In this document: piece after piece, positions 1-64,000 of the stretch
Layout of the letters: the number at the start of each line of letters is the position of its first letter
Position numbering within the stretch: the first letter of the stretch is position 1
Assembly: GCF_014204915.1 (NCBI RefSeq)
Contig: NZ_JACHMH010000001.1
Span: 248,001-312,000, forward strand
Origin: Crossiella cryophila
Lineage (GTDB): Bacteria; Actinomycetota; Actinomycetes; Mycobacteriales; Pseudonocardiaceae
Reading direction: 5' to 3'
Length of the DNA: 64,000 nucleotides
Translations under genes and position numbers: made by a program
The notes under the pieces: generated by a model
Database searches by the model: none
What the model saw: the letters and a program-made list of their open reading frames with translations, nothing else
What the model was told of the DNA's origin: nothing

Positions 1-2280
1 GGCGCCCGCGCCACCCTGATCGCACTGGCCAAACAGCACCACGTGCTGCCGGTGGGCATCGTGCTGGACGTGCCGGAGGCGGTGTGCGTGCAGCGCAACG
101 CCGAGCGCGCTGACCGGACCTTCGGCGCGGACGTGATCGCCCGGCAGCGTTCCCAGCTGCGCCGCTCGCAGAAGCACCTGGTCCGCGAGGGCCTGAAGAA
201 GGTGCACACCCTGCACGGCCAGGAGGAGATCGACGCGGCCACCATCGTGATGCAGCCGCTGATCAACGACCGGACCGGACTGACCGGGCCGTTCGACGTG
301 ATCGGCGACGTGCACGGCTGCCGGGCCGAGCTGGAGTCGCTGCTGGTCGAGCTGGGCTGGGAGCTGGAGTGGGAGAACAAGAAGGCGGTCGGCGCCAGCC
401 ACCCGGCTGGCCGGATCGCGGTCTTCGTCGGCGACCTGGTCGACCGCGGCCCGGACACCCCCGGCGTGCTCCGGCTGGTGATGAACATGGTCGAGGCCGG
501 CACCGCGATCTGCGTCTGCGGCAACCACGAGCAGAAGCTGCACCGCGCGCTCACCGGCCGCAAGGTCACCGTCTCGCACGGCCTGGCCGAATCCCTCGAC
601 CAGCTCGCCGGGCAGCCGGATGAGTTCCGGGCCAAGGTGGCGGAGTTCTGCTACAGCCTGGTCTCGCACTACCTGCTCGACGGCGGTGACCTGGTGGTCG
701 CGCACGCCGGGCTGCCGGAACGCTTCCACGGCCGCGCCTCCAGCCGGGTGCGCAGCTTCGCGCTCTACGGCGACACCACCGGCGAGACCGACGAGTACGG
801 GCTGCCGGTGCGTTATCCGTGGGCCAAGGACTATCGCGGCCGGGCCATGGTGCTCTACGGGCACACCCCCACCCCGGAGGTGGAGTGGATCAACAACACC
901 ATGTGCCTGGACACCGGCGCGGTCTTCGGCAACAAGCTGACCGCGCTGCGCTACCCGGAGCGCGAGATCGTCTCGGTACCTTCGGCGAAGGTCTGGTACG
1001 AGCCGACCAAACCGCTGCTCCCGCCCGCGCCGCCGGAGCGTGAGCCGGACCTGCTGGAACTCTCCGACGTGGCGGGCAAGCGGGTGATCGAGACCAAGCT
1101 GCACGGCCGGGTCACGGTGACCGCGGAGCACGCCGCGGCCGCGCTGGAGGTGATGAGCCGGTTCGCGCTGGACCCGCGCTGGCTGCTCTACCTGCCGCCG
1201 ACCATGGCCCCGGTGAACACCTCGGCCGTGCCGGACCTGCTGGAGCACCCGGCCGAGGCGTTCACCGCCTACCTGGCCGACGGCGTGCGTGAGCTGCTGT
1301 GCGAGGAGAAGCACATGGGCTCACGCGCGGTGGTGCTGGTCTGCCGCGATGAGGACACCGCGCTCAAGCGGTTCGGCGTGGCCGGACCTGGCGTGATCCA
1401 CACCCGCACCGGGCGCGCCTTCTTCGCCGACAACCGCGGCGACGAGCTGCTCTCCGGGGTGCGGGACGCGATCGGCAAGGCCGGGCTGTGGGCCGAACTG
1501 GACACCGACTGGCTGCTGCTGGACGCCGAACTGCTGCCGTGGAGCGCCAAGGCCGGTGGGCTGATCCGCGAGCAGTACGCCGCGGTCGGCGCCGCGGCCA
1601 CCGCCGCGCTGCCGGTGGCCGCCGACACCCTGCGCCAGGCCGCCGGACGCGGGCTGGACGTGGCGGAGTTGCTGGCCCGCACCGAATCCCGGCTGGCCAA
1701 CGCGGCCGCCTTCGACGTGGTGCACCAGCGTTACTGCTGGCCGACCGACGGCCTGGACGGGCTGCGGCTGGCCCCGTTCCAGCTGCTGGCCTCCGAGGGC
1801 CGCAACCACGCTGGCACCGCGCACGCCTGGCACCTGGCCCAGGCTGACAAGATGATCTCCGTGGCGCCCGGTCTGTTCACCGCCACCCGCACCATCGCGG
1901 TGGACGCCGAGGATCCGGTGTCCGTGGCCAAGGCCGTCGCGTGGTGGGAGGAGCTGACCGCCACCGGGGGCGAGGGCATGGTGGTCAAACCGGCGGCGAA
2001 CGTGAGCCGGGGAAAGCGAGGACTGGTGCAGCCGGGCTTGAAGGTGCGCGGGCGGGAATACCTGCGGCTGATCTACGGACCGGACTACACCGAACCGGCC
2101 AACCTGGCCCGCGTGCGCCAGCGCAAGATCGCCGGCAAGCGATCGCTCGCGCTGCGCGAGTACGCGCTGGGCATGGAGGGCCTGGACCGGCTGGCCGCCG
2201 GCGATCCGCTGTGGCGGGTGCACGAGTGCGTGTTCGCGGTGCTCGCGCTGGAGTCCGAGCCGGTGGACCCGCGGCTGTGA
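1..2280 (+). CDS. pnkp: Polynucleotide kinase-phosphatase-ligase Pnkp (5' truncated by window edge)
   Basis: Bacterial RNA-repair enzyme that heals and seals cleaved RNA ends. The reading frame is open from base 1, so the N-terminus, including the kinase P-loop, lies outside the window; 759 residues are present. The first ~95 are the end of the 5'-kinase domain. The metallophosphatase domain follows, with GDVHG near residue 102, GDLVDRG near 144, GNHE near 177 and a later LYGHTP motif. The C-terminal adenylyltransferase/ligase domain carries the nucleotidyl-lysine motif EEKHMGSR, with Lys near residue 437, and a late EGMVVKP motif. Known Pnkp proteins are about 850 residues and pair with the 2'-O-methyltransferase Hen1; Hen1 is not in the window and could lie upstream. 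The stop overlaps the next gene in GTGA. Confidence 0.95.
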   Translation, partial: GARATLIALAKQHHVLPVGIVLDVPEAVCVQRNAERADRTFGADVIARQRSQLRRSQKHLVREGLKKVHTLHGQEEIDAATIVMQPLINDRTGLTGPFDVIGDVHGCRAELESLLVELGWELEWENKKAVGASHPAGRIAVFVGDLVDRGPDTPGVLRLVMNMVEAGTAICVCGNHEQKLHRALTGRKVTVSHGLAESLDQLAGQPDEFRAKVAEFCYSLVSHYLLDGGDLVVAHAGLPERFHGRASSRVRSFALYGDTTGETDEYGLPVRYPWAKDYRGRAMVLYGHTPTPEVEWINNTMCLDTGAVFGNKLTALRYPEREIVSVPSAKVWYEPTKPLLPPAPPEREPDLLELSDVAGKRVIETKLHGRVTVTAEHAAAALEVMSRFALDPRWLLYLPPTMAPVNTSAVPDLLEHPAEAFTAYLADGVRELLCEEKHMGSRAVVLVCRDEDTALKRFGVAGPGVIHTRTGRAFFADNRGDELLSGVRDAIGKAGLWAELDTDWLLLDAELLPWSAKAGGLIREQYAAVGAAATAALPVAADTLRQAAGRGLDVAELLARTESRLANAAAFDVVHQRYCWPTDGLDGLRLAPFQLLASEGRNHAGTAHAWHLAQADKMISVAPGLFTATRTIAVDAEDPVSVAKAVAWWEELTATGGEGMVVKPAANVSRGKRGLVQPGLKVRGREYLRLIYGPDYTEPANLARVRQRKIAGKRSLALREYALGMEGLDRLAAGDPLWRVHECVFAVLALESEPVDPRL

Positions 2281-2969
2281 TCGTCCTGGACCTGGTGCGG
2301 GAGCACACGATCCTGTCCGCGGTGATCGGTTCGCACGCCTACGGGCTGGCCGGGCCGGACTCCGACGTCGACCGGCGCGGGGTCTACGCCGCGCCAACCG
2401 AGCTGTTCTGGGGCATGGTCAAGCCCCCGGACAGCGTGGAGGGCCCGGAACCGGAGCGGATGAGCTGGGAGGCCGAGCACTTCTGCCTGCTCGCGCTCAA
2501 GGCCAACCCGAGCGTGCTCGACCTGCTCGCCTCCGACCGGGTCGAGCAGTGCACGCAGGTGGGCGCGGAGCTGCGGGCGCTGCTGCCGGCCTTCCTGTCC
2601 CTGCGCGCGGTGAAGACCTTCCGCCGGGCCACCGAGCAGCAGTTCACCCGCGCGCAGACCGCCATGGCCGAGGGCGGGGACCCGAAGTGGAAGCAGGTCA
2701 TGCACGGCCTGCGGCTGCTGCTGGTGTGCGAGCACCTGGTGCGCACCGGCGAGCTGAGCATCGACGCCACGCCCTACCGGGACGAGCTGCTGGAGATCAG
2801 ATCCGGCGGCCGGAACTGGGAATCGGTGCGCACCAGGGTGATCGGCGCGCAGGCCGATATCGAGCTGGCCGAGCAGAAGAGCCCGCTGCCGCCGATGCCG
2901 GATCGGGCCGCGGTGGAACGCTGGCTGGTCTCGGTGCGTCGACGGTCTGTGGAAGGAGAGCTGACGTGA
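2277..2969 (+). CDS. RlaP-like nucleotidyltransferase (DNA polymerase beta superfamily), copy 1
   Basis: Predicted 230-residue nucleotidyltransferase of the family found with bacterial RNA-repair genes (PF10127 type). The N-terminus has the pol-beta signature GSHAYG followed by SDVDRRG, that is, the hG[GS] helix start and the two metal-binding aspartates. The rest is mostly helical and unlike other families I know. The GTG start at 2277 overlaps the pnkp stop (GTGA), and the end overlaps copy 2 the same way, so the three genes should be translationally coupled. The substrate is unknown; end-modification of RNA during repair is inferred from context only. Confidence 0.82.
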   Translation: MIVLDLVREHTILSAVIGSHAYGLAGPDSDVDRRGVYAAPTELFWGMVKPPDSVEGPEPERMSWEAEHFCLLALKANPSVLDLLASDRVEQCTQVGAELRALLPAFLSLRAVKTFRRATEQQFTRAQTAMAEGGDPKWKQVMHGLRLLLVCEHLVRTGELSIDATPYRDELLEIRSGGRNWESVRTRVIGAQADIELAEQKSPLPPMPDRAAVERWLVSVRRRSVEGELT

Positions 2970-3745
2970 GCTTGCAAGACCTGAGCACCGCCAACCTGGA
3001 CGCCTCGGTGCTGACCGGCATCGTCGCCGACCAGGACCGGCCGCTGGTGTTCGCCACCGTCTCCGGCGCGCACCTGTACGGCTTCCCGTCGAAGGACTCC
3101 GACGTGGACCTGCGCGGGGTGCACCTGCTGGCCACCAGCGAGCTGGCCGGCCTGCGCTACGGACCGGAGACGGTCGAACGGATGTGGGAACACGAGGGGA
3201 CCGAACTCGACCTGGTCACCCACGACATCGCCAAGTTCGCCCGATTGCTGTTACGCCCCAACGGCTATGTCGCCGAACAACTGCTCTCCCCGCTGGTGGT
3301 GCACAGCACGGAGGCCCACCAGGAGCTGATCGCGCTCGCGCCGGGGTTCCTGACCAGCAGGCACGCCCACCACTACCGCGGCTTCGCCAAGACCCAGTGG
3401 CGGCTCTTCGAACGCAACGGCGAGCTGAAACCGCTGCTCTACACCTTCCGCGCACTGCTCACCGGGGTGCACCTGCTGCGCACCGGCCAGGTGCTGGCCC
3501 ACCTGCCCAGCCTGATCGAGGCCCAGGGCGGACCCGGCTACCTGCCCGAGCTGATCACGGCCAAGGTCGAGGGCGAGCACCGGCCGCTGGACTCGGTCTC
3601 CGGCGCGCCGGACGCGGAGACCCTCGCGGCGGACCTGCTCAGCTGGCTGGAGTGGCTGGACGTGGCCGAGAACGGCTCCGCGCTGCCGCTGGAGCCGTCC
3701 GTGCACGAGGAGATGCACCAGCTGGTGCTGCGACTGCGGCCCTAG
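2966..3745 (+). CDS. RlaP-like nucleotidyltransferase, copy 2
   Basis: A 259-residue paralogue of the preceding gene. The signature reads GAHLYG then SDVDLRG: the aspartates are kept, but the usual Gly-Ser of the family motif is Gly-Ala here and Gly-Ser in copy 1, so the two copies have diverged at the active site. The GTG start at 2966 sits 5 nt after a strong GGAAGGAGAG ribosome site and overlaps the previous stop. Codon 96 (3251-3253) is TTA, very rare in high-GC actinomycetes and often a developmental control point through the UUA-reading tRNA. The stop TAG overlaps the convergent stop of the next gene. Confidence 0.82.
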   Translation: MSLQDLSTANLDASVLTGIVADQDRPLVFATVSGAHLYGFPSKDSDVDLRGVHLLATSELAGLRYGPETVERMWEHEGTELDLVTHDIAKFARLLLRPNGYVAEQLLSPLVVHSTEAHQELIALAPGFLTSRHAHHYRGFAKTQWRLFERNGELKPLLYTFRALLTGVHLLRTGQVLAHLPSLIEAQGGPGYLPELITAKVEGEHRPLDSVSGAPDAETLAADLLSWLEWLDVAENGSALPLEPSVHEEMHQLVLRLRP

Positions 3746-4056
3746 GAGGCGCCGGAGGTGGCCTCCGGCTTGGCCTTGGACTCGGCGGGCTTGTCCTCCG
3801 TCGACTCCGGGGCCGCCGGGGTCTGCTCGGCCGCCGGGGCGTCCTTGTCGAAGCTGGCGGGCAGCTTGCGCAGGTGCTTGTTCATCGAGCGCACCAGGAA
3901 ACCCACCGCGATGAAGAACAGGATCAGCAGGACCAACCCGACCGGGCTGGACTTGCCGAAGTCCTCGCCACGGCCACCGGGTTCCTCCGGCTTCTTCGGC
4001 TGAGCCACCACGAGAGCGGTCGTCTCGTGGTGGCCAACCGTGTCGAACAAGCTCAT
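3742..4056 (-). CDS. Small single-pass membrane protein downstream of mca
   Basis: A 104-residue protein with a short polar N-terminus, one clear hydrophobic segment around residues 38-56 ([16 protein letters not shown]) followed by basic residues, and a long Ala/Pro/Glu/Lys-rich tail predicted to be disordered. The start ATG overlaps the mca stop (ATGA), so it is co-translated with mca. A small conserved protein occupies the same place in M. tuberculosis (Rv1083 beside mca, Rv1082), from memory. Function is unknown. Its stop overlaps that of the convergent RlaP-like gene. Confidence 0.75.
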
Positions 4057-4934
4057 GTACGCACCTGGGTCAGGACGCCGGCGAACAGGTCATCCTCCGG
4101 CAACGTGGTGTCGACCAGCGAGCGGGCCAACTCGTACTCCTCGGTGGGCCACACCTCCCGCTGGAGGTCCAGCGGGACCGCGAACCACCTGCTGGTCGGG
4201 TCGATCTGGGTGGCGTGCGCCTTCAGCGCCTCGTCCCGGACCTCAAAGTACTCCCCGCACTCCACCTGGGTCGTCACCCGCTCCATCACATCGGGCTTGT
4301 CCGAGTCCCAGTGCTTGAGCCACTCCTCATACGGCGACTCCAGGCCGCGGGCGAGCAGCGCCTCGTGGAAGGTGATCAGCTTCTTCCGGGAGAAGCCGTG
4401 CGAGTAGTAGAGCTTCAGCGGCTGCCAGGGCTCGCCTGCCTCGGGGAAGCGGTCCGGGTCGCCAGCGGCCTCGAAGGCGGCCACCGAGACCTCGTGGCAG
4501 CGGATGTGGTCCGGGTGCGGGTAGCCGCCGTTCTCGTCGTAGGTGATCATCACGTGCGGGCGGAACTCGCGCACGATCTTGACCAGCTCGGCGGTGGACT
4601 CCTCCAGCGGCACCAGCGCGAAGCAGCCGTCGGGCAGCGGCGGCAGCGGGTCGCCCTCCGGCAGGCCGGAGTCGACGTAGGGCAGCCAGTGGTGCTGGAC
4701 CTTGAGGATCTCCGCGGCCCTGGCCATCTCCTCGCGGCGCACCGCGGCCAGGTTCTGCACGATCTCCGGCCGGTCCATCGCCGGGTTGAGGATGCTGCCC
4801 GCCTCGCCCCCGGTGCAGGTCACGACCATGACCTCATGCCCGTCGGCCACCAGCTTCGCCGTGGTGGCGGCGCCCTTGCTCGACTCGTCGTCAGGGTGGG
4901 CGTGCACCGTCATCAGGCGCAGCTTCTCTGCCAT
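4053..4934 (-). CDS. mca: Mycothiol S-conjugate amidase Mca
   Basis: Zinc amidase of the LmbE/PIG-L family that cleaves mycothiol S-conjugates into a mercapturic acid and GlcN-Ins during detoxification. 293 residues. The N-terminal zinc motif HAHPDDE is at residues 10-16 and the second, HPDH, at about 149. ATG at 4934 is preferred over the longer in-frame start at 4988 because it gives the family N-terminus MAEKLRLM and has AGAGGA upstream. It is cytoplasmic. The neighbours (DUF4307 protein, then greA) match the mycobacterial mca region. MshB deacetylase is the main alternative, but length and neighbours favour Mca. Confidence 0.93.
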
Positions 4935-5061
4935 GGGTGTTCGTGGTCCTCTCGTCAGCCCGGCGCGACCCCCAGTCGGCGCGGTCATGGATACTCAACG
5001 CGGGCGTCGCCGCCCATTGTTCCCTGCGGGTACGACAAAGACGGCCAGGAGGTCCGCGTCG

Positions 5062-5499
5062 ATGGGTGAGCGTCCACTGCCGGAGGGCCGCTACGGCCGG
5101 TCCTCCGATCGAAGGACACCCCCATGGGTGCGGGTCGCACTGCTGGTCGCGGGCGTGTCCGTGGGCGGGGTGCTGGCCTTCGTCGGCTACCGCAACCTCG
5201 GCATCACGCCGATCGAGGGCAAGCAGACCGCGTACCAGGTGCTCGACAACACAGCGGTGAAGATCAGCTTCGAGGTCGCGCGGGACCAGCCGGAGCGGCC
5301 TGCGGTGTGTGTTGTCCGGGCCCGGTCCAAGGACGGCGACGAGGTCGGCCGGCGCGAGGTCTACATCGCGCCGAGCGAGAGCACGGTGATCGAGTCCGCT
5401 GTGATCAAGACCTCTCGGCCGGGCATCACCGCGGTGGTGTTCGGGTGCTCATACCAGGTCCCGGAGTACCTGTCGACCACCACGCGGCCAAGCGGGTGA
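5062..5499 (+). CDS. DUF4307 family membrane protein
   Basis: A 145-residue protein with a cytoplasmic polar N-terminus, one transmembrane segment at about residues 26-45 (VALLVAGVSVGGVLAF) and an extracytoplasmic beta-rich domain ending in a Cys-containing FGCSYQVPEYL. This matches the actinobacterial DUF4307 family, regularly found between mca and greA. The ATG at 5062 follows CCAGGAGG at 5045-5052. Divergent from mca with about 127 bp between starts. Function unknown. Confidence 0.8.
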   Translation: MGERPLPEGRYGRSSDRRTPPWVRVALLVAGVSVGGVLAFVGYRNLGITPIEGKQTAYQVLDNTAVKISFEVARDQPERPAVCVVRARSKDGDEVGRREVYIAPSESTVIESAVIKTSRPGITAVVFGCSYQVPEYLSTTTRPSG

Positions 5500-5576
5500 A
5501 CTGCGCCTGCCAGCGGTCCTCGCCAGCCGTAATTTCGCCCCGCTGAACACGTAACCATGTTACCCTCGCCTGACAG

Positions 5577-5603
5577 CACGGCCCCGGCGTGGGCCGTGTT
5601 TTT
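5577..5603 (+). terminator. Hairpin with T-tract before greA (terminator or attenuator)
   Basis: Perfect 8-bp stem CACGGCCC / GGGCCGTG with loop CGGCGT, followed directly by TTTTT. It lies 78 nt after the DUF4307 gene and 76 nt before greA. It can end the upstream transcript; if greA has its own promoter in 5500-5576 it would instead act as a leader attenuator. Which role applies cannot be told from sequence. Confidence 0.7.
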
Positions 5604-5678
5604 CCGTTTCCTGGTGCAGCCCTGCCAGGAGCGACCAGCCCACAGCCGTGGGCCTGGAGGAGACGAGGAGTGGTGACC

Positions 5679-6164
5679 GTGGCCGAGACCGTGACCTGGC
5701 TGACCCAGGATGCTTTCGACCGGCTCAAGCACGAGCTGGACGATCTCATTGCCAACCGTCCGGTCATCGCCGCGGAGATCAACGCCCGCCGCGAGGAGGG
5801 CGACCTCCGGGAGAACGGCGGCTACCACGCCGCGCGCGAGGAACAGGGCAAGCAGGAGGGCCGGATCCGGCAGCTCCAGGAGCTGTTGCGACAGGCCAAG
5901 GTGGGTGAGGCGCCCACCGACTCGGGCATCGCCCAGCCGGGCATGGTCGTCACCATCCGCTACGACGGTGATGACGAGAAGGAGACCTTCCTGCTCGCCA
6001 CCCGCGAGGAGGGCTCGCACGGGGACCTCGAGGTCTACTCGCCGAGTTCCCCGCTGGGCGCGGCCCTGTTGCAGGCCAAGGTGGGCGAGACCCGCGAGTA
6101 CGCCACGCCGAATGGCCGCACCATGAAGGTCACCCTGCTGGACGCGGTGCCGTACCAGAGCTGA
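5679..6164 (+). CDS. greA: Transcription elongation factor GreA
   Basis: Stimulates transcript cleavage by backtracked RNA polymerase. 161 residues from the chosen start. The N-terminal coiled coil holds the family signature [19 protein letters not shown], and the C-terminal FKBP-like domain ends with VGETREY and a [11 protein letters not shown]-type terminus, as in mycobacterial GreA. Starts at GTG 5673 and 5679 are both possible; 5679 is chosen because GAGGAG ends 8 nt upstream, while 5673 lies only 2 nt from it. It fits the conserved order mca / DUF4307 / greA. Confidence 0.96.
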
Positions 6165-6177
6165 CCAGCGCTTTCAC

Positions 6178-6213
6178 CGAACGGGCCCAGGGCTTTCCCC
6201 GGGCCCGTTCGGC
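6178..6213. terminator. Bidirectional terminator between greA and the CPBP gene
   Basis: Perfect 12-bp inverted repeat CCGAACGGGCCC / GGGCCCGTTCGG around a 12-nt loop, placed between convergent genes (greA stop 6164, CPBP stop 6218). No long T-tract, as is common in high-GC actinomycetes. Confidence 0.85.
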
Positions 6214-6217
6214 GTGT

Positions 6218-7051
6218 TCAGACCAGCCAGAGCAGGCTGAGGTGGTTGACCCCGGCGTGCAGCGCGATGACCGCCCACAGGTTGCGGTACCGGCTCCACA
6301 GGTAGCCGGCGACCAGCCCGAAGACGCCCTGGACGGCGAGCACCGCGGCCAGCGTGTAACCAAGATCACCGAGGATGGGCAGCCGGGTCGGCAGGTGCAT
6401 CAGCGCGAACAGCAGCGCGCTGAGCAGGATCGCCGGCCAGCGGCCGAGCAGCGCCTCCAGCCTGGTCTGCAACAACGCCCGGTAGAACACCTCCTCGCCG
6501 ACGCTGGCGGTGAGGAAGACCAGGAACACGGTCACCACCAGCGTTCCCAGCGAGCTGACCGCCAAACCGTCCTCGGGCCGCCCGAACGGACCGTGGAACA
6601 GCCACAGGTAGCCCACGATCGCGGGCACCGGGCCCAGCCAGCGCCACAGCGCCGCGGGCCGGGTCCGGGGCAGCCGGATGCCACCGCTGAGCGCGAGTCC
6701 GGCCAGCGGCGCGAGGAAGAACATCAGCAGCTTGATCAACAGGCCCAGGCTGCGGTCCAGGTCCAGCGCGACCAGCAGCCCGAAGGCCAGCGGGGTCAGC
6801 CCGGCCAGCCCGGCCAGCAGCCAGGTCTGACGCAGCAGCCGGGTCCGGTCCAGCCGGGGGAAACCGCCGTCCAGGGCCGGTGGCACCAGCCGGATCAGCA
6901 GCAGGGCGGCGGCCGCGGTCACCGCGCTGCCCAGCACGGACACCCCGATCGCGCCCTCGCCCGCCACCGGCACCGAACCGTGCCCGGTCAGCAGCAGCCC
7001 CAGCGAACTGACCGCGAACAGGGTCCAGCCCGCCGCCGTCCACCACCGCAC
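6218..7051 (-). CDS. CPBP family intramembrane metalloprotease
   Basis: A 277-residue integral membrane protein with about eight hydrophobic segments. The three CPBP (Abi) motifs are all present near the C-terminus: EEVFYR in GEEVFYRALLQ, FALMH, and HAGVNH. Family members are intramembrane proteases related to Rce1, sometimes linked to bacteriocin self-immunity; no bacteriocin gene is seen here. It is likely co-transcribed with the two genes upstream on this strand (gaps of 23 and 16 bp). Confidence 0.85.
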   Translation of the reverse strand: MRWWTAAGWTLFAVSSLGLLLTGHGSVPVAGEGAIGVSVLGSAVTAAAALLLIRLVPPALDGGFPRLDRTRLLRQTWLLAGLAGLTPLAFGLLVALDLDRSLGLLIKLLMFFLAPLAGLALSGGIRLPRTRPAALWRWLGPVPAIVGYLWLFHGPFGRPEDGLAVSSLGTLVVTVFLVFLTASVGEEVFYRALLQTRLEALLGRWPAILLSALLFALMHLPTRLPILGDLGYTLAAVLAVQGVFGLVAGYLWSRYRNLWAVIALHAGVNHLSLLWLV

Positions 7052-7074
7052 CAGGGCTCCCCGCGAGAGTTCGG

Positions 7075-7422
7075 TCAGGCCACCGGGGACAGCCAGCTCA
7101 CCGGCACCGTGACCGACTCCATGGTCGGCCTGCTCACCAGCGCCCCGGACGCGGCGTCCACCAGGACGCCCTGCACCAGATAATCCACCCCCGGCGGCAG
7201 CCCCATCCGCTGGGCCTGCTCGGGCGGCAGCGGCAGGCTGACGTTGTGCCGGTCGATCACCCGCAGGCCGACCACCGCCGGCACCTCACCCAGCGTCTCG
7301 CCGTCGCCGGTGACGGTCAGCTCGAACTCGTCCGGCCCGCTGAACAGCCAGGCCAGGGTGCCGTGGTCGTGCTGCGGCCGGACCAGGTAGGTCGCGCCGA
7401 TCTGCACCTCGTGCGCACGCAT
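7075..7422 (-). CDS. Hypothetical protein between CPBP and Lrp genes
   Basis: A 115-residue soluble-looking protein, not recognised. It starts MRAHEVQIGATYLV and has alternating hydrophobic strands, which suggests a small beta-rich domain (DHGTLAWLFSGPDEFELTV). No signal peptide or membrane segment. It sits 16 bp after the Lrp gene and 23 bp before the CPBP gene, so it is probably in one operon with them. Confidence 0.6.
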   Translation of the reverse strand: MRAHEVQIGATYLVRPQHDHGTLAWLFSGPDEFELTVTGDGETLGEVPAVVGLRVIDRHNVSLPLPPEQAQRMGLPPGVDYLVQGVLVDAASGALVSRPTMESVTVPVSWLSPVA

Positions 7423-7438
7423 ACCTCCCAGGATGGGC

Positions 7439-7930
7439 TCAATGCCCGTCGCCGACCAGCCGTTCCAGCAAAGGTCTCACTCTGGTGCGGACCGGGGTGG
7501 ACAGCGCGATCGAGGTGGAGGTGCGCCGCACGCCCTCGACGTCGACCACCTCGTCGATCACCCGCTGCAGGTCGTCGTTGTCCCTGGCCACCATGCGCAC
7601 CAGCAGATCGCCCTGGCCGGTGGTGGCGTGCACCTCGCACACCTCGTCGATCGCGGCCAGGTGCGCGGTCACCTCGCCGCGGTGGCCCTGGGCGATCTCC
7701 AGCACGGCGAAGGCGGTCAGGCCGTAACCCATCGCGGCCAGGTCCAGCGCGGGCGGGAAGCCGCCGAGCACGCCCCGGCTGACCAGCCGGTCCAGCCGGG
7801 CCTGCACGGTGCCGCGGGCCACGCCCAGCCGCCGGGAGCACTCCAGCACGCCCAGCCGCGGCTCGTCGGTGAGCAGCAGCAACAGCCGGGCGTCCAGCGC
7901 GTCCAGCGCCTCGTCGTCGGCAGGCAGCAC
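7439..7930 (-). CDS. Lrp/AsnC family transcriptional regulator
   Basis: A 163-residue feast/famine regulator: N-terminal helix-turn-helix with the family pattern LDARLLLLLTDEPRLGV then SRRLGVARGTVQARLDRL, and a C-terminal RAM ligand domain. It is transcribed away from hppD and probably controls that gene and itself in response to an amino acid such as tyrosine; this is inferred from arrangement. The upstream GTG at 7936 overlaps the GGAGG ribosome site, so the GTG at 7930, five nt after GGAGG, is taken as the start. Confidence 0.9.
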   Translation of the reverse strand: MLPADDEALDALDARLLLLLTDEPRLGVLECSRRLGVARGTVQARLDRLVSRGVLGGFPPALDLAAMGYGLTAFAVLEIAQGHRGEVTAHLAAIDEVCEVHATTGQGDLLVRMVARDNDDLQRVIDEVVDVEGVRRTSTSIALSTPVRTRVRPLLERLVGDGH

Positions 7931-7953
7931 GCGCACCTCCTGGTCAGTCTGCT

Positions 7954-9287
<1,334 letters not shown>

Positions 9288-9296
9288 CGGAACTGA

Positions 9297-9363
9297 ACCG
9301 CGCGGCCGGGCGGGCCGTTGCCTGGGATAGCGATCCCGGGGAACGTCCGCCCGGCCGCGCGGT
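9297..9363 (+). terminator. Long hairpin downstream of hppD
   Basis: A perfect 16-bp GC inverted repeat (9298-9313 with 9347-9362, plus an A-T closing pair) starting 10 bp after the hppD stop. The intervening loop contains a smaller stem GGGAT / ATCCC (9324-9328, 9333-9337), giving a two-tier structure. No T-tract follows. Probable terminator for hppD; it also lies 43 bp before the small gene at 9406. Confidence 0.75.
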
Positions 9364-9405
9364 GTTCGGTAGGCTTGCCCAAGGGATGGGCTCGGAGGTG
9401 GCGGG

Positions 9406-9651
9406 ATGGCACGAGTGCGAAGCAGCGGCGCGCTGCCCCTGGCGGTCGCGCTGAGCACCGCCGCGCTGCTGACCGGGGCCGCGGTCTTCACCGTGGTGCG
9501 GGTGAACTGCCACGACCCTGGCAAGTACGTCCAGCACAGCGGCATCGTCGAGCTGGTCGGCGGCTGTGTGGAGCAGGACGACCTGCCGGTGGGCCCCAAG
9601 CAGTCCGAGCCGGTCAAGCCGGACGACCGCTCCGCCCCGCCCGGCGTCTGA
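9406..9651 (+). CDS. Small membrane-anchored or secreted protein
   Basis: An 81-residue protein, not recognised. The N-terminus has a short basic stretch and a hydrophobic segment (residues 10-30, LPLAVALSTAALLTGAAVFTV) that may be an uncleaved anchor. The exported part holds two cysteines, in VNCHD and GGCVEQ, that could form a disulfide, followed by a Lys/Pro/Asp-rich tail. ATG at 9406 has GGAGGTGGCGGG upstream. It ends next to the convergent esterase gene. Confidence 0.55.
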   Translation: MARVRSSGALPLAVALSTAALLTGAAVFTVVRVNCHDPGKYVQHSGIVELVGGCVEQDDLPVGPKQSEPVKPDDRSAPPGV

Positions 9652-10941
9652 TCACTTCCTCGGTTCCGCCGCCCGCACCTGGTGCAGGTGGATGAGCACG
9701 TCATAGGCGCGCCGCAGGGCGAGGTCGCTGGGCTCGACCGGGAATCCGGTGCCGATGTCCCTGGTCGGCCGGGCGGTGTCCAGCCAGGCCCGCGCGGACG
9801 GCGGCGCGGTGCGCAGGTCGAGGTAGAAGTCCCGGTGCCGGACCCGGTCCAGGGTGTGCTCGTTCGAGCCGGGCTCGGCCGCGCCAACGGAGAACTGCTT
9901 CCAGTCGCCGCCGAGGGCGGTGTCCTTGGACAGGAACGAGCCCCGGTCGAAGCTGAAGCCGATCGGCAGGTAGTCCGCGCCCAGCCGGTCCCGCAGGAAC
10001 GCGCCCTGCGTCTTCGGGTAGGCCGCCGGGGTGCCCGAGACGTAGCCGACGTGCCCGTTGTGCGCCGAGACCAGGATCTTGTGCCCGGTGCGCCGCTGCC
10101 ACCAGAGCACGTTGCGCGCCATCACCTCGTCCCGGAACCGCTGGAACTCCGCGAGCCCGGCCGGATCGGCCGGGTCCACGGTGAGGAAGTGCGCGGTCTC
10201 GGCGATGGAGCGGGCGTTCTGCACCGCCAGCTCGAACTGCTCGCCGTGCCGGGGCAGGCCGCTGATCAGGTCCAGGGCCTGCCTGGCCCGCTCGGCCAGC
10301 AGCCTGCGTTCCCGGACCGGCTTGCCGAGATAGGCGAAGACGTCGTCCAGGGGACGCAGGCCGGTGTAGTACTCAGCGAGCGCGGGCAGGTAGCCGGTCA
10401 CCCGGTCGAAGAACTCCGCGCCCACCCTTGGCGCGCCGAGGTCGTCGCCGACGAAGTGCACGGTGCGGCCGGGGTTGCGCCGGTTGTGCTCGCGCATCCA
10501 CTCGATGAGGCTGACGAACTCCTCGCGGTCCCACGGGCTGCCGCTCAGCGTCTCCTTGGCGATCGCGCGGGCGTCACCGTTCCCGGTCTGCAGGAACTCG
10601 TTGATCTTCAGCCCGGCCGGCCAGCTCATCTCCAGTGCGAAGGCCCGGAAACCCTTCTCCTGCACCAGGTAGCGGAAGACCCGCTCCTTCATGGCGAAGA
10701 ACTCGTGCGAGCCGTGGGTGGCCTCGCCGAGGCCGACCACCGTGGCCGCGCCGATCATCCGGCCCAGCGCCCGCAGGTCGGCGTGGTCACGACCGGGTTC
10801 GGTGTGCCGCAACGGATGCGCGGCCTGCTCCAGCGCACGCACCGGGTCCGGTGCGGCCTGGGCCGACAGGGGAGTGAGCAGCGTCCCGGTCACGACCACC
10901 GCGGTCGCGAGCAGTGCCCGCCTGCTGAGCTGAGTTGCCAT
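9652..10941 (-). CDS. Exported erythromycin esterase family protein
   Basis: A 429-residue hydrolase of the Ere/succinoglycan-biosynthesis-like family (PF05139). The N-terminus is a signal peptide with SRRALL before a hydrophobic run and an AQA cleavage region, so Tat or Sec export is likely. Catalytic-region motifs are GLGEATHGSHEFF (Glu and His) and a later VSAHNGHVG (His). The ATG at 10941 is chosen because it begins this signal peptide; the frame continues upstream only into antisense of metB. True Ere enzymes that inactivate macrolides are cytoplasmic, so an extracellular substrate other than macrolides is possible. Confidence 0.82.
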   Translation of the reverse strand: MATQLSRRALLATAVVVTGTLLTPLSAQAAPDPVRALEQAAHPLRHTEPGRDHADLRALGRMIGAATVVGLGEATHGSHEFFAMKERVFRYLVQEKGFRAFALEMSWPAGLKINEFLQTGNGDARAIAKETLSGSPWDREEFVSLIEWMREHNRRNPGRTVHFVGDDLGAPRVGAEFFDRVTGYLPALAEYYTGLRPLDDVFAYLGKPVRERRLLAERARQALDLISGLPRHGEQFELAVQNARSIAETAHFLTVDPADPAGLAEFQRFRDEVMARNVLWWQRRTGHKILVSAHNGHVGYVSGTPAAYPKTQGAFLRDRLGADYLPIGFSFDRGSFLSKDTALGGDWKQFSVGAAEPGSNEHTLDRVRHRDFYLDLRTAPPSARAWLDTARPTRDIGTGFPVEPSDLALRRAYDVLIHLHQVRAAEPRK

Positions 10942-11027
10942 GCGGTCAATGCTGGTCGGCGAGCCCGCGCCAGGCGCTGGCGCGGGCTGCCGACTTCGTG
11001 CGGGGGCAGGCTCTACCCCCGGAGTGC

Positions 11028-12167
11028 TCAGTCCAGCGCCTGCAGCAGGTCGGCGACCAGGTCGGCGCCGTCCTCGATGCCCACCGAGACGCGCACCAGG
11101 TCGGCCGGGACCTGCAGCAGCGAGCCCGCGGTGCTGGCGTGCGTCATCTTGCCGGGGTGCTCGATCAGCGACTCCACCCCGCCGAGGGACTCGGCCAGGG
11201 TGAACAGCCGGGTCTTGGCGCACACATCCAGCGCGGCCTGTTCGCCACCGGTGACGGTGAAGGAGATCATCCCGCCGAAGCGGCGCATCTGCTTGGCCGC
11301 CACGTGGTGGCCGGGGTGGTCGGCCAGGCCCGGGTAGAGCACCGCGCCGACCTTCGGGTGGTCGAGCAGGGCCTGGGTGATCAGCTCGGCGTTGTCGCTG
11401 TGCTTGTCCATCCGGACCGCGAGGGTCTTCAGGCCGCGCAGGGTCAGCCAGGCGTCGAACGGGCCGGGCACCGCGCCCGCGCCGTTCTGGATGAAGGCGA
11501 ACTGCTCGGCCAGCTCGTCGTCGCTGGTGATCAGCGCGCCGCCGACCACGTCGGAGTGGCCGCCGATGTACTTGGTGGTGGAGTGCAGCACCACGTCGGC
11601 GCCGAACTCCAGCGGGTTCTGCAGGTACGGGGAGGCGAAGGTGTTGTCCACCACCAGCTTCGCGCCCGCGGTCTCGGCCAGGGTGGCCAGCGCGGCGATG
11701 TCGGCGATGTTGAGCAGCGGGTTGGTCGGCGTCTCCACCCACAGCAGCTTGGTGTTGGGCCGGATCGCGGCCCGCACGGCGTCCACATCGGAGAGGGCCA
11801 CCGGGGTGTGCTCGATGCCCCACTGCGAGAGCACCTTGTCCACCAGCCGGAAGGTGCCGCCGTAGGCGTCGTCCGGGATGACCAGGTGGTCGCCGGGGCG
11901 CAGCACCGAGCGCAGCACCGCGTCGGTGGCGGACATGCCGGAGGCGAACGCCCGCGCGTGCCTGCCGCCCTCCAGCGAGGCCAGGCAGGTCTCCAGCGCG
12001 GTCCGGGTGGGATTCCCGGTGCGGGAGTACTCATAGCCGCCGCGCAGCCCGCCGACGCCGTCCTGGGCGTAGGTGGAGGTGGCGTGGATCGGCACGATGA
12101 CCGACCCGGTCGTCGGGTCGGGGTCCTGGCCGGCGTGAATGGCCCTGGTCGCGAAGCCGTCGTTCAT
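11028..12167 (-). CDS. metB: Cystathionine gamma-synthase / gamma-lyase family enzyme
   Basis: PLP-dependent transsulfuration enzyme, 379 residues. The Schiff-base lysine is about residue 199 in HSTTKYIGGHSD; substrate-loop residues YEYSRTGNPTR are at 46-56. It makes cystathionine from an activated homoserine and cysteine, or runs the reverse gamma-lyase reaction; family members cannot be separated by motif alone. The gene lies two places from cbs, as in M. tuberculosis (metB-pra-cbs), where the reverse pathway to cysteine is plausible. No SAM or other riboswitch was seen in the 30 bp before it on this strand. Confidence 0.93.
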   Translation of the reverse strand: MNDGFATRAIHAGQDPDPTTGSVIVPIHATSTYAQDGVGGLRGGYEYSRTGNPTRTALETCLASLEGGRHARAFASGMSATDAVLRSVLRPGDHLVIPDDAYGGTFRLVDKVLSQWGIEHTPVALSDVDAVRAAIRPNTKLLWVETPTNPLLNIADIAALATLAETAGAKLVVDNTFASPYLQNPLEFGADVVLHSTTKYIGGHSDVVGGALITSDDELAEQFAFIQNGAGAVPGPFDAWLTLRGLKTLAVRMDKHSDNAELITQALLDHPKVGAVLYPGLADHPGHHVAAKQMRRFGGMISFTVTGGEQAALDVCAKTRLFTLAESLGGVESLIEHPGKMTHASTAGSLLQVPADLVRVSVGIEDGADLVADLLQALD

Positions 12168-12197
12168 GGGGCCGAGCCTACGTGCTCGGGAAACGAT

Positions 12198-12227
12198 CAG
12201 CCCCCGGCCTTGGCGGGCCGGGGGCTG
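12198..12227 (-). terminator. Hairpin between the pra-like gene and metB
   Basis: Perfect 12-bp stem CAGCCCCCGGCC / GGCCGGGGGCTG with a 6-nt loop (12210-12215), located 31 bp past the stop of the pra-like gene and 31 bp before the metB start. It should end or attenuate the cbs/pra transcript before metB. Confidence 0.8.
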
Positions 12228-12257
12228 AAGTTTCGTTTACGGTTTTCGCGCTACGGC

Positions 12258-13385
12258 TCAGTAGCCGGGGTAACCCCCGCCGCCACCGCCGTAGGGCGGC
12301 TGCTGCGGCGGCTGGCCGTAGCCACCCATCGGCTGCGGCCGCTGGGCCTGCTTGAGCTTCATGCCGGCGGTGGTGCCAGGCAGCCACCAGACCACCAGCA
12401 CACCGATCCAGAGCAGCAGCGGCAGGATGGTGAGGAACCCGCCGAGGGCGAGGCCGCTCAGGCCGCCGAGCACGCCGATGCCGCCGAGCACGGTGATTGT
12501 GATCCGGGCCCAGTTGGCGCCCTGCGAGCCACCGATGAAGCCCAGCACGCCGACCCCGATCGCCACCAGGAAGCCGATGACGACGCTGATGTAGATGGTG
12601 CCGGGCACGAAGCGGGACGGCAGGCCGAGGATGTTGATCAGGTTGATGATGTTGAAGATCAAAGCCAGGCCGCCGACGCCGACCGAGACCCACATGGCCA
12701 CCGGCAGCGTGTTGCTGCCACCTGCCTGGCCGTACGGCTGCCCGTAGCCCTGCTGGGGCTGACCCCAGCCCTGCTGCGGCTGGCCGTAACCCTGCTGCGG
12801 CTGCTGCTGGCCCCAGCCCTGCTGTTGACCGGGCTGTGCCTGGGGCTGGCCCCACTGCTGCTGCGGCTGCGGGCCGGTGCCCGGCTGCTGACCCCACTGC
12901 TGCTGGGGCTGGCCGCCGGTCTGCGGGTAGCCGGGCTGCTGCTGGGGCTGCTGACCCCACTGCTGCTGACCGGGCTGGGCCTGCGGCTGCCCCCACTGCT
13001 GCTGCGGCTGGGCCTGCGGCCCGGTCGGCTGCTGCGGCGCGGGCTGCGGCTGGGCGAAGGACGGCGGCGCGTACTGCGGTGTCACCGGCGGCTGCTGACC
13101 CGGCGGCACCACCTGGGTGGCATCCGGCGCGGGTGCGGCAGGCGCGGCGCCGCCCGGCTGGACCACCTGGGTGGCCTCCGGGTTGGCGGGCTGCGCAGGC
13201 TGCCCCGCGGAAGCGCCCAACGCCGAGGAGATCACCTGGGTGGTGTCGGCGTGCGGCGTGTGCGTGGTCGTCGGCAGACCCTGCGCCGGGGACGGCGTCG
13301 GGTCGGCCGCGCCACTCTGCGGATCAGCCTGCGGCTGCCCACCCTGGCCTGGATACGGCTGCTGGGGCGGCTGCGGAGCGCTCAT
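12258..13385 (-). CDS. Proline/glutamine-rich membrane protein (Pra-like)
   Basis: A 375-residue protein. The first ~235 residues are very rich in Pro, Gln and Gly, with imperfect repeats of the type WGQPQAQPGQQ and GYGQPQQG. The C-terminal ~140 residues hold four hydrophobic segments (for example VAMWVSVGVGGLALIFNIIN and ITVLGGIGVLGGLSGLALGG) and end in GGGGGGYPGY. Position between metB and cbs matches M. tuberculosis pra (Rv1078, proline-rich antigen), so it is probably the positional homologue. ATG at 13385 follows AAGGAA; the longer in-frame start at 13469 is rejected because its extension is not Pro/Gln-rich and lacks a ribosome site. Function unknown; cell-envelope location inferred. 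Confidence 0.8.
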   Translation of the reverse strand: MSAPQPPQQPYPGQGGQPQADPQSGAADPTPSPAQGLPTTTHTPHADTTQVISSALGASAGQPAQPANPEATQVVQPGGAAPAAPAPDATQVVPPGQQPPVTPQYAPPSFAQPQPAPQQPTGPQAQPQQQWGQPQAQPGQQQWGQQPQQQPGYPQTGGQPQQQWGQQPGTGPQPQQQWGQPQAQPGQQQGWGQQQPQQGYGQPQQGWGQPQQGYGQPYGQAGGSNTLPVAMWVSVGVGGLALIFNIINLINILGLPSRFVPGTIYISVVIGFLVAIGVGVLGFIGGSQGANWARITITVLGGIGVLGGLSGLALGGFLTILPLLLWIGVLVVWWLPGTTAGMKLKQAQRPQPMGGYGQPPQQPPYGGGGGGYPGY

Positions 13386-13475
13386 CGGGTTCCTTACCCC
13401 CTTCGGGGTGGCTGGCCGTCGTGTGGTTGCGGCAACGCTATCGGATGCTCCGAACGGGCGTAGTCCCAACGCGCA

Positions 13476-14846
13476 TTATCGGCCCGCGAGAAAGCCCAAC
13501 ACGTCCTGTCGGGTGACAACGCCGGCCGGTTTGCCGTCGATGAGCACCATCGCGCCGTCCGCGTCGGTCAGCGCCTTCATCGCGGTGCTGATCGACTCGC
13601 CGGCGCCGATGGTCGGCAGCGGCGGCGACATGTGCGTCTCCACCCGGTCGGCCAGTGCGGCCTCGCCCGCGAACAGCGCGTCCAGCAGGTCCTTCTCGTT
13701 GACCGCGCCTGCCACCTCGGCGGCCATCAGCGGCGGCTCGGCGTTGACCACCGGCATCTGCGAGACGCCGAACTCGCGCAGCACCGAGATGGCGTCCGCG
13801 ACGGTCTCGTTCGGGTGCACGTGCACCAGCTCGGGCAGGGTGCCGTCCTTGCGCCGCAGCACATCGCCGACCGAGGCGCTGCTGTGGTCGGCGGTCAGGA
13901 AGCCGTAGGAGGCCATCCAGGAGTCGTTGAAGACCTTGGACAGGTAACCGCGGCCGCTGTCCGGCAGCAGCACGACCACCACGTCGTCCTCGGTCAGGCC
14001 CTCGGCCAGCTTGAGCGCGGCCGCCGCGGCCATCCCGCAGGAGCCGCCGACCAGCAGGCCCTCCTCGCGGGCCAGGCGGCGGGTGATGTCGAAGGAGTCC
14101 GCGTCGGAGACCTCGATGATCTGATCGCACACGGTGCGGTCGTAGGTGGTCGGCCAGAAGTCCTCGCCGACGCCCTCGACCAGGTAGGGCCGCCCGGTGC
14201 CGCCGGAGTAGACCGAGCCGTGCGGGTCGGCGCCGATGACCTTGACCTTGCCGCCGGAGGCGTCCTTGAGGTAGCGGCCGGTGCCGGAGATGGTGCCGCC
14301 GGTGCCAACGCCCGCCACGAAGTGGGTGATCCGGCCGTCGGTCTGCTTCCACAGCTCGGGGCCGGTGGAGTGGTAGTGCGACTCCGGGTTCTGCGGGTTG
14401 GCGTACTGGTTGGGCTTCCAGGCGCCGGGGATCTCGGTGACCAGGCGGTCGGAGACGTTGTAGTAGGAGTCCGGGTGCTCTGGCGCGACCGCGGTCGGGC
14501 AGACCACGACCTCGGCGCCGTAGGCCTTGAGCACGTTGCGCTTGTCCTCGCTGACCTTGTCCGGGCAGACGAACACGCAGCGGTAGCCCTTGCGCTGGGC
14601 GACCAGTGCCAGGCCGACGCCGGTGTTGCCCGAGGTCGGCTCCACGATGGTGCCGCCGGGCTTCAGCTCGCCGGATGCCTCGGCCGCCTCGATCATGCGC
14701 AGCGCGATCCGGTCCTTCACGCTGCCACCGGGGTTGAGGTACTCCACCTTGGCCAGCACCAGCGGCTTCAGGCCCTCGGTCAGGGAGTTCAGCCTGACCA
14801 GCGGGGTGTTGCCGACCAGGTCCATCACGTGCTCGGCGTACTCCAC
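13476..14846 (-). CDS. cbs: Cystathionine beta-synthase
   Basis: PLP enzyme condensing serine with homocysteine to cystathionine. 456 residues: catalytic domain with PLP lysine at residue 44 (NPGGSVKDR), the substrate loop TSGNTGVGLA, the GVGTGGTISG phosphate loop, and two C-terminal CBS domains from about 335 to the end. There is no N-terminal haem-binding extension, as in other bacterial forms. The GTG start at 14846 has GGGAGGA upstream. With metB it can form the reverse transsulfuration route from homocysteine to cysteine, relevant to mycothiol supply (inference). Confidence 0.95.
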   Translation of the reverse strand: MEYAEHVMDLVGNTPLVRLNSLTEGLKPLVLAKVEYLNPGGSVKDRIALRMIEAAEASGELKPGGTIVEPTSGNTGVGLALVAQRKGYRCVFVCPDKVSEDKRNVLKAYGAEVVVCPTAVAPEHPDSYYNVSDRLVTEIPGAWKPNQYANPQNPESHYHSTGPELWKQTDGRITHFVAGVGTGGTISGTGRYLKDASGGKVKVIGADPHGSVYSGGTGRPYLVEGVGEDFWPTTYDRTVCDQIIEVSDADSFDITRRLAREEGLLVGGSCGMAAAAALKLAEGLTEDDVVVVLLPDSGRGYLSKVFNDSWMASYGFLTADHSSASVGDVLRRKDGTLPELVHVHPNETVADAISVLREFGVSQMPVVNAEPPLMAAEVAGAVNEKDLLDALFAGEAALADRVETHMSPPLPTIGAGESISTAMKALTDADGAMVLIDGKPAGVVTRQDVLGFLAGR

Positions 14847-15022
14847 CGCGCGGTCCTCCCAGTAGTTGAGACGTCCGGGTCAGCGTAGCTGGCTCAGCGT
14901 CACCCGATCGCTGCTACTCCGTGGCACGGGCCACTCCTGGCCACCCTCGTCCACCCCCAGGTCACGTATTCTTGGCCTGTCGGAAAGATCCGTTCTGAGC
15001 CGGTCTCGCGTCGGGGGTAGCC

Positions 15023-15451
15023 ATGAAACTCACGGTGCACCTGTTCACCACCGAGGCCCTCTCCTTCGGGGACGCCCTGGCCCTGCCGGGCCGCGGCCAG
15101 CCGGACATCGTCTGCCTGCTCCCCCGCGCTGAGCTGGACTTCTCCTGTGCGCTGGCGGTGCGCGCGCAGGAGGGCGAGCCGGGTCCGGAGGAGCTGGCCG
15201 AGCACTTCGCGCTGGCCGGGGCCGGGGGCGCCGACTCCGCCCTGCTGGCCGAGGTGAACGGCCGCCTGTTCGCGCTGACCTTCGGGCGCGGGGCCGAGCT
15301 GCTGGAGTCCGCGCTGCTGGAGCCGGAGTTCGAGGGCAAGGCCATCCCGTTCCCGCTGACCGGGCTCGGTCACCAGCTGTCCGCGCTGCTCGGGCACTAC
15401 GACGACCCGCTGCACCGGGCCGAGGTCCCCTTCTCGGCCGAGCGCGCCTGA
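15023..15451 (+). CDS. Hypothetical protein divergent from cbs
   Basis: A 142-residue, acidic, soluble protein, not recognised. No signal peptide, membrane segment or cysteine-pair motif. It is helix-rich and Leu/Glu/Ala-rich with a phrase GKAIPFPLTGLGHQLSALLGHYDDP near the C-terminus that looks like an ordered domain end. ATG at 15023 has GGGGGTAG upstream. Codon use is typical of the window, which supports a real gene. Confidence 0.65.
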   Translation: MKLTVHLFTTEALSFGDALALPGRGQPDIVCLLPRAELDFSCALAVRAQEGEPGPEELAEHFALAGAGGADSALLAEVNGRLFALTFGRGAELLESALLEPEFEGKAIPFPLTGLGHQLSALLGHYDDPLHRAEVPFSAERA

Positions 15452-15633
15452 GTCGAAACTCACGATCAGGCTAATCCTGTTGGGCGGCTTCGAAATTGTT
15501 CGCACCACCCAAAAGTGGGAAGTAAAACCATCTACCCTCCGTTAACCCGTTTGGCCTTACTTACGGAACACTGGGTGAACAACTGGTGTGTGGGGCCTTG
15601 GGGGAACCACCAGGCGGAGGGGAGGCACGAGCC

Positions 15634-16587
15634 GTGTTCGGACTTCGTATTCTCCGCGCCGCGGTCTTCACCGCGGGTGCGGTCGGCGGACTGTCCGGCG
15701 CCGCGTACGGATTGCTCTCCGAGCAGTCCAAACGGGCTCGGAAGATCATCGGAGTGCCGGCCGCGCCACTGCGCGCCGACGGCGTGTACCTGCCCGACGG
15801 CAGCGGCCCGCACGCGCCGGCCGACCCGCGGATCACCGGCGATCCACTGGTCTTCGCGGTGCTCGGCGACTCCTCCGCGGCCGGGGTCGGCTGCGACACC
15901 ACCGAGGAGCTGCCAGGGGTGCTGCTGGCCCGTGGACTGGCCGCGGAGTCCGAGCGCCCGGTGCGGCTGCTCACCCACGCGATCAGCGGCGCGACCAGCC
16001 GGGAGCTGGCCGGGCAGACCGAGGCCGCGCTGCTCACCCCGCCGGAGGTGGCGCTGGTGATCATCGGCGGCAACGACGTGACCGCCAGGCTCGGACCGGC
16101 CGCCTGCGCGCTGATGCTGGGCGCCGCGGTGCGCCGACTCACCGAGACCGGTGTGGCCGTGGTCGTGGGCACCTGCCCGGATCTGGGCGCGATCCGGCCG
16201 ATCGCGCAGCCGCTGCGGGCGCTGGTGCGCTCCTGGAGCCTCACCCTGGCCAGGGCCCAGCGCCGGGCCGTGGTGGGCGCTGGCGGCCGGGCGGTGCCAC
16301 TGGCCGACCTGCTCTCGCCGGAGTTCCTGACCCGGCCGAGCGAGCTGTTCAGCAAGGACATGTTCCACCCCTCCGCGGCCGGTTACGCCGCCGCGGTGGA
16401 CCTGCTGCTGCCCGAACTGTGCGTGGCCGCCAGCGTCTGGGACGGCGGGCCACTGCCCGACCGGCCCACCCGTTCGGCCGCCGCCGAGGCCAGGCGGCCC
16501 ACCGCGAAGCTGGTGGCCGGGCTGAACCGGCGGCTCAAGCGGGTGCCCCCGGCAACGTCACACTCCGCCGCCGTTACCGGACAGTAG
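15634..16587 (+). CDS. Exported SGNH/GDSL hydrolase
   Basis: A 317-residue protein with an N-terminal hydrophobic signal or anchor (VFGLRILRAAVFTAGAVGG) and an SGNH esterase domain: block I GDSSAAGVG (Ser), block III GGND (Gly/Asn), block V DMFHPSAAG (Asp, His). The GTG at 15634 is preferred because GGAGG ends 8 nt upstream. An exported SGNH-type protein next to a thiolase occupies the same place in M. tuberculosis (Rv1075c beside fadA3, from memory). Substrate unknown; a lipid or cell-envelope ester is plausible. Confidence 0.85.
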   Translation: MFGLRILRAAVFTAGAVGGLSGAAYGLLSEQSKRARKIIGVPAAPLRADGVYLPDGSGPHAPADPRITGDPLVFAVLGDSSAAGVGCDTTEELPGVLLARGLAAESERPVRLLTHAISGATSRELAGQTEAALLTPPEVALVIIGGNDVTARLGPAACALMLGAAVRRLTETGVAVVVGTCPDLGAIRPIAQPLRALVRSWSLTLARAQRRAVVGAGGRAVPLADLLSPEFLTRPSELFSKDMFHPSAAGYAAAVDLLLPELCVAASVWDGGPLPDRPTRSAAAEARRPTAKLVAGLNRRLKRVPPATSHSAAVTGQ

Positions 16588-16620
16588 GCTGCGCTTCAGG
16601 CGAACAAAGGAGTTCTCGAC

Positions 16621-17841
16621 ATGCCTGAAGCCGTGATCGTGGCGACGGCCCGCTCCCCCATCGGCCGCGCCAACAAGGGCTCCCTGAAGGATGTCCGCGC
16701 CGACGACCTGACCGCGAAGATGGTCAAGGCCGCACTGGCGAAGGTGCCCGAGCTGGACCCGAGGGAGATCGACGACCTGATGCTGGGCTGCGGTCTGCCC
16801 GGCGGGGAACAGGGCTTCAACATGGCCCGCGCGGTGGCCGTGCTCTCCGGGTACGACCACCTGCCCGGCACCACCATCACCCGGTACTGCGCCTCCAGCC
16901 TGCAGACCACCCGGATGGCACTGCACGCGATCAAGGCAGGCGAGGGCGATGTCTTCATCAGCGCCGGGGTGGAGATCGTCTCCAGCTACGCGCGCGGGAA
17001 CTCCGACGGCTGGCCGGACACCCAGAACCCGCTCTTCGCCGACGCGCAGGCGCGCACCCAGCACGCCGCCGAGCACGGTGCGAGCGAATGGGTGGACCCG
17101 CGCGAGTCCGGGCTGCTGCCCGACGTCTACATCCCGATGGGCCAGACCGCGGAGAACCTCGCCCTGAGCAAGGGCGTGACCCGCGAGGACATGGACCACT
17201 TCGGCGTCCGCTCGCAGAACCTGGCCGAGAAGGCCATCGCCAACGGCTTCTGGGCCCGCGAGATCACCCCGGTCGAGCTGCCCGACGGCACCGTGGTCAG
17301 CACCGACGACGGCCCGCGGGCCGGCACCAGCTACGACAAGGTCTCCACCCTGCAGCCGGTGTTCCGGCCGGACGGGCGGATCACCGCGGGCAACTGCTGT
17401 CCGCTCAACGACGGCGCGGCCGCGCTGGTGATCATGAGTGACACCAGGGCGGCGCAGCTCGGCATCACCCCGCTGGCCAGGGTGATCTCCACCGGCGTGT
17501 CCGCACTGTCCCCGGAGATCATGGGCCTTGGCCCGGTGCAGGCATCCCAGCAGGCGCTCAAGCGGGCCGGGATGACCGTGGACGACGTGGACCTGGTCGA
17601 GATCAACGAGGCCTTCGCGGCCCAGGTGATCCCGTCCTACCGCGACCTGGGCATCCCGCTGGAGAAGGTCAACGTCAACGGCGGCGCGATCGCGGTCGGC
17701 CACCCCTTCGGCATGACCGGCGCCCGGATCACCACCACCCTGCTCAACTCGCTGTCCTGGCACGACAAGACCATCGGTCTGGAGACCATGTGCGTCGGCG
17801 GCGGTCAGGGCATGGCCATGGTGCTGGAGCGCCTGAGCTGA
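16621..17841 (+). CDS. Acetyl-CoA C-acyltransferase (thiolase)
   Basis: A 406-residue type thiolase acting in fatty acid beta-oxidation or acetoacetyl-CoA turnover. Nucleophilic Cys90 in RYCASSLQT, the NEAFAAQ motif, His in [16 protein letters not shown] and the second catalytic Cys in CVGGGQG are all present. Begins 33 bp after the SGNH gene and is probably co-transcribed with it. Positional match to fadA3 of mycobacteria; chain-length preference cannot be read from sequence. Confidence 0.93.
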
Positions 17842-17864
17842 ACTGAGCAGCCCCAAGAAACGAG

Positions 17865-17892
17865 GAAGGCCCCCGGCGAACCGGGGGCCTTC
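17865..17892. terminator. Bidirectional terminator after the thiolase gene
   Basis: Perfect 12-bp inverted repeat GAAGGCCCCCGG / CCGGGGGCCTTC with a CGAA tetraloop, 23 bp after the thiolase stop and 30 bp before the convergent BI-1 gene stop. Followed by TCGTGTCT. Confidence 0.88.
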
Positions 17893-17921
17893 TCGTGTCT
17901 AAGCGGTACCGCGCCGGAGCG

Positions 17922-18731
17922 TCAGTCCTGCCTGAAGTAGCTCAGCAGGCGCAGGATCTCCAAGTACAGCATGACCACCGTGGCGGTCAGGCCGAACGCG
18001 GCGTACCAGGCCCACTTGGCGTCCATGCCGGAGCGGATCATCTCGTCGGCCTGGTCGAAATCGAGCAGCAGCGCGAACGCGGCCACACCGATCACGATGA
18101 TGCTGAAGATGATCGCGATGGCGCCACCGCTGCGGAGGCCGAGGCCGCCGGGCACGATGAAGCTCGCCACCAGGTTCGCCAGCACCAGCACCAGCACGCC
18201 CACGAGCGCGCCGATCACCCAGCGGGTGAGCTTCGGCGTGACCCGGATCGCACCGGTCTTGTAGACGACCAGCATGCCGGCGAACACACCGGCGGTGCCG
18301 ATCAGCGCCTGCACCACGATGCCCGGGAAGCGCAGGTTCACCAGTGCGCTGATCGCGCCCAGTGCCACGCCCTGGGACAACGCGTAGGTCAGCGTCAGCG
18401 GCGCGGACGGCCGCGGACGGAACGACAGGAACAGACCGACACCAAGCCCGATGAGCACCGCGGGCAGGGCCAGGTAGTAGGCCTGGAAGAAGGCGGTCAG
18501 GAAACCGGCGACCAGAGTGATGCCGAAGGACGTGGCGGTCTTCATGACCACGTCGTCCACGGTCATCGGACGCTCGGAAATCCCGGGCCGCGAATCGTAC
18601 TGCTGCTGGTAGCCGGGCTGCTCCTGATAGCCAGCCTGGTAGCCGGCGGGCTGGCCGCCGGTGTTGAACGTCGCGTAGCCGGACCCCTGGTGGGGCAGGT
18701 TACGGAACGCCGGGTTACTGCTAGTGCGCAC
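17922..18731 (-). CDS. Bax inhibitor-1/YccA family membrane protein
   Basis: A 269-residue protein with a Gly/Gln/Tyr-rich cytoplasmic N-terminus (about residues 1-55, repeats of GYQ type) and seven hydrophobic segments typical of the BI-1/YetJ family. The last loop and helix carry the acidic patch LLDFDQADE seen in pH-sensitive calcium-leak members. The GTG at 18731 follows GGAGGA by 5 nt. The Gln/Tyr-rich tail resembles that of the pra-like protein in style only. Physiological role unknown. Confidence 0.88.
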   Translation of the reverse strand: MRTSSNPAFRNLPHQGSGYATFNTGGQPAGYQAGYQEQPGYQQQYDSRPGISERPMTVDDVVMKTATSFGITLVAGFLTAFFQAYYLALPAVLIGLGVGLFLSFRPRPSAPLTLTYALSQGVALGAISALVNLRFPGIVVQALIGTAGVFAGMLVVYKTGAIRVTPKLTRWVIGALVGVLVLVLANLVASFIVPGGLGLRSGGAIAIIFSIIVIGVAAFALLLDFDQADEMIRSGMDAKWAWYAAFGLTATVVMLYLEILRLLSYFRQD

Positions 18732-19054
18732 CTGGTCCTCCTGGAGCGTGCTCGCGCCGTCATCCGGTACAACGTCCGAAGGCGCGGACCGGTTCCATGA
18801 CAGGTAAAGCTGACTTTACTCGCTCCCGCATCGTCCCATGAGCGCCCCCGTCTTCGCTCTGGGTTATGAGGACGAGTCCGATCGTGGGCGCAACGTAGGC
18901 CGACAAGATCAGCCAGATGCGCCAAATGGTCTAGACGTCAAGGTGAGAGACACCACACAGTCACCTGCTTGCGTAGCTCTAAAGGCCGATTGCGACTCGC
19001 CCGGGGCGGCCGCGAGCATGCGTGGCGACAGGCCGTAGCAAGCAAGGAGCTTTC
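18732..19054. other. 323-bp divergent intergenic region with an inverted repeat
   Basis: Lies between the BI-1 gene and the surface-protein operon and must hold both promoters. The one structured site I see is GTAAAG-ctga-CTTTAC at 18804-18819, a perfect 6-bp inverted repeat in an AT-richer patch about 75-90 bp upstream of the BI-1 start; it could be an operator. No coding sequence or RNA gene is recognised, and no confident -35/-10 pair was found. Confidence 0.5.
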
Positions 19055-20479
19055 ATGCCAGGCCTTAGAAATCTGCTGGTCGGGGCGATGAGCGTGACGC
19101 TCGCCGCCGGCGGCCTCGCGCTGGTGATACCCGGTTCGGCGCTGGCCGCCGGGGAGCGCAGCGGTGAGTACACCAAGCCTCAGGAGTATCAGGGCCGACC
19201 CAAGGGAGATGACTGGATCGGCTCGTACACCTGGCGCGGCCGGCAGGTGTGGTGCGTCCGGTTCGCCCTCGACGAACCGGGCGACGCGCTCGAGTACACG
19301 CCCAGCAAGGACGGGCTGACCACCAAGTGGAACACCCCCCTCCCCGCCGAGACCAAGGCCAAGATCTCCTACCTGCTGCTGCGCTACCAGGACACCGCCT
19401 CGAAGTCCGAGGCCGCCGCACTGGCGCACCTGCTGCACAGCTGGACCTCGGGCACCAAGGACCCGAAGCTGCTGGCCAAGACCAACAACTTCACCCGCAT
19501 CGGCTATGACGTCGACTTCCACCTCAACGGGTTGTCGGCCGAGGCCAGGCAGGCCGTCGGCCGGTTGCAGGCGGACGCGGACGCGCACTACGGGCCGTGG
19601 AAGCTGGCCGTGACCGCGCCCAAGGACGGGCAGCTGATCGGCAAGCCGGGGAACTGGACCATCGCGGTCACCTCGGCCAAGGGTCAGCCGGTCTCGGGTG
19701 TGCCGGTCAAGCTGAAGGCGATCGACGCCGAACTGGCCGGGGAAGCCAGTGACGGCGCCGTGAAGACCCCGGCGGGCGGCAAACCACTGGTCGTCGCGGT
19801 GATCCCGAAGGGCCCCAACCCCAAGCTGGTGGCCACCGTGGAGAGCCCGAACGCCGATCCGGTGCTGCTGCTGCCGAACAAGCCCACCGCGCAGCGGGCG
19901 CTGACCACCGGCGGGCAGACCCCGATCTCGGCCGAGGCCACCGTGCCAGCGGTGACCCAGCCCGGCATCGTCAAGATCGGCAAGGTGGACGCGGCCAGTG
20001 GCGCGGCCATCCCCGGCGTGACGCTGCGGATCACCGGGCCGGACAAGGAAGCGCCCGCGCTCAAGCAGGACGGTTCCCCGCTGACCGGCGTGGACGGCAA
20101 GCCGCTGGTGGTCAAGACCGGCGACGACGGTCAGGTGTCCGTGGCCGACCTGCGCACCCCGCAGGAGATCTGCCTGATCGAGCTGATCCCGGCCAAGGGC
20201 TATGAGGAGGGCTTCGACCCGAAGAAGCCGCCGACGGTCTGCGGCACGGTCGCACCGGGCAACACGCTGGCGTTGTCGCTGACCAACAAGGCCAACGTGC
20301 CGAAGAAGCCGGTGGTGCCCAGGGTGATCCCGGCGGGTGACGAGCCCGAGCTGCCGGTGGCCCAGGCCGCGACCGTGACCCAGGTGGAACCGGCAGGCCT
20401 GGTCGGATTCGCTATTTTCACGCTGGTCATGGCTACCCTGGGCGTCATGGCTCTGCGTCGACGTCTGCACCAGCGGTGA
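19055..20479 (+). CDS. Cell-surface protein with SpaA-type domain and C-terminal anchor
   Basis: A 474-residue exported protein. Residues 1-32 form a Sec signal peptide ending ALAAG. The N-terminal domain contains a conserved-looking WCVRF segment reminiscent of actinobacterial thioester-type adhesin domains, though no reactive Gln is evident. From about residue 310 (IVKIGKVDAASGAAIPGV) comes a SpaA/prealbumin-like domain with two cysteines (ICLIELIPAKGY, VCGTV). The C-terminus has a hydrophobic helix (LVGFAIFTLVMATLGVMAL) and the basic end RRRLHQR, the layout of a sorting signal, but no LPXTG; the nearest candidate is LPVAQ about 15 residues before the helix. The sortase gene follows 3 bp later. 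ATG at 19055 has AAGGAG upstream. Confidence 0.8.
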   Translation: MPGLRNLLVGAMSVTLAAGGLALVIPGSALAAGERSGEYTKPQEYQGRPKGDDWIGSYTWRGRQVWCVRFALDEPGDALEYTPSKDGLTTKWNTPLPAETKAKISYLLLRYQDTASKSEAAALAHLLHSWTSGTKDPKLLAKTNNFTRIGYDVDFHLNGLSAEARQAVGRLQADADAHYGPWKLAVTAPKDGQLIGKPGNWTIAVTSAKGQPVSGVPVKLKAIDAELAGEASDGAVKTPAGGKPLVVAVIPKGPNPKLVATVESPNADPVLLLPNKPTAQRALTTGGQTPISAEATVPAVTQPGIVKIGKVDAASGAAIPGVTLRITGPDKEAPALKQDGSPLTGVDGKPLVVKTGDDGQVSVADLRTPQEICLIELIPAKGYEEGFDPKKPPTVCGTVAPGNTLALSLTNKANVPKKPVVPRVIPAGDEPELPVAQAATVTQVEPAGLVGFAIFTLVMATLGVMALRRRLHQR

Positions 20480-20482
20480 CCC

Positions 20483-21232
20483 ATGGGGAGATCGCTGTAT
20501 CCCGGTGAGACCAAACGCGACAACCGCGCCCGAGTAGCCGGACTCGGCCTGCTCGGGGTGGCCGCGGTGTGCGTGGCGGCCGGACTCGGCGCCTCCCAGC
20601 TCACCACGACGGTCATCGGCGAGCCGGTGGCGGTGGAGTCCCCTCCGCCGTCACCGCTGCGCGCCCGTCCGCTGACCGACATCGGCGACGCGCCGCTGAT
20701 CCGCTGGGGCCAGCCCGGCGGCGGGAACCCGGCGCAGACCACCACCCCGGCCAAACCGGGTCAGCCCAACCAGATCGTGCAGCCGGCCGGCGGGCAGCGA
20801 CCCGGCACGATCCGGCTGCCCGAGGGCGGCACCGCCACCCTGGTCCGCAGGGAGGTGGCCCCCGACGGGGTGCTGCCGGTGCCCGACGGCATCAGGGACG
20901 CCACCTGGTGGGGTGCCGGACTGGACTCGGCCAAGGGCGCCACGGTGCTGGCCGGGCACGTCAACTGGAAGGGCGCGACCGGGCCGTTCGCCGAGCTGTG
21001 GCGCAGTGACAAGGGCCAGCAGGTCACCGTCAAGGACGCCACCGGCAAGACCTACAACTACCGCATCACCGAGGTGCACACCGTGCACAAGGACCAGCTG
21101 CCGCAACGCGCGGAGTCGTTGTTCGCCCAGAGCGGCAACCACCGGCTGGTACTGGTGACCTGTGGTGGCCAGTGGATCGGCGGCAGGCTGGGTTACGACG
21201 ACAACCGGATCATCATCGCCGAACGCGTGTGA
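20483..21232 (+). CDS. Class F-like sortase
   Basis: A 249-residue cysteine transpeptidase with an N-terminal membrane anchor (about residues 19-40), a Pro/Gln-rich linker, and a catalytic domain starting near residue 115. Catalytic residues are visible: His in LAGHVNW, Cys in LVLVTCGG and Arg in YDDNRI. The VTCGG context matches the actinobacterial class F group rather than class E. It is 3 bp downstream of the surface protein, so that protein is its probable substrate despite lacking a standard LPXTG signal. Confidence 0.87.
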   Translation: MGRSLYPGETKRDNRARVAGLGLLGVAAVCVAAGLGASQLTTTVIGEPVAVESPPPSPLRARPLTDIGDAPLIRWGQPGGGNPAQTTTPAKPGQPNQIVQPAGGQRPGTIRLPEGGTATLVRREVAPDGVLPVPDGIRDATWWGAGLDSAKGATVLAGHVNWKGATGPFAELWRSDKGQQVTVKDATGKTYNYRITEVHTVHKDQLPQRAESLFAQSGNHRLVLVTCGGQWIGGRLGYDDNRIIIAERV

Positions 21233-21235
21233 GAC

Positions 21236-21273
21236 AGGGCTTTCCGGCCGTTCCCGGACGGCCGGAAAGCCCT
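21236..21273 (+). terminator. Terminator after the sortase operon
   Basis: Perfect 15-bp inverted repeat AGGGCTTTCCGGCCG / CGGCCGGAAAGCCCT around an 8-nt loop, beginning 4 bp after the sortase stop and ending 26 bp before the next gene. It is followed by TCTCC. Confidence 0.88.
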
Positions 21274-21299
21274 TCTCCGACTCCGAGGCTGGTGCGCCG

Positions 21300-22184
21300 A
21301 TGACCGCGCTGACCCTGCGGCACGTACCGGACCGATCCGTGGACCTGTGGCACGCCGGCGTCCGGCTGCTGAGCTACCACTACCGCCCAGCGTGCCCCCG
21401 ACGGGAATCCCCGAAGCCCTACTTCCACCCGCTGCGCACCCTGCGCGGCGCACTGGTCTCGGACTACCGCCCGTCCGACCACACCTGGCACAAGGGCCTG
21501 CAACTCGCGGTGGCACACGTGCACGACACCAACTTCTGGGGCGGCCCGACCTACCGCGCCGGTGCGGGATACCTGGAACTGCCCGACAACGGCAGCCAGG
21601 TCCACCTGGGCTTCGACCAGCTCGAGTGCACCGGCGAGACCTTCCGGCTGTGCCAGCGCCTGAGCTGGCGCACACCGACCGGCGCGGAACTGCTGGTCGA
21701 ACGCCGCCACGTCCAGGTCACCGCGTCCGCCCCCGAGCACGCCTGGCGGTTGGGGTTCGAGACCCGGCTGCGCAACACCACCCGGACCCCGATCCACTTC
21801 GGCAGCCCCAGCACCAACGGCCGCCCCAACGCCGGCTACGGCGGCCTGTTCTGGCGCGGCCCACGGGAGTTCATCGGCGGCCGGGTGCTGGTCCCCGGTG
21901 CGCACGATCCCATGGGCGCCAGGGCGGGCTGGGCCGCGTACATCGGTCAGCACGGGGAGAGCGGCCCGCACTCCACGGTGCTTTTTGTTGACGCACCGGA
22001 GAATCCGGGCCATCCGACCGAGTGGTTCGCCCGCAGTTCGGACTACCCAGGGCTGTGCCCGGCACCGTTCTATAGTGCGGAAGTCGTTGTGCCACCGGGA
22101 GAGCAGCTGGTGCTGCGGTACACGGTGGTCTTCGCCGACGGGGCCTGGGACGAGTCCCGGATCACCGATTTCCTCGGCCGCTAG
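21300..22184 (+). CDS. PmoA-like family protein (DUF6807)
   Basis: A 294-residue soluble, beta-rich protein of the PF14100 type, annotated in databases as methane-oxygenase PmoA-like but unrelated to methane oxidation in actinomycetes. Features are the early SDYRPSDHTWHKGLQLAVAH segment, with several His and Asp residues, NFWGGPTY, and a C-terminal LRYTVVFADGAWD. ATG at 21300 is favoured since the upstream frame runs through the terminator. Members are often near sugar-metabolism genes, which fits the neighbouring sugar dehydrogenases, but the reaction is unknown. Confidence 0.75.
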   Translation: MTALTLRHVPDRSVDLWHAGVRLLSYHYRPACPRRESPKPYFHPLRTLRGALVSDYRPSDHTWHKGLQLAVAHVHDTNFWGGPTYRAGAGYLELPDNGSQVHLGFDQLECTGETFRLCQRLSWRTPTGAELLVERRHVQVTASAPEHAWRLGFETRLRNTTRTPIHFGSPSTNGRPNAGYGGLFWRGPREFIGGRVLVPGAHDPMGARAGWAAYIGQHGESGPHSTVLFVDAPENPGHPTEWFARSSDYPGLCPAPFYSAEVVVPPGEQLVLRYTVVFADGAWDESRITDFLGR

Positions 22185-23182
22185 CCCTCGCTGCGCAGGA
22201 TGCGGTCCGGCGCCGGCGCGTTGGAGGTGGTGATCCACAGCGATCCGTCCGGCGCGGGCTCCACCGTGCGCAGGCGGCCGAACTCCTTGTTGTACAAGGC
22301 TTTCGGCGTGCCAGTACGGCCATCGCGCAATGGCACCTGCCAGAGTCGCTGGCCCACCAGTCCGGCCACGTACAGACTGCCCTTGTAGTAGGCGATATCG
22401 CTCGGGGTGGCTTCCTCGGTGCGCCAGACCACCAGTGGGTCGACGAAGCGCGGGTCACCGCACTTGCCCTCGCAGAGCGGCCAGCCGTAGTTGCGGCCGG
22501 GCAGCACCCGGTTCAGCTCGTCCCACTTGGCGTCACCGGCCTCGGCCAGGAACAGCCTGCCGTCGCGGTCCCAGGTCAGGCCCTGGGGGTCGCGGTGGCC
22601 GTAGGAGTAGACCAGGGTGCCGAAGGGGTTGCCGAGCACGGGTTTGCCGCTGGTGGTCAGCCGCAGGACCTTGCCTGCCAGTGACTTCGGGTCCTGGGCG
22701 AGTTCGGGACGGGCGGTGTCGCCGGTGGTGGCGTACAGGTGGCCGTCCGGGCCGAAGGCGAGCCGGCCGCCGTTGCGCTTGACGCCCACCGGGATGCCGG
22801 TGACCAGCGGCACCGGGGGCTGGCCGAGGCGGAGCTTGGCGATCCGGTTGTCGGTTCTCGTGGAGTAGTAGACGAACACCGTGCGGTCGCTCTGGTACCT
22901 CGGTGAGACCGCGAGGCCGAGCAGGCCGCCGTGGCCGCCGGTCGGCTGGGCGTCGGCGATCTTCTGCACCTCGGTGGCCTGGCCGCCGCGGATGTTCAGG
23001 ATGCGGGCGGAGTCCCGTTCGGTGACCAGCGCGCTGCCGTCGGGCAGGAATCCGACACCCCATGGCACCGCCAGTCCACCGGTGACCTCGGTTGGCGGCC
23101 GGGTGACGGCCTGGGCCGGGGTCGCGGCCAGCAGGCCGAGGGTGACCGCGGCGGCGAGGGTGGCGATCCGGGCAACGGGCAT
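22181..23182 (-). CDS. Exported PQQ-dependent sugar dehydrogenase family protein with altered active site
   Basis: A 333-residue six-bladed beta-propeller protein of the soluble aldose dehydrogenase (YliI/Asd, s-GDH) family. Residues 1-25 form a Sec signal peptide ending AQA. Motifs: TERDSARI, GGHGGLLGLAVSP, FGPDGHLYATTGD, YGHRDPQGL, GRNYGWPLCEGKCG. At the position of the catalytic His (His144 of Acinetobacter s-GDH) it reads KRNGGR, with Arg instead of His, and the PQQ-contacting Arg-Asn pair is Arg-Asp (GHRDPQ). Its neighbour at 23270 keeps both. ATG at 23182 has AGGAG upstream. It may be a divergent or non-catalytic paralogue. Its stop overlaps that of the DUF6807 gene. Confidence 0.82.
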   Translation of the reverse strand: MPVARIATLAAAVTLGLLAATPAQAVTRPPTEVTGGLAVPWGVGFLPDGSALVTERDSARILNIRGGQATEVQKIADAQPTGGHGGLLGLAVSPRYQSDRTVFVYYSTRTDNRIAKLRLGQPPVPLVTGIPVGVKRNGGRLAFGPDGHLYATTGDTARPELAQDPKSLAGKVLRLTTSGKPVLGNPFGTLVYSYGHRDPQGLTWDRDGRLFLAEAGDAKWDELNRVLPGRNYGWPLCEGKCGDPRFVDPLVVWRTEEATPSDIAYYKGSLYVAGLVGQRLWQVPLRDGRTGTPKALYNKEFGRLRTVEPAPDGSLWITTSNAPAPDRILRSEG

Positions 23183-23269
23183 GGCGAACTCCTGGCGCGT
23201 GCTGCGGATGTGGGTGGGGGCCCGTGTCCGGTCCCAGGTCACGGGCCCCCTGATCAGGTGACGGCCGGC

Positions 23270-24262
23270 TCAGTTGCCGTCAGAGGTGTAGATCCCACCG
23301 GGGGTGATGATCCACAGCGAACCGTCCGGCGCGGCGTTCGCGGCGCGGGTGCGGCCCAGGTTGGTGTAGATCTTGCCACCGGAGCCGCTGAGGTTTGTCT
23401 TATATGTCCCGCCCTTGAGCGAGGCGATGTACAGGCTGCCCTTGTAGTGGGCCAGGCCACTCGGGGTGGCAGAGGAGGTCGACCAGGTCTTCACCGGGTT
23501 GGTGTAGCCCGCGGTGCCGCAGGGGCCCTCGCAGCTCGGCCAGCCGTAGTTCTTGCCGGAGTCGATCTTGTTCAGCTCGTCGACCTTGCTGGCGCCGATC
23601 TCCGAGGCGTAGAGCTGGCCGCCGACCCAGGTCAGGCCCTGCACGTTGCGGTGCCCGAGGCTGTAGATCCGGCTGTTGAACGGGTTGCCTGGCGCGGCCG
23701 CGCCGTCCTTGGTGATCCGGAGGATCTTGCCGCCCAGCGAGTTCTTGTTCTGCGCGTTGGCCCCGTTCTGGCCGTCACCGGTGCCCGCGTAGAGGAAACC
23801 GTCCGGCCCGAAGGCGATCCGGCCGCCGTGGTGGAACTGGGAACCACGCGGGATGCCGGTCACGATCGGCTGCGGCGCCTCGCCCAGCTTGAGCTTGGCG
23901 ATCCGGTTGTCGCTGCCGGTGGTGTAGTAGATGAAGACGAGCTGGTCGGCCGCGTAGGTGGGCGAGACCGCGATGCCGAGCAGGCCCGCTTCCTTGGTGA
24001 CGCTCACCCCTGGGATGGTCTGAACGTCGGAAACCTTGCCCGCCTTGTCAATCTTGCGGATCTTCTTGCTGTCCTTCTCGGTGAACAGCGCGGTGCCATC
24101 GGGCAGCCAGTCCACCGCCCACGCCTGATTGAGTCCGGAAGCGATCTGTTTGATCGCCGTCGGGGAGACCTCGGACGCTGTGGCGACCGGTGCGGTGAGC
24201 GTGGCCGCAGCGGTGGCGGTCGCGACCAAAGCTCCGATGACTGTCCTGCGTCGAGCGTGCAT
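23270..24262 (-). CDS. Exported PQQ-dependent sugar dehydrogenase
   Basis: A 330-residue exported quinoprotein that would oxidise aldoses outside the membrane using PQQ. Signal peptide residues 1-29 with HARRRTVIG then a hydrophobic run (Tat or Sec). The catalytic region FHHGGRIAFGPDGFLY keeps the general-base His; GHRNVQGL keeps the PQQ-binding Arg-Asn pair; GKNYGWPSCEGPCG matches its paralogue. ATG at 24262 follows AGGAGG; the longer in-frame start at 24484 would run through the operators and is rejected. It is divergent from pqqA, the source of the cofactor peptide, and is probably repressed by a LacI-type protein at the two sites upstream. Confidence 0.88.
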   Translation of the reverse strand: MHARRRTVIGALVATATAAATLTAPVATASEVSPTAIKQIASGLNQAWAVDWLPDGTALFTEKDSKKIRKIDKAGKVSDVQTIPGVSVTKEAGLLGIAVSPTYAADQLVFIYYTTGSDNRIAKLKLGEAPQPIVTGIPRGSQFHHGGRIAFGPDGFLYAGTGDGQNGANAQNKNSLGGKILRITKDGAAAPGNPFNSRIYSLGHRNVQGLTWVGGQLYASEIGASKVDELNKIDSGKNYGWPSCEGPCGTAGYTNPVKTWSTSSATPSGLAHYKGSLYIASLKGGTYKTNLSGSGGKIYTNLGRTRAANAAPDGSLWIITPGGIYTSDGN

Positions 24263-24332
24263 CGTGCCCCTCCTGATCATGCCTGTGGAGTGCGGAAACG
24301 GCGGCGGCAAGGGTGGCGGCACAGTGTCGGAT

Positions 24333-24379
24333 GTAAACGCTTGCAGTGGGTCCGACCCTAACCCAAGGCAAGCGCTTAC
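24333..24379 (-). promoter_or_regulatory. Twin LacI-type operators upstream of the sugar dehydrogenase
   Basis: Two near-palindromic sites of the LacI/GalR type: GTAAACGCTTGC (24333-24344) and GCAAGCGCTTAC (24368-24379). They are reverse complements of each other except at one base and are centred 35 bp apart. A TTGACA (-35-like) on the minus strand lies at 24394-24389, just upstream of the second site, so repression of the dehydrogenase promoter is likely. No LacI gene is in the window. The sites are 157-203 bp from pqqA, so a shared effect on that operon is possible. Confidence 0.72.
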
Positions 24380-24535
24380 CGCTAGGGCTGTCAATGCCGT
24401 CTGGAAAGTTCCCTGAAAAATACGATCGGCCCATAGCGGGATCAAGAAAAACGTGTCTAGCGTGGTGTCGCTCGCCATGAGCACTGGAGAGGGCGGTTCG
24501 GCGGCGGACCGCCCGTGATCCGAGGAGTGAGCGTT

Positions 24536-24625
24536 ATGGAAACTCGTGAAGTGTGGACCCGTCCGGAATTCACCGAGTACGACACGCCCATGGAGGTCAC
24601 CGCGTACGCGGCCCGCATGGACTGA
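24536..24625 (+). CDS. pqqA: PQQ precursor peptide PqqA
   Basis: A 29-residue ribosomal precursor of pyrroloquinoline quinone, too short for ordinary ORF calling. It carries the diagnostic Glu-x-x-x-Tyr within MEVTAYAAR (Glu20, Tyr24), the two residues PqqE cross-links to build PQQ. The ATG at 24536 is 8 nt after GAGGAG. It heads pqqACDEB. Confidence 0.95.
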   Translation: METREVWTRPEFTEYDTPMEVTAYAARMD

Positions 24626-24721
24626 TGCTCATCAAGGGCGGGGAGCCACGGCCCTGTGGCTCCCCGCCCGCCTCCGCCGCCGCCAGCACTGTCGGAGTTC
24701 TCCTCGAGAGGTAGTGCGGAG

Positions 24722-25423
24722 ATGGCCACCAGCCAGGATGTGTTGTCGCGTGAGGACTTCCTCGCCGCGTTGCAGGCCCTGTCCCATCGCTACTGGGGAA
24801 CGCACCCCTTCCACCAGCGGATGCACGCCGGTGAGCTGACCGAACACGAGCTGCGGACCTGGGCGGCCAACCGCTGGTACTACCAGTGCATGCTGCCGCA
24901 GAAGGACGCGGCCATCATCAGCAACTGCCCGCTGCCCGAGGTGCGCAGGCAGTGGCTGGACCGGATCGTCTACCACGACGGCAAGGTCGACGGCGAGGGC
25001 GGCGCGGCCAGCTGGCTGCGGCTGTGCCAGGCCGTTGGCCTGACCCGCGAGGAAGTGCTGGACCAGCGGCACATCGCGCCCGGCACCCGGTTCGCGGTGG
25101 ACGCCTATGTCAACTTCGCCCGGCAGCAGCCGTGGATCATCGGCGTGGCCTCCGGGCTGACCGAGATGTTCTCCGGACACCTGATGCGGCAACGGGTTTC
25201 CGACGTGCTGGCCGGCTACAGCTGGATCCGGCGCGAGGACCTGGCCTACTTCACCACCCGGATCGACAAGGTCTCCGGCGAGGGCAAGGAGACCGTGGAC
25301 CTGGTGCTGGAGCACTGCGACACCAGGGCACTGCAGGACGCGGCGGTGGCCGCGCTGAGCTTCAAGTGCGATGTGCTGTGGAGCCTGCTGGACTCGATCG
25401 AACGCGCCGCGGCGAAGGGCTGA
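24722..25423 (+). CDS. pqqC: Pyrroloquinoline-quinone synthase PqqC
   Basis: Catalyses the last step of PQQ formation, an oxygen-dependent ring closure and oxidation. 233 residues, all-helical haem-oxygenase-like fold. Family stretches include THPFHQRMHAGELT, ANRWYYQCMLPQKDAAI and YHDGKVDGEGG, plus FSGHLMRQRV with a conserved His. The ATG at 24722 gives the family N-terminus; the upstream frame is Pro-rich and non-conserved. Five bp separate its stop from pqqD. Confidence 0.96.
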   Translation: MATSQDVLSREDFLAALQALSHRYWGTHPFHQRMHAGELTEHELRTWAANRWYYQCMLPQKDAAIISNCPLPEVRRQWLDRIVYHDGKVDGEGGAASWLRLCQAVGLTREEVLDQRHIAPGTRFAVDAYVNFARQQPWIIGVASGLTEMFSGHLMRQRVSDVLAGYSWIRREDLAYFTTRIDKVSGEGKETVDLVLEHCDTRALQDAAVAALSFKCDVLWSLLDSIERAAAKG

Positions 25424-25428
25424 CCCCG

Positions 25429-25713
25429 ATGAGCGAAATCACCGGGACCTCCCGGCCGAGGCTGCGCCGCGGGGTGCGGCTCAGTTACGACAAGGTGCGC
25501 GAGACGCACGTGCTGCTCTTCCCCGAGGGCGTGCTGGTGCCCAACCCGACCGCGGCCGCGGTGCTCGAACACTGCGACGGGGTCAACGACGTCGACGCGG
25601 TGGTGAAGCTGCTCTCCGAGCGCTACCAAGGGGTTGCGGTGGCTGACGTGGCCGGGCTGCTGGCCGCGCTGATCGAGCGACGGATCGTGGAACTGGCGGT
25701 GGCCGATGTCTGA
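25429..25713 (+). CDS. pqqD: PQQ biosynthesis peptide chaperone PqqD
   Basis: A 94-residue RiPP recognition element that binds PqqA and presents it to PqqE. The winged-helix pattern begins at RLRRGVRLSYDKVR and continues LLFPEGVLVPNPTAAAVLEHCDG, matching stand-alone PqqD proteins. It overlaps pqqE by 8 nt, suggesting coupled translation. Confidence 0.94.
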   Translation: MSEITGTSRPRLRRGVRLSYDKVRETHVLLFPEGVLVPNPTAAAVLEHCDGVNDVDAVVKLLSERYQGVAVADVAGLLAALIERRIVELAVADV

Positions 25714-26830
25714 GATCCCGGTGTCCCCTGCCGAGGCCCCGCTGGGCATGCTCGCCGAGCTGACCCACCGCTGCCCGCTGCACTGCCCGTACTGCTCCAA
25801 CCCGCTGGAGCTGATCGCCAAGAACAACGAGCTGACCACCGACCAGTGGCGCACGGTGCTCACCCAGGCGCGCGAGCTTGGCGTGCTGCAGGTGCACATG
25901 TCCGGCGGCGAACCCCTTGCCCGCCATGACATCCGCGAGCTGGTCGAGCATGCCAGCGACCTCGGCTGCTACGTGAACCTGGTGACCAGCGGGCTCGGCC
26001 TGACCGAACCGGTGCTCCAGGACCTGGCCGATCGCGGGCTGGCGCACGTGCAACTGTCCATTCAGGACTCCGACCCGGTGCGCGGCAACCAGGTGGCCGG
26101 GGCCCGCGCGCACGACCGCAAGCTGGCCGCGGCGAAGGTGGTGCACAAGGTCGGCCTGCCGCTGACCGGGAACGTGGTGCTCACCCGGCTCAACCACGAC
26201 CGGATCGGCGAGATCATCACCATGGCCGAGACCATGGGCGTGGACCGGCTGGAGCTGGCCAACACCCAGTACTACGGCTGGGCGCTGAAGAACCGGGCCC
26301 AGCTGATGCCGACCAGGGAGCAGCTGGCCACCGCGGAGCCGATCGTGCGCGCGGCGAGCAAGCGGCTGGCCGGGCGGATGCAGGTGGTCTACGTGGTGGC
26401 CGACTACTACGAGGACTACCCCAAGCCCTGCATGCACGGCTGGGGCGCGCGTCAGCTCACCGTGGCGCCCAACGGGGATGTGCTGCCCTGCCCGGCGGCC
26501 ACCGCGATCAGCACGCTCAAACTGGACAACGTCAAGGACCGGCCACTGGCCGAGATCTGGTACCAGGGCGAGAGTTTCAACGCCTACCGCGGCACCGAGT
26601 GGATGAGCCCGACCTGCCAGGTCTGCCCGCGCAAGGAGACCGACTTCGGCGGCTGCCGCTGCCAGGCCTTCCTGCTCACCGGGGACGCGGCGGCCACCGA
26701 CCCGGTGTGCTCGAAGTCGCCGGACCGGCCGATCATCGACACCATCCTGGCCCGTCACCACCAGGCGCCCGAACCGCTGGACGCACCGCTGGCGATGCGC
26801 TGGCTGGCCGCCGAACGAGGAGCACGATGA
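25706..26830 (+). CDS. pqqE: Radical SAM PqqA cross-linking enzyme PqqE
   Basis: Forms the Glu-Tyr carbon-carbon bond in PqqA. 374 residues with the radical-SAM cluster motif Cys23-x3-Cys27-x2-Cys30 (CPLHCPYC), the GGEPL motif, and a C-terminal SPASM domain with Cys in CMHGWG, VLPCPAA, CQVCPRKETDFGGCRCQ. These cysteines should hold two auxiliary iron-sulfur clusters. Start ATG lies inside the pqqD end; stop overlaps pqqB (ATGA). Confidence 0.96.
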   Translation: MSEIPVSPAEAPLGMLAELTHRCPLHCPYCSNPLELIAKNNELTTDQWRTVLTQARELGVLQVHMSGGEPLARHDIRELVEHASDLGCYVNLVTSGLGLTEPVLQDLADRGLAHVQLSIQDSDPVRGNQVAGARAHDRKLAAAKVVHKVGLPLTGNVVLTRLNHDRIGEIITMAETMGVDRLELANTQYYGWALKNRAQLMPTREQLATAEPIVRAASKRLAGRMQVVYVVADYYEDYPKPCMHGWGARQLTVAPNGDVLPCPAATAISTLKLDNVKDRPLAEIWYQGESFNAYRGTEWMSPTCQVCPRKETDFGGCRCQAFLLTGDAAATDPVCSKSPDRPIIDTILARHHQAPEPLDAPLAMRWLAAERGAR

Positions 26831-27723
26831 AGGTTCTGCTGCTGGGCACGGCGGCAGGCGGCGGTTTCCCGCAGTGGAACTGCGCCTGCCGGATGTGCTC
26901 GGCAGGCCGCGACGGCCTGCTGACCCACCGCACCCAGGACGGCATCGCGGTCAGCGCCACCGGCGAACGCTGGTTCCTGGTCAACGCCAGTCCGGACATC
27001 CGGGCGCAACTGCTGGCGCACCAGGAGTTCCGGCCGAAGCCGCCGCGGGACACCCCGGTCAAGGGCGTGCTGCTGACCGACGCCGAACTGGACCACTCGC
27101 TCGGCCTGATGCTGCTGCGCGAGGGCGACCGGCTCGACGTGTGGGCGCCCGAGGCGGTGCTGCACGGGCTGACCGAGGACTTCGGCCTGCGCGGCACGGT
27201 CGAGCACTACCGGCGCTGGGACTGGCACACCGTCTCCCCCGGCGTGCCGGTGCACCCGGCGGGCGAGCTGACGGTGACCGCGTTCCCGGTCAGCGGCAAG
27301 CGGCCCCGGTACGCGGCAAAGTCCACAATGGACGGACCGTGGGTGGTGGCCTACCGGATCACCGACCCGGCCAGTGGCGGCACGCTGGTCTACGCGCCCT
27401 GCCTGCGCGAGTGGCCGGCGGGCTTCGACGAGTTCGTCGCGGACGCCGACTGCGTGATCATCGACGGCACCTTCCACGCCGCGGCGGAGATGTCCGGGGC
27501 GACCGGCAAGAAGGCCGACGCGGACCAGAAGTCCATGGGGCACATCCCGATCGCCGGTCCGGGCGGCGGACTGGACGTGCTGTCCCGCTTCCCAGGCAAA
27601 CACCGGATCCTGACCCACCTCAACAACACCAACCCGGTGCTGGACCCGGCCTCGCCGGAACACGCCGAGGTGGTCGCCGCCGGGGTGGCCGCACCGCCGG
27701 ACGGCACGCTGTTCGAGCTTTAG
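26827..27723 (+). CDS. pqqB: PQQ biosynthesis hydroxylase PqqB
   Basis: A 298-residue metallo-beta-lactamase-fold protein, in the pathway between PqqE and PqqC, proposed to hydroxylate the tyrosine. The N-terminus has GTAAGGGFPQWNCACRMC with the structural zinc cysteines, and LTDAELDHSLGL gives metal-binding residues. Order here is A-C-D-E-B, with no pqqF protease in the window; that cleavage would need a gene elsewhere. The stop overlaps the convergent regulator gene. Confidence 0.95.
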   Translation: MKVLLLGTAAGGGFPQWNCACRMCSAGRDGLLTHRTQDGIAVSATGERWFLVNASPDIRAQLLAHQEFRPKPPRDTPVKGVLLTDAELDHSLGLMLLREGDRLDVWAPEAVLHGLTEDFGLRGTVEHYRRWDWHTVSPGVPVHPAGELTVTAFPVSGKRPRYAAKSTMDGPWVVAYRITDPASGGTLVYAPCLREWPAGFDEFVADADCVIIDGTFHAAAEMSGATGKKADADQKSMGHIPIAGPGGGLDVLSRFPGKHRILTHLNNTNPVLDPASPEHAEVVAAGVAAPPDGTLFEL

Positions 27724-28691
27724 GACGCCGCCACCAGCGCGTCGGCCTGCGCGCTGCGCTGGTAGAGCACGAACCGGCCGTCCCGGCTGGCGGTGACCAG
27801 GTTGGCCCGGCGCAGCGTGCCCAGGTGGTAGGACACCGTGGCCGGGGCCAGCTCGTGCCGCAGCGCCAGCTCGGCGGTGGAGCGCGGCGCGCCCAGGTCG
27901 GCCAGCAGCGCGGCCCTGGTGCTGCCGACCACCCGAGCCAGCTCGGCCGGATCCCGCCGGGTCCGCACGCCGACCCTGGCCGCCGGGTAGTACAGCGCGA
28001 CCTGCTGCTTGTCGTCGCACTGGATCATGAACTTCGGCCAGCTCAGCACCGAGGGCGCCAGCACGATCGGCTGGCCTGCCACGTCGACCTCGGCCTGGTA
28101 CGGCTTGTCGATGGCCACCGCCGCGCCGGTCCAGCTGCACTTCGGATCGAGGGTGGACAGCACCTCCCCGACGCCCCTGGTGGCGAGCAGCCGGGCCCGG
28201 TCGGCGAGGTCGGCCTCGACCAGCGCCTCGATCTCGCCCCAGCCCTCGGCCAGCGCCCGCCGCCAGAACGTGCCCAGCCCGGCCGCCAGCCGCCCGCCAA
28301 GGGTGCCCGCCTCGGCCAGCCCGCGCACCCGCGGCGACATCGGCCGCCCCCAGTGCTTCTCGGCGAAGCCCAGCTGCTCGGCCACCAGCTCCGCCGGACT
28401 CTCGGCCAGGTCGGTGAGCTGCGCCTCCAGTGCCTCGCCCGCGGTGCCCGGCCGGGGCTGCGGGGTGAGCAGGTCCGGGGTGTAGTGGTTGCCGTCCAGC
28501 GGCAGCAACTCGGTGACCAGCTCGACCTCGGCCGCGCCGAGCGAGTCCCTGGCCAGTGCGCCGGGATCGCCGAAGACGGGATGCCTGCCACCGGTCGCGG
28601 CCAGACTGAGCCAGCTGACCGCCTCCATGATCGGCGAGTGCGACAGCCGGATGTTCGCCACCGTCACGGCGTCGCATCGCAGCAGGATCAC
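27720..28691 (-). CDS. ArsR-like winged-helix regulator with large N-terminal domain
   Basis: A 323-residue regulator whose winged helix is at the C-terminus: ELARVVGSTRAALLADL then TAELALRHELAPATVSYHLGTLRRANLV and a wing ending DGRFVLYQRS. The N-terminal ~220 residues are of the DUF5937 type often fused to this HTH in actinomycetes. The GTG at 28691 has no ribosome site but lies 6 nt after a TATGTT -10 box, so the mRNA is probably leaderless. The gene faces pqqB and may or may not be related to PQQ; target genes unknown. Confidence 0.83.
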   Translation of the reverse strand: MILLRCDAVTVANIRLSHSPIMEAVSWLSLAATGGRHPVFGDPGALARDSLGAAEVELVTELLPLDGNHYTPDLLTPQPRPGTAGEALEAQLTDLAESPAELVAEQLGFAEKHWGRPMSPRVRGLAEAGTLGGRLAAGLGTFWRRALAEGWGEIEALVEADLADRARLLATRGVGEVLSTLDPKCSWTGAAVAIDKPYQAEVDVAGQPIVLAPSVLSWPKFMIQCDDKQQVALYYPAARVGVRTRRDPAELARVVGSTRAALLADLGAPRSTAELALRHELAPATVSYHLGTLRRANLVTASRDGRFVLYQRSAQADALVAAS

Positions 28692-28697
28692 CGGCCG

Positions 28698-28727
28698 AAC
28701 ATAGCGCGGATTCGACTGGGTTCGAAT
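28698..28727 (-). promoter_or_regulatory. Leaderless promoter with embedded operator for the ArsR-like gene
   Basis: On the minus strand: -35 TTCGAA (28726-28721), 17-bp spacer, -10 TATGTT (28703-28698), then 6 nt to the GTG start. The -35 box lies inside a perfect inverted repeat ATTCGA-ctgggt-TCGAAT (28710-28727), a placement expected for autorepression. The boxes and repeat are seen directly; the role is inferred. Confidence 0.65.
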
Positions 28728-28764
28728 GAGTTCCGCCGGGGGCCGGAACGCGGTTTTCTGTTGT

Positions 28765-28808
28765 CGGCCGGTGGATTGCCGCTCTGGGGGGCAGCGATCC
28801 ACCGGCCG
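28765..28808. repeat. Hairpin in the ArsR / EEP divergent region
   Basis: A perfect 12-bp inverted repeat CGGCCGGTGGAT / ATCCACCGGCCG with a 20-nt loop that can itself partly pair. It lies 28-71 bp before the EEP gene start. Possible operator, 5' UTR hairpin, or terminator protecting the divergent gene; not resolved. Confidence 0.6.
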
Positions 28809-28835
28809 TTCATCTGTCGCCGTTAGCCTGCGCGC

Positions 28836-29795
28836 ATGCGCTGGTCCCGTCTGTTCCTGTCCGTACTGGCACTCACGATCGGCCTGGCCGTGCCTGCCAC
28901 GGCCGCCCCAGCCGATGTCCGGGTGCTCACCTGGAACATCTGGCGCGGCGGCCTCGGCGCAGGCGCGGACAACCTGCCCCGGCTGCTGGACCAGATCGTG
29001 GCGACCCGCCCGGACGTGCTGTTCGCCGTGGAGACCTACGGCGCGGGCGAGCAGATCCGCCAGGCCCTGACCCGGCGCGCGGGCAAGGGCGCCTACTCCG
29101 GCACCCAGATCACGCCCAGCACCACCGGCGGCGACAACCTGTGGATCTTCACCCGCTACCCGGTGACCAGGACCTATCCCGCGCCTGCCGGTGGCAAGGT
29201 GACCGCGTTCAACTTCGGCGGTGTCCAGGTCCGGCTGCCCGGCGGCGGCCGGCTGAACCTGTTCGACACCTGGCTGCCCTACACCGACCCGTGGAACGGC
29301 TACCTGATCGACGAGAACGCCGCCGCCATCCGGGCCGGTCTGCCGCCCCGGCACACCCCGGCGGCGGTCGCCGCGGCCGAGACCGCGCAGACCACCTACC
29401 TGTCCGAGATCATCGCCCGGCACCTCCCGCCGGGCCCGGCCCTGCTCGGCGGCGACTTCAACACCCCGGCGGCCAGTGACTGGACCGAGCAGTGGAAGGA
29501 CTGCCCGAACCACTTCGGCATGTCCTACCCGCTGCGCACCACCGACCTGCTCGTCGAGGCAGGCTTCACCGACACCTACCGCGCCGCGCACCCCAGCCCG
29601 TGCACCGCCGAGGGCCGCACCTGGAGCCCGCAGCCCACCGAGCGGATGATCACACCGCAGCGCATCGACCTGACCTTCGCCAGGGGCGCGGTGGTCACCG
29701 GCGGCCAGGTGCTGGACACCCGGCTGCCCCGGCACGGGCCCGGGGTCTTCTACTCCGACCACGCGGCCCTGCTGACCAGCCTTCGGGTGAACTAG
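28836..29795 (+). CDS. Secreted endonuclease/exonuclease/phosphatase family protein
   Basis: A 319-residue protein with a signal peptide (residues 1-24, ending ATAAPA) and an EEP fold: LTWNIWRGG (metal Asn), VLFAVETYG (metal Glu), LLGGDFNTP (Asp/Asn), and YSDHAALL (final Asp-His pair). Candidates are extracellular nuclease, phosphatase or phosphodiesterase. There is no ribosome site; TAGCCT lies 6 nt before the ATG, which hints at a leaderless transcript. The frame is closed by convergent-free space before the Fic gene. Confidence 0.85.
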   Translation: MRWSRLFLSVLALTIGLAVPATAAPADVRVLTWNIWRGGLGAGADNLPRLLDQIVATRPDVLFAVETYGAGEQIRQALTRRAGKGAYSGTQITPSTTGGDNLWIFTRYPVTRTYPAPAGGKVTAFNFGGVQVRLPGGGRLNLFDTWLPYTDPWNGYLIDENAAAIRAGLPPRHTPAAVAAAETAQTTYLSEIIARHLPPGPALLGGDFNTPAASDWTEQWKDCPNHFGMSYPLRTTDLLVEAGFTDTYRAAHPSPCTAEGRTWSPQPTERMITPQRIDLTFARGAVVTGGQVLDTRLPRHGPGVFYSDHAALLTSLRVN

Positions 29796-29848
29796 AAAAC
29801 CGATACTCTCCGCAACATCATGTGCCACTGAGTAACATCTCACGCCCT

Positions 29849-29889
29849 GTTTGATAAGTTTATTTAGATGCGGCGCAGGTGTATCAAAC
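29849..29889. promoter_or_regulatory. Inverted repeat upstream of the fic gene
   Basis: Perfect 8-bp arms GTTTGATA (29849-29856) and TATCAAAC (29882-29889) separated by 25 bp, in a strikingly AT-rich patch for this genome. It lies 49-89 bp before the chosen fic start. Likely promoter/operator region; a role for the Fic protein's own C-terminal domain in binding is speculative. Confidence 0.6.
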
Positions 29890-29937
29890 TCGCGGCGAGA
29901 TGAGCTGGGCCTGGTGCGGGCCAGAAGCGGAGCAGTA

Positions 29938-30966
29938 GTGGCGGGCAGGGGACGGCCGAGCCGGGCCAGTGTCTACCAGCGATTGGAACACGCCCTGGCC
30001 GAGTTGAACACCCGGTTCGGCGGCCTGCCCAACCCCAAAGAAGCCCAGTCGATCTGGGACGACATCTGGCATCTGGAAGCCCACCACTCCACGGCCCTGG
30101 AGGGCAACACGCTGGTGCTTCGTGAGGTGCAGGCACTGCTCGACCAAGGCCGCGCGGTCGGAGCCAAACCGCTCGGGGAATACAACGAGGTGCGCGGCTA
30201 CGCCGATGCCGCCCGTTGGGTCTACGGGCAGGCGCTCGAACCCGACGGCTGGCACGACGGCAGGTTGCTGACCCTCAGCGAAGTCCGGCAGGTACACCAC
30301 ACCGCGATGACGCCGGTCTGGGACGTAGCCCCACACAAGGACGCCACCGATCACGAAGGGCCGGGATGCTTTCGCGAACACGACATCCGCCCGTTCTCCG
30401 GCGGCATGACACCGCCGGCCTGGCCGCTGGTGCCAGTTCGGATGCAGCAATGGGTCGACGAAGTCTGCCAGGTGGGTCAGCGACTCAGCACGGGCGAGCA
30501 ACCAGACCGGCCACTGACCGAGGAGTTGGCCCGTCTGCACAACGAGTTCGAGCGGGTACATCCGTTTCTCGACGGCAACGGGCGCACCGGACGGCTTGTC
30601 CTCAACCTCATCCTGGTCCGGCTCGGCCACCCGCCGGTGGTCATCTTCAAGCGGCAGCGGGACGCCTACCTCACCGCATTGCAACGAGCTGACACCGGTG
30701 ACTACGGAGCACTGGGCGAACTGATCGCCAGGGCGATGTACGACAACCTCAATCGGTTCATCGTGCCCAACGTGGCAGGTCCCGCCCGCCTGGTCCCACT
30801 CGCCGCCCTGGTGTCCGAGGACTTCACTCTGCCCGCTCTGCGTCAGGCAGCGCAACGCGGACGACTTGACGCAGTGCAAGGACCAGATGGTGTCTGGCGA
30901 AGTTCACGCAAGGCAGTAACCGCGTACCAGGACAACAAGCACAAACGCCGCCGTTCGGCGGGTTGA
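29938..30966 (+). CDS. Fic family protein (AMP transferase type) with C-terminal DNA-binding-like domain
   Basis: A 342-residue Fido-fold enzyme expected to transfer AMP or another nucleotide to a protein hydroxyl. The active-site loop HPFLDGNGRTGR is complete. An N-terminal inhibitory helix motif, STALEGNTL, fits the (S/T)xxxE(G/N) consensus, so activity is probably self-restrained. The last ~55 residues (FTLPALRQAAQRGRLDAV, then DGVWRSS) resemble an excisionase-like winged helix. The start is uncertain: GTG 29938 has GGAG about 6 nt upstream and is preferred over the TTG at 29851, which lies inside the palindrome. Codon use looks slightly less GC-biased than in the neighbours. Confidence 0.85.
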   Translation: MAGRGRPSRASVYQRLEHALAELNTRFGGLPNPKEAQSIWDDIWHLEAHHSTALEGNTLVLREVQALLDQGRAVGAKPLGEYNEVRGYADAARWVYGQALEPDGWHDGRLLTLSEVRQVHHTAMTPVWDVAPHKDATDHEGPGCFREHDIRPFSGGMTPPAWPLVPVRMQQWVDEVCQVGQRLSTGEQPDRPLTEELARLHNEFERVHPFLDGNGRTGRLVLNLILVRLGHPPVVIFKRQRDAYLTALQRADTGDYGALGELIARAMYDNLNRFIVPNVAGPARLVPLAALVSEDFTLPALRQAAQRGRLDAVQGPDGVWRSSRKAVTAYQDNKHKRRRSAG

Positions 30967-31537
30967 CCGTCCACAACGGACCCCATCCGCCGACCCTTCT
31001 CAGTCCACAATGGCCGGTTGTCCGGAGCCCCCTCGCTCTGAGGACGCCATGCGGCCTAGTCCCCAGGTCGGAAACCTTCCGGGGGCTACCTCCATCGCGG
31101 GTGCCGAACTCGCCACCGTCAGCCGAGGTGCGCGGGCGTCGTTCCGGGAACGCTGACGGGGCAGACCTGGCGTGCGTGCCCGGGACGGCACTGGCGCGCG
31201 CTGTCGGCCCACGCCCCACCGCCGTGGCGGGCGGAGCTGCGTGCGGCGGGACGGCCGCGGCTTTCACCGCAGGTCAGGCGGGCGGGGGAGGAGGAACTGG
31301 GTGGAGGCGGCGAACTCGGAACGGTCGCGGCGGGCGCGGCCGTGGGCTTCGCGGGCGATCCGGCCACCGTCCACCTCGGGCACGGTCCCGGCCAGGGCGA
31401 TGCCCTGGCAACTCGACCATCGGGACCCGAACCCGCAGAACCGGCAGAACAGCACCCCGAACGCCCCTGACCTCAGCGCGCACACCGGCGGTAGGTTGGG
31501 GGGTACTGCCCTGGTCGCGCAGTGGTTCGGAGCCCGC
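30967..31537. other. 571-bp region without a recognised gene
   Basis: Lies between fic and a sensor kinase. Several frames are open for 80-95 codons on both strands, but none has a ribosome site or a composition like neighbouring proteins, and none was recognised. The stretch has near-repeated phrases (CCGTCCACAACGG near 30967 and CAGTCCACAATGGCCGG near 31001). It may be gene debris, or hold the promoter of the two-component operon. Confidence 0.5.
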
Positions 31538-32737
31538 ATGTCCACACCACTCGGCTGGCGTCCGCCGCGCCCGCTGCAAAACCTGAGTGCCCGTCAGGCG
31601 GACCTGCTGGTAGTGGTGATCGTGCTGCTCGCGGTCGAGCTGCCGCTCGGCCTCGGCCTCGGCGGCGGTCCGCCACCGTGGTGGGGTTACCTGGTCGCGG
31701 CCTCCACCGCGCTGCCGTTGCTGTTCCGCAGGCAGTCGCCGATGCTCACCATGATCACGGTCAGCGTGGCCGAATTGGTCTACATCGCGCTGGACCTGCC
31801 CGACATCTGGAGCATCTACGGCCCGCTGGTGGGCGTCTACACGGTGAGCAGGCACAGCGAGCCGCTGATCCGCCGGATCACGCTGGCGCTGGCCCTGCTC
31901 GCGGTGGTGGTGCACTCCGGGATCGACCACATGGAGTTCCAGGAGTTCACCTTCCTGACCACCTGCTCGGTGACCGCCTACCTGCTGGGCTGGGCGGTGC
32001 GCACCAACGCCGCCTACACCGTGGCGCTGGAGGAACGCGCGCACCGGCTGGAGCAGGAACAGCAGCTGGAGGCCGAGCGGGCGACCAGCGCGGAGCGCGC
32101 CCGGATCGCCAGGGACATGCACGACATCCTCTCCCACGCGGTGGCGCTGATCGTGGTGCAGGCCGAGTCGGGACCGCTGGTGGTGCGGGCCGATCCGGCC
32201 CGCGCCGAGGCCAGTTTCGACGCCATCGCCACCGCGGGCCGGGACGCGATGGCCCAGCTCCGGCGGCTGCTCGGGATGGTGCCCAGGGATCCGGCCGAAT
32301 CGCGCCGGGCGCCGCAGCCGACCATGGACGACGTGCCGCGGATGATCGAGACGGTCCGGGCCACCGGGCTGCACGTGGAGCACAGCGTCTCCGGCACCCC
32401 GGCGCCATTGCCGCCGGACACCGAACTGGCGGTCTACCGGCTGATCCAGGAGGCGCTGACCAACACCGTCCGGCATGCTCGGGCCGGCCGGGCCGAGGTG
32501 CGGCTGAGCTGGTCGCGGGCCGAGCTGGCGGTGCTGGTGCTCGACGACGGGATCGGCGGGGACAGCCCGCCGCCGGGTCGCGGCGGGCGTGGGCTGGTCG
32601 GGATCAGGGAACGGGTCGGCGCCTGCGGCGGCGTGGTGCGGATCGGCCCGCGCGAGGGTGGCGGGTTCATGGTGACGGCGGAGATTCCGCTGGCGCACAA
32701 GGACTTCCCGGTGAGCCGGGTAGGACGGGGGAGTTGA
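31538..32737 (+). CDS. Sensor histidine kinase (NarL/DesK type)
   Basis: A 399-residue membrane sensor. Residues about 20-170 hold five or six hydrophobic segments without a large extracellular domain, so it may sense membrane state or a signal within the membrane. Then comes a short coiled coil, the HisKA_3 motif ERARIARDMHDILSHAVALI with the phospho-accepting His, and an ATPase domain with N-box LIQEALTNTVRHA and G-box GGRGLVGIRERV. ATG at 31538 has GGAG 5 nt upstream. It ends 2 bp before its response regulator. Confidence 0.92.
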   Translation: MSTPLGWRPPRPLQNLSARQADLLVVVIVLLAVELPLGLGLGGGPPPWWGYLVAASTALPLLFRRQSPMLTMITVSVAELVYIALDLPDIWSIYGPLVGVYTVSRHSEPLIRRITLALALLAVVVHSGIDHMEFQEFTFLTTCSVTAYLLGWAVRTNAAYTVALEERAHRLEQEQQLEAERATSAERARIARDMHDILSHAVALIVVQAESGPLVVRADPARAEASFDAIATAGRDAMAQLRRLLGMVPRDPAESRRAPQPTMDDVPRMIETVRATGLHVEHSVSGTPAPLPPDTELAVYRLIQEALTNTVRHARAGRAEVRLSWSRAELAVLVLDDGIGGDSPPPGRGGRGLVGIRERVGACGGVVRIGPREGGGFMVTAEIPLAHKDFPVSRVGRGS

Positions 32738-32739
32738 CC

Positions 32740-33426
32740 GTGGTGAGCGAGCAGAGCGTAGAGCCGATCCGCGTGGTGATCGCCGACGACCAGGAACTGG
32801 TGCGGGCGGGCTTCCGGCTGATCCTGGACAGCCAGCCCGACATCGAGGTGGTGGCCGAGGCCGAGGACGGCGCGAACGCGGTCTTCGCCACCCGGATGCT
32901 GCGCCCGGACGTGGTGCTGCTGGACATCCGGATGCCCACCATGGACGGCATCGAGGCGGCCAGGGTGATCTGCGCCGAGACCGAGGCCAAGGTCGTCATG
33001 CTGACCACCTACGACCTGGACGAGTACCTCTACGACGCGCTGCACGCCGGGGTGAGCGGCTTCCTGCTCAAGGACGTGCGCCGGGACGACCTGGTGCACG
33101 CGGTGCGGGTGGTGGTCACCGGCGAGGCGATGCTGGCGCCCTCGATGACCCGCCGCCTGGTGCAGGACGTGGTCAGCCGCGCGCTGCGGCCCACCCCGGA
33201 CAACCCGGACCCTCGGCTGGACACGCTGACCGCGCGCGAGGCGCAGACCCTGGAGCTGGTGGCCAGAGGGCTGTCCAACGCGGAGATCGCCAAGGCCATG
33301 GTGCTGTCGGAGCACACGGTGAAGACGCACGTCAGCAGCCTGCTGACCAAGCTGGACCTGCGCGACCGGGTGCAGGCGGTGGTCTTCGCCTACGAGTACG
33401 GCGTGGTCGGCAGCGGCCGGGTCTGA
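32740..33426 (+). CDS. LuxR/NarL-type response regulator
   Basis: A 228-residue regulator: receiver domain with acidic pair VIADDQE, phospho-acceptor Asp in VVLLDIRMP, Thr in MLTTYD and Lys in FLLKDV; C-terminal LuxR-type helix-turn-helix LTAREAQTLELVARGLSNAEI followed by LSEHTVKTHVSSLL. It partners the kinase 2 bp upstream. Adjacent GTG codons at 32740 and 32743 are both possible, 6 and 9 nt after GGGGGAG. Targets unknown. Confidence 0.93.
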   Translation: MVSEQSVEPIRVVIADDQELVRAGFRLILDSQPDIEVVAEAEDGANAVFATRMLRPDVVLLDIRMPTMDGIEAARVICAETEAKVVMLTTYDLDEYLYDALHAGVSGFLLKDVRRDDLVHAVRVVVTGEAMLAPSMTRRLVQDVVSRALRPTPDNPDPRLDTLTAREAQTLELVARGLSNAEIAKAMVLSEHTVKTHVSSLLTKLDLRDRVQAVVFAYEYGVVGSGRV

Positions 33427-33430
33427 GCGC

Positions 33431-34033
33431 TCAGCGGGGCCGGGTGAACCGGTCCCTGATCCGCATCCGCACGGCCTGCCACACCTGACCGGCCACCGAC
33501 GGCCGCCTGCTGGTGCGGCGCGGCCGCGCGGGCATGCGACGGCCGTGCAACTCCCCCGCGACCTCGGCCACCACCCTCGGATGCCCCAGCGGCACCCGCG
33601 TGGCACCGCGGTCGAGCACCTTCACCCGGACCCCGTGCCCGATGAGCACCTGCTCGATCGGCCGGGACCGGGGTTCCGGGTCGACCAGCAGCACCGAGCG
33701 GACCGTCCTGGGCTCGCCGCCGGCGAAGGACTCGGTGGCCAGCAGCATGGCCGGTTCGGCGGCCGCGCCCTCGGCCACCAGGTCGATCGCGCCGCCGCCC
33801 TCGGCCAGCCGTTCCAGCACGTCCCTGGCCCTGGGCATGGCGGCCTCGGCGGCTGGCAGGCGCAGCCAGGCGATGTGCGTGGAGCGGGCGATGCCGCGCC
33901 AGCTGGCTGGCAGGTCGCCGTGCCTGCCCAGGCCCGCTGGATCAAGGACGAAGAGCACGTCGGCGTCCTCGGGTCCCTGCTCCACCAGGTCCGGGCCCTC
34001 GGCTCGGCTGGACTTCGATTCGGGTGCGCTCAT
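33431..34033 (-). CDS. Hypothetical alpha/beta protein
   Basis: A 200-residue soluble protein, not recognised. After a polar, acidic N-terminus, strands such as VLFVLDPAGLG, THIAWLRLPAAE and SVLLVDPEP suggest a Rossmann-like or hydrolase-like core without obvious catalytic motifs. The C-terminal ~40 residues are strongly basic (RRMPARPRRTSRRPSV), which could bind nucleic acid or membrane. It starts at ATG 34033, 38 bp after the MpaB-like gene, and probably shares its operon. Confidence 0.6.
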   Translation of the reverse strand: MSAPESKSSRAEGPDLVEQGPEDADVLFVLDPAGLGRHGDLPASWRGIARSTHIAWLRLPAAEAAMPRARDVLERLAEGGGAIDLVAEGAAAEPAMLLATESFAGGEPRTVRSVLLVDPEPRSRPIEQVLIGHGVRVKVLDRGATRVPLGHPRVVAEVAGELHGRRMPARPRRTSRRPSVAGQVWQAVRMRIRDRFTRPR

Positions 34034-34071
34034 GGCCTGCCTTTCGGGTGACCCCCGCGAGGGGATACCCA

Positions 34072-34908
34072 CTAGGCCGTTCGGTCACACACCGAGGCGA
34101 TCCGGGCCTGCGCCGCCCGATAGTGCGGGCCCTGCCGGAGTGAGGTGGGCAGTGCCATCAGCACCAGCCGCAGCGAGCGGGCCAGCGCGGTGGCGGTCAG
34201 CTCGGTGCCGGGCAGCCCGGTCAGGCCGTAGCCGCGGCGGGCCCAGTCCGGCAGCAGCGAATAGCTCAGCGCGGCCAGCGCGGCCCAGGCCGGGCGGGCC
34301 GGGGTGAACAGCTGCACCGGGGTCGGCATCGGCGGGAACAGCAGGAACCGGGCGGTGCGCCGGGCGGCCGCGGTGCACCGGATCACCGGGCGCATCCGGG
34401 CGAAGTAGTCGGCCAGCGCGGCCACCGAGTCCGGGACCATCGCCTCGGGCACACCGACCAGCCGGGCCGCCCGGACCTGTTCGGCCAGGTAGGCGTCGGC
34501 CTCGTCGGGACGCAGCCGCATACCGCTGCGCCGGGCGGTGTCCAGGAAGGAGTCGACCTCGCAGTTGTGCACCCACAGCAGCAGCTCCGGATCGGTGACC
34601 CGGTAGGACTGGCCGGTCTCCGGCTCCACCCCGGTCAGCCCGCGGTGCGCCCGCCGGACCACCGCGCCGATGGCCTGGGCCTGGCTGAGCGAGCCGTAGG
34701 TGACGGTGCCGACGTACTCGGCGGTGCGGATCAGCCTGCCCCAGGGGTCGGCCTGGAACTGGGAGTGCTGCGCCACCCCCGCCATCGCCAGCGGGTGCAG
34801 CGCCTGCAGGAACAGCGCCCGCAGGCCGCCGAGGAACAGCACCGGATCCGAGTGCACCCGCCAGGTGACCGAGTCCGGCCCGAAAAGTCCTGTCTCTTCC
34901 GCGCCCAT
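34072..34908 (-). CDS. Oxygenase MpaB family protein (DUF2236)
   Basis: A 278-residue all-helical protein of the family that includes latex-clearing protein and fungal MpaB, likely a b-type-haem oxygenase. Signature regions: FLGGLRALFLQALHPLAMAGV with His, AQHSQF, GRLIRTAEYVGTVTYG, and DPELLLWVHNCEVDSFL with His. ATG at 34908 and GTG at 34914 are both possible. Natural substrate unknown. An inverted repeat sits directly upstream. Confidence 0.82.
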   Translation of the reverse strand: MGAEETGLFGPDSVTWRVHSDPVLFLGGLRALFLQALHPLAMAGVAQHSQFQADPWGRLIRTAEYVGTVTYGSLSQAQAIGAVVRRAHRGLTGVEPETGQSYRVTDPELLLWVHNCEVDSFLDTARRSGMRLRPDEADAYLAEQVRAARLVGVPEAMVPDSVAALADYFARMRPVIRCTAAARRTARFLLFPPMPTPVQLFTPARPAWAALAALSYSLLPDWARRGYGLTGLPGTELTATALARSLRLVLMALPTSLRQGPHYRAAQARIASVCDRTA

Positions 34909-34917
34909 TGCCACTCA

Positions 34918-34937
34918 GTGTCGCACCGCAACGACAC
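34918..34937. promoter_or_regulatory. Inverted repeat at the MpaB-like gene start
   Basis: GTGTCG (34918-34923) and CGACAC (34932-34937), 8-bp spacer, 9 nt upstream of the ATG at 34908 and in the 44-bp gap after the upstream kinase gene. Position suits an operator or 5' UTR hairpin. Confidence 0.45.
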
Positions 34938-34952
34938 GTTCGGGTGAACCTT

Positions 34953-35963
34953 TCAGCGCGCGAGTGGCAACAGGATCTCGAACCGGCACCCCGGACCGTG
35001 ATTGCTGGCGCTGATCCGGCCGTGGTGGGCCTCAACCAGTCCCCTGGCTATGGCAAGGCCCAGACCGGCTCCGGCGGCCTGCTCGGGCTCTGGGGTCCGT
35101 GCCGCGCTGCCCCGGTAGGCCACGTCGAAGACCCTGGGCAGTTCGCCGTCGGGGATGCCGCCGCAGCCGTCGTCCACGGCCAGCCAGCCCTGCCCGTCCA
35201 CCTCGCCGGCGGCCACCGCGACCACGCCGCCGCGATCGGTGTGCCGGATGGCGTTGCTGAGCAGGTTGCGCAGCACCCGGCCCAGCTCGCGCGCGCTGCC
35301 GTGCACCACCGGCCAGTCACTGGGCACCTCGGCCAGGGTGACCCCGGCCCGCTGCGCGATCGCGGCCTGCGCGGCGACCTCCTCGCTGACCAGGTCGCGC
35401 AGGGGCAGCGCGGTCAGTTCCAGGTTGAGCGCGCCCGCGGTGATCCGGGAGAGCTGGAAGAGGTCGTCGACCATGGCCGAGACCCGTTCGGTCTCCCGGC
35501 CGATGCCCAGCAGGTAGCCGCGCACCTCGGCGGGTTCGGTGACCACGCCGTCGGTGAGCGCCTCGGTCATCGCGCGCATGCCGGCCAGTGGGGTGCGCAG
35601 GTCGTGGCTGATCCAGGCGACCAGTTCGCGCCGGGCCGCCTCGGCCGCGCGTTCCCTGGCCCTGGCCTCACGTTCCCACACGCTGCGCCGGGCGATGGCC
35701 CGGCCGAAGAGCATCGCGGCTGGCACGGTGACCAGGCCGACCAGCACGCAGATCACCACGGTGGTGGTGAGCTGGCTGGTGAACATGAACCCGCTGACCG
35801 CGGTCACCCCGGCCAGGGTGGCCAGCAGCGGGGTGAGCACCGCGACGGTGATGGCCGCGGTGAGCGAGCGGTCCCGGCACCAGTGCAGGAACAGCGCGCC
35901 GAGCAGCGCGACCGGGACGGAGAAACCGAGCGCGTAGGTGGCCGCGTGCACGAGTTCGCTCAT
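34953..35963 (-). CDS. Sensor histidine kinase (HisKA type)
   Basis: A 336-residue kinase with two or three N-terminal hydrophobic segments (about residues 10-90) and a short linker, then HisKA motif [17 protein letters not shown] with the phospho-His, N-box [24 protein letters not shown] and [18 protein letters not shown]. There is no evident extracellular sensor domain. Its ATG overlaps the stop of the OmpR-type regulator upstream by 4 nt, showing one operon. Confidence 0.93.
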
Positions 35964-36679
35964 GCCGGGCTCGGGTCGTAGCGGTAGCCGACGCCCCAGA
36001 CGGTGGCGATGCGCACCGGGTTGGCCGGGTCGGGTTCGATCTTCTCCCGCAGCCTGCGCACGTGCACGGTGACCGTGGCCGCGTCGCCGAAGTCCCAGCC
36101 CCACACCAGTTCCAGCAACTTGGCCCTGGTGTAGACCTCGCCGGGATGGGCGATCAGGAAGGCGAGCAGGTCGAACTCGCGGGTGGTCAGCGCGAGTTCG
36201 GCGCCGCCCCGCCTGGCGCGGCGGGCCACCGGGTCCAGCCGCAGGTCGCCGTCGGCGAGGTGGTCCAGCCGGGGCGGCGGCGCGGGCACCCGCAGCCTGC
36301 GCAGCACCGAGTTGACCCGCAGCACCAGCTCGCGCGGGCTGAACGGTTTGGTCACGTAGTCGTCCGCGCCGAGCTGGAGCCCGGCCACCCGGTCCTCCTC
36401 CTCGCCGAGCGCGGTGAGCATGACCACCGGGACCGCGCTGTGCCTGCGCAGCCTGCGGCAGACCTCGAGGCCGTCGATGCCGGGCAGCATCAGGTCGAGC
36501 ACCACCAGGTCGGCCGCGGCCTGCTCGAACAGGGCCAGCGCCTGTTCGCCGTCACCGGCCACCCTGACCTGGTGCCCGGCGCCCTCCAGGTAGCGGCGGA
36601 CCACGTCGCGCACGGTGAGGTCGTCGTCCACGACCAGCACCCGTCCGCGCACCTGCGCCTGTCCCGGCTTCTGTTCCAC
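35960..36679 (-). CDS. OmpR/PhoB-type response regulator
   Basis: A 239-residue regulator: receiver with VLVVDDD, phospho-Asp in [21 protein letters not shown] and [12 protein letters not shown]-terminal winged helix with [30 protein letters not shown] and [16 protein letters not shown] start at 36679. First gene of the two-gene operon with the kinase at 34953; the tRNA terminator hairpin lies 129 bp upstream. Confidence 0.95.
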
Positions 36680-36807
36680 CGGATCAGCCTAGGACGGCGC
36701 CCGCGCACCGGTCCGGCGACAACCATGACGGTTCTCTTTCGGATGACCGGGCGATCACTCCGCCTGATGATCAACTACAGTTGGTAATGGTTATCAGGAA
36801 AGACGGA

Positions 36808-36872
36808 AGCGGCGCCGTTCGCCTAGGTGTCAGCCGAACGGAATCGTGCTGACCTGGGCGGACGGCGCCGCT
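36808..36872 (-). terminator. Long hairpin just downstream of the tRNA gene
   Basis: Arms 36808-36834 and 36848-36872 pair over 25 positions, with two G-U wobbles, a 2-nt bulge and a 13-nt loop. It starts 6 nt after the tRNA 3' end on the minus strand and is followed by TCCGTCTTTCC. Probable tRNA terminator; it also shields the response-regulator promoter. Confidence 0.75.
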
Positions 36873-36878
36873 GTCGAG

Positions 36879-36952
36879 TGCCCCCGGACGGATTCGAACC
36901 GTCACTCGGACCCTTTTAAGGGGCCTGCCTCTACCGATTGGGCTACGGGGGC
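36879..36952 (-). tRNA. Atypical type-I tRNA, anticodon UAA (identity uncertain)
   Basis: A complete cloverleaf of 74 nt without encoded CCA: acceptor stem GCCCCCG / CGGGGGC with discriminator A, T arm GACGG-TTCGAAT-CCGTC, and anticodon arm GGCCC-CTTAAAA-GGGTC giving anticodon UAA (36916-36918). That anticodon reads UUA (Leu), yet the variable loop is only 5 nt (CGAGT), whereas bacterial tRNA-Leu has a long variable arm. The D stem GCCC pairs with GGGC only if one A is bulged, and position 28-42 is G-U. A TAGGCT -10 box (36965-36960) would start transcription at about the mature 5' end. It could be misread by a non-leucyl synthetase, be a recoding tRNA, or be decaying. Confidence 0.8.
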
Positions 36953-37009
36953 AGCGGGCAGCCTAAGCCGTGGAAGGTCGCTTTCGGGTCTCAATCGCGA
37001 CAACTCGCC

Positions 37010-37046
37010 CGTGCGGCCGAACACATCTGGCCCGACCGGCCGCACG
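37010..37046 (-). terminator. Second terminator-like hairpin after the ATP-grasp gene
   Basis: Perfect 9-bp arms CGTGCGGCC and GGCCGCACG with a 19-nt loop, between the ATP-grasp gene and the tRNA gene. With the hairpin at 37064 it forms a tandem that would isolate the tRNA from upstream transcription. Confidence 0.6.
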
Positions 37047-37063
37047 AAAGCGCAGCTCGCGAG

Positions 37064-37092
37064 GCCCGTGCGGGCTAGAGACCCGCACGGGC
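37064..37092 (-). terminator. Terminator hairpin spanning the ATP-grasp stop codon
   Basis: Perfect 11-bp stem GCCCGTGCGGG / CCCGCACGGGC with a 7-nt loop that contains the TAG stop of the ATP-grasp gene (37075-37077). The last codons of the gene therefore double as one arm. Confidence 0.72.
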
Positions 37093-38268
37093 GTCGAGTA
37101 GCTCGGTGAAGCGGCCTGCCACCCAGTCGTGCACCGCGTCGGAGACCTCGGTGCTGCCGGCGCGGTGCTCGAACCAGCGCCAGTCACAGCTCACGTTGAT
37201 CTCCAGGAAGACGTGCTCACCGTCCACGGTGAGCAGGTCGAACGCGGCCACCTGGACGTTCCAGTGCCGGGCCAGCGCGAGCAGCTTGACGGCCAGCTCG
37301 TCCGGGATCTCCGCCCTGGTCACCTTGACCGCGTCCGGGTCGACCCACAGCTGCGCCGGGTCCAGCTTCTCCACCCAGTAGCTGATCAGCTTGTCGTCCA
37401 CCACGAAGACCCGCAGCTCGCCGTCGGCGTTGAGGAACTGCTGCACGATCACCGGCGCGGACTCGGGGCTGTCACTGGCCCTGCTGGTGTCCAGCGGACG
37501 CGGGAACAGCCCGTGCAGCGCGCCCGGCCGGGGCTCCAGCAGGTGCTGACCGGCGGTCTTGACGATGCAGCGGCCGCCGCCGGGCCTGGTGCGGCCGGGC
37601 TGGGTGGTCACCGCGGTGCGCGGCACCCTGAGCCCGAACGCGGCGGCGTCGGTGAGCTGGGTGAGCCGGTCGAGCTGGCAGGTGGCCCTTGTCGGGTTGA
37701 CGTGCTCCCAGTCAGTGCGCTGGGCCAGCCAGTTGATCACTGATCGCCACTGGTCGGCGGCGTAGGCGCCGCTGATGGTGCGCTGGTCGACCGGGACCGC
37801 GGAGATGTCGAAGTGCCGCCGCCAGACCAGGATCGGGCGCAGCAGCCGCAGATCCAGCTCGACCAGCGGGGCGTCGGTGTAGATGGTCAGCGGCAGGTTG
37901 AGGCAGCGGTCGGCGTCGATGCGGACCATCCGGATGCCGCGTTCGGCCAGCGCGAGGGAGAGTTCGTTCATCTCCATGTCCGCGGCCCTGGCCAGCACCA
38001 GCACGCAGGGCAGCGGATCGCCGCCGTCCTCCTCGACGAGGCCCATCTCGTGCACCCGCTCCTGGAAGTCCAGGCAGGTGCTGGGCGAGCGGTAGTAGTA
38101 GTCCTGACCCTGCAGCAGCAGCGGGGTGGTCCTGGACGGACTGGCCGGGAGCGGGACGGCGGCAGGCGTCACCTCGGTGGGCGTCGACTCGGGGTCGATC
38201 ACCTCGGTGGCGGCAGGCGGACCAGGTGGCCTTGGTGCTGCCTCCTGCCCCCGTCCGGCGGCGGTCAC
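37075..38268 (-). CDS. MvdD-like ATP-grasp peptide ligase (candidate RiPP maturase)
   Basis: A 397-residue ATP-grasp enzyme. A Pro/Thr-rich N-terminal ~50 residues precede an unusual YYYRSPSTCLDF segment; the pre-ATP-grasp domain (VLVLARAADMEMNEL, IRMVRIDADRC) and ATP-grasp core follow: GGGRCIVKT, VIVQQFLNADGELRVFVVDD, and metal-binding FLEINVSCDWRWFE. The last motif resembles the FLEVNPxGQWxWVE signature of microviridin-type ligases MvdC/MvdD, which join Asp/Glu side chains to Ser/Thr/Lys in peptides. GTG start at 38268, only 3 bp after the stop of a 39-residue peptide gene, its likely substrate. Length exceeds the ~320 residues common in the family. A RimK-like ligase role is an alternative. 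Confidence 0.8.
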   Translation of the reverse strand: MTAAGRGQEAAPRPPGPPAATEVIDPESTPTEVTPAAVPLPASPSRTTPLLLQGQDYYYRSPSTCLDFQERVHEMGLVEEDGGDPLPCVLVLARAADMEMNELSLALAERGIRMVRIDADRCLNLPLTIYTDAPLVELDLRLLRPILVWRRHFDISAVPVDQRTISGAYAADQWRSVINWLAQRTDWEHVNPTRATCQLDRLTQLTDAAAFGLRVPRTAVTTQPGRTRPGGGRCIVKTAGQHLLEPRPGALHGLFPRPLDTSRASDSPESAPVIVQQFLNADGELRVFVVDDKLISYWVEKLDPAQLWVDPDAVKVTRAEIPDELAVKLLALARHWNVQVAAFDLLTVDGEHVFLEINVSCDWRWFEHRAGSTEVSDAVHDWVAGRFTELLDARAGL

Positions 38269-38271
38269 GTG

Positions 38272-38391
38272 TCAGTCGTCCTTCTTGCGGAAGACCTTCC
38301 GCGCCTTGGCGTACTCCGCGGCGTAGTCGGCGAGCGCGCTGTCCTTGGCCTTCCCCTCGCGTACCAGGGCGGCCAGCTCCTCGATCGACAT
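38272..38391 (-). CDS. 39-residue peptide, putative ATP-grasp substrate
   Basis: Short gene with a clear ribosome site (GAGAGG, 8 nt before the ATG) located 3 bp upstream of the ATP-grasp gene. The peptide starts MSIEELAAL, ends FRKKDD, and contains 9 Ala, 6 Lys, 3 Arg, 4 Glu, 4 Asp, 2 Ser and 2 Tyr, without Cys, Thr or Trp. It looks helical and amphipathic. Mixed acidic and Lys/Ser side chains suit omega-amide or omega-ester cross-links, but no microviridin-type core (TxxxxD/E) is present. It does not match a family I recognise. Confidence 0.7.
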   Translation of the reverse strand: MSIEELAALVREGKAKDSALADYAAEYAKARKVFRKKDD

Positions 38392-38409
38392 GGCGGTCAC
38401 CTCTCTTCG

Positions 38410-38425
38410 GTGTGATGCTTCACAC
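38410..38425 (-). promoter_or_regulatory. Palindrome in the peptide/ATP-grasp leader
   Basis: GTGTGA-tgct-TCACAC, a perfect 6-bp inverted repeat 19-34 nt upstream of the peptide start and 5 nt from its ribosome site. As DNA it looks like an operator; as RNA a small hairpin that could affect translation. Confidence 0.55.
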
Positions 38426-38448
38426 GTTCAGGTGCGGCACCGGGCGTA

Positions 38449-38491
38449 GTCTCAAGTTCCAACTCACAGAATGTCAAGACAACCTCAAGTT
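38449..38491 (-). promoter_or_regulatory. Candidate promoter with direct repeats for the peptide/ATP-grasp operon
   Basis: On the minus strand: -35 TTGACA (38477-38472), 17-bp spacer, weak -10 TGAGAC (38454-38449). Two identical octamers AACTTGAG (minus strand, at 38491-38484 and 38458-38451) flank and overlap it, 33 bp apart, about three helical turns. The repeats are seen directly; an activator binding them is inferred. Confidence 0.55.
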
Positions 38492-38573
38492 ACATTCCGT
38501 ACGTCGCTGTGTCGAGGAACTCCAGACGGAGTAACTCTTACGCCCGAAGTATGGAATTTTGACCCTTGGTTGC

Positions 38574-39899
38574 TCAACTCGCTGTGGCGCGTGCGAACTC
38601 GGCCTTCGGATCATTGATCTGACCGAGTGACACCACCTCGCGCCGGAAGACTAGCGCAAGGGTCCAGTCGATCACGACGCGGAACTTCCGGTTGAACGTG
38701 GGCATCCGGCTCACGTGGTACGTGCGGTGCAGGAACCAGGCCGGGAAGCCCTTGAGCTTGATCCCCATGACGTCCGCGACGCCCTTGTACAGGCCAAGGC
38801 TGGCCACCGAACCGGCGTACTTGTGCCGGTAGGGCTTGAGCGGCTTGCCGCGCAGCGAGGCCAGGATGTTGGCCGAGAGGCGCATGGCCTGGCGCACCGC
38901 GTGCTGTGCCGAGGGGCTGCAGGTGGCGTTGGGATCCTGCTCGGTCTGGGACAGGTCCGGCACCGCGGCGTTGTCCCCGGCCGCCCAGGCATCCGGCATG
39001 CCCTCGACCTGCAGGCTGGCCGTGCAGCGCACCCGGCCGCGGGCGTCCCGCGGCAGGTCGGTCTGCTCCAGCACCGGGTTGGCCTTGACCCCGGCGGTCC
39101 ACACGATGGTCTCGGCGTCGAACTCGGTGCCGTCGCTGAGCACCACGTGCCCGTCCACCATGGACTCGACCCTGGTGTCCAGGAAGCACTTGATGCCGCG
39201 CTCCTCGAGGGTCTCCACGGTGTAGACGCCCATCTTCGGGCTGACCTCGGGCATCACCCGCCCGGCCGCCTCCACCAGGACCCAGTTCATGTCCTCGGGC
39301 TTGACGTTGCGGTAGTAGCGGGTGGCGTACCTGGCCATGTCCTCCAGCTCGGCCAGTGCCTCGATGCCCGCGTAGCCGCCGCCGATGACCACGAAGGTCA
39401 GCAGCTTCTTGCGCAGCTCGGGGTCATCGGTGGTGGAGGCCAGGTCCATCCGGGACAGCACGTGGTTGCGCAGGTAGATCGCCTCACCCACGGTCTTGAA
39501 CGAGATGCCTCGTTCGGCCAGACCGGGGATCGGCAGGGTTCGGGCGACCGAGCCGAGGGCCACGACGAGCACGTCGTAGGCCACGGACTCCAGGTCGCCG
39601 GTCGGCGAGGCGACGGTGGCTCGCTTGTCGGCGTGGTTGATCTCGGTCACGCGCCCGGTGAGCACGTGACAGCGTTTCAGGACCCGGCGCAGCGGCACGA
39701 CGACGTGCCTTGGCTCGATCGAGCCAGCGGCGGCCTCGGGGAGGAACGGCTGGTACGTCATGTGCGGCTGGGGGTCGACGACCGTCACGGACGCCTCACT
39801 CGCGCGCAGCTTGGCCTGGAGCTTCAAGGCCGTGTACATACCGACGTAGCCCCCACCGACGACCAGGATCCGGGTCGGTTGCGACTTCACAGCAGCCAT
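38574..39899 (-). CDS. ndh: Type II NADH:quinone oxidoreductase-like protein (NDH-2)
   Basis: A 441-residue FAD enzyme that passes electrons from NADH to the quinone pool without pumping protons. N-terminal FAD motif VVGGGYVGMYTAL, NAD motif VVIGGGYAGIEALAEL, WTAGVKANP and AAGDNAAVPD are present; the C-terminal region (about 380-430) has amphipathic helices for membrane attachment. Quinone-binding AQHAVRQ is visible. A related FAD reductase cannot be excluded. The 182 bp between its stop and the peptide gene hold that operon's promoter. Confidence 0.9.
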   Translation of the reverse strand: MAAVKSQPTRILVVGGGYVGMYTALKLQAKLRASEASVTVVDPQPHMTYQPFLPEAAAGSIEPRHVVVPLRRVLKRCHVLTGRVTEINHADKRATVASPTGDLESVAYDVLVVALGSVARTLPIPGLAERGISFKTVGEAIYLRNHVLSRMDLASTTDDPELRKKLLTFVVIGGGYAGIEALAELEDMARYATRYYRNVKPEDMNWVLVEAAGRVMPEVSPKMGVYTVETLEERGIKCFLDTRVESMVDGHVVLSDGTEFDAETIVWTAGVKANPVLEQTDLPRDARGRVRCTASLQVEGMPDAWAAGDNAAVPDLSQTEQDPNATCSPSAQHAVRQAMRLSANILASLRGKPLKPYRHKYAGSVASLGLYKGVADVMGIKLKGFPAWFLHRTYHVSRMPTFNRKFRVVIDWTLALVFRREVVSLGQINDPKAEFARATAS

Positions 39900-40003
39900 A
39901 CCTGAATCGTCGCACCCACCAGGTATGACCGCTTACCGGAACCGGGGTGTTCTGCGCCGCAGTGCGGCGTTTCGGGCCGTGTTCTCCGACACGCCGCAGC
40001 ACC

Positions 40004-40537
40004 TCACCCCGGCCGGCGCACCCCGGCCAGCCACTCCCGCGCGTGGTCGAAGTCGGGCTCGCCCAGCCCGGTGCGCGGGTTGACCCTGACCAGCTCGGTC
40101 GGGGTGTCCCCGCGCCCGGCGAGGAACTCGTCCCTGGCCCTGGGGTAGAGGTCGAAGTCGTCGTCGAACCACAGCAGGGTCCGGCCGTGCGCGTACCTGG
40201 CCACCGCCGGGTACTTCCAGACCGAGTCGAGCACCGGCTCGCCGAAGTAGATCACCGGCAGCTCGGGCAGGCCGAGCAGTGGGGCGAGCTGACTGTTGGC
40301 CCGGTGCTCCCAGGTGGTCGCCCAGACCAGGTCCGCGCCCGCGTGCCCGGCCAGTTCGATCAGGCGCGGGCCGTGGTCGGGGTTGAGCCAGAGGCGGAGC
40401 TGGGGTTCGCGGCGCCAGCGGGACAGGCGCAGGCGGTGTTCGCGGTAGCCCTCCGGGAGGGCGTCCGCCTTGGCGGCGAAGGGGTTGAGCGGACCGTCGA
40501 CGTCGAGGAGCACCAGCGGCCGCATGCTGGCCAGCAT
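40004..40537 (-). CDS. HAD-like protein (SAK RNA-repair-type HAD domain)
   Basis: A 177-residue stand-alone HAD-like domain: N-terminal motif LLDVDGPLNP (nucleophile Asp), LVWATTWEHRAN with Thr, WKYPAV and LLWFDDDFD with the acidic motif. This pattern matches the HAD domain described in Swiss-army-knife RNA-repair proteins (PF18143 type), from memory. Start is either the ATG at 40537 or the one at 40525; neither has a good ribosome site. Role as a 5'/3' phosphatase in nucleic-acid repair is possible but unproven. Confidence 0.75.
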   Translation of the reverse strand: MLASMRPLVLLDVDGPLNPFAAKADALPEGYREHRLRLSRWRREPQLRLWLNPDHGPRLIELAGHAGADLVWATTWEHRANSQLAPLLGLPELPVIYFGEPVLDSVWKYPAVARYAHGRTLLWFDDDFDLYPRARDEFLAGRGDTPTELVRVNPRTGLGEPDFDHAREWLAGVRRPG

Positions 40538-40626
40538 GGCAGGACGGGCGTAAGGTCGGGCTTGTTCCGGTCATCCGGGACCGCGTGGACGAGGGGGAAC
40601 ACGCGGTCTGTGGAGAGGACGGGAAC

Positions 40627-40800
40627 ATGCTCGTGATTGCAGAGGTGGTCCCGGCCTTGTTGGCCGTGGCCGCGGTGACCGGCGTGTGCCGGTTGCTCGC
40701 GCTCGGCATCGCACTGAAGGGTGCCGCGCCCGCGGACCGGCCCGCGATCATCCGCGCGCTGGCCGAGTTCTTCCGCACGCTCCCGCGGCGGCGTCGATGA
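40627..40800 (+). CDS. Small membrane protein, 57 residues
   Basis: ATG at 40627 follows GGAGAGGA by 6 nt. Residues 3-27 form one hydrophobic helix (IAEVVPALLAVAAVTGVC), followed by an amphipathic basic stretch ending TLPRRRR. Not recognised. Divergent from the HAD gene and ending 5 bp from the convergent uracil-DNA glycosylase. Confidence 0.6.
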   Translation: MLVIAEVVPALLAVAAVTGVCRLLALGIALKGAAPADRPAIIRALAEFFRTLPRRRR

Positions 40801-40805
40801 ACACC

Positions 40806-41507
40806 TCAGCTCACACCCGCCAGGGTTTTGGCCTGGGTCAGCACCTCCTGCAGCATCGCCTGGGTCAGGCGGCCGGTGTAGGTGTTGTGCGGGGACACGT
40901 GATAGCAGCCCAGCAGGTGCAACACCTGATCTTCCTGGCCAGCCAGGTCCACCCGCACGCCGTGGCCGAACTTGGGGCGCGGCTTCGGGATCCGCCAGTC
41001 CGCGGCGGCCAGCACCGGGAGCAGGGCCTGCCAGCCGAACGCGCCCAGCACCACCACCACGCGCAGGGTGGGGCGGAGCAGGGTGAGTTCGGTGGTCAGC
41101 CAGGGGCGGCAGTTGTCGCATTCGGCCGGGGTGGGTTTGTTCTCCGGTGGGGCGCAGCGGACCGGGGCGGTCATCCGGAGGCCGTGCAGTTCCAGGCCGT
41201 CGTCGGCGGAGACCGAGACCGGGCTGGAGGACAGGCCGGTGGCGTGCAGGGCCTGGTAGAGGAAGTCGCCGGAGGGGTCGCCGGTGAACATCCGGCCGGT
41301 GCGGTTGGCGCCGTGCGCGGCCGGGGCCAGGCCGACCAGGGAGATCGCGGCGTCCGGTGGGCCGAAGCCGGGGACCGGGCGGGCCCAGTAGGTCTGCTCG
41401 CGGAAGGCGGCGCGTTTGACCGTGGCCACCTCCTCCCGCCAGGTGACCAGGCGCGGGCAGCGGCGGCAGCGGGTGACCTCGCGGTCAAGGTCGGCAAGGG
41501 TGCGCAC
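40806..41507 (-). CDS. Family 5 uracil-DNA glycosylase (UdgB)
   Basis: A 233-residue iron-sulfur DNA glycosylase removing uracil and other deaminated bases. Iron-sulfur cysteines are in CRRCPRLV (near the N-terminus) and in the later CAPPENKPTPAECDNC; catalytic-loop motif GLAPAAHGANRTGRMF; C-terminal motif GCYHVSPHN. The GTG at 41507 is chosen over GTG 41546 because AGGAG lies 5 nt upstream. M. tuberculosis UdgB is longer but shares these motifs. Confidence 0.9.
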   Translation of the reverse strand: MRTLADLDREVTRCRRCPRLVTWREEVATVKRAAFREQTYWARPVPGFGPPDAAISLVGLAPAAHGANRTGRMFTGDPSGDFLYQALHATGLSSSPVSVSADDGLELHGLRMTAPVRCAPPENKPTPAECDNCRPWLTTELTLLRPTLRVVVVLGAFGWQALLPVLAAADWRIPKPRPKFGHGVRVDLAGQEDQVLHLLGCYHVSPHNTYTGRLTQAMLQEVLTQAKTLAGVS

Positions 41508-41596
41508 GGCGGCTCCTGGGGGCGGTGTTATCCAAGTGTTGAACACAGTTGTCGGGTTGTGCCTTCTGTGCGGGAATCGCCGTCTAGGGTGCGCAC

Positions 41597-43105
41597 ATGG
41601 CAGTCACGGACACGCCGCTCGACGGCGAGTCGGCGCGGGGAACCGGGGAGCGCGACGGGGCGGTCGTCCCACGGCCGGAGCCGGTCGACGACCTGGTCAC
41701 CACGCACCACGAGCTTTCCACCGGTGAGCGGACCCTCTCCTACACGGCCACCACCGGCCGGATAGTCCTCCGCCAGGAGGTGCACACCGACGGGACCTTC
41801 ACCGGGCACACGGCCAAGGCCGAGGTCTTCGTGACCGCCTACACCCTCGACGAGGCCGATCCGGCCACCCGGCCGGTGACCTTCGCCTTCAACGGCGGGC
41901 CCGGCTCCTCCAGCGTGTGGCTGCACCTGGGGCTGCTCGGTCCGCGCCGGGTGCTCACCGGCGACGCCGGCGCGCTGGCCGCGCCGCCCTACCGGCTGGC
42001 CGACAACCCGGAAACCCTGCTGGCGCACAGTGATCTGGTCTTCATCGACCCGGTCTCCACCGGCTACTCCCGGGCGGTGCAGGGCGAGAAGCCCGGGGAG
42101 TACCACGGCTATTCCGGGGACCTGGAGTCCGTCGGGGAGATGATCCGGCTGTGGACCTCGCGCAACGGGCGCTGGGGTTCGCCGAAGTTCCTGGCCGGGG
42201 AGTCCTACGGCACGCTGCGCGCGGCCGGGCTGGCCCAGCACCTGCAGTCCCGGCACGGGATGTACCTCAACGGGCTGATGCTGATCTCCGCGGTGCTGGA
42301 CATGGGCACCATCCGGTTCACCGAGGACAACGACCTGCCCTACCCGCTGTTCCTGCCCACCTACGCGGCCATCGCGCACCACCACGGCCGCCACGGCGAC
42401 CGGCCGCTGGCCGAGGTGCTCGCCGAGGCCGAGGAGTACGCCGAGCGGGACTACCCGTGGGCGCTGGCCCGCGGGAACCGGCTCACCGCAGGCGAACGGG
42501 CCACCGCGGTGGCCAAGCTGGCCCGGCTGACCGGGCTGACCGAGGACTACGTGGACCGGGTGCGGCTGCGGATCGAGCACCTGCGCTTCTTCGCCGAGCT
42601 GCTGCGCCCGGAACGCCGGGTGGCAGGCAGGCTGGACGGCCGGTTCGCCGGCCATGACGCGGATTCCGGCGGCGAGCACTTCGCCGAAGACCCGTCCTAC
42701 TCGGCCATCCTCGGCCCGTACTCGGCCGCGCTCAACCAGTACGTGCGGGCCGAACTGGGCTACGCCAACGATCTGCCCTACGAGATCCTCACCGGCAACG
42801 TGCATCCCTGGTCCTACAAGGAGTTCGAGGGCGCGCACGTGAACGTGGCCGGGCGGCTGGCCGAGGCGATGCGGGCCAACAACCACCTCAGGGTGCACGT
42901 GGCCTGCGGCTACCACGACGGGGCCACGCCCTACTACGCCTCCGAGCACGTGCTGGCCCACCTGGCCATCCCGGACGAGCTGGCCGCCAACATCGAGACC
43001 CGCCACTACCCGGCTGGGCACATGATGTACGTGCACGAGCCGAGCCGGATCCAGCAGTCGGCCGACCTGGCCCAGTTCATCCGCGACTCGGTGCCGCAGG
43101 ACTGA
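41597..43105 (+). CDS. S10 family serine carboxypeptidase-like protein
   Basis: A 502-residue alpha/beta-hydrolase peptidase. Oxyanion region FNGGPGSSSVWLH, nucleophile Ser in LAGESYGTLRA, catalytic Asp in ACGYHDGATP and His in YPAGHMMY are all present. There is no signal peptide, so it is probably cytoplasmic, unlike eukaryotic S10 enzymes. The gene faces the oligopeptide ABC operon; a link in peptide use is possible but only by position. Confidence 0.9.
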   Translation: MAVTDTPLDGESARGTGERDGAVVPRPEPVDDLVTTHHELSTGERTLSYTATTGRIVLRQEVHTDGTFTGHTAKAEVFVTAYTLDEADPATRPVTFAFNGGPGSSSVWLHLGLLGPRRVLTGDAGALAAPPYRLADNPETLLAHSDLVFIDPVSTGYSRAVQGEKPGEYHGYSGDLESVGEMIRLWTSRNGRWGSPKFLAGESYGTLRAAGLAQHLQSRHGMYLNGLMLISAVLDMGTIRFTEDNDLPYPLFLPTYAAIAHHHGRHGDRPLAEVLAEAEEYAERDYPWALARGNRLTAGERATAVAKLARLTGLTEDYVDRVRLRIEHLRFFAELLRPERRVAGRLDGRFAGHDADSGGEHFAEDPSYSAILGPYSAALNQYVRAELGYANDLPYEILTGNVHPWSYKEFEGAHVNVAGRLAEAMRANNHLRVHVACGYHDGATPYYASEHVLAHLAIPDELAANIETRHYPAGHMMYVHEPSRIQQSADLAQFIRDSVPQD

Positions 43106-43107
43106 AA

Positions 43108-43149
43108 GACAGTGGCGGGGCACGGAAATCCCCGTGCCCCGCCACTGTC
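43108..43149. terminator. Bidirectional terminator between the S10 peptidase and opp operons
   Basis: Perfect 18-bp inverted repeat (43108-43125 with 43132-43149; arms begin GACAGTGGCGGGG) and a 6-nt loop AAATCC, 2 bp after the peptidase stop and 12 bp before the oppF stop. Confidence 0.92.
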
Positions 43150-43161
43150 CACATCAGACGA

Positions 43162-44181
43162 TCACACCACCACGTGCGGCTTCTCCTCCGCGAAGTGGCA
43201 GGCGCTGGGGTGCGCGGCGCCCGGCTCGGGCAGCCGGATCTCCAGCAGTGGCGATTCCTCGGCGCAGATGTCCTGCGCCTTCCAGCAGCGCGTGCGGAAC
43301 CGGCAGCCCGAGGGCGGGTTCACCGGGCTTGGCACGTCACCGGTGAGGCGGATGACCTCGCGACGACCACGCAGCGACGGGTCCGGCACCGGCACCGCGG
43401 AGAGCAGCGCCTGGGTGTACGGGTGCGTCGGGTGCTCGTAGATCTGCTCCTCGGTGCCCAGCTCGACCATCTTGCCGAGGTACATCACGCCGACCCGGTC
43501 GGAGAGATGCCGCACCACGGACAGGTCGTGCGCGATGAACACGTAGGAGAGCCCGAACTCCGTCTGCAGGTCACCCAGCAGGTTCATCACCTGCGCCTGG
43601 ATGGAGACGTCCAGCGCGGACACCGGCTCATCGCAGATGATCACCTCGGGGCGCAGGGCGAGCGCGCGGGCGATGCCGATGCGCTGCCGCTGGCCGCCGG
43701 AGAACTGGTGCGGGTACCGGTGGATGTGCTCGGGGTTGAGCCCGACCACGTCCAGCAGGTCCTGCACCTTCTTCCGCCGCTCGCCCTTGGGGGCGACCTC
43801 GGGGTGGATCTCGTAGGGCTCGCCGACGATGTCGCCGACCGTCATCCTCGGGTTCAGCGAGGTGTACGGGTCCTGCAACACGATCTGGATGTTCCGGCGC
43901 AGCTTGCGCAGCTCGCCGCCCTGCATCTTGAAGATGTCCCGGCCGTTGAAGCTGGCCGACCCGCTGGTCGGCTTCTCCAGCCGCATCAGCACCTGGGCCA
44001 GCGTGGACTTGCCACAGCCGGACTCGCCCACGATGCCGAGCGTCTCGCCGCGGCGGAGGTCGAATGAGACCCCGTCCACCGCCTTGACCTGGCCGATGGT
44101 CTTCTTGAACAGGATGCCCTGGGTGACCGGGAAGTGCTTGACCAGATCCCGGACCTCAAGCACGTTGTCGGTGTCAGCCAC
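43162..44181 (-). CDS. oppF: Oligopeptide ABC transporter ATP-binding protein OppF
   Basis: A 339-residue ATPase with Walker [10 protein letters not shown], signature [15 protein letters not shown], Walker [13 protein letters not shown] and the switch His in YVFIAHDL. The C-terminal oligopeptide/dipeptide extension has a Cys-rich [14 protein letters not shown], possibly an iron-sulfur site as in other OppF/OppD proteins. GTG start overlaps oppD by 8 nt. Confidence 0.95.
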
Positions 44182-45208
44182 CGCTGACCACCTCCTCCGC
44201 GAAGTGGCAGGCGCTGACCCGGCCGAGGCCGAGCGGGACCTGCACCGGGACCGACTGCGAACAGATGTCCTGCGCCCGCGGGCAACGCGGGTGGAACGGG
44301 CAGCCCGGGGGCACCCGCATCAGGTTCGGCGGCAGTCCCTTGATGGTGTTGAGCGCGGTGCCCTTCTGGTCCAGCCGGGGCAGCGAGTCGAGCAGGGCCA
44401 GCGTGTACGGGTGCCCCGGCTGCTTGTACAGCGAGTTGGCGTCCGCCTTCTCCACGATCCGGCCCGCGTACATGACCGCGATCCGGTCCGCGACCTCGGC
44501 GACCACGCCGAGGTCGTGGGTGATCAGGATCATGCCCATGTTCCGCTCACGCTGGATCTCGTGCAGCAGGTCCATGATCTGGGCCTGCACGGTGACATCC
44601 AGCGCGGTGGTCGGCTCGTCCGCGATCAGCACCTCGGGGTCCAGCGCCAGCGACATCGCGATCATCGCGCGCTGCCGCATACCGCCGGAGAACTCGTGCG
44701 GGTACTGCTTGACCCGGCCCTGGGGGTTGGGGATCTTGACCAGGTCCAGCAGCTCGATCGCGCGCTTGCGGGCGTCCTTCTTGCTCATCCCGTTGCGGAC
44801 CCGGAGCTGCTCCTCGATCTGGAACCCGACGGTGAAGACCGGGTTCAGCGCGGAGAGCGCGTCCTGGAAGATCATCGCGATCCCGCTGCCCCTGACCTCG
44901 CGACGGCGTTCGTCGCTGGCCGTGAGCAGGTCCTCGCCGTGGAAGCGGATGGACCCCTGGGAGATGTGACCCGGCGGGATGTCCAGGATGCCCATGATGG
45001 TCTGGGCGGTGACGGACTTGCCGGACCCGGACTCGCCGAGCACGGCGAGGGTCTCACCGGCGTCGAGCTGATAGCTGACGCCGTTGAGGACCTTGGCCAC
45101 GCCGTCCCTGGTGCGGAACTCCACGTGCAGGTCCTCGACCACCAGCAGGGGTTCGCCGTCGGCTGTGCTGCCGGCGGTCGGGTCCACAGTGGACTCGTTC
45201 TGCGACAC
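44174..45208 (-). CDS. oppD: Oligopeptide ABC transporter ATP-binding protein OppD
   Basis: A 344-residue ATPase: Walker [10 protein letters not shown], signature [15 protein letters not shown], Walker [12 protein letters not shown], switch His in LITHDLG, and C-terminal [17 protein letters not shown] at 45208 follows AGGAGGC by 8 nt. Works as heterodimer with OppF. Lies 13 bp after oppC. Confidence 0.95.
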
Positions 45209-45221
45209 TGTGAACTGCCTC

Positions 45222-46181
45222 CTAACGAAGCTTGGGGTCGAGTGCTTCCCGGACCGCGTCGCCCAGCATCACGAAGGCGAGCACGGTGATCACCAGGAAA
45301 CCGGCGGGGAAGTACAGCAGGTGCGGCGCGATCCGGATGTAGTCGCGCGCGTCGGCGATCATCACGCCCCAGGACACCGCCGGTGCCCGCAGGCCCAGAC
45401 CCAGGAACGACAGCGTCGCCTCGGCGCCGATGAACGCGCCCAGCGCGATGGTGCCGTAGACCAGCACGGGCGCCAGGCAGTTCGGCAGCAGGTGCTTGAC
45501 GATGATCCGGCTGTTGCTGGCGCCCAGGGCGCGCGCGGCCTTCACGAAGTCCTGCTGCTTCACCGTGATCGCGGCCGATCTCATGATCCGCATGGCCACC
45601 GGCCAGGACAGCAGCGCGATGGAGAGCACCACCAGGCTGACGATGGTGAACGCGCCGGGTGAGCCACCGCCGGAGAGGAAGGCGGAGAGGATCACGATCG
45701 CGCCGAGCACGAACGGCAGACCGAAGAAGACATCGGCCACCCTGGACAGGATCGCGTCCACCCAGCCGCCGAAGAAGCCGCTGAGCAGGCCCATGATCCC
45801 GCCGATGAGCACGGTGACCAGGGTGGACATCACGCCGACCAGGATCGACCAGCGGGTGCCGTAGACGACTCTGGCGAAGATGTCCTTGCCCTGCGTGTCA
45901 TAGCCGAACCAGGCCTGTGCCGAGGGCGCGAGCCGGGATCGCTGCAGGTCGCCCGCGTCCGGGTCCACCGAGGTGAACAGCCAGGGGAAGGCGGCCACGA
46001 TGATCAGGAAGAGGATCACGGTGGCGGACATGATGAACAGCGGCCTGCGGCGCAGGTCGCCCCACGCGTCAGACCAAAGACTGCGGGGTTTGTCCTGTGT
46101 GGTGGAAGCGTGCTCGGCGTCCGACACCATCTGGTGCGCTTCGATGGTGGAGCCGGCGGCGGCAGCAGACGGGTCAGTCAT
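45222..46181 (-). CDS. oppC: Oligopeptide ABC transporter permease OppC
   Basis: A 319-residue membrane permease with a polar N-terminus (~35 residues), six hydrophobic segments and the ATPase-coupling motif region VKAARALGASNSRIIVKHLLPN (EAA loop variant). The OppC-type extracytoplasmic segment DPDAGDLQRSRLAPS is present between the first two helices. Starts 8 nt inside the end of oppB. Confidence 0.94.
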   Translation of the reverse strand: MTDPSAAAAGSTIEAHQMVSDAEHASTTQDKPRSLWSDAWGDLRRRPLFIMSATVILFLIIVAAFPWLFTSVDPDAGDLQRSRLAPSAQAWFGYDTQGKDIFARVVYGTRWSILVGVMSTLVTVLIGGIMGLLSGFFGGWVDAILSRVADVFFGLPFVLGAIVILSAFLSGGGSPGAFTIVSLVVLSIALLSWPVAMRIMRSAAITVKQQDFVKAARALGASNSRIIVKHLLPNCLAPVLVYGTIALGAFIGAEATLSFLGLGLRAPAVSWGVMIADARDYIRIAPHLLYFPAGFLVITVLAFVMLGDAVREALDPKLR

Positions 46182-47100
46182 AACGGATCCTCGGGTCCAG
46201 CACGGCGTAGAGCAGGTCGACGAACAGGTTGACGATCAGGAAGACGATCACCAGGAGCACGACCACACCGGTGACGGTGATGCCCTCCTTCTGGAGAATC
46301 GACTCGTAGACCAGACCGCCGATCCCTCGGATGCCGAAGATGCCCTCGGTGACGATGGCGCCGCCCATCAGCGAACCCAGGTCGGTGCCGAGGAAGGTGA
46401 TCACCGGGATCACCGAGTTGCGGAGCAGGTGCACCCCGACCACCCGGCTCTGCGGCAGGCCCTTGGCCACCGCGGTGCGGACGTAGTCGGCGCGCTTGTT
46501 CTCCGCGATCGAGGTGCGGGTGAGTCTCGTGACATAGGCCATCGACAGGCTGCCGAGCACGAAGCCCGGCACCAGTAGCTCGGCGAAGGTCGGATCCTCC
46601 GACACCACGGTCGGGATTATCTCCAGCTGGAAGCCCAGCACCTGCTGCAGCACGAAGCCGGTGACGAAGGTGGGCAGGGAGATCAGGAACAGGGTGGAGA
46701 CCAGGACCAGGTTGTCCAGGAAGCCACGGCCGCGCAGACCGGTCAGCACACCGGCGATGACGCCGATGACGGCTTCGATCAGCACCGCGACCAGCGCGAG
46801 CTTGACCGAGACCGGGTACCGCAGCGAGATCAGCTCACCGACCGAGGTGCCGTTGAAGGTCTCCCCGAAGTCGCCTTGGAGCAGGCCACCCAGGTACTTG
46901 ATGTACTGGATGAAGATGTTGTCGTTGAGGTTGAACTTCTCCGTCATCACCGCGACGAACGCGTCTGGGCACCGACGCTCTCCGCACATGCTGGCGAATG
47001 GATCACCCGGGAGTGTCCAGACCAGCACGTAGATCAGGAACGTGGTGCCGAGGAAGACGGGAATGAGTTGTAGCAGGCGCCGAATGACATAGCGGCCCAT
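46174..47100 (-). CDS. oppB: Oligopeptide ABC transporter permease OppB
   Basis: A 308-residue permease starting MGRYVIRRLLQLIPVFLGTT, typical for OppB/DppB, with six membrane segments and coupling loop YVRTAVAKGLPQSRVVGVHLLRNS. An extracytoplasmic loop with two cysteines (CGERRCPDAF) follows the first helix. Separated from oppA by a 71-bp gap with a strong hairpin. Confidence 0.94.
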   Translation of the reverse strand: MGRYVIRRLLQLIPVFLGTTFLIYVLVWTLPGDPFASMCGERRCPDAFVAVMTEKFNLNDNIFIQYIKYLGGLLQGDFGETFNGTSVGELISLRYPVSVKLALVAVLIEAVIGVIAGVLTGLRGRGFLDNLVLVSTLFLISLPTFVTGFVLQQVLGFQLEIIPTVVSEDPTFAELLVPGFVLGSLSMAYVTRLTRTSIAENKRADYVRTAVAKGLPQSRVVGVHLLRNSVIPVITFLGTDLGSLMGGAIVTEGIFGIRGIGGLVYESILQKEGITVTGVVVLLVIVFLIVNLFVDLLYAVLDPRIRYD

Positions 47101-47126
47101 GGAAGCGAACTCCTTCTACCGCGACA

Positions 47127-47158
47127 GGGGCTGGCCCACGACGTTGTGGGCCAGCCCC
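47127..47158 (-). terminator. Intercistronic hairpin between oppA and oppB
   Basis: Perfect 13-bp stem GGGGCTGGCCCAC / GTGGGCCAGCCCC with a 6-nt loop, 13 bp after the oppA stop and 27 bp before oppB. Likely a partial terminator or mRNA-stabilising end that lets the binding protein be made in excess of the membrane parts. Confidence 0.8.
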
Positions 47159-47171
47159 TCGTTGCTAATGA

Positions 47172-48803
47172 TCAGGCAACCTCGACCGTGGACAGGTCGA
47201 GTTCGCGGTACGCGCTCATGGTCGCGTTCTTCAGGCGGTTCGACCAGCCGGCCTGGCTGGGAGTGCTCCACAGCGGGATGGCTGGCATGTCGTTCGCGAT
47301 CAGCTTCTCGGCCTCGTGGTAGAGCTTGTAGCTCTCCGCCTCGGTGCCGGCGCGGTCCGCCTCGGCCAGCTTCGCGTCAACGGCCGGGCTGGAGTAGCCA
47401 CCGTCGTTGGAGGAGCCACCGGTGCGGTACAGCGGGTTGAGGAAGTTCTCCACCGACGGGTAGTCGGCGAGCCAGCCACCGCGGTAGACCTGGGTCATCT
47501 CGTGCGCGTTGATCTTCTTCCGGATCTCACCGAAGGTGGCGACCGGGGCGAAGGTGCACTCCAGGCTCAGGGCTGCCTTGATCTGGCCACAGGCGGCCTC
47601 GATCCATTCCTTGTGCCCGCCGTCGGCGTTGGAGGTGATCTCCAGCTTGCCGGTGAAGCCGCTCTTGTCGAAGAGCCGCTTGGCCTCGGTCGGGTTGTGC
47701 TGGCACAGCTCGCCGCAGCCGCCGGGGCTCCAGCCGGTCACACCGTCGACCGCGTAGCCGTCGGTGGGCTTACGCGAGCCCTCGAAGATCTTCTCGGTGA
47801 TCTCCTTGCGGTTGATCGCCATGGAGATCGCCTTGCGGAAGTCCGCGTTCTGGTACTTCTTGTCGTACACCGGGAAGTTCAGGATCTGCACGGACAGGCC
47901 CTGGAAGGACTGCGAGCGACCCTTGAGGTCGGTCTTCCAGAGGTTGCCGGCCAGGCCCGACGGCGGGATGGTGTCGAGGAAGTCGAGCTGGTTCCCCTTC
48001 ACCGCGGCGTAGGCGGCCTCGGTGCCGGTGTAGATGGCGACCTTGACCTTCTTGATCTTCGGCTTGTCGTCGCCCTTGTACTCCTCGTAACGCTCAAGCT
48101 TGATGTCCTGCTTGGGCGTGCGGGAGACGAACTTGAACGGGCCGTTGCCGATCGGCTTGGCCTCGAAGGCCTTCGCGTCCTTGAAGAAGGCGTCGGGCAG
48201 CGGCATGTAGGCCGAGTAGCCGAGCTTGACCTTGAAGATCACGTGCGGCTCGGTGAAGTCCACCGTGATGGTGTAGTCGTCGACGGCCTTGAGGCCGGAC
48301 ATCTCCTTGGCCTTGGGCTCAGGAGCCTTCTGCGGACCGTTGGCGCCGTCCGGGTCGACGGTGTTGACGTCGCGGAAGCCCTTGATCTGCTCGAAGAAGC
48401 TGGCCGACTGCTGCCCGTTGGGCGAGTAGGCGGTGTAGTTCCAGGCGTCGACGAAGTTCTTCGCCTTGACGTCGGTGCCGTCGTGGAACTTCCAGCCCTG
48501 CTTGAGCTTGATCGTGTACTGGTCGGGCTTGGTCAGCTCGATCGACTCGGCCATGGCGTTCTTGACCTCGAACGAGTTCGAGTACTTCACCAGACCGGTG
48601 AAGATCGCCTGCACCACCTTGCCGCCACCGGTCTCGGTGGTGTTGCCGGGCACCAAGGGGTTCTCCGGCTCAGTGCCGAAGATGCTCACCTCGGTGTTCT
48701 CGTTGCCGCCCGACTGGCTGCCGCCACCGCCGCCACAGGCCGTCAAGACCAGCGAAGCCGCGATCGGCAGCGCGATCAAGGACAGCGCGCGTCCCTTCCG
48801 CAT
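47172..48803 (-). CDS. oppA: Oligopeptide-binding lipoprotein OppA
   Basis: A 543-residue family-5 solute-binding protein. The N-terminal signal ends in lipobox LTAC (Cys at about residue 24) followed by a Gly-rich linker GGGGGSQSGG. Family stretches include PDQYTIKLKQGWKFHDGTDV and ADFRKAISMAINRKEI. ATG at 48803 has GGGAGGAC 6 nt upstream; the longer frame to 48911 lacks one. First gene of oppABCDF; imports peptides with the permease and ATPases downstream. Confidence 0.95.
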   Translation of the reverse strand: MRKGRALSLIALPIAASLVLTACGGGGGSQSGGNENTEVSIFGTEPENPLVPGNTTETGGGKVVQAIFTGLVKYSNSFEVKNAMAESIELTKPDQYTIKLKQGWKFHDGTDVKAKNFVDAWNYTAYSPNGQQSASFFEQIKGFRDVNTVDPDGANGPQKAPEPKAKEMSGLKAVDDYTITVDFTEPHVIFKVKLGYSAYMPLPDAFFKDAKAFEAKPIGNGPFKFVSRTPKQDIKLERYEEYKGDDKPKIKKVKVAIYTGTEAAYAAVKGNQLDFLDTIPPSGLAGNLWKTDLKGRSQSFQGLSVQILNFPVYDKKYQNADFRKAISMAINRKEITEKIFEGSRKPTDGYAVDGVTGWSPGGCGELCQHNPTEAKRLFDKSGFTGKLEITSNADGGHKEWIEAACGQIKAALSLECTFAPVATFGEIRKKINAHEMTQVYRGGWLADYPSVENFLNPLYRTGGSSNDGGYSSPAVDAKLAEADRAGTEAESYKLYHEAEKLIANDMPAIPLWSTPSQAGWSNRLKNATMSAYRELDLSTVEVA

Positions 48804-49049
48804 GTACGTCCTCCCACCTACACGGCGCGTCTCACGATGAAGTTCGTGAGCGCCACCCAAACGGCCACGGGAACCCTTCCCGAACCGTGAGAGGGACCGT
48901 AATCGGCTCAACCCAACGAACTACACCGGGGTACGGTCACAAAGCGGTCACGATCGTCAATTTTGTCAACTGAATAACAAGTTACAACTACGCAACGTGA
49001 CCGGATTCTTCACGGAAAGATGTCCGTCAATCGATTGACGGAGTGTCCT
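48804..49049 (-). promoter_or_regulatory. oppA upstream region with a 20-bp palindrome
   Basis: A 246-bp AT-richer gap between ppx and oppA. At 49023-49042 lies a perfect 20-bp palindrome, TCCGTCAATCGATTGACGGA, 8 bp past the ppx stop. It has no loop, so it resembles a protein-binding site more than a terminator. Further down, TTGACA (minus strand, 48969-48964) and TTGACG (48960-48955) are possible -35 boxes for oppA; no convincing -10 could be assigned. Confidence 0.55.
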
Positions 49050-50003
49050 TCAAACGGTCGACAACGCGATGCCGTCGAGAATGTCGTGCTCACTGACGAC
49101 CAGCTCGGTGATTCCAGCCCGTTCGCGCAGTTCTTCGGCGATCTTGGCCACCACTAACGCACCGCCACCGATGACGTCGACCCGGCCCGGGTGCATGACC
49201 GGCAGGGCGGCCCGATCGGCGCGCGAAAGGGTGAGCAGGAGTTCGATCGTCTCGTGCAGCTCGCCCATCTGGAGTCTTGACAGGTGGATGGCCTCGGAGT
49301 CGTAGCTCGGCAGGCCCTTGGCGATGCCGGAGATGGTGGTCATCGTGCCCGCCAGGCCGATCCAGGTGCGGGCCTTGCTGACGTCCACCGCGGCGAATGC
49401 CTCGGCCAGTCCCTCGGCGATGACCCGCTCGGCCTCGGCGCGCTGGGCCGGGGTGGGCGGGTCGTCCGGCAGGCAGCGTTCGGTCAGTCGAACGCAGCCG
49501 ATGTCCACCGACCTGGCCGCGGTGACCGTGGCCCGCACACCGTCCCAGTCACCCAGCACGACCTCGGTGGACCCGCCACCCAGGTCGACGACCACGAAGG
49601 GCCCCTCTTCGGGCTCCAGATCGCCCACAGCGCCGGTGAAGGAGAGGGTCGCCTCCTCGTCCCCGGTGATGACTTCCGCGTCCACTCCGAGCGTTTCACG
49701 GACCATGCCGAAGAAGTCCTCGCGATTGGCCGCGTCCCTGGTGGCCGAGGTGGCCACCATCCGCACCCGCTCGACGCCCTTGCGGCGGAGGATGGCGGTG
49801 TAGTCGGCCAGCGCGATCCTGGTGCGCTCCAGGGCTTCCGGCGCGAGCACGCCGGTGGCGTCCACGCCCTGCCCGAGCCGCACGATGCGCATCTCCCGGT
49901 GCACGTCCCGCAGCCAGCGGCTGCCGTCCTCGCGCTCGGAGACATCGGCGACGAGCAGCCGGATCGAGTTCGTCCCGCAGTCGATCGCGCCTACCCGTGG
50001 CAT
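49050..50003 (-). CDS. ppx: Ppx/GppA family exopolyphosphatase
   Basis: A 317-residue phosphatase hydrolysing polyphosphate or (p)ppGpp-type guanosine pentaphosphate. ASKHA-fold motifs: AIDCGTNSIRLLVAD, VVVDLGGGSTEVV and IGLAGTMTTISGI; late VIGGGALV. Length matches the short actinobacterial form (like Rv1026). ATG at 50003 gives the family start; the longer frame runs into the neighbouring gene. In mycobacteria it directly follows the DUF501 gene; here two genes intervene. Confidence 0.93.
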   Translation of the reverse strand: MPRVGAIDCGTNSIRLLVADVSEREDGSRWLRDVHREMRIVRLGQGVDATGVLAPEALERTRIALADYTAILRRKGVERVRMVATSATRDAANREDFFGMVRETLGVDAEVITGDEEATLSFTGAVGDLEPEEGPFVVVDLGGGSTEVVLGDWDGVRATVTAARSVDIGCVRLTERCLPDDPPTPAQRAEAERVIAEGLAEAFAAVDVSKARTWIGLAGTMTTISGIAKGLPSYDSEAIHLSRLQMGELHETIELLLTLSRADRAALPVMHPGRVDVIGGGALVVAKIAEELRERAGITELVVSEHDILDGIALSTV

Positions 50004-50038
50004 CGCCCACCCCACCCTCGAAAACGTCCGCGGCAACC

Positions 50039-51304
50039 CTACTGCGGGGCCTGCACCGTGCCCGTCTTGGCCACCGGCGGTGGGGTGCTGCTGGTGGAGC
50101 TGGGCGTGGGGGTGACGCAGGCGGGCAGGCCGGAGCTGCTGGTCGGCGTCGGCGAGGTGCTGGACGGGGAGGTGCTCGACGGCGGCGGGGTGGTGCAGGT
50201 CGGCGTCGGCGAGGTGCTCGAGGAGGGGCTGGTGCTGCTCGAGGGGGGCGTGCTGCTGGAGGGCGGCGTCGGTGAGACCGAGGAGGACGGGCTGGGACTC
50301 GGGCTGGGGCTGGGACTCGAGCTGGAGCTGGAGCTGGTCGGGTTGCCGGGGCCCGGCGGCGGCGGGTTCTGCGGCGGCGGGGTGACCCCGCCCTGCGGCG
50401 GCGGCTGGGTCAGGTTCGGATCGGTCGGCACCAGCGGGTCGTCCGGCAGGATCGTGACGCCCTTGGCGTAGCGCTCCATCCAGGTCAGCACGTTCTTCAC
50501 GTAGACGTTGGAGTGGTTGTAGCGGAACACCGCGGCGGCCAGCTGGGTCGGGTTGCTCAGGTCGAGACCGCCCGAGCACAGGTAGTTCCCGGCGCCGAGG
50601 GCCGCGTCGTAGATGTTGTTCGGGTCGGACCTGCCGTCGGCGTTGCCGTCGGCGGCGTAGCCCCGCCAGGTGCTCGGGATGAACTGCATCGGGCCGACCG
50701 CCCGGTCCCACGCGGTGTCGCCGTCCAGCGCGCCGTTGTCGGTGTCCCTGATCGCGGCGAAGCCGGGGCCGCCGGAGAGCTGCGGGCCCAGGATGCGCGG
50801 GCTGGCGTTGCCGTTGATGTCGACCTTGCCGCCGCGGGCGTGGTTGGACTCGATCTTGCCGATACCGGCCAGCAGCGACCAGTGCAGCCGGCAGCCGGGG
50901 GTGGTGCCGGCCAGGATCTCGGCGGCCCTGCGGTAGGCCTTGAGCACCTCGCCAGGGATGCCCTCCACGGCCGAACCGGGGTCGAACGGGTCCGGCGGGG
51001 GCTGCTGGCTGGGGTCGCGCAGCGCGGCGACCAGTTCCGGGCTGACCGAGTCCGCGCTGGGCAGCGCGCCGTTCACGCCGACGCCGCTGTTGTCCTGCAA
51101 CAGGGCCAGGATGTTGCCGGGGCGCGGGGTATCCAGGCTGGTGATGTCGGCCGCCGGGAGGATGCCGAGCGCGCCGCCGCCCGCGGCCAGCAGGCCGGGG
51201 GCGACCAGGGCCGCGCTGACGGTGGCCGCGGCGATCAGTCTCCGACCCTTGCGCCGTTTTCGTGTCGTCGCCGCCACGAAGCCAGGCCCGTTCGGAGCAC
51301 CCAC
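50039..51304 (-). CDS. Exported lytic transglycosylase with Ser/Pro/Thr-rich tail
   Basis: A 421-residue peptidoglycan-cleaving enzyme. Basic N-terminus TTRKRRKGRR then a hydrophobic signal or anchor, linker, and a lytic transglycosylase domain from about residue 110: catalytic Glu in LLAGIGKIESNHARGG, DTDNGALDGDTAWDRAVGP, MQFIPSTW, and NYLCSGG. The last ~115 residues are a low-complexity Ser/Pro/Thr tail, probably wall-spanning or glycosylated. GTG 51304 has GAGGAGAGG upstream. Paralogue of the genes at 55298 and 56195, which lack the tail. Confidence 0.88.
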   Translation of the reverse strand: MGAPNGPGFVAATTRKRRKGRRLIAAATVSAALVAPGLLAAGGGALGILPAADITSLDTPRPGNILALLQDNSGVGVNGALPSADSVSPELVAALRDPSQQPPPDPFDPGSAVEGIPGEVLKAYRRAAEILAGTTPGCRLHWSLLAGIGKIESNHARGGKVDINGNASPRILGPQLSGGPGFAAIRDTDNGALDGDTAWDRAVGPMQFIPSTWRGYAADGNADGRSDPNNIYDAALGAGNYLCSGGLDLSNPTQLAAAVFRYNHSNVYVKNVLTWMERYAKGVTILPDDPLVPTDPNLTQPPPQGGVTPPPQNPPPPGPGNPTSSSSSSSPSPSPSPSPSSSVSPTPPSSSTPPSSSTSPSSSTSPTPTCTTPPPSSTSPSSTSPTPTSSSGLPACVTPTPSSTSSTPPPVAKTGTVQAPQ

Positions 51305-51512
51305 CTGCAACCTCTCCTCACCACATCCCGCGGCCGGTCGACGGCCGTGCCTCCCCCAGGCCCGTACCGCACCGGGCCGCCGCAAGCCTGCCTGATCAGC
51401 GAAGCCGTGTCACCGGTTCTCACCGTACTGAGCACAACGAGCGGGTACCAGGAATGTCACGTAACACGGCCGGAACCTGTCCAACTGAATTGAACCGGGT
51501 CATCACGCGCGC
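51305..51512. other. 208-bp upstream region of the tailed lytic transglycosylase
   Basis: Non-coding by composition; holds the promoter of the gene at 50039. I looked for a c-di-AMP (ydaO) riboswitch, common before actinobacterial wall hydrolases, and did not find its conserved boxes. Nothing else recognised. Confidence 0.4.
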
Positions 51513-52073
51513 TTATCGGCGGCGCAACGAGACGAGATCCGCCGGCGAGAGCGTGACCGTGAACGGCTCGCTCAGCGTGACCGACTCGGTGCCGCGGGCG
51601 AATGCGACCTCCACATAGCGGTCATCACGCAAATGCCAGCAGCGCAACGCCGGTTCGTCCGGATCGACCACCCAATAGTTCGGGCATCCGGCCGCCTGCA
51701 TACGCGCCCGCTTGAGTTCCAGGTCGAATCGCCGGGTGCTCGGCGAGAAAACCTCGACCGCGAGCACCGGCGGGCCGAAGAGCCCGCGATCGGTCCAGTC
51801 CACCGTCCGCGCGATCACGATGTCCGGGATCAGCACGGTGTCCTCGGCCAGCACCACGTCCACCGGGGCGGGCAGGATCTCCAGCTCCTCCGGGCAGTGC
51901 GGTTCCAGCGCCATGATCAGTCGCAGGATGGCGCGCTGGTGGAGTGGGCGGGGTGAGGGGCTCACGGTGAGCACCCCGTCCACGATCTCGTAGCGATGAC
52001 CGTCATGAGGCATCGCCTCCAGGTCCAGCCGCGTCAGTGGCCTGCCGTAGGGAAGCGCGGGGACACTACCCAT
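51513..52073 (-). CDS. Uma2 family (DUF820) restriction-endonuclease-fold protein
   Basis: A 186-residue PD-(D/E)XK-like protein. Family stretches: HRYEIVDGVLTVSPSPRPLHQRAI, DTVLIPDIVIAR (Asp), VLAVEVFSPSTRRFDLELKRA (Glu-x-x and Lys) and YWVVDPDEPAL. ATG at 52073 has GGGAGGGC upstream. Such genes are numerous in actinomycetes, cyanobacteria and mobile regions; their function is unsettled. It splits the usual DUF501-ppx neighbourhood. Confidence 0.85.
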   Translation of the reverse strand: MGSVPALPYGRPLTRLDLEAMPHDGHRYEIVDGVLTVSPSPRPLHQRAILRLIMALEPHCPEELEILPAPVDVVLAEDTVLIPDIVIARTVDWTDRGLFGPPVLAVEVFSPSTRRFDLELKRARMQAAGCPNYWVVDPDEPALRCWHLRDDRYVEVAFARGTESVTLSEPFTVTLSPADLVSLRRR

Positions 52074-52217
52074 GGTGGCTGCCCTCCCGCTTGCATTCCA
52101 CCCTCGTTGCGAGGCGGTGACCTGGCCGAACCCCGGTGCTGAGCACGAGATACGCGAGTGTAGCGACTCGACCGGTGCAGCCGAAGACCGCGAGTTCCCC
52201 AGAGAGCCCAGCGTGGG

Positions 52218-52742
52218 CTACACGCAGCTACCGGAGCGCCACCAGTCCGTCAGCCGGTCGGCCGATTCGTCACCAAAAGGGTTCACTCCCCGCCCACAGG
52301 CAAGTGCATGTGCAACTTGTACGTGCAAGCACTTGACCCGGTCCGGCATTCCGCCCGCGGTGACCCCGGTGCCCAGCGACTCGATCCCGTCGCGCTCGGC
52401 GAGATAGCTCTCGTGCGCCTTCCGGTACTGGTCAGCAAGGCCCTCGTCGGTCTCCAGCCGGTCGGTCATCTCCTTCATCAGACCGGAGGCCTCCTGCGTC
52501 CCCAACATCGAGTTCACCCGGGGGCAGGTCGAGTAGTACATGGTGGGGAACGGGGTGCCGTCGTCCAACCGGGGGTTCGTCTGGAGCACCGCGGGGTTGC
52601 CACACGGACAGCGGTACGCCACCGCCCGTACACCGCGTGGTGACCGGCCCAGCTGCGCGGTCACCGCCGCGCGATCGGCCTCGGTCAGCTCCTCCCGCAC
52701 CGGCGGGACGTCCAGTCCCAGGCACGGTTTCTCCTTGCTCAC
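52218..52742 (-). CDS. DUF501 domain protein
   Basis: A 174-residue protein conserved after ftsB/divIC in actinobacteria (Rv1025 position). Conserved region YRCPCGNPAVLQTNPRL with CPC, then PFPTMYYSTCPRVNSMLGTQE with Cys, suggests a metal or redox site. GTG at 52742 overlaps the stop of the upstream gene (GTGA). Biochemical function unknown. Confidence 0.85.
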   Translation of the reverse strand: MSKEKPCLGLDVPPVREELTEADRAAVTAQLGRSPRGVRAVAYRCPCGNPAVLQTNPRLDDGTPFPTMYYSTCPRVNSMLGTQEASGLMKEMTDRLETDEGLADQYRKAHESYLAERDGIESLGTGVTAGGMPDRVKCLHVQVAHALACGRGVNPFGDESADRLTDWWRSGSCV

Positions 52743-53365
52743 GAACCACTCCCGGTGATCGAGTCCCATAGCCGGTCGTACCAAGGCTTGTCGTTCTTGC
52801 GCTGTTCGGACTCCGCGGGCGCGGCCGGGGTGCTCGGCTGCGGCAGCTGCACCACGTACGGCGTCTCACCCGGCCGGACGTACCGCAGCCTGCGCCGGGC
52901 CTCGGCCTCGATCTGGGTCGGGTCCGAGAGCTGGGTCTTGCGCTCCTCGAGCTGCTTGGCCACCTCGTTGAGCTGCTTGACCTTCTCCGTCTCGGCCTGC
53001 ATCTCCGACTTCTGGCTCCAGTAGTTGCGCAGTGGCACCGCGATGGACAGCGTCAGCGCGCAGGCGATGATCGCCAGCAGCGCGGCCCGCCGGGTGGAGG
53101 AGAGCTTGAACGCCCCGCCCGGTCCCGCGGTCGGCCTGCGCGAGCGGGTGCCCGGCGTGCCGCGGCGGGTGGTCTCACTGCGGTCCCGCGCGGACCGGTC
53201 CCGGGCGGAGCGGACCTCCTCGGTGCTCGAGGAGGCCGCTGCCGCGCCGGTCCGGTCCGGTCGTTGCCACTTGCGGCGCGCGCGCTCCGGCCGGCGCGCC
53301 GAGGAGGCGGAGGAGTTCTCCGTCCGCCTGCGCCGCCGCTCCCTGTCGTGCTCGCGCCCCGCCAT
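52739..53365 (-). CDS. FtsB/DivIC-type septum formation initiator
   Basis: A 208-residue bitopic division protein. The cytoplasmic N-terminus (~90 residues) is very Arg/Ser-rich and probably disordered, followed by one membrane helix (LLAIIACALTLSIAVPL), a short coiled coil (SEMQAETEKVKQLNEVAKQL), the conserved YVRPGETPYVV and a short tail. It is expected to bind FtsL/FtsQ at the septum. Lies 5 bp downstream of eno as in M. tuberculosis (Rv1024). Confidence 0.9.
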   Translation of the reverse strand: MAGREHDRERRRRRTENSSASSARRPERARRKWQRPDRTGAAAASSSTEEVRSARDRSARDRSETTRRGTPGTRSRRPTAGPGGAFKLSSTRRAALLAIIACALTLSIAVPLRNYWSQKSEMQAETEKVKQLNEVAKQLEERKTQLSDPTQIEAEARRRLRYVRPGETPYVVQLPQPSTPAAPAESEQRKNDKPWYDRLWDSITGSGS

Positions 53366-53370
53366 CGGGC

Positions 53371-54678
<1,308 letters not shown>

Positions 54679-54740
54679 TCACCCAGCCTGGGACTTGACC
54701 ACTGCCGAGCCTAGCCGGACCCCCGAGTCACCCGTGCGCA

Positions 54741-54829
54741 GTGTTGGCCGTTCTCGTACGCAGTGTTGGCCACACTGGTACGGCTACCGCCCGAAAACGG
54801 CCAACACACCGTACGAGAACGGCCAACAC
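54741..54829. repeat. Nested inverted-repeat element upstream of eno
   Basis: Outer arms are a perfect 20-bp inverted repeat: 54741-54760 (GTGTTGGCCGTTCTCGTACG) and its reverse complement at 54810-54829. Three bp inside each outer arm sits another copy of the 9-mer, GTGTTGGCC at 54763-54771 and GGCCAACAC at 54799-54807. So the 9-mer occurs four times, symmetrically, and the whole can fold into an interrupted cruciform. It resembles a REP-like or miniature mobile element; it lies between divergent eno and the TPR gene. Confidence 0.8.
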
Positions 54830-54903
54830 GGTGGAGTGGGGTGTGGATCATGGCCCGGATGGCGGGCGCGCGATCGGCGAAGACGTCGTACCGTGGGGTG
54901 ACT

Positions 54904-55290
54904 ATGACCGAGGGCACCTTCGAGGCGTATCGCAGGGCGGAGTCGCTCCTGGCCGCGAACCGGCCACTGGACGCACTTCGCTGGCTGGAGCCCGTCCTGG
55001 AGTCCAATCCGGACCTGCCGAGTGTTCATCTGCTGGCCGCCAGGTGTTATCTGCACTCGGCCCAGTTCACCAGGGCCGAGCGGTCCTTCCGGCGGGTGCT
55101 GGAGCTGGATCCCACCGATCACTACGCCCGCTTCGCGCTGGGCCGGACCCTGCAACGGCAGAGCAGGCTGTCCGAGGCGATCACCCAGCTGCGGATGGCC
55201 GCGGCGATGAACCCGAAGCCGGACTACCTGGAAGCGGTCAACGAGGTCAGGGCCCGGATGATGCTGCGGGAGAAGGACACCGGCACCTGA
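54904..55290 (+). CDS. Tetratricopeptide repeat protein
   Basis: A 128-residue helical protein of three TPR-like units: AYRRAESLLAANRPLDALRWLEPVLE, then SVHLLAARCYLHSAQFTRAERSFRRVLELDP, then ARFALGRTLQRQSRLSEAITQLRMAAAMNP. No signal peptide. The ATG at 54904 starts the ordered region; GTG 54898 is an alternative and the longer frame runs back into the repeat element. Partner unknown. Confidence 0.82.
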   Translation: MTEGTFEAYRRAESLLAANRPLDALRWLEPVLESNPDLPSVHLLAARCYLHSAQFTRAERSFRRVLELDPTDHYARFALGRTLQRQSRLSEAITQLRMAAAMNPKPDYLEAVNEVRARMMLREKDTGT

Positions 55291-55297
55291 ACCGGCC

Positions 55298-56161
55298 TCA
55301 GCGCTGGCCGAGGCTGCCGCGGGCGTACCGGTCGGCGAGGCCGAAGACCTTCTGGCCGTACTCCACCGAGTTGTTGTAGGTGAAGGTCGCCGCCCACCAG
55401 TCCTTGCCGGTGCCCATGTCCCGGTTGGCCGAGCACAGGTAGCGGCCCGCGGCCACCGCGGCGTCGTCGATGTCCTGCGGATCGGCCTTGCCGTCCCCGT
55501 CGCCGTCGGCGGCGAAGCGCTTCCAGGTGCCCGGGATGAACTGCATCGGGCCGACCGCCCGGTCCCACTGGGTGTCGCCGTCGAGCTGGCCCTTGTCGGT
55601 GTCCGGGATGGCCTTGAAGCCGGGTGAGCCGTCCAGCGGCACGCCGATGATCGGCTTGGACGGGCGGCCGTCCTCCTGCAGGGTCGCGCCGCCGTAGCGG
55701 TTGTGGTTGGACTCGATCCGGCCGATCGCGGCGATGGTGGCCCAGGTGATCCGGCAGCGCGGCTTCTCCGCGCGCAGGGTCAGGTCGGCCACCGCGTAGG
55801 CGCGTAGGGCGCGGGCCGGGACCTCGATGGTCTCGCTGACCCGGTTGGCCCACTCGCCGATCGGGTCCGGCGCCTGACCGCCCTGGGCCGCTGGCGGCGG
55901 CTTGCGATCCGGCGGCGGCTGCCGGTCCGGCAGCACGTCGCCGGGTACCGCGGAGCCGGGTTCCACCGGCACCGCCACGATCGGCGGCTCCACCCGGCGC
56001 GGGGTCCGGTCCGGCTCGGTGACCTGGGTCAGCGCCCAGATGCCCGCCCCGGCCACGCCGACCACCACTCCGGCGATGACCAGCCTCCCGGCCAGCCCGG
56101 CACGGCGGCGCGGCGGCTCGGGGGTGGGCGTCGGCAGTGACGGTGCTGCGGGGGTGACCAC
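55298..56161 (-). CDS. Membrane-anchored lytic transglycosylase
   Basis: A 287-residue enzyme: cytoplasmic Pro/Arg-rich N-terminus, one membrane helix (LVIAGVVVGVAGAGIWAL, residues ~27-44), Pro-rich linker, and a catalytic domain from ~105 with Glu in TIAAIGRIESNHNRYGG, GDTQWDRAVGPMQFIPGTW, and RYLCSANRD. No lipobox. Its position near eno and mazG parallels M. tuberculosis lpqU, but that is a lipoprotein. 33 bp from the next paralogue, probably one operon. Confidence 0.88.
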   Translation of the reverse strand: MVTPAAPSLPTPTPEPPRRRAGLAGRLVIAGVVVGVAGAGIWALTQVTEPDRTPRRVEPPIVAVPVEPGSAVPGDVLPDRQPPPDRKPPPAAQGGQAPDPIGEWANRVSETIEVPARALRAYAVADLTLRAEKPRCRITWATIAAIGRIESNHNRYGGATLQEDGRPSKPIIGVPLDGSPGFKAIPDTDKGQLDGDTQWDRAVGPMQFIPGTWKRFAADGDGDGKADPQDIDDAAVAAGRYLCSANRDMGTGKDWWAATFTYNNSVEYGQKVFGLADRYARGSLGQR

Positions 56162-56194
56162 CAGACCAGGCTACGCACACCCGGCGCGGGCGGG

Positions 56195-56998
56195 TCAGTT
56201 CTCGCGGCTGGCCCGGCCGTAGTGATCGGCCCGGTCCAGCACCTCCTGGCCGTAGCGGCGGCTCTCGTTGTACGTGGTCACCGCACGCCACCAGCCCTCC
56301 GGCGTGCCCAGGTCGCCGCCGCTGGCGCACAGGTAGCGGGCGGCGGAGAGGGCGGCGTCGTCGAGGTCGTCCGGATCGGTGCGGCCGTCGGTGTCCGCGT
56401 CGGCGCCCCAGGCCTGCCAGGTGGTCGGGATGAACTGGAGCGGGCCCATCGCCCGGTCCCACACGGTGTCCCCGTCCAGCCTGCCGCCGTCGGTGTCCCT
56501 GATCGCCTTCACCCCCGGCCGCCCGTCGAGCGGGATGCCGCGGATATCGCTGGTGGGGCGGGCCGAGGCGTCCAGCCGGGCGCCGTTGAACCGGCCGTGG
56601 TTGGACTCGACCTGGCCGATCCCGGCGAGCGCGGTCCAGGTGATCCGGCAGGCGGGCCGCTCGGCCGCGGTGAGCGCGGCGGCGTAGCCGTATGCCTCCA
56701 GCGCGCCCTTGGGCACGTTGAGCTTGTTCGAGTACTGGGCGGCCCAGCCGGCCAGCTGGGCCTGCGGGCGGGCGCCTGGTGGTTGCGGGGTCAGCTCGGG
56801 CAGCGCCGCGCCCGCGTTCGGCGGGGCGAGGGCGGCTGGCAACTTGAACTCGGCGACCGGTGGCTGCCGCAACGCGGGCGTGGCGGCCAGCTCGCCGCGC
56901 ACCACCACCGCGCCGAGGGTGGCCAGCGCGGCTCCGGTGGCCCCGAGCAACAGGAAGGCCCAGCATCGTTCGCTTCGGGTGTGGCCGTCGGCGTTCAT
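56195..56998 (-). CDS. Membrane-anchored lytic transglycosylase, second adjacent copy
   Basis: A 267-residue paralogue: short N-terminus, membrane helix (AFLLLGATGAALATLGAVVV), Pro-rich linker and catalytic domain with Glu in ALAGIGQVESNHGRFNG, GDTVWDRAMGPLQFIPTTW (Leu in place of the usual Met) and RYLCASGG. GTG at 57004 is an alternative start. Tandem with 55298 and related to 50039, showing local expansion of this family. Confidence 0.86.
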   Translation of the reverse strand: MNADGHTRSERCWAFLLLGATGAALATLGAVVVRGELAATPALRQPPVAEFKLPAALAPPNAGAALPELTPQPPGARPQAQLAGWAAQYSNKLNVPKGALEAYGYAAALTAAERPACRITWTALAGIGQVESNHGRFNGARLDASARPTSDIRGIPLDGRPGVKAIRDTDGGRLDGDTVWDRAMGPLQFIPTTWQAWGADADTDGRTDPDDLDDAALSAARYLCASGGDLGTPEGWWRAVTTYNESRRYGQEVLDRADHYGRASREN

Positions 56999-57142
56999 CG
57001 CCACCCAGTGTGCCTGGGAACGCGCTCAAGGTCATCGTCAACCCACACGGCGGGTCACGAATTCATTCCGATTAACCCAATCAGGGGTAGCCCATCTCCC
57101 CCGTTCAGCCGGAAAACCTATCGCCGGGGGTTAACACGGGCC

Positions 57143-58111
57143 TTACTTCTTCGGCCAGTAGTGGCGCCAGCCGTCCGCGTCCAGCGCGGCCGGGTCGGCG
57201 CCGTCGGCGCGGGCGGCGGCCTCGGCCGCGCGCAGGGTGAGCCCGAAACCACGGGCCACCGCACGCAGTTCGGACTCCGGGTCGGCACCGCCGAGCTTGG
57301 CCAGCGCGGCCACCGAGAACAGGGCCTGACCCGGGTCGCCGCCGCCGGGCAGCAGGTCGACCGGCACCCCGGCGCGACCGGCACGCTGGGCGAGTTTGGC
57401 GGCCAGGGCCACCGCGGGCTGGCCGAGGGCGACCCCGTCCACCGCGGACTCCCTGCGCTTCTCCACCTGCTTCAGCTCCTCCCAGCGCTGCTGCTGGGTG
57501 TGGCTGTCCCGGACCGCGGGGTCACCGTGCTCGGCGAAGACGTGCGGGTGCCTGCCGACCAGCTTGGCCACCAGCTCGGCGGCCACCTCGTCGATGGAGA
57601 ACGGGTCCGCCCCGTCCTCCTCGGCCACCCTGGCGTGGAAGAGCACCTGCAACAGCACGTCGCCGAGTTCCTCGCGCAACGCGGCCCGGTCGCCGTCCTC
57701 GATCGCCTCCAGCAGCTCGTAGGTCTCCTCGACCAGGTACTGCCGCAGCGAGTCGTGCGTTTGCTCGGCGTCCCAGGGACAGCCGCCCGGCGAGCGCAGC
57801 CGGTGCATCACCTGGGCCGCCTCGACCAGCCCGGCGCCGCGTGGCTCCGGGGTGCCGATCAGCTTGGCCCCGGCCCGCACCAGCGCGGCCGCGGCCGGGC
57901 CCTCGGCGTCCAGGGTCAGCAGCACCACCGGCGCCTGCTCGGCCAGCGCGAGCAGCTCGGCCACCGGGGGCGGCACCGGGAAGCCCAGCTCGGCCGGGTC
58001 GGCGTAGACCTCGGCCGCGGTGCGCACCGCGGGCACCGCGGCCAGCGGTAAGACCGCGCCCAGGCGCTCGCTGAGCAGGACGACGGCGCAGCCCTGACGC
58101 ACCGGCGTCAC
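57143..58111 (-). CDS. mazG: Nucleoside triphosphate pyrophosphohydrolase MazG
   Basis: House-cleaning enzyme that hydrolyses aberrant (d)NTPs. 322 residues; MazG core with CPWDAEQTHDSLRQYLVEETYELLEAIEDGD (quoted in part: CPWDAEQTHDSL, EETYELLEAI) and REELGDVLLQVLFHA metal-binding acidic helices. N-terminal ~90 residues are an actinobacterial extension. GTG start overlaps the SurA-like stop (GTGA). Confidence 0.93.
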   Translation of the reverse strand: MTPVRQGCAVVLLSERLGAVLPLAAVPAVRTAAEVYADPAELGFPVPPPVAELLALAEQAPVVLLTLDAEGPAAAALVRAGAKLIGTPEPRGAGLVEAAQVMHRLRSPGGCPWDAEQTHDSLRQYLVEETYELLEAIEDGDRAALREELGDVLLQVLFHARVAEEDGADPFSIDEVAAELVAKLVGRHPHVFAEHGDPAVRDSHTQQQRWEELKQVEKRRESAVDGVALGQPAVALAAKLAQRAGRAGVPVDLLPGGGDPGQALFSVAALAKLGGADPESELRAVARGFGLTLRAAEAAARADGADPAALDADGWRHYWPKK

Positions 58112-59109
58112 TTCTGGACTTCGGTCCGCGCCGGGATGCTGAAGGTGGGGGCCGGGTTGCCGGGGCCGGTGATCCGGGCCTGGGTGTCGGTGGAGGTCGG
58201 CTCCCAGACGCCGTAGCGCGGGTTGATCTCGATGGTCTTGGTCGAGGCGTAGTGCGAGATCACGGCCTGGCCGACCAGTTCGAGCTGGGACGGGCTGGCC
58301 TGCTCGGCGACCTCACCCGGCGAGGTGCCCGAGGTCGGCTGGTCGGAGCGGTTCTTCACCCTGGCCACGATCCACTGCTGCGCGCCGCCGCCCTGCTGGC
58401 CGGAGTTCAGCGAGACCCCGACCACGGTGCCCGCCGGCACGGTGAACAGCGACATCAGCGCGCGCGGGGTCTGCTGGCCGAGGAAGTTGGTCACCGGCAG
58501 CGTCTGGTTCAGCCTGCTCTGCTCGGCGGTCTGCCCGGTCTGCGGGTTGGCGGGCATGCCCGCCACGTCCTTGCGCACCAGCGCGGTCGCGGCCTGCTCG
58601 CTCTGCGCCATCTCCTTGGCCTTGCGCTCGGCCTCGGTGCGGCTGGTCGCGGTGGTGAAGTCCATGGTGATGCGCAGGTTCTGGATGTGCCTGCGGCCGA
58701 TCGCGGCGGCCAGCAGCTGGGCCCGCACCGACTGGTGGTAGTTGGCCGGGGTCTCCAGGGTCTGCGCCGCCGCCTCGGTGGAACCACCCACCTGCTTGAT
58801 CAGCGCCTGGACCTCTTCCTCGCTGTAGGTCACGCCCTCGGCCTTGGCGACCTGGCGGACCAGTTCGCGGCTGACCAGCACGCTGGCCTGCGCCCGGCCC
58901 AGGTTGGCCAGGCCCTGCCGCTCCCGCTGCTCCCCGGAGCCGTCCGAGTAGGCCGCCAGCCAGGCGTCGAAGCGCTGCTGCACGGTCTCCAGCGGGATGG
59001 CGGTGTCGCCGACGATCGCCGCGCTGCCGATCTTGCTGGGGCCACCGGCACAGCCGGTCAGGAACAGGCCCGCGGTGATCGACACGGCGACCAGGCGGGT
59101 GCGAGTCAT
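58108..59109 (-). CDS. SurA N-terminal domain lipoprotein (chaperone/PPIase-like)
   Basis: A 333-residue lipoprotein: signal MTRTRLVAVSITAGLFL, lipobox LTGC, then a SurA/trigger-type helical chaperone region (ETVQQRFDAWLAAY, LVSRELVRQVAKAEGVTYSEEEV) and a mixed C-terminal part with no clear parvulin active site. It probably assists folding of exported proteins. ATG at 59109 gives a normal lipoprotein signal; ATG 59175 overlaps the mfd stop and has a better ribosome site but would add 22 residues before the signal. Confidence 0.82.
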   Translation of the reverse strand: MTRTRLVAVSITAGLFLTGCAGGPSKIGSAAIVGDTAIPLETVQQRFDAWLAAYSDGSGEQRERQGLANLGRAQASVLVSRELVRQVAKAEGVTYSEEEVQALIKQVGGSTEAAAQTLETPANYHQSVRAQLLAAAIGRRHIQNLRITMDFTTATSRTEAERKAKEMAQSEQAATALVRKDVAGMPANPQTGQTAEQSRLNQTLPVTNFLGQQTPRALMSLFTVPAGTVVGVSLNSGQQGGGAQQWIVARVKNRSDQPTSGTSPGEVAEQASPSQLELVGQAVISHYASTKTIEINPRYGVWEPTSTDTQARITGPGNPAPTFSIPARTEVQK

Positions 59110-59174
59110 GGCCTTCGTCACAGCTCCGTACCTTCTCACGATCGGGTGGCGCAGGTCGTCACGAGTCTTGCCCA

Positions 59175-62789
<3,615 letters not shown>

Positions 62790-62869
62790 GACGGAGTGCG
62801 ATCCCCTCGATGTTCGAACGCGAGACAGACCTCTGCCCGGGATATCGCCCCGGAGAGGGGTCTCGTCAG

Positions 62870-63091
62870 TCAGCCTACGTCGGCCGCGCGCTCATCGCCC
62901 GCGACCCACCAGTCGAGCAGTCCCGGCGCCACCGCGATGCCGATGAGCAGGCCGGGGTTGAACCAGCCCCAGTGGAACTCGTTGAGCCAGAAGCTGACCA
63001 CGAGCACGGCCAGCAGCACCGGGATCCGGTACCAGCGGCGGACGAGCGAACGCCCGATCCGCCGCACATTTCCCGCCAGGCTCGCTCTCAT
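62870..63091 (-). CDS. Small membrane protein upstream of mfd
   Basis: About 73 residues with basic N-terminus ([13 protein letters not shown]) and two hydrophobic stretches ([29 protein letters not shown]). Not recognised. The start is uncertain: ATG 63091 is chosen by protein composition, but no ribosome site is evident and ATG 63154 in the same frame is possible. Confidence 0.5.
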
Positions 63092-63193
63092 CACGCGCAG
63101 CGTGCCACGCCAGGCCCCGCGCGCCCCAGCGATTTCCTCCGGTGATCCGGACATTCACGGCGAGACCACATCAGATGCCGCACTCTGGAGAAC

Positions 63194-64000
63194 ATGTACT
63201 CGCGGCTCGCGATCATCGGGGTGTCGGTCCTGCTCACGGCGGGTTGTGCGGGTGGGGTGGGCGGTAGCGCGCCGTCCACGAGTCCCTCGCCCAGCCTGGC
63301 GGTGGAGGTGGTCACCGACAAGCTCACGCACGGCTGGGAGATCGGCTTCCTGCCGGACGGGCAGGTCCTGGTCAGCCAGCGGCCCGGCAGGCTGGCGCTG
63401 CTGTCCGGGTCCAGGCCGGGGGCGAGTGTGACCGAGGTGCGCGCGGACTTCGCCGACGTGCTGGTGCGCGGGGAGGGCGGGCTGCTCGGCATGGTGGTGC
63501 ACCCGGACTTCGCCACCAGCCGCAGGTTCACCACCTGCCAGACCTACCAGCAGGACGACCGGCCCGTCGACGTCCGGCTGATCACCTGGACGCTGGCCGC
63601 GGACGGCCGGAGTGCGACCAGGAGCCCGAACCCGTTGCTGACCGGGCTGCCGGTGAGCAACGGGCGGCATTCCGGCTGCCGGTTGCAGCTGGCCCCTGAC
63701 GGCGCGCTGCTGGTCGGCACCGGGGACGCGGCGCAGGCCGCGGCCGCGCAGGACCGGCACGGGCTGGGTGGCAAGGTGCTGCGGATCGACCTGAACACCG
63801 GGGCGGCCGCGCCGGGCAACCCGTTCGCCACCTCCGGCGACGCGCGGGAGCGGCTGATCCACACCTTCGGCCACCGCAACGTGCAGGGGCTGGCGGTGCG
63901 GCCGGGCGGGGACCAGGTCTTCGCCGCCGAGCACGGGCCGACCCGCGATGACGAGGTCAACCTGCTCAAGGCGGGCGCCAACTACGGCTGGGACCCGGCC
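63194..64000 (+). CDS. PQQ-dependent sugar dehydrogenase-type lipoprotein (3' truncated by window edge)
   Basis: Open frame from ATG 63194 to the window end (269 residues seen). Signal MYSRLAIIGVSVLL with lipobox LTAGC, Ser/Pro linker, then a six-bladed propeller of the soluble aldose dehydrogenase family: EGGLLGMVVHPDF, GRHSGCRLQLAPDG with the general-base His in place, GTGDAAQ, APGNPF, FGHRNVQGL with the PQQ-contacting Arg-Asn, EHGPTRDDEVN, GANYGWDP. It is closer to the LppZ-type lipoproteins than to the two copies at 22-24 kb. GGAG lies just upstream of the ATG. Confidence 0.85.
   Translation, partial: MYSRLAIIGVSVLLTAGCAGGVGGSAPSTSPSPSLAVEVVTDKLTHGWEIGFLPDGQVLVSQRPGRLALLSGSRPGASVTEVRADFADVLVRGEGGLLGMVVHPDFATSRRFTTCQTYQQDDRPVDVRLITWTLAADGRSATRSPNPLLTGLPVSNGRHSGCRLQLAPDGALLVGTGDAAQAAAAQDRHGLGGKVLRIDLNTGAAAPGNPFATSGDARERLIHTFGHRNVQGLAVRPGGDQVFAAEHGPTRDDEVNLLKAGANYGWDPA

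Follow-up and report, generated by a model that had tools for sequence, protein, structure and literature searches.

A short-armed tRNA-Leu(UAA) in Crossiella cryophila and related bacteria

The window, the whole stretch of 64,000 nucleotides of Crossiella cryophila DNA analysed here, contains a gene for what is very probably the cell's functional leucine tRNA for the codon UUA, of the short-armed type I and presumably a substrate of the single LeuRS detected in the genome; for the charging, the argument runs through the identity elements of the tRNA. Relative to the textbook long-armed tRNA-Leu, the anatomy of this tRNA is unusual. A short-armed UUA-reading tRNA-Leu is nevertheless most likely common to much of the class sampled.

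ARAGORN called the gene as tRNA-Leu(taa) on the minus strand, as the sole tRNA gene of the window. Its features are the following:

36879..36952, minus strand: tRNA-Leu(UAA), type I with a short variable loop, 74 nt (ARAGORN; Rfam tRNA family RF00005, 60.3 bits against a cut-off of 29)
36927..36943, minus strand: D arm GCCC-AATCGGTA-G-A-GGC, of the leucine type (direct reading; D-arm motif test)
36930..36930, minus strand: extra (bulged) A of the D stem (direct reading; MFE fold; invariant in 118 of 118 cores)
36916..36918, minus strand: anticodon UAA (ARAGORN, tRNA position 35)
36904..36908, minus strand: variable loop CGAGU, 5 nt, with U48 as its last base (direct reading)

Read directly, the tRNA displays a 7-bp acceptor stem (GCCCCCG/CGGGGGC), a 7-nt anticodon loop (CTTAAAA) over a 5-bp stem, a T arm GACGG-TTCGAAT-CCGTC with a 5-bp stem, and A73, the discriminator expected of a leucine tRNA; CCA is absent from the encoded 3' end. 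With its 5 nt, the variable loop falls short of the at least 10 nt that define a type II arm. The D arm is 1 nt longer than the GCTC..GAGC arm of many other tRNAs of this genome, and A36930 lies unpaired between the C13-G22 and C12-G23 pairs of the D stem. The sequence-only reading had correctly recognised the complete cloverleaf, the UAA anticodon and the 5-nt variable loop, as ARAGORN, Rfam and our own reading agree. Its one extra A bulged in the D stem was borne out by the direct reading and by the MFE fold, which places the bulge between the same two pairs, though C13 is unpaired in the centroid fold. The free MFE fold has an energy of -33.9 kcal/mol, with a z of -2.84 against shuffles. 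In both free folds only 4 nt, and not the canonical 7, remain in the loop of the anticodon arm, which can happen when a tRNA is folded freely; since these folds miss the canonical anticodon arm, the cloverleaf rests on the tRNA models and not on the free fold.

The genome, 10.06 Mb in one contig, gave 49 tRNA hits, and ARAGORN called 48 distinct sequences, including leucine tRNAs with the anticodons CAG, GAG, UAA, CAA and UAG. Long arms are present in those for CAG (84 nt) and GAG (84 nt, in two places), and short arms in those for UAA, CAA and UAG (75-76 nt as called). No second tRNA with a UAA anticodon was found among the 49 hits, and a pattern for long-armed Leu(UAA) had no match in this genome. 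The count of tRNA-Leu(UAA) genes that the sequence-only reading had proposed as a check thus returned only the gene at 36879-36952. A D-arm motif, GGNAGA plus the next three bases, which pair with positions 10-12, is displayed by all five leucine tRNAs, of both classes, versus none of the 43 other distinct tRNAs of the genome; the extra D-arm nucleotide is therefore a leucine mark common to the long-armed leucine tRNAs. The letters of A15-U48, G18G19 and A20a, which are leucine identity elements in E. coli, are present as well, the sequence leaving undecided whether the A is numbered 20a or 21. One 986-aa frame scored above the LeuRS family cut-off, and weaker matches in other frames fell below it.

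We picture a tRNA from which the long variable arm would have gone, with the leucine identity elements (A73, A14, the A15-U48 pair, G18G19 and the GGNAGA D loop) kept, the D loop probably being made possible by the one extra D-arm nucleotide. Because these elements are kept, we infer that the one LeuRS charges the short-armed UAA isoacceptor together with the long-armed CAG and GAG isoacceptors. Ancestry by nearest neighbour was uninformative. With anticodon and variable region removed, the closest sequence is the genome's own Leu(CAA) at a similarity of 0.76, followed by own non-leucine type-I tRNAs (Thr, Phe, Arg) at 0.74 and long-armed Leu(UAA) of other genomes at 0.73; as the last two values are so similar, overall similarity alone proves neither leucine identity nor descent.

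Two further RNA observations were made in the same genome. A short-armed tRNA with a UCA (opal) anticodon (L307, 1501-1575, minus strand; G000:C1:2055083-2055157) was called tRNA-SeC by ARAGORN at a length of only 75 nt, and a 7-nt anticodon loop requires, on inspection by eye, a closing C.A pair. It is 100% identical in the three genus genomes searched and matches, mostly weakly, in 13 of 60 family genomes. In G051 and G007 the matches are tandem (two each), and those of G051 (L308) were called as tRNA-Glu(ctc) and a tRNA with a four-base anticodon. It is possible that this is a suppressor or a non-translational tRNA. A match to Rfam sraL in the window (12196-12312, minus strand; 40.4 bits against a cut-off of 39) is probably a chance match in a GC-rich actinomycete.

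Comparison of 118 distinct cores of short-armed Leu(UAA), taken from the loci as far as L206, revealed no variation in A73, U48, A14A15, C13, the D-loop AGA or the possible C13-G pair beside the bulged A. The invariance of AA14-15, GG and AGA is partly built in, because these letters belonged to the retrieval pattern for many loci, in contrast to C13, U48 and A73, which did not. The variable loop has 5 nt in 108 cores and 6 nt in 10, and most acceptor, anticodon and T-stem pairs vary in sequence yet stay paired in 112 to 118 cores. Of 16 distinct cores of long-armed Leu(UAA), 15 carry G and 1 carries C at position 13. In our model, the C13-G22 pair next to the bulged A may compensate for the lost long arm: it would rebuild the core of the short-armed tRNA, a need that G13 in the presence of a long arm would not have.

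What UUA encodes was examined by comparing the ORFs of 400 kb of this genome with those of 400-kb regions that surround this tRNA gene in two other members of the genus (1342 directed reciprocal pairs), with UUA masked in the alignment; directed comparisons were counted, so that one site can count repeatedly. UUA was aligned with leucine, as is expected of a codon read by a leucine tRNA, in 45 of 47 ortholog comparisons, 29 of which paired UUA with UUA. After removal of the latter, leucine in another codon was found in 16 of 18 comparisons (12 of 13 by site), and the remaining two are phenylalanine, at one site near an ORF end compared with two relatives. The leucine codons used as controls aligned with leucine at 0.89-0.94 (CTG 0.93), versus 0.04 for GTA, 0.04 for TTT and 0.11 for ATA. 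From these values UUA is leucine in these proteins by descent, and a routine foreign residue at UUA is unlikely. The sequence-only reading had suggested that the tRNA might deliver a different amino acid at UUA, as a local change of the code or a mistranslation device. We rejected this missense reading as very improbable: it is contradicted by orthologs that carry leucine at UUA sites at the rate of other leucine codons and by the leucine identity positions of the tRNA, and the same short form, not the long one, occurs by pattern in 128 of 246 class genomes.

A decaying copy or tRNA pseudogene had also been considered in the sequence-only reading, and the odd D stem and the lack of an encoded CCA would suit it. 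A pseudogene should show relaxed sequence and broken pairing; here, a 76-nt stretch with the tRNA is 100% identical in all five genus genomes, this one included, although the downstream flank diverges, the bulged A belongs to the invariant signature, and encoded CCA is present in some relatives and absent from others. Moreover, decay would leave UUA without a reader, no other tRNA with a UAA anticodon having been found. On these grounds the pseudogene reading was discarded and is hardly credible.

The DNA around the gene showed the following features:

36960..36965, minus strand: -10-like TAGGCT, first base at -13 relative to the tRNA; hexamer unchanged in 4 of 5 genus genomes
36953..37025, minus strand: conserved block upstream, probably the promoter region, in which 5 genus genomes agree at 68 of 73 columns
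36808..36872, minus strand: downstream hairpin, 21-nt arms, 90% complementary, possible terminator with no T run (hairpin search)
37010..37046, no strand assigned: hairpin between the upstream gene and the tRNA, 10-nt arms, 100% complementary (hairpin search)
37060..37096, no strand assigned: hairpin across the end of the upstream 397-aa ORF, 15-nt arms, 93% complementary (hairpin search)
37075-38268, minus strand: upstream 397-aa ORF (ORF list)

The tRNA gene is isolated within the window, and all five genus genomes have the same upstream gene end beside it. A Pfam search assigned no family to the upstream ORF, and the next gene downstream encodes a response regulator (Pfam). The two hairpins that had been noticed toward the upstream gene do exist. 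For the claimed -10 box at the right distance, the hexamer is kept in four genus genomes and was missed by the consensus scan of the flanks, which returned neither sigma-70 sites nor terminators; the promoter consequently rests on conservation. The gene's own terminator is likewise a mixed case: the hairpin is there, without a T run and with a negative terminator scan, and its region gave no alignment in two (G016, G086) of the five genus genomes. We regard the tRNA as presumably expressed.

A regulatory role like that of bldA, in which the tRNA carries leucine and its late or conditional supply gates genes containing UUA, would be an added function compatible with the reading as a leucine tRNA; we find it rather doubtful. 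UUA is the rarest leucine codon, with 5 of 1731 leucine codons in 48 ORFs of the window and 28 occurrences in 312 ORFs of 400 kb, and, as expected of a bldA-like case, the gene is the only tRNA-Leu(UAA) found in a genome with rare UUA. In three 400-kb stretches, 30 of 61 UUA codons lie within the first 30 codons versus 5.2 expected, a 5.8-fold enrichment and the highest of the 24 codons listed. However, the other 23 listed codons are enriched at starts too, by 1.6 to 4.6-fold (ATA 4.6, ACA 4.0, AGA 3.9), in a count for which ORF starts were called mechanically. UUA itself was kept in 29 of 46 leucine-aligned comparisons (0.63), but TTT is kept at about the same rate (0.60), with CTA at 0.45, and seven of the genome's genes with conserved UUA turned out to be mixed (aldolase, MarR regulator, YchF-like GTPase, trypsin, alpha/beta hydrolase, DUF6542 and one of no family). 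The regulatory function raised in the sequence-only reading thus finds UUA rare and start-biased, as are other A/T-rich codons at gene starts, and the bldA-like signal in codon position or retention is at most slight. All three genus genomes compared retain UUA at some positions that apparently lie near gene starts, for example in genes for a MarR-family regulator and a trypsin-like protease; examples of UUA-retaining genes lie at G000:C1 137819-138532 and 216460-217551.

Beyond the genus, a DNA match to the tRNA was found in 148 of 150 family genomes, the weaker matches among which may be other isoacceptors, and all 29 fetched relatives of the family, the matches in which anticodons were checked, revealed a short-armed tRNA-Leu(taa). 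In the class, a reversed control of the short-armed Leu(UAA) pattern matched 1 genome, and the long-armed Leu(UAA) pattern matched 16 of 246 genomes, without overlap with those of the short-armed pattern. That none has both holds for the patterns used, because 102 of the 246 match neither, including all f20/g68 genomes, which we take to be Streptomyces; the long-armed Leu(UAA) gene of Streptomyces presumably has one D-loop G fewer, so that the pattern would miss it. When any leucine anticodon was allowed in 50 class genomes, 35 displayed at least one short-armed leucine match and all 50 had long-armed ones. The 44 short-armed matches comprised 19 UAA, 21 CAA, 4 UAG, no CAG and no GAG (anticodons counted by eye). 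In the phylum sample, in which types were counted by eye, 94 of 149 genomes matched (reversed control: 1 genome), 29 being short-armed, 64 long-armed and 1 spurious; inspection by eye led us to regard the match in G530 and one of the two in G541 as spurious. The occurrence of both forms within families f46, f53, f55 and f84 points to switches or transfers on more than one occasion.

A scan of named genomes gave, among the 80 loci listed of 118 stretches, 75 type-I Leu(taa) genes, 1 of type II and 4 matches with no tRNA under them. By their titles, the short-armed loci listed are mostly actinobacterial (Mycobacterium, Nocardia, Rhodococcus, Gordonia, Corynebacterium, Amycolatopsis, Saccharopolyspora, Pseudonocardia, Nocardioides, Microbacterium, Bifidobacterium and others). 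Ten of these short-armed loci bear other titles, such as Planctomycetota, Rokubacteria, Cylindrospermum and Flavobacteriaceae, one being titled only 'bacterium'; 4 of the ten lie inside large tRNA arrays. A combined pattern applied to the genomes of 20 chosen loci found the short form only in 17 and both forms in 3. The short-armed tRNA-Leu(taa) of Streptomyces olivoverticillatus (L133, 1708-1784) has a D arm of another sequence, GCGC..CGC; the genome (G395) gave one pattern match only, with a pattern that may miss a bldA gene.

The short form could have been spread by phages or tRNA arrays and have displaced a native long-armed gene. This would concern the origin of the gene and is compatible with a leucine function; we consider it unlikely. 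Some large arrays carry type-I leucine genes even with CAG and GAG anticodons, as in L184 (2179-6517), L188 (1815-4535) and L203 (771-3681), from an actinomycete MAG and two cyanobacteria, in which the leucine tRNAs called, CAG and GAG included, are short-armed. Nine phage records also match, eight with an annotated tRNA-Leu under the match and one without annotation. On the other hand, the phage matches are distant (77.6-80.0% identity), the array copies differ in sequence, and the gene studied here is a solitary one in the window, with an unchanged upstream neighbour end in the five genus genomes. A Chloroflexaceae array (L170, 56-4411) contains both kinds, CAA and UAA being short-armed and CAG and GAG long-armed. 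In a Rokubacteria MAG (L147), the type-I gene follows Gly and Cys tRNA genes, and the same genome (G398) also has a long-armed match; the order Gly-Cys-Leu is, we assume, that of the resident glyW-cysT-leuZ operon.

Returning to the reading of the gene as a leucine tRNA for UUA, a wider proposal can be made tentatively, as a possibility that may well not hold. According to it, tRNA-Leu would have switched repeatedly from the long to the short arm, on chromosomes mainly with the anticodons UAA, CAA and UAG, with the same compensation by C13-G22 and a bulged A keeping the D loop recognised by LeuRS. One LeuRS would then serve two classes, and through this split the readers of UUA and UUG might be handled separately from the bulk readers of CUG and CUC, by the cell or by tRNA-targeting toxins and phages.

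For a large part of the sampled Actinomycetota, the tRNA that reads UUA lacks the long arm. What makes this interesting is that a single LeuRS apparently serves two classes of tRNA-Leu; the presence of both classes in one cell is a natural test of the role of the long arm in LeuRS recognition, SerRS avoidance and bldA-type control. There is also a warning: in human and fungal genomes, a short loop in place of an expected long arm has been read as a misassigned tRNA or a pseudogene (PMC8450103, in the portion available), and such short loops are normal for leucine tRNAs in these bacteria.

Reviews describe tRNA-Leu generally as a long-armed class II tRNA (available parts of PMC7609411 and PMC9976931). 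Our literature search, which mostly did not reach subscription papers, returned no systematic description of short-armed chromosomal bacterial tRNA-Leu, only partial mentions from mycobacteria: a short-looped tRNA-Leu(TAG) in a tRNA cluster (PMC6582537, accessible sections) and short-armed tRNA-Leu touched on in PMC11541572, which, in the part available, treats long-looped tRNAs. The class switch, the D-arm signature and the spread are not described in the accessible parts of these two papers, and these three aspects appear undescribed in the searchable literature. The individual genes are not new, because ARAGORN already names them tRNA-Leu.

Compared with type-II tRNA-Leu, namely the CAG and GAG tRNAs of this genome and, as a class member by description, bldA of Streptomyces, the tRNA shares a leucine anticodon, A73, A14-A15, U48 and a GGNAGA D loop on an outer D stem of 3 bp. 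It differs in its variable region of 5 nt versus 13-15 nt and, from type-II Leu(UAA), in a C13 able to pair with G22 beside a bulged A, versus G13 in 15 of 16 distinct type-II cores. For E. coli LeuRS, A73, A15-U48, G18G19 and A20a are reported as essential and the long arm as dispensable, and human mitochondrial tRNA-Leu(UUR) is charged without a long arm (both from the part of PMC9976931 available). The latter resembles our tRNA in its short variable loop and is charged by LeuRS essentially via A73 and A14, according to the same excerpt; unlike the tRNA-Leu(UAA) studied here, it belongs to an organelle with its own LeuRS and has a partly unfolded anticodon branch. The likeness to the short-armed tRNA-Leu of mycobacteria extends to four Mycobacterium loci (L168, L172, L173 and L197), all of which are type-I Leu(taa). 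Finally, the leucine tRNA genes of tRNA arrays and phages are also type I and partly share the same D arm, but those of arrays are clustered and some carry CAG or GAG, anticodons that are absent among the 44 type-I matches of the 50 class genomes.
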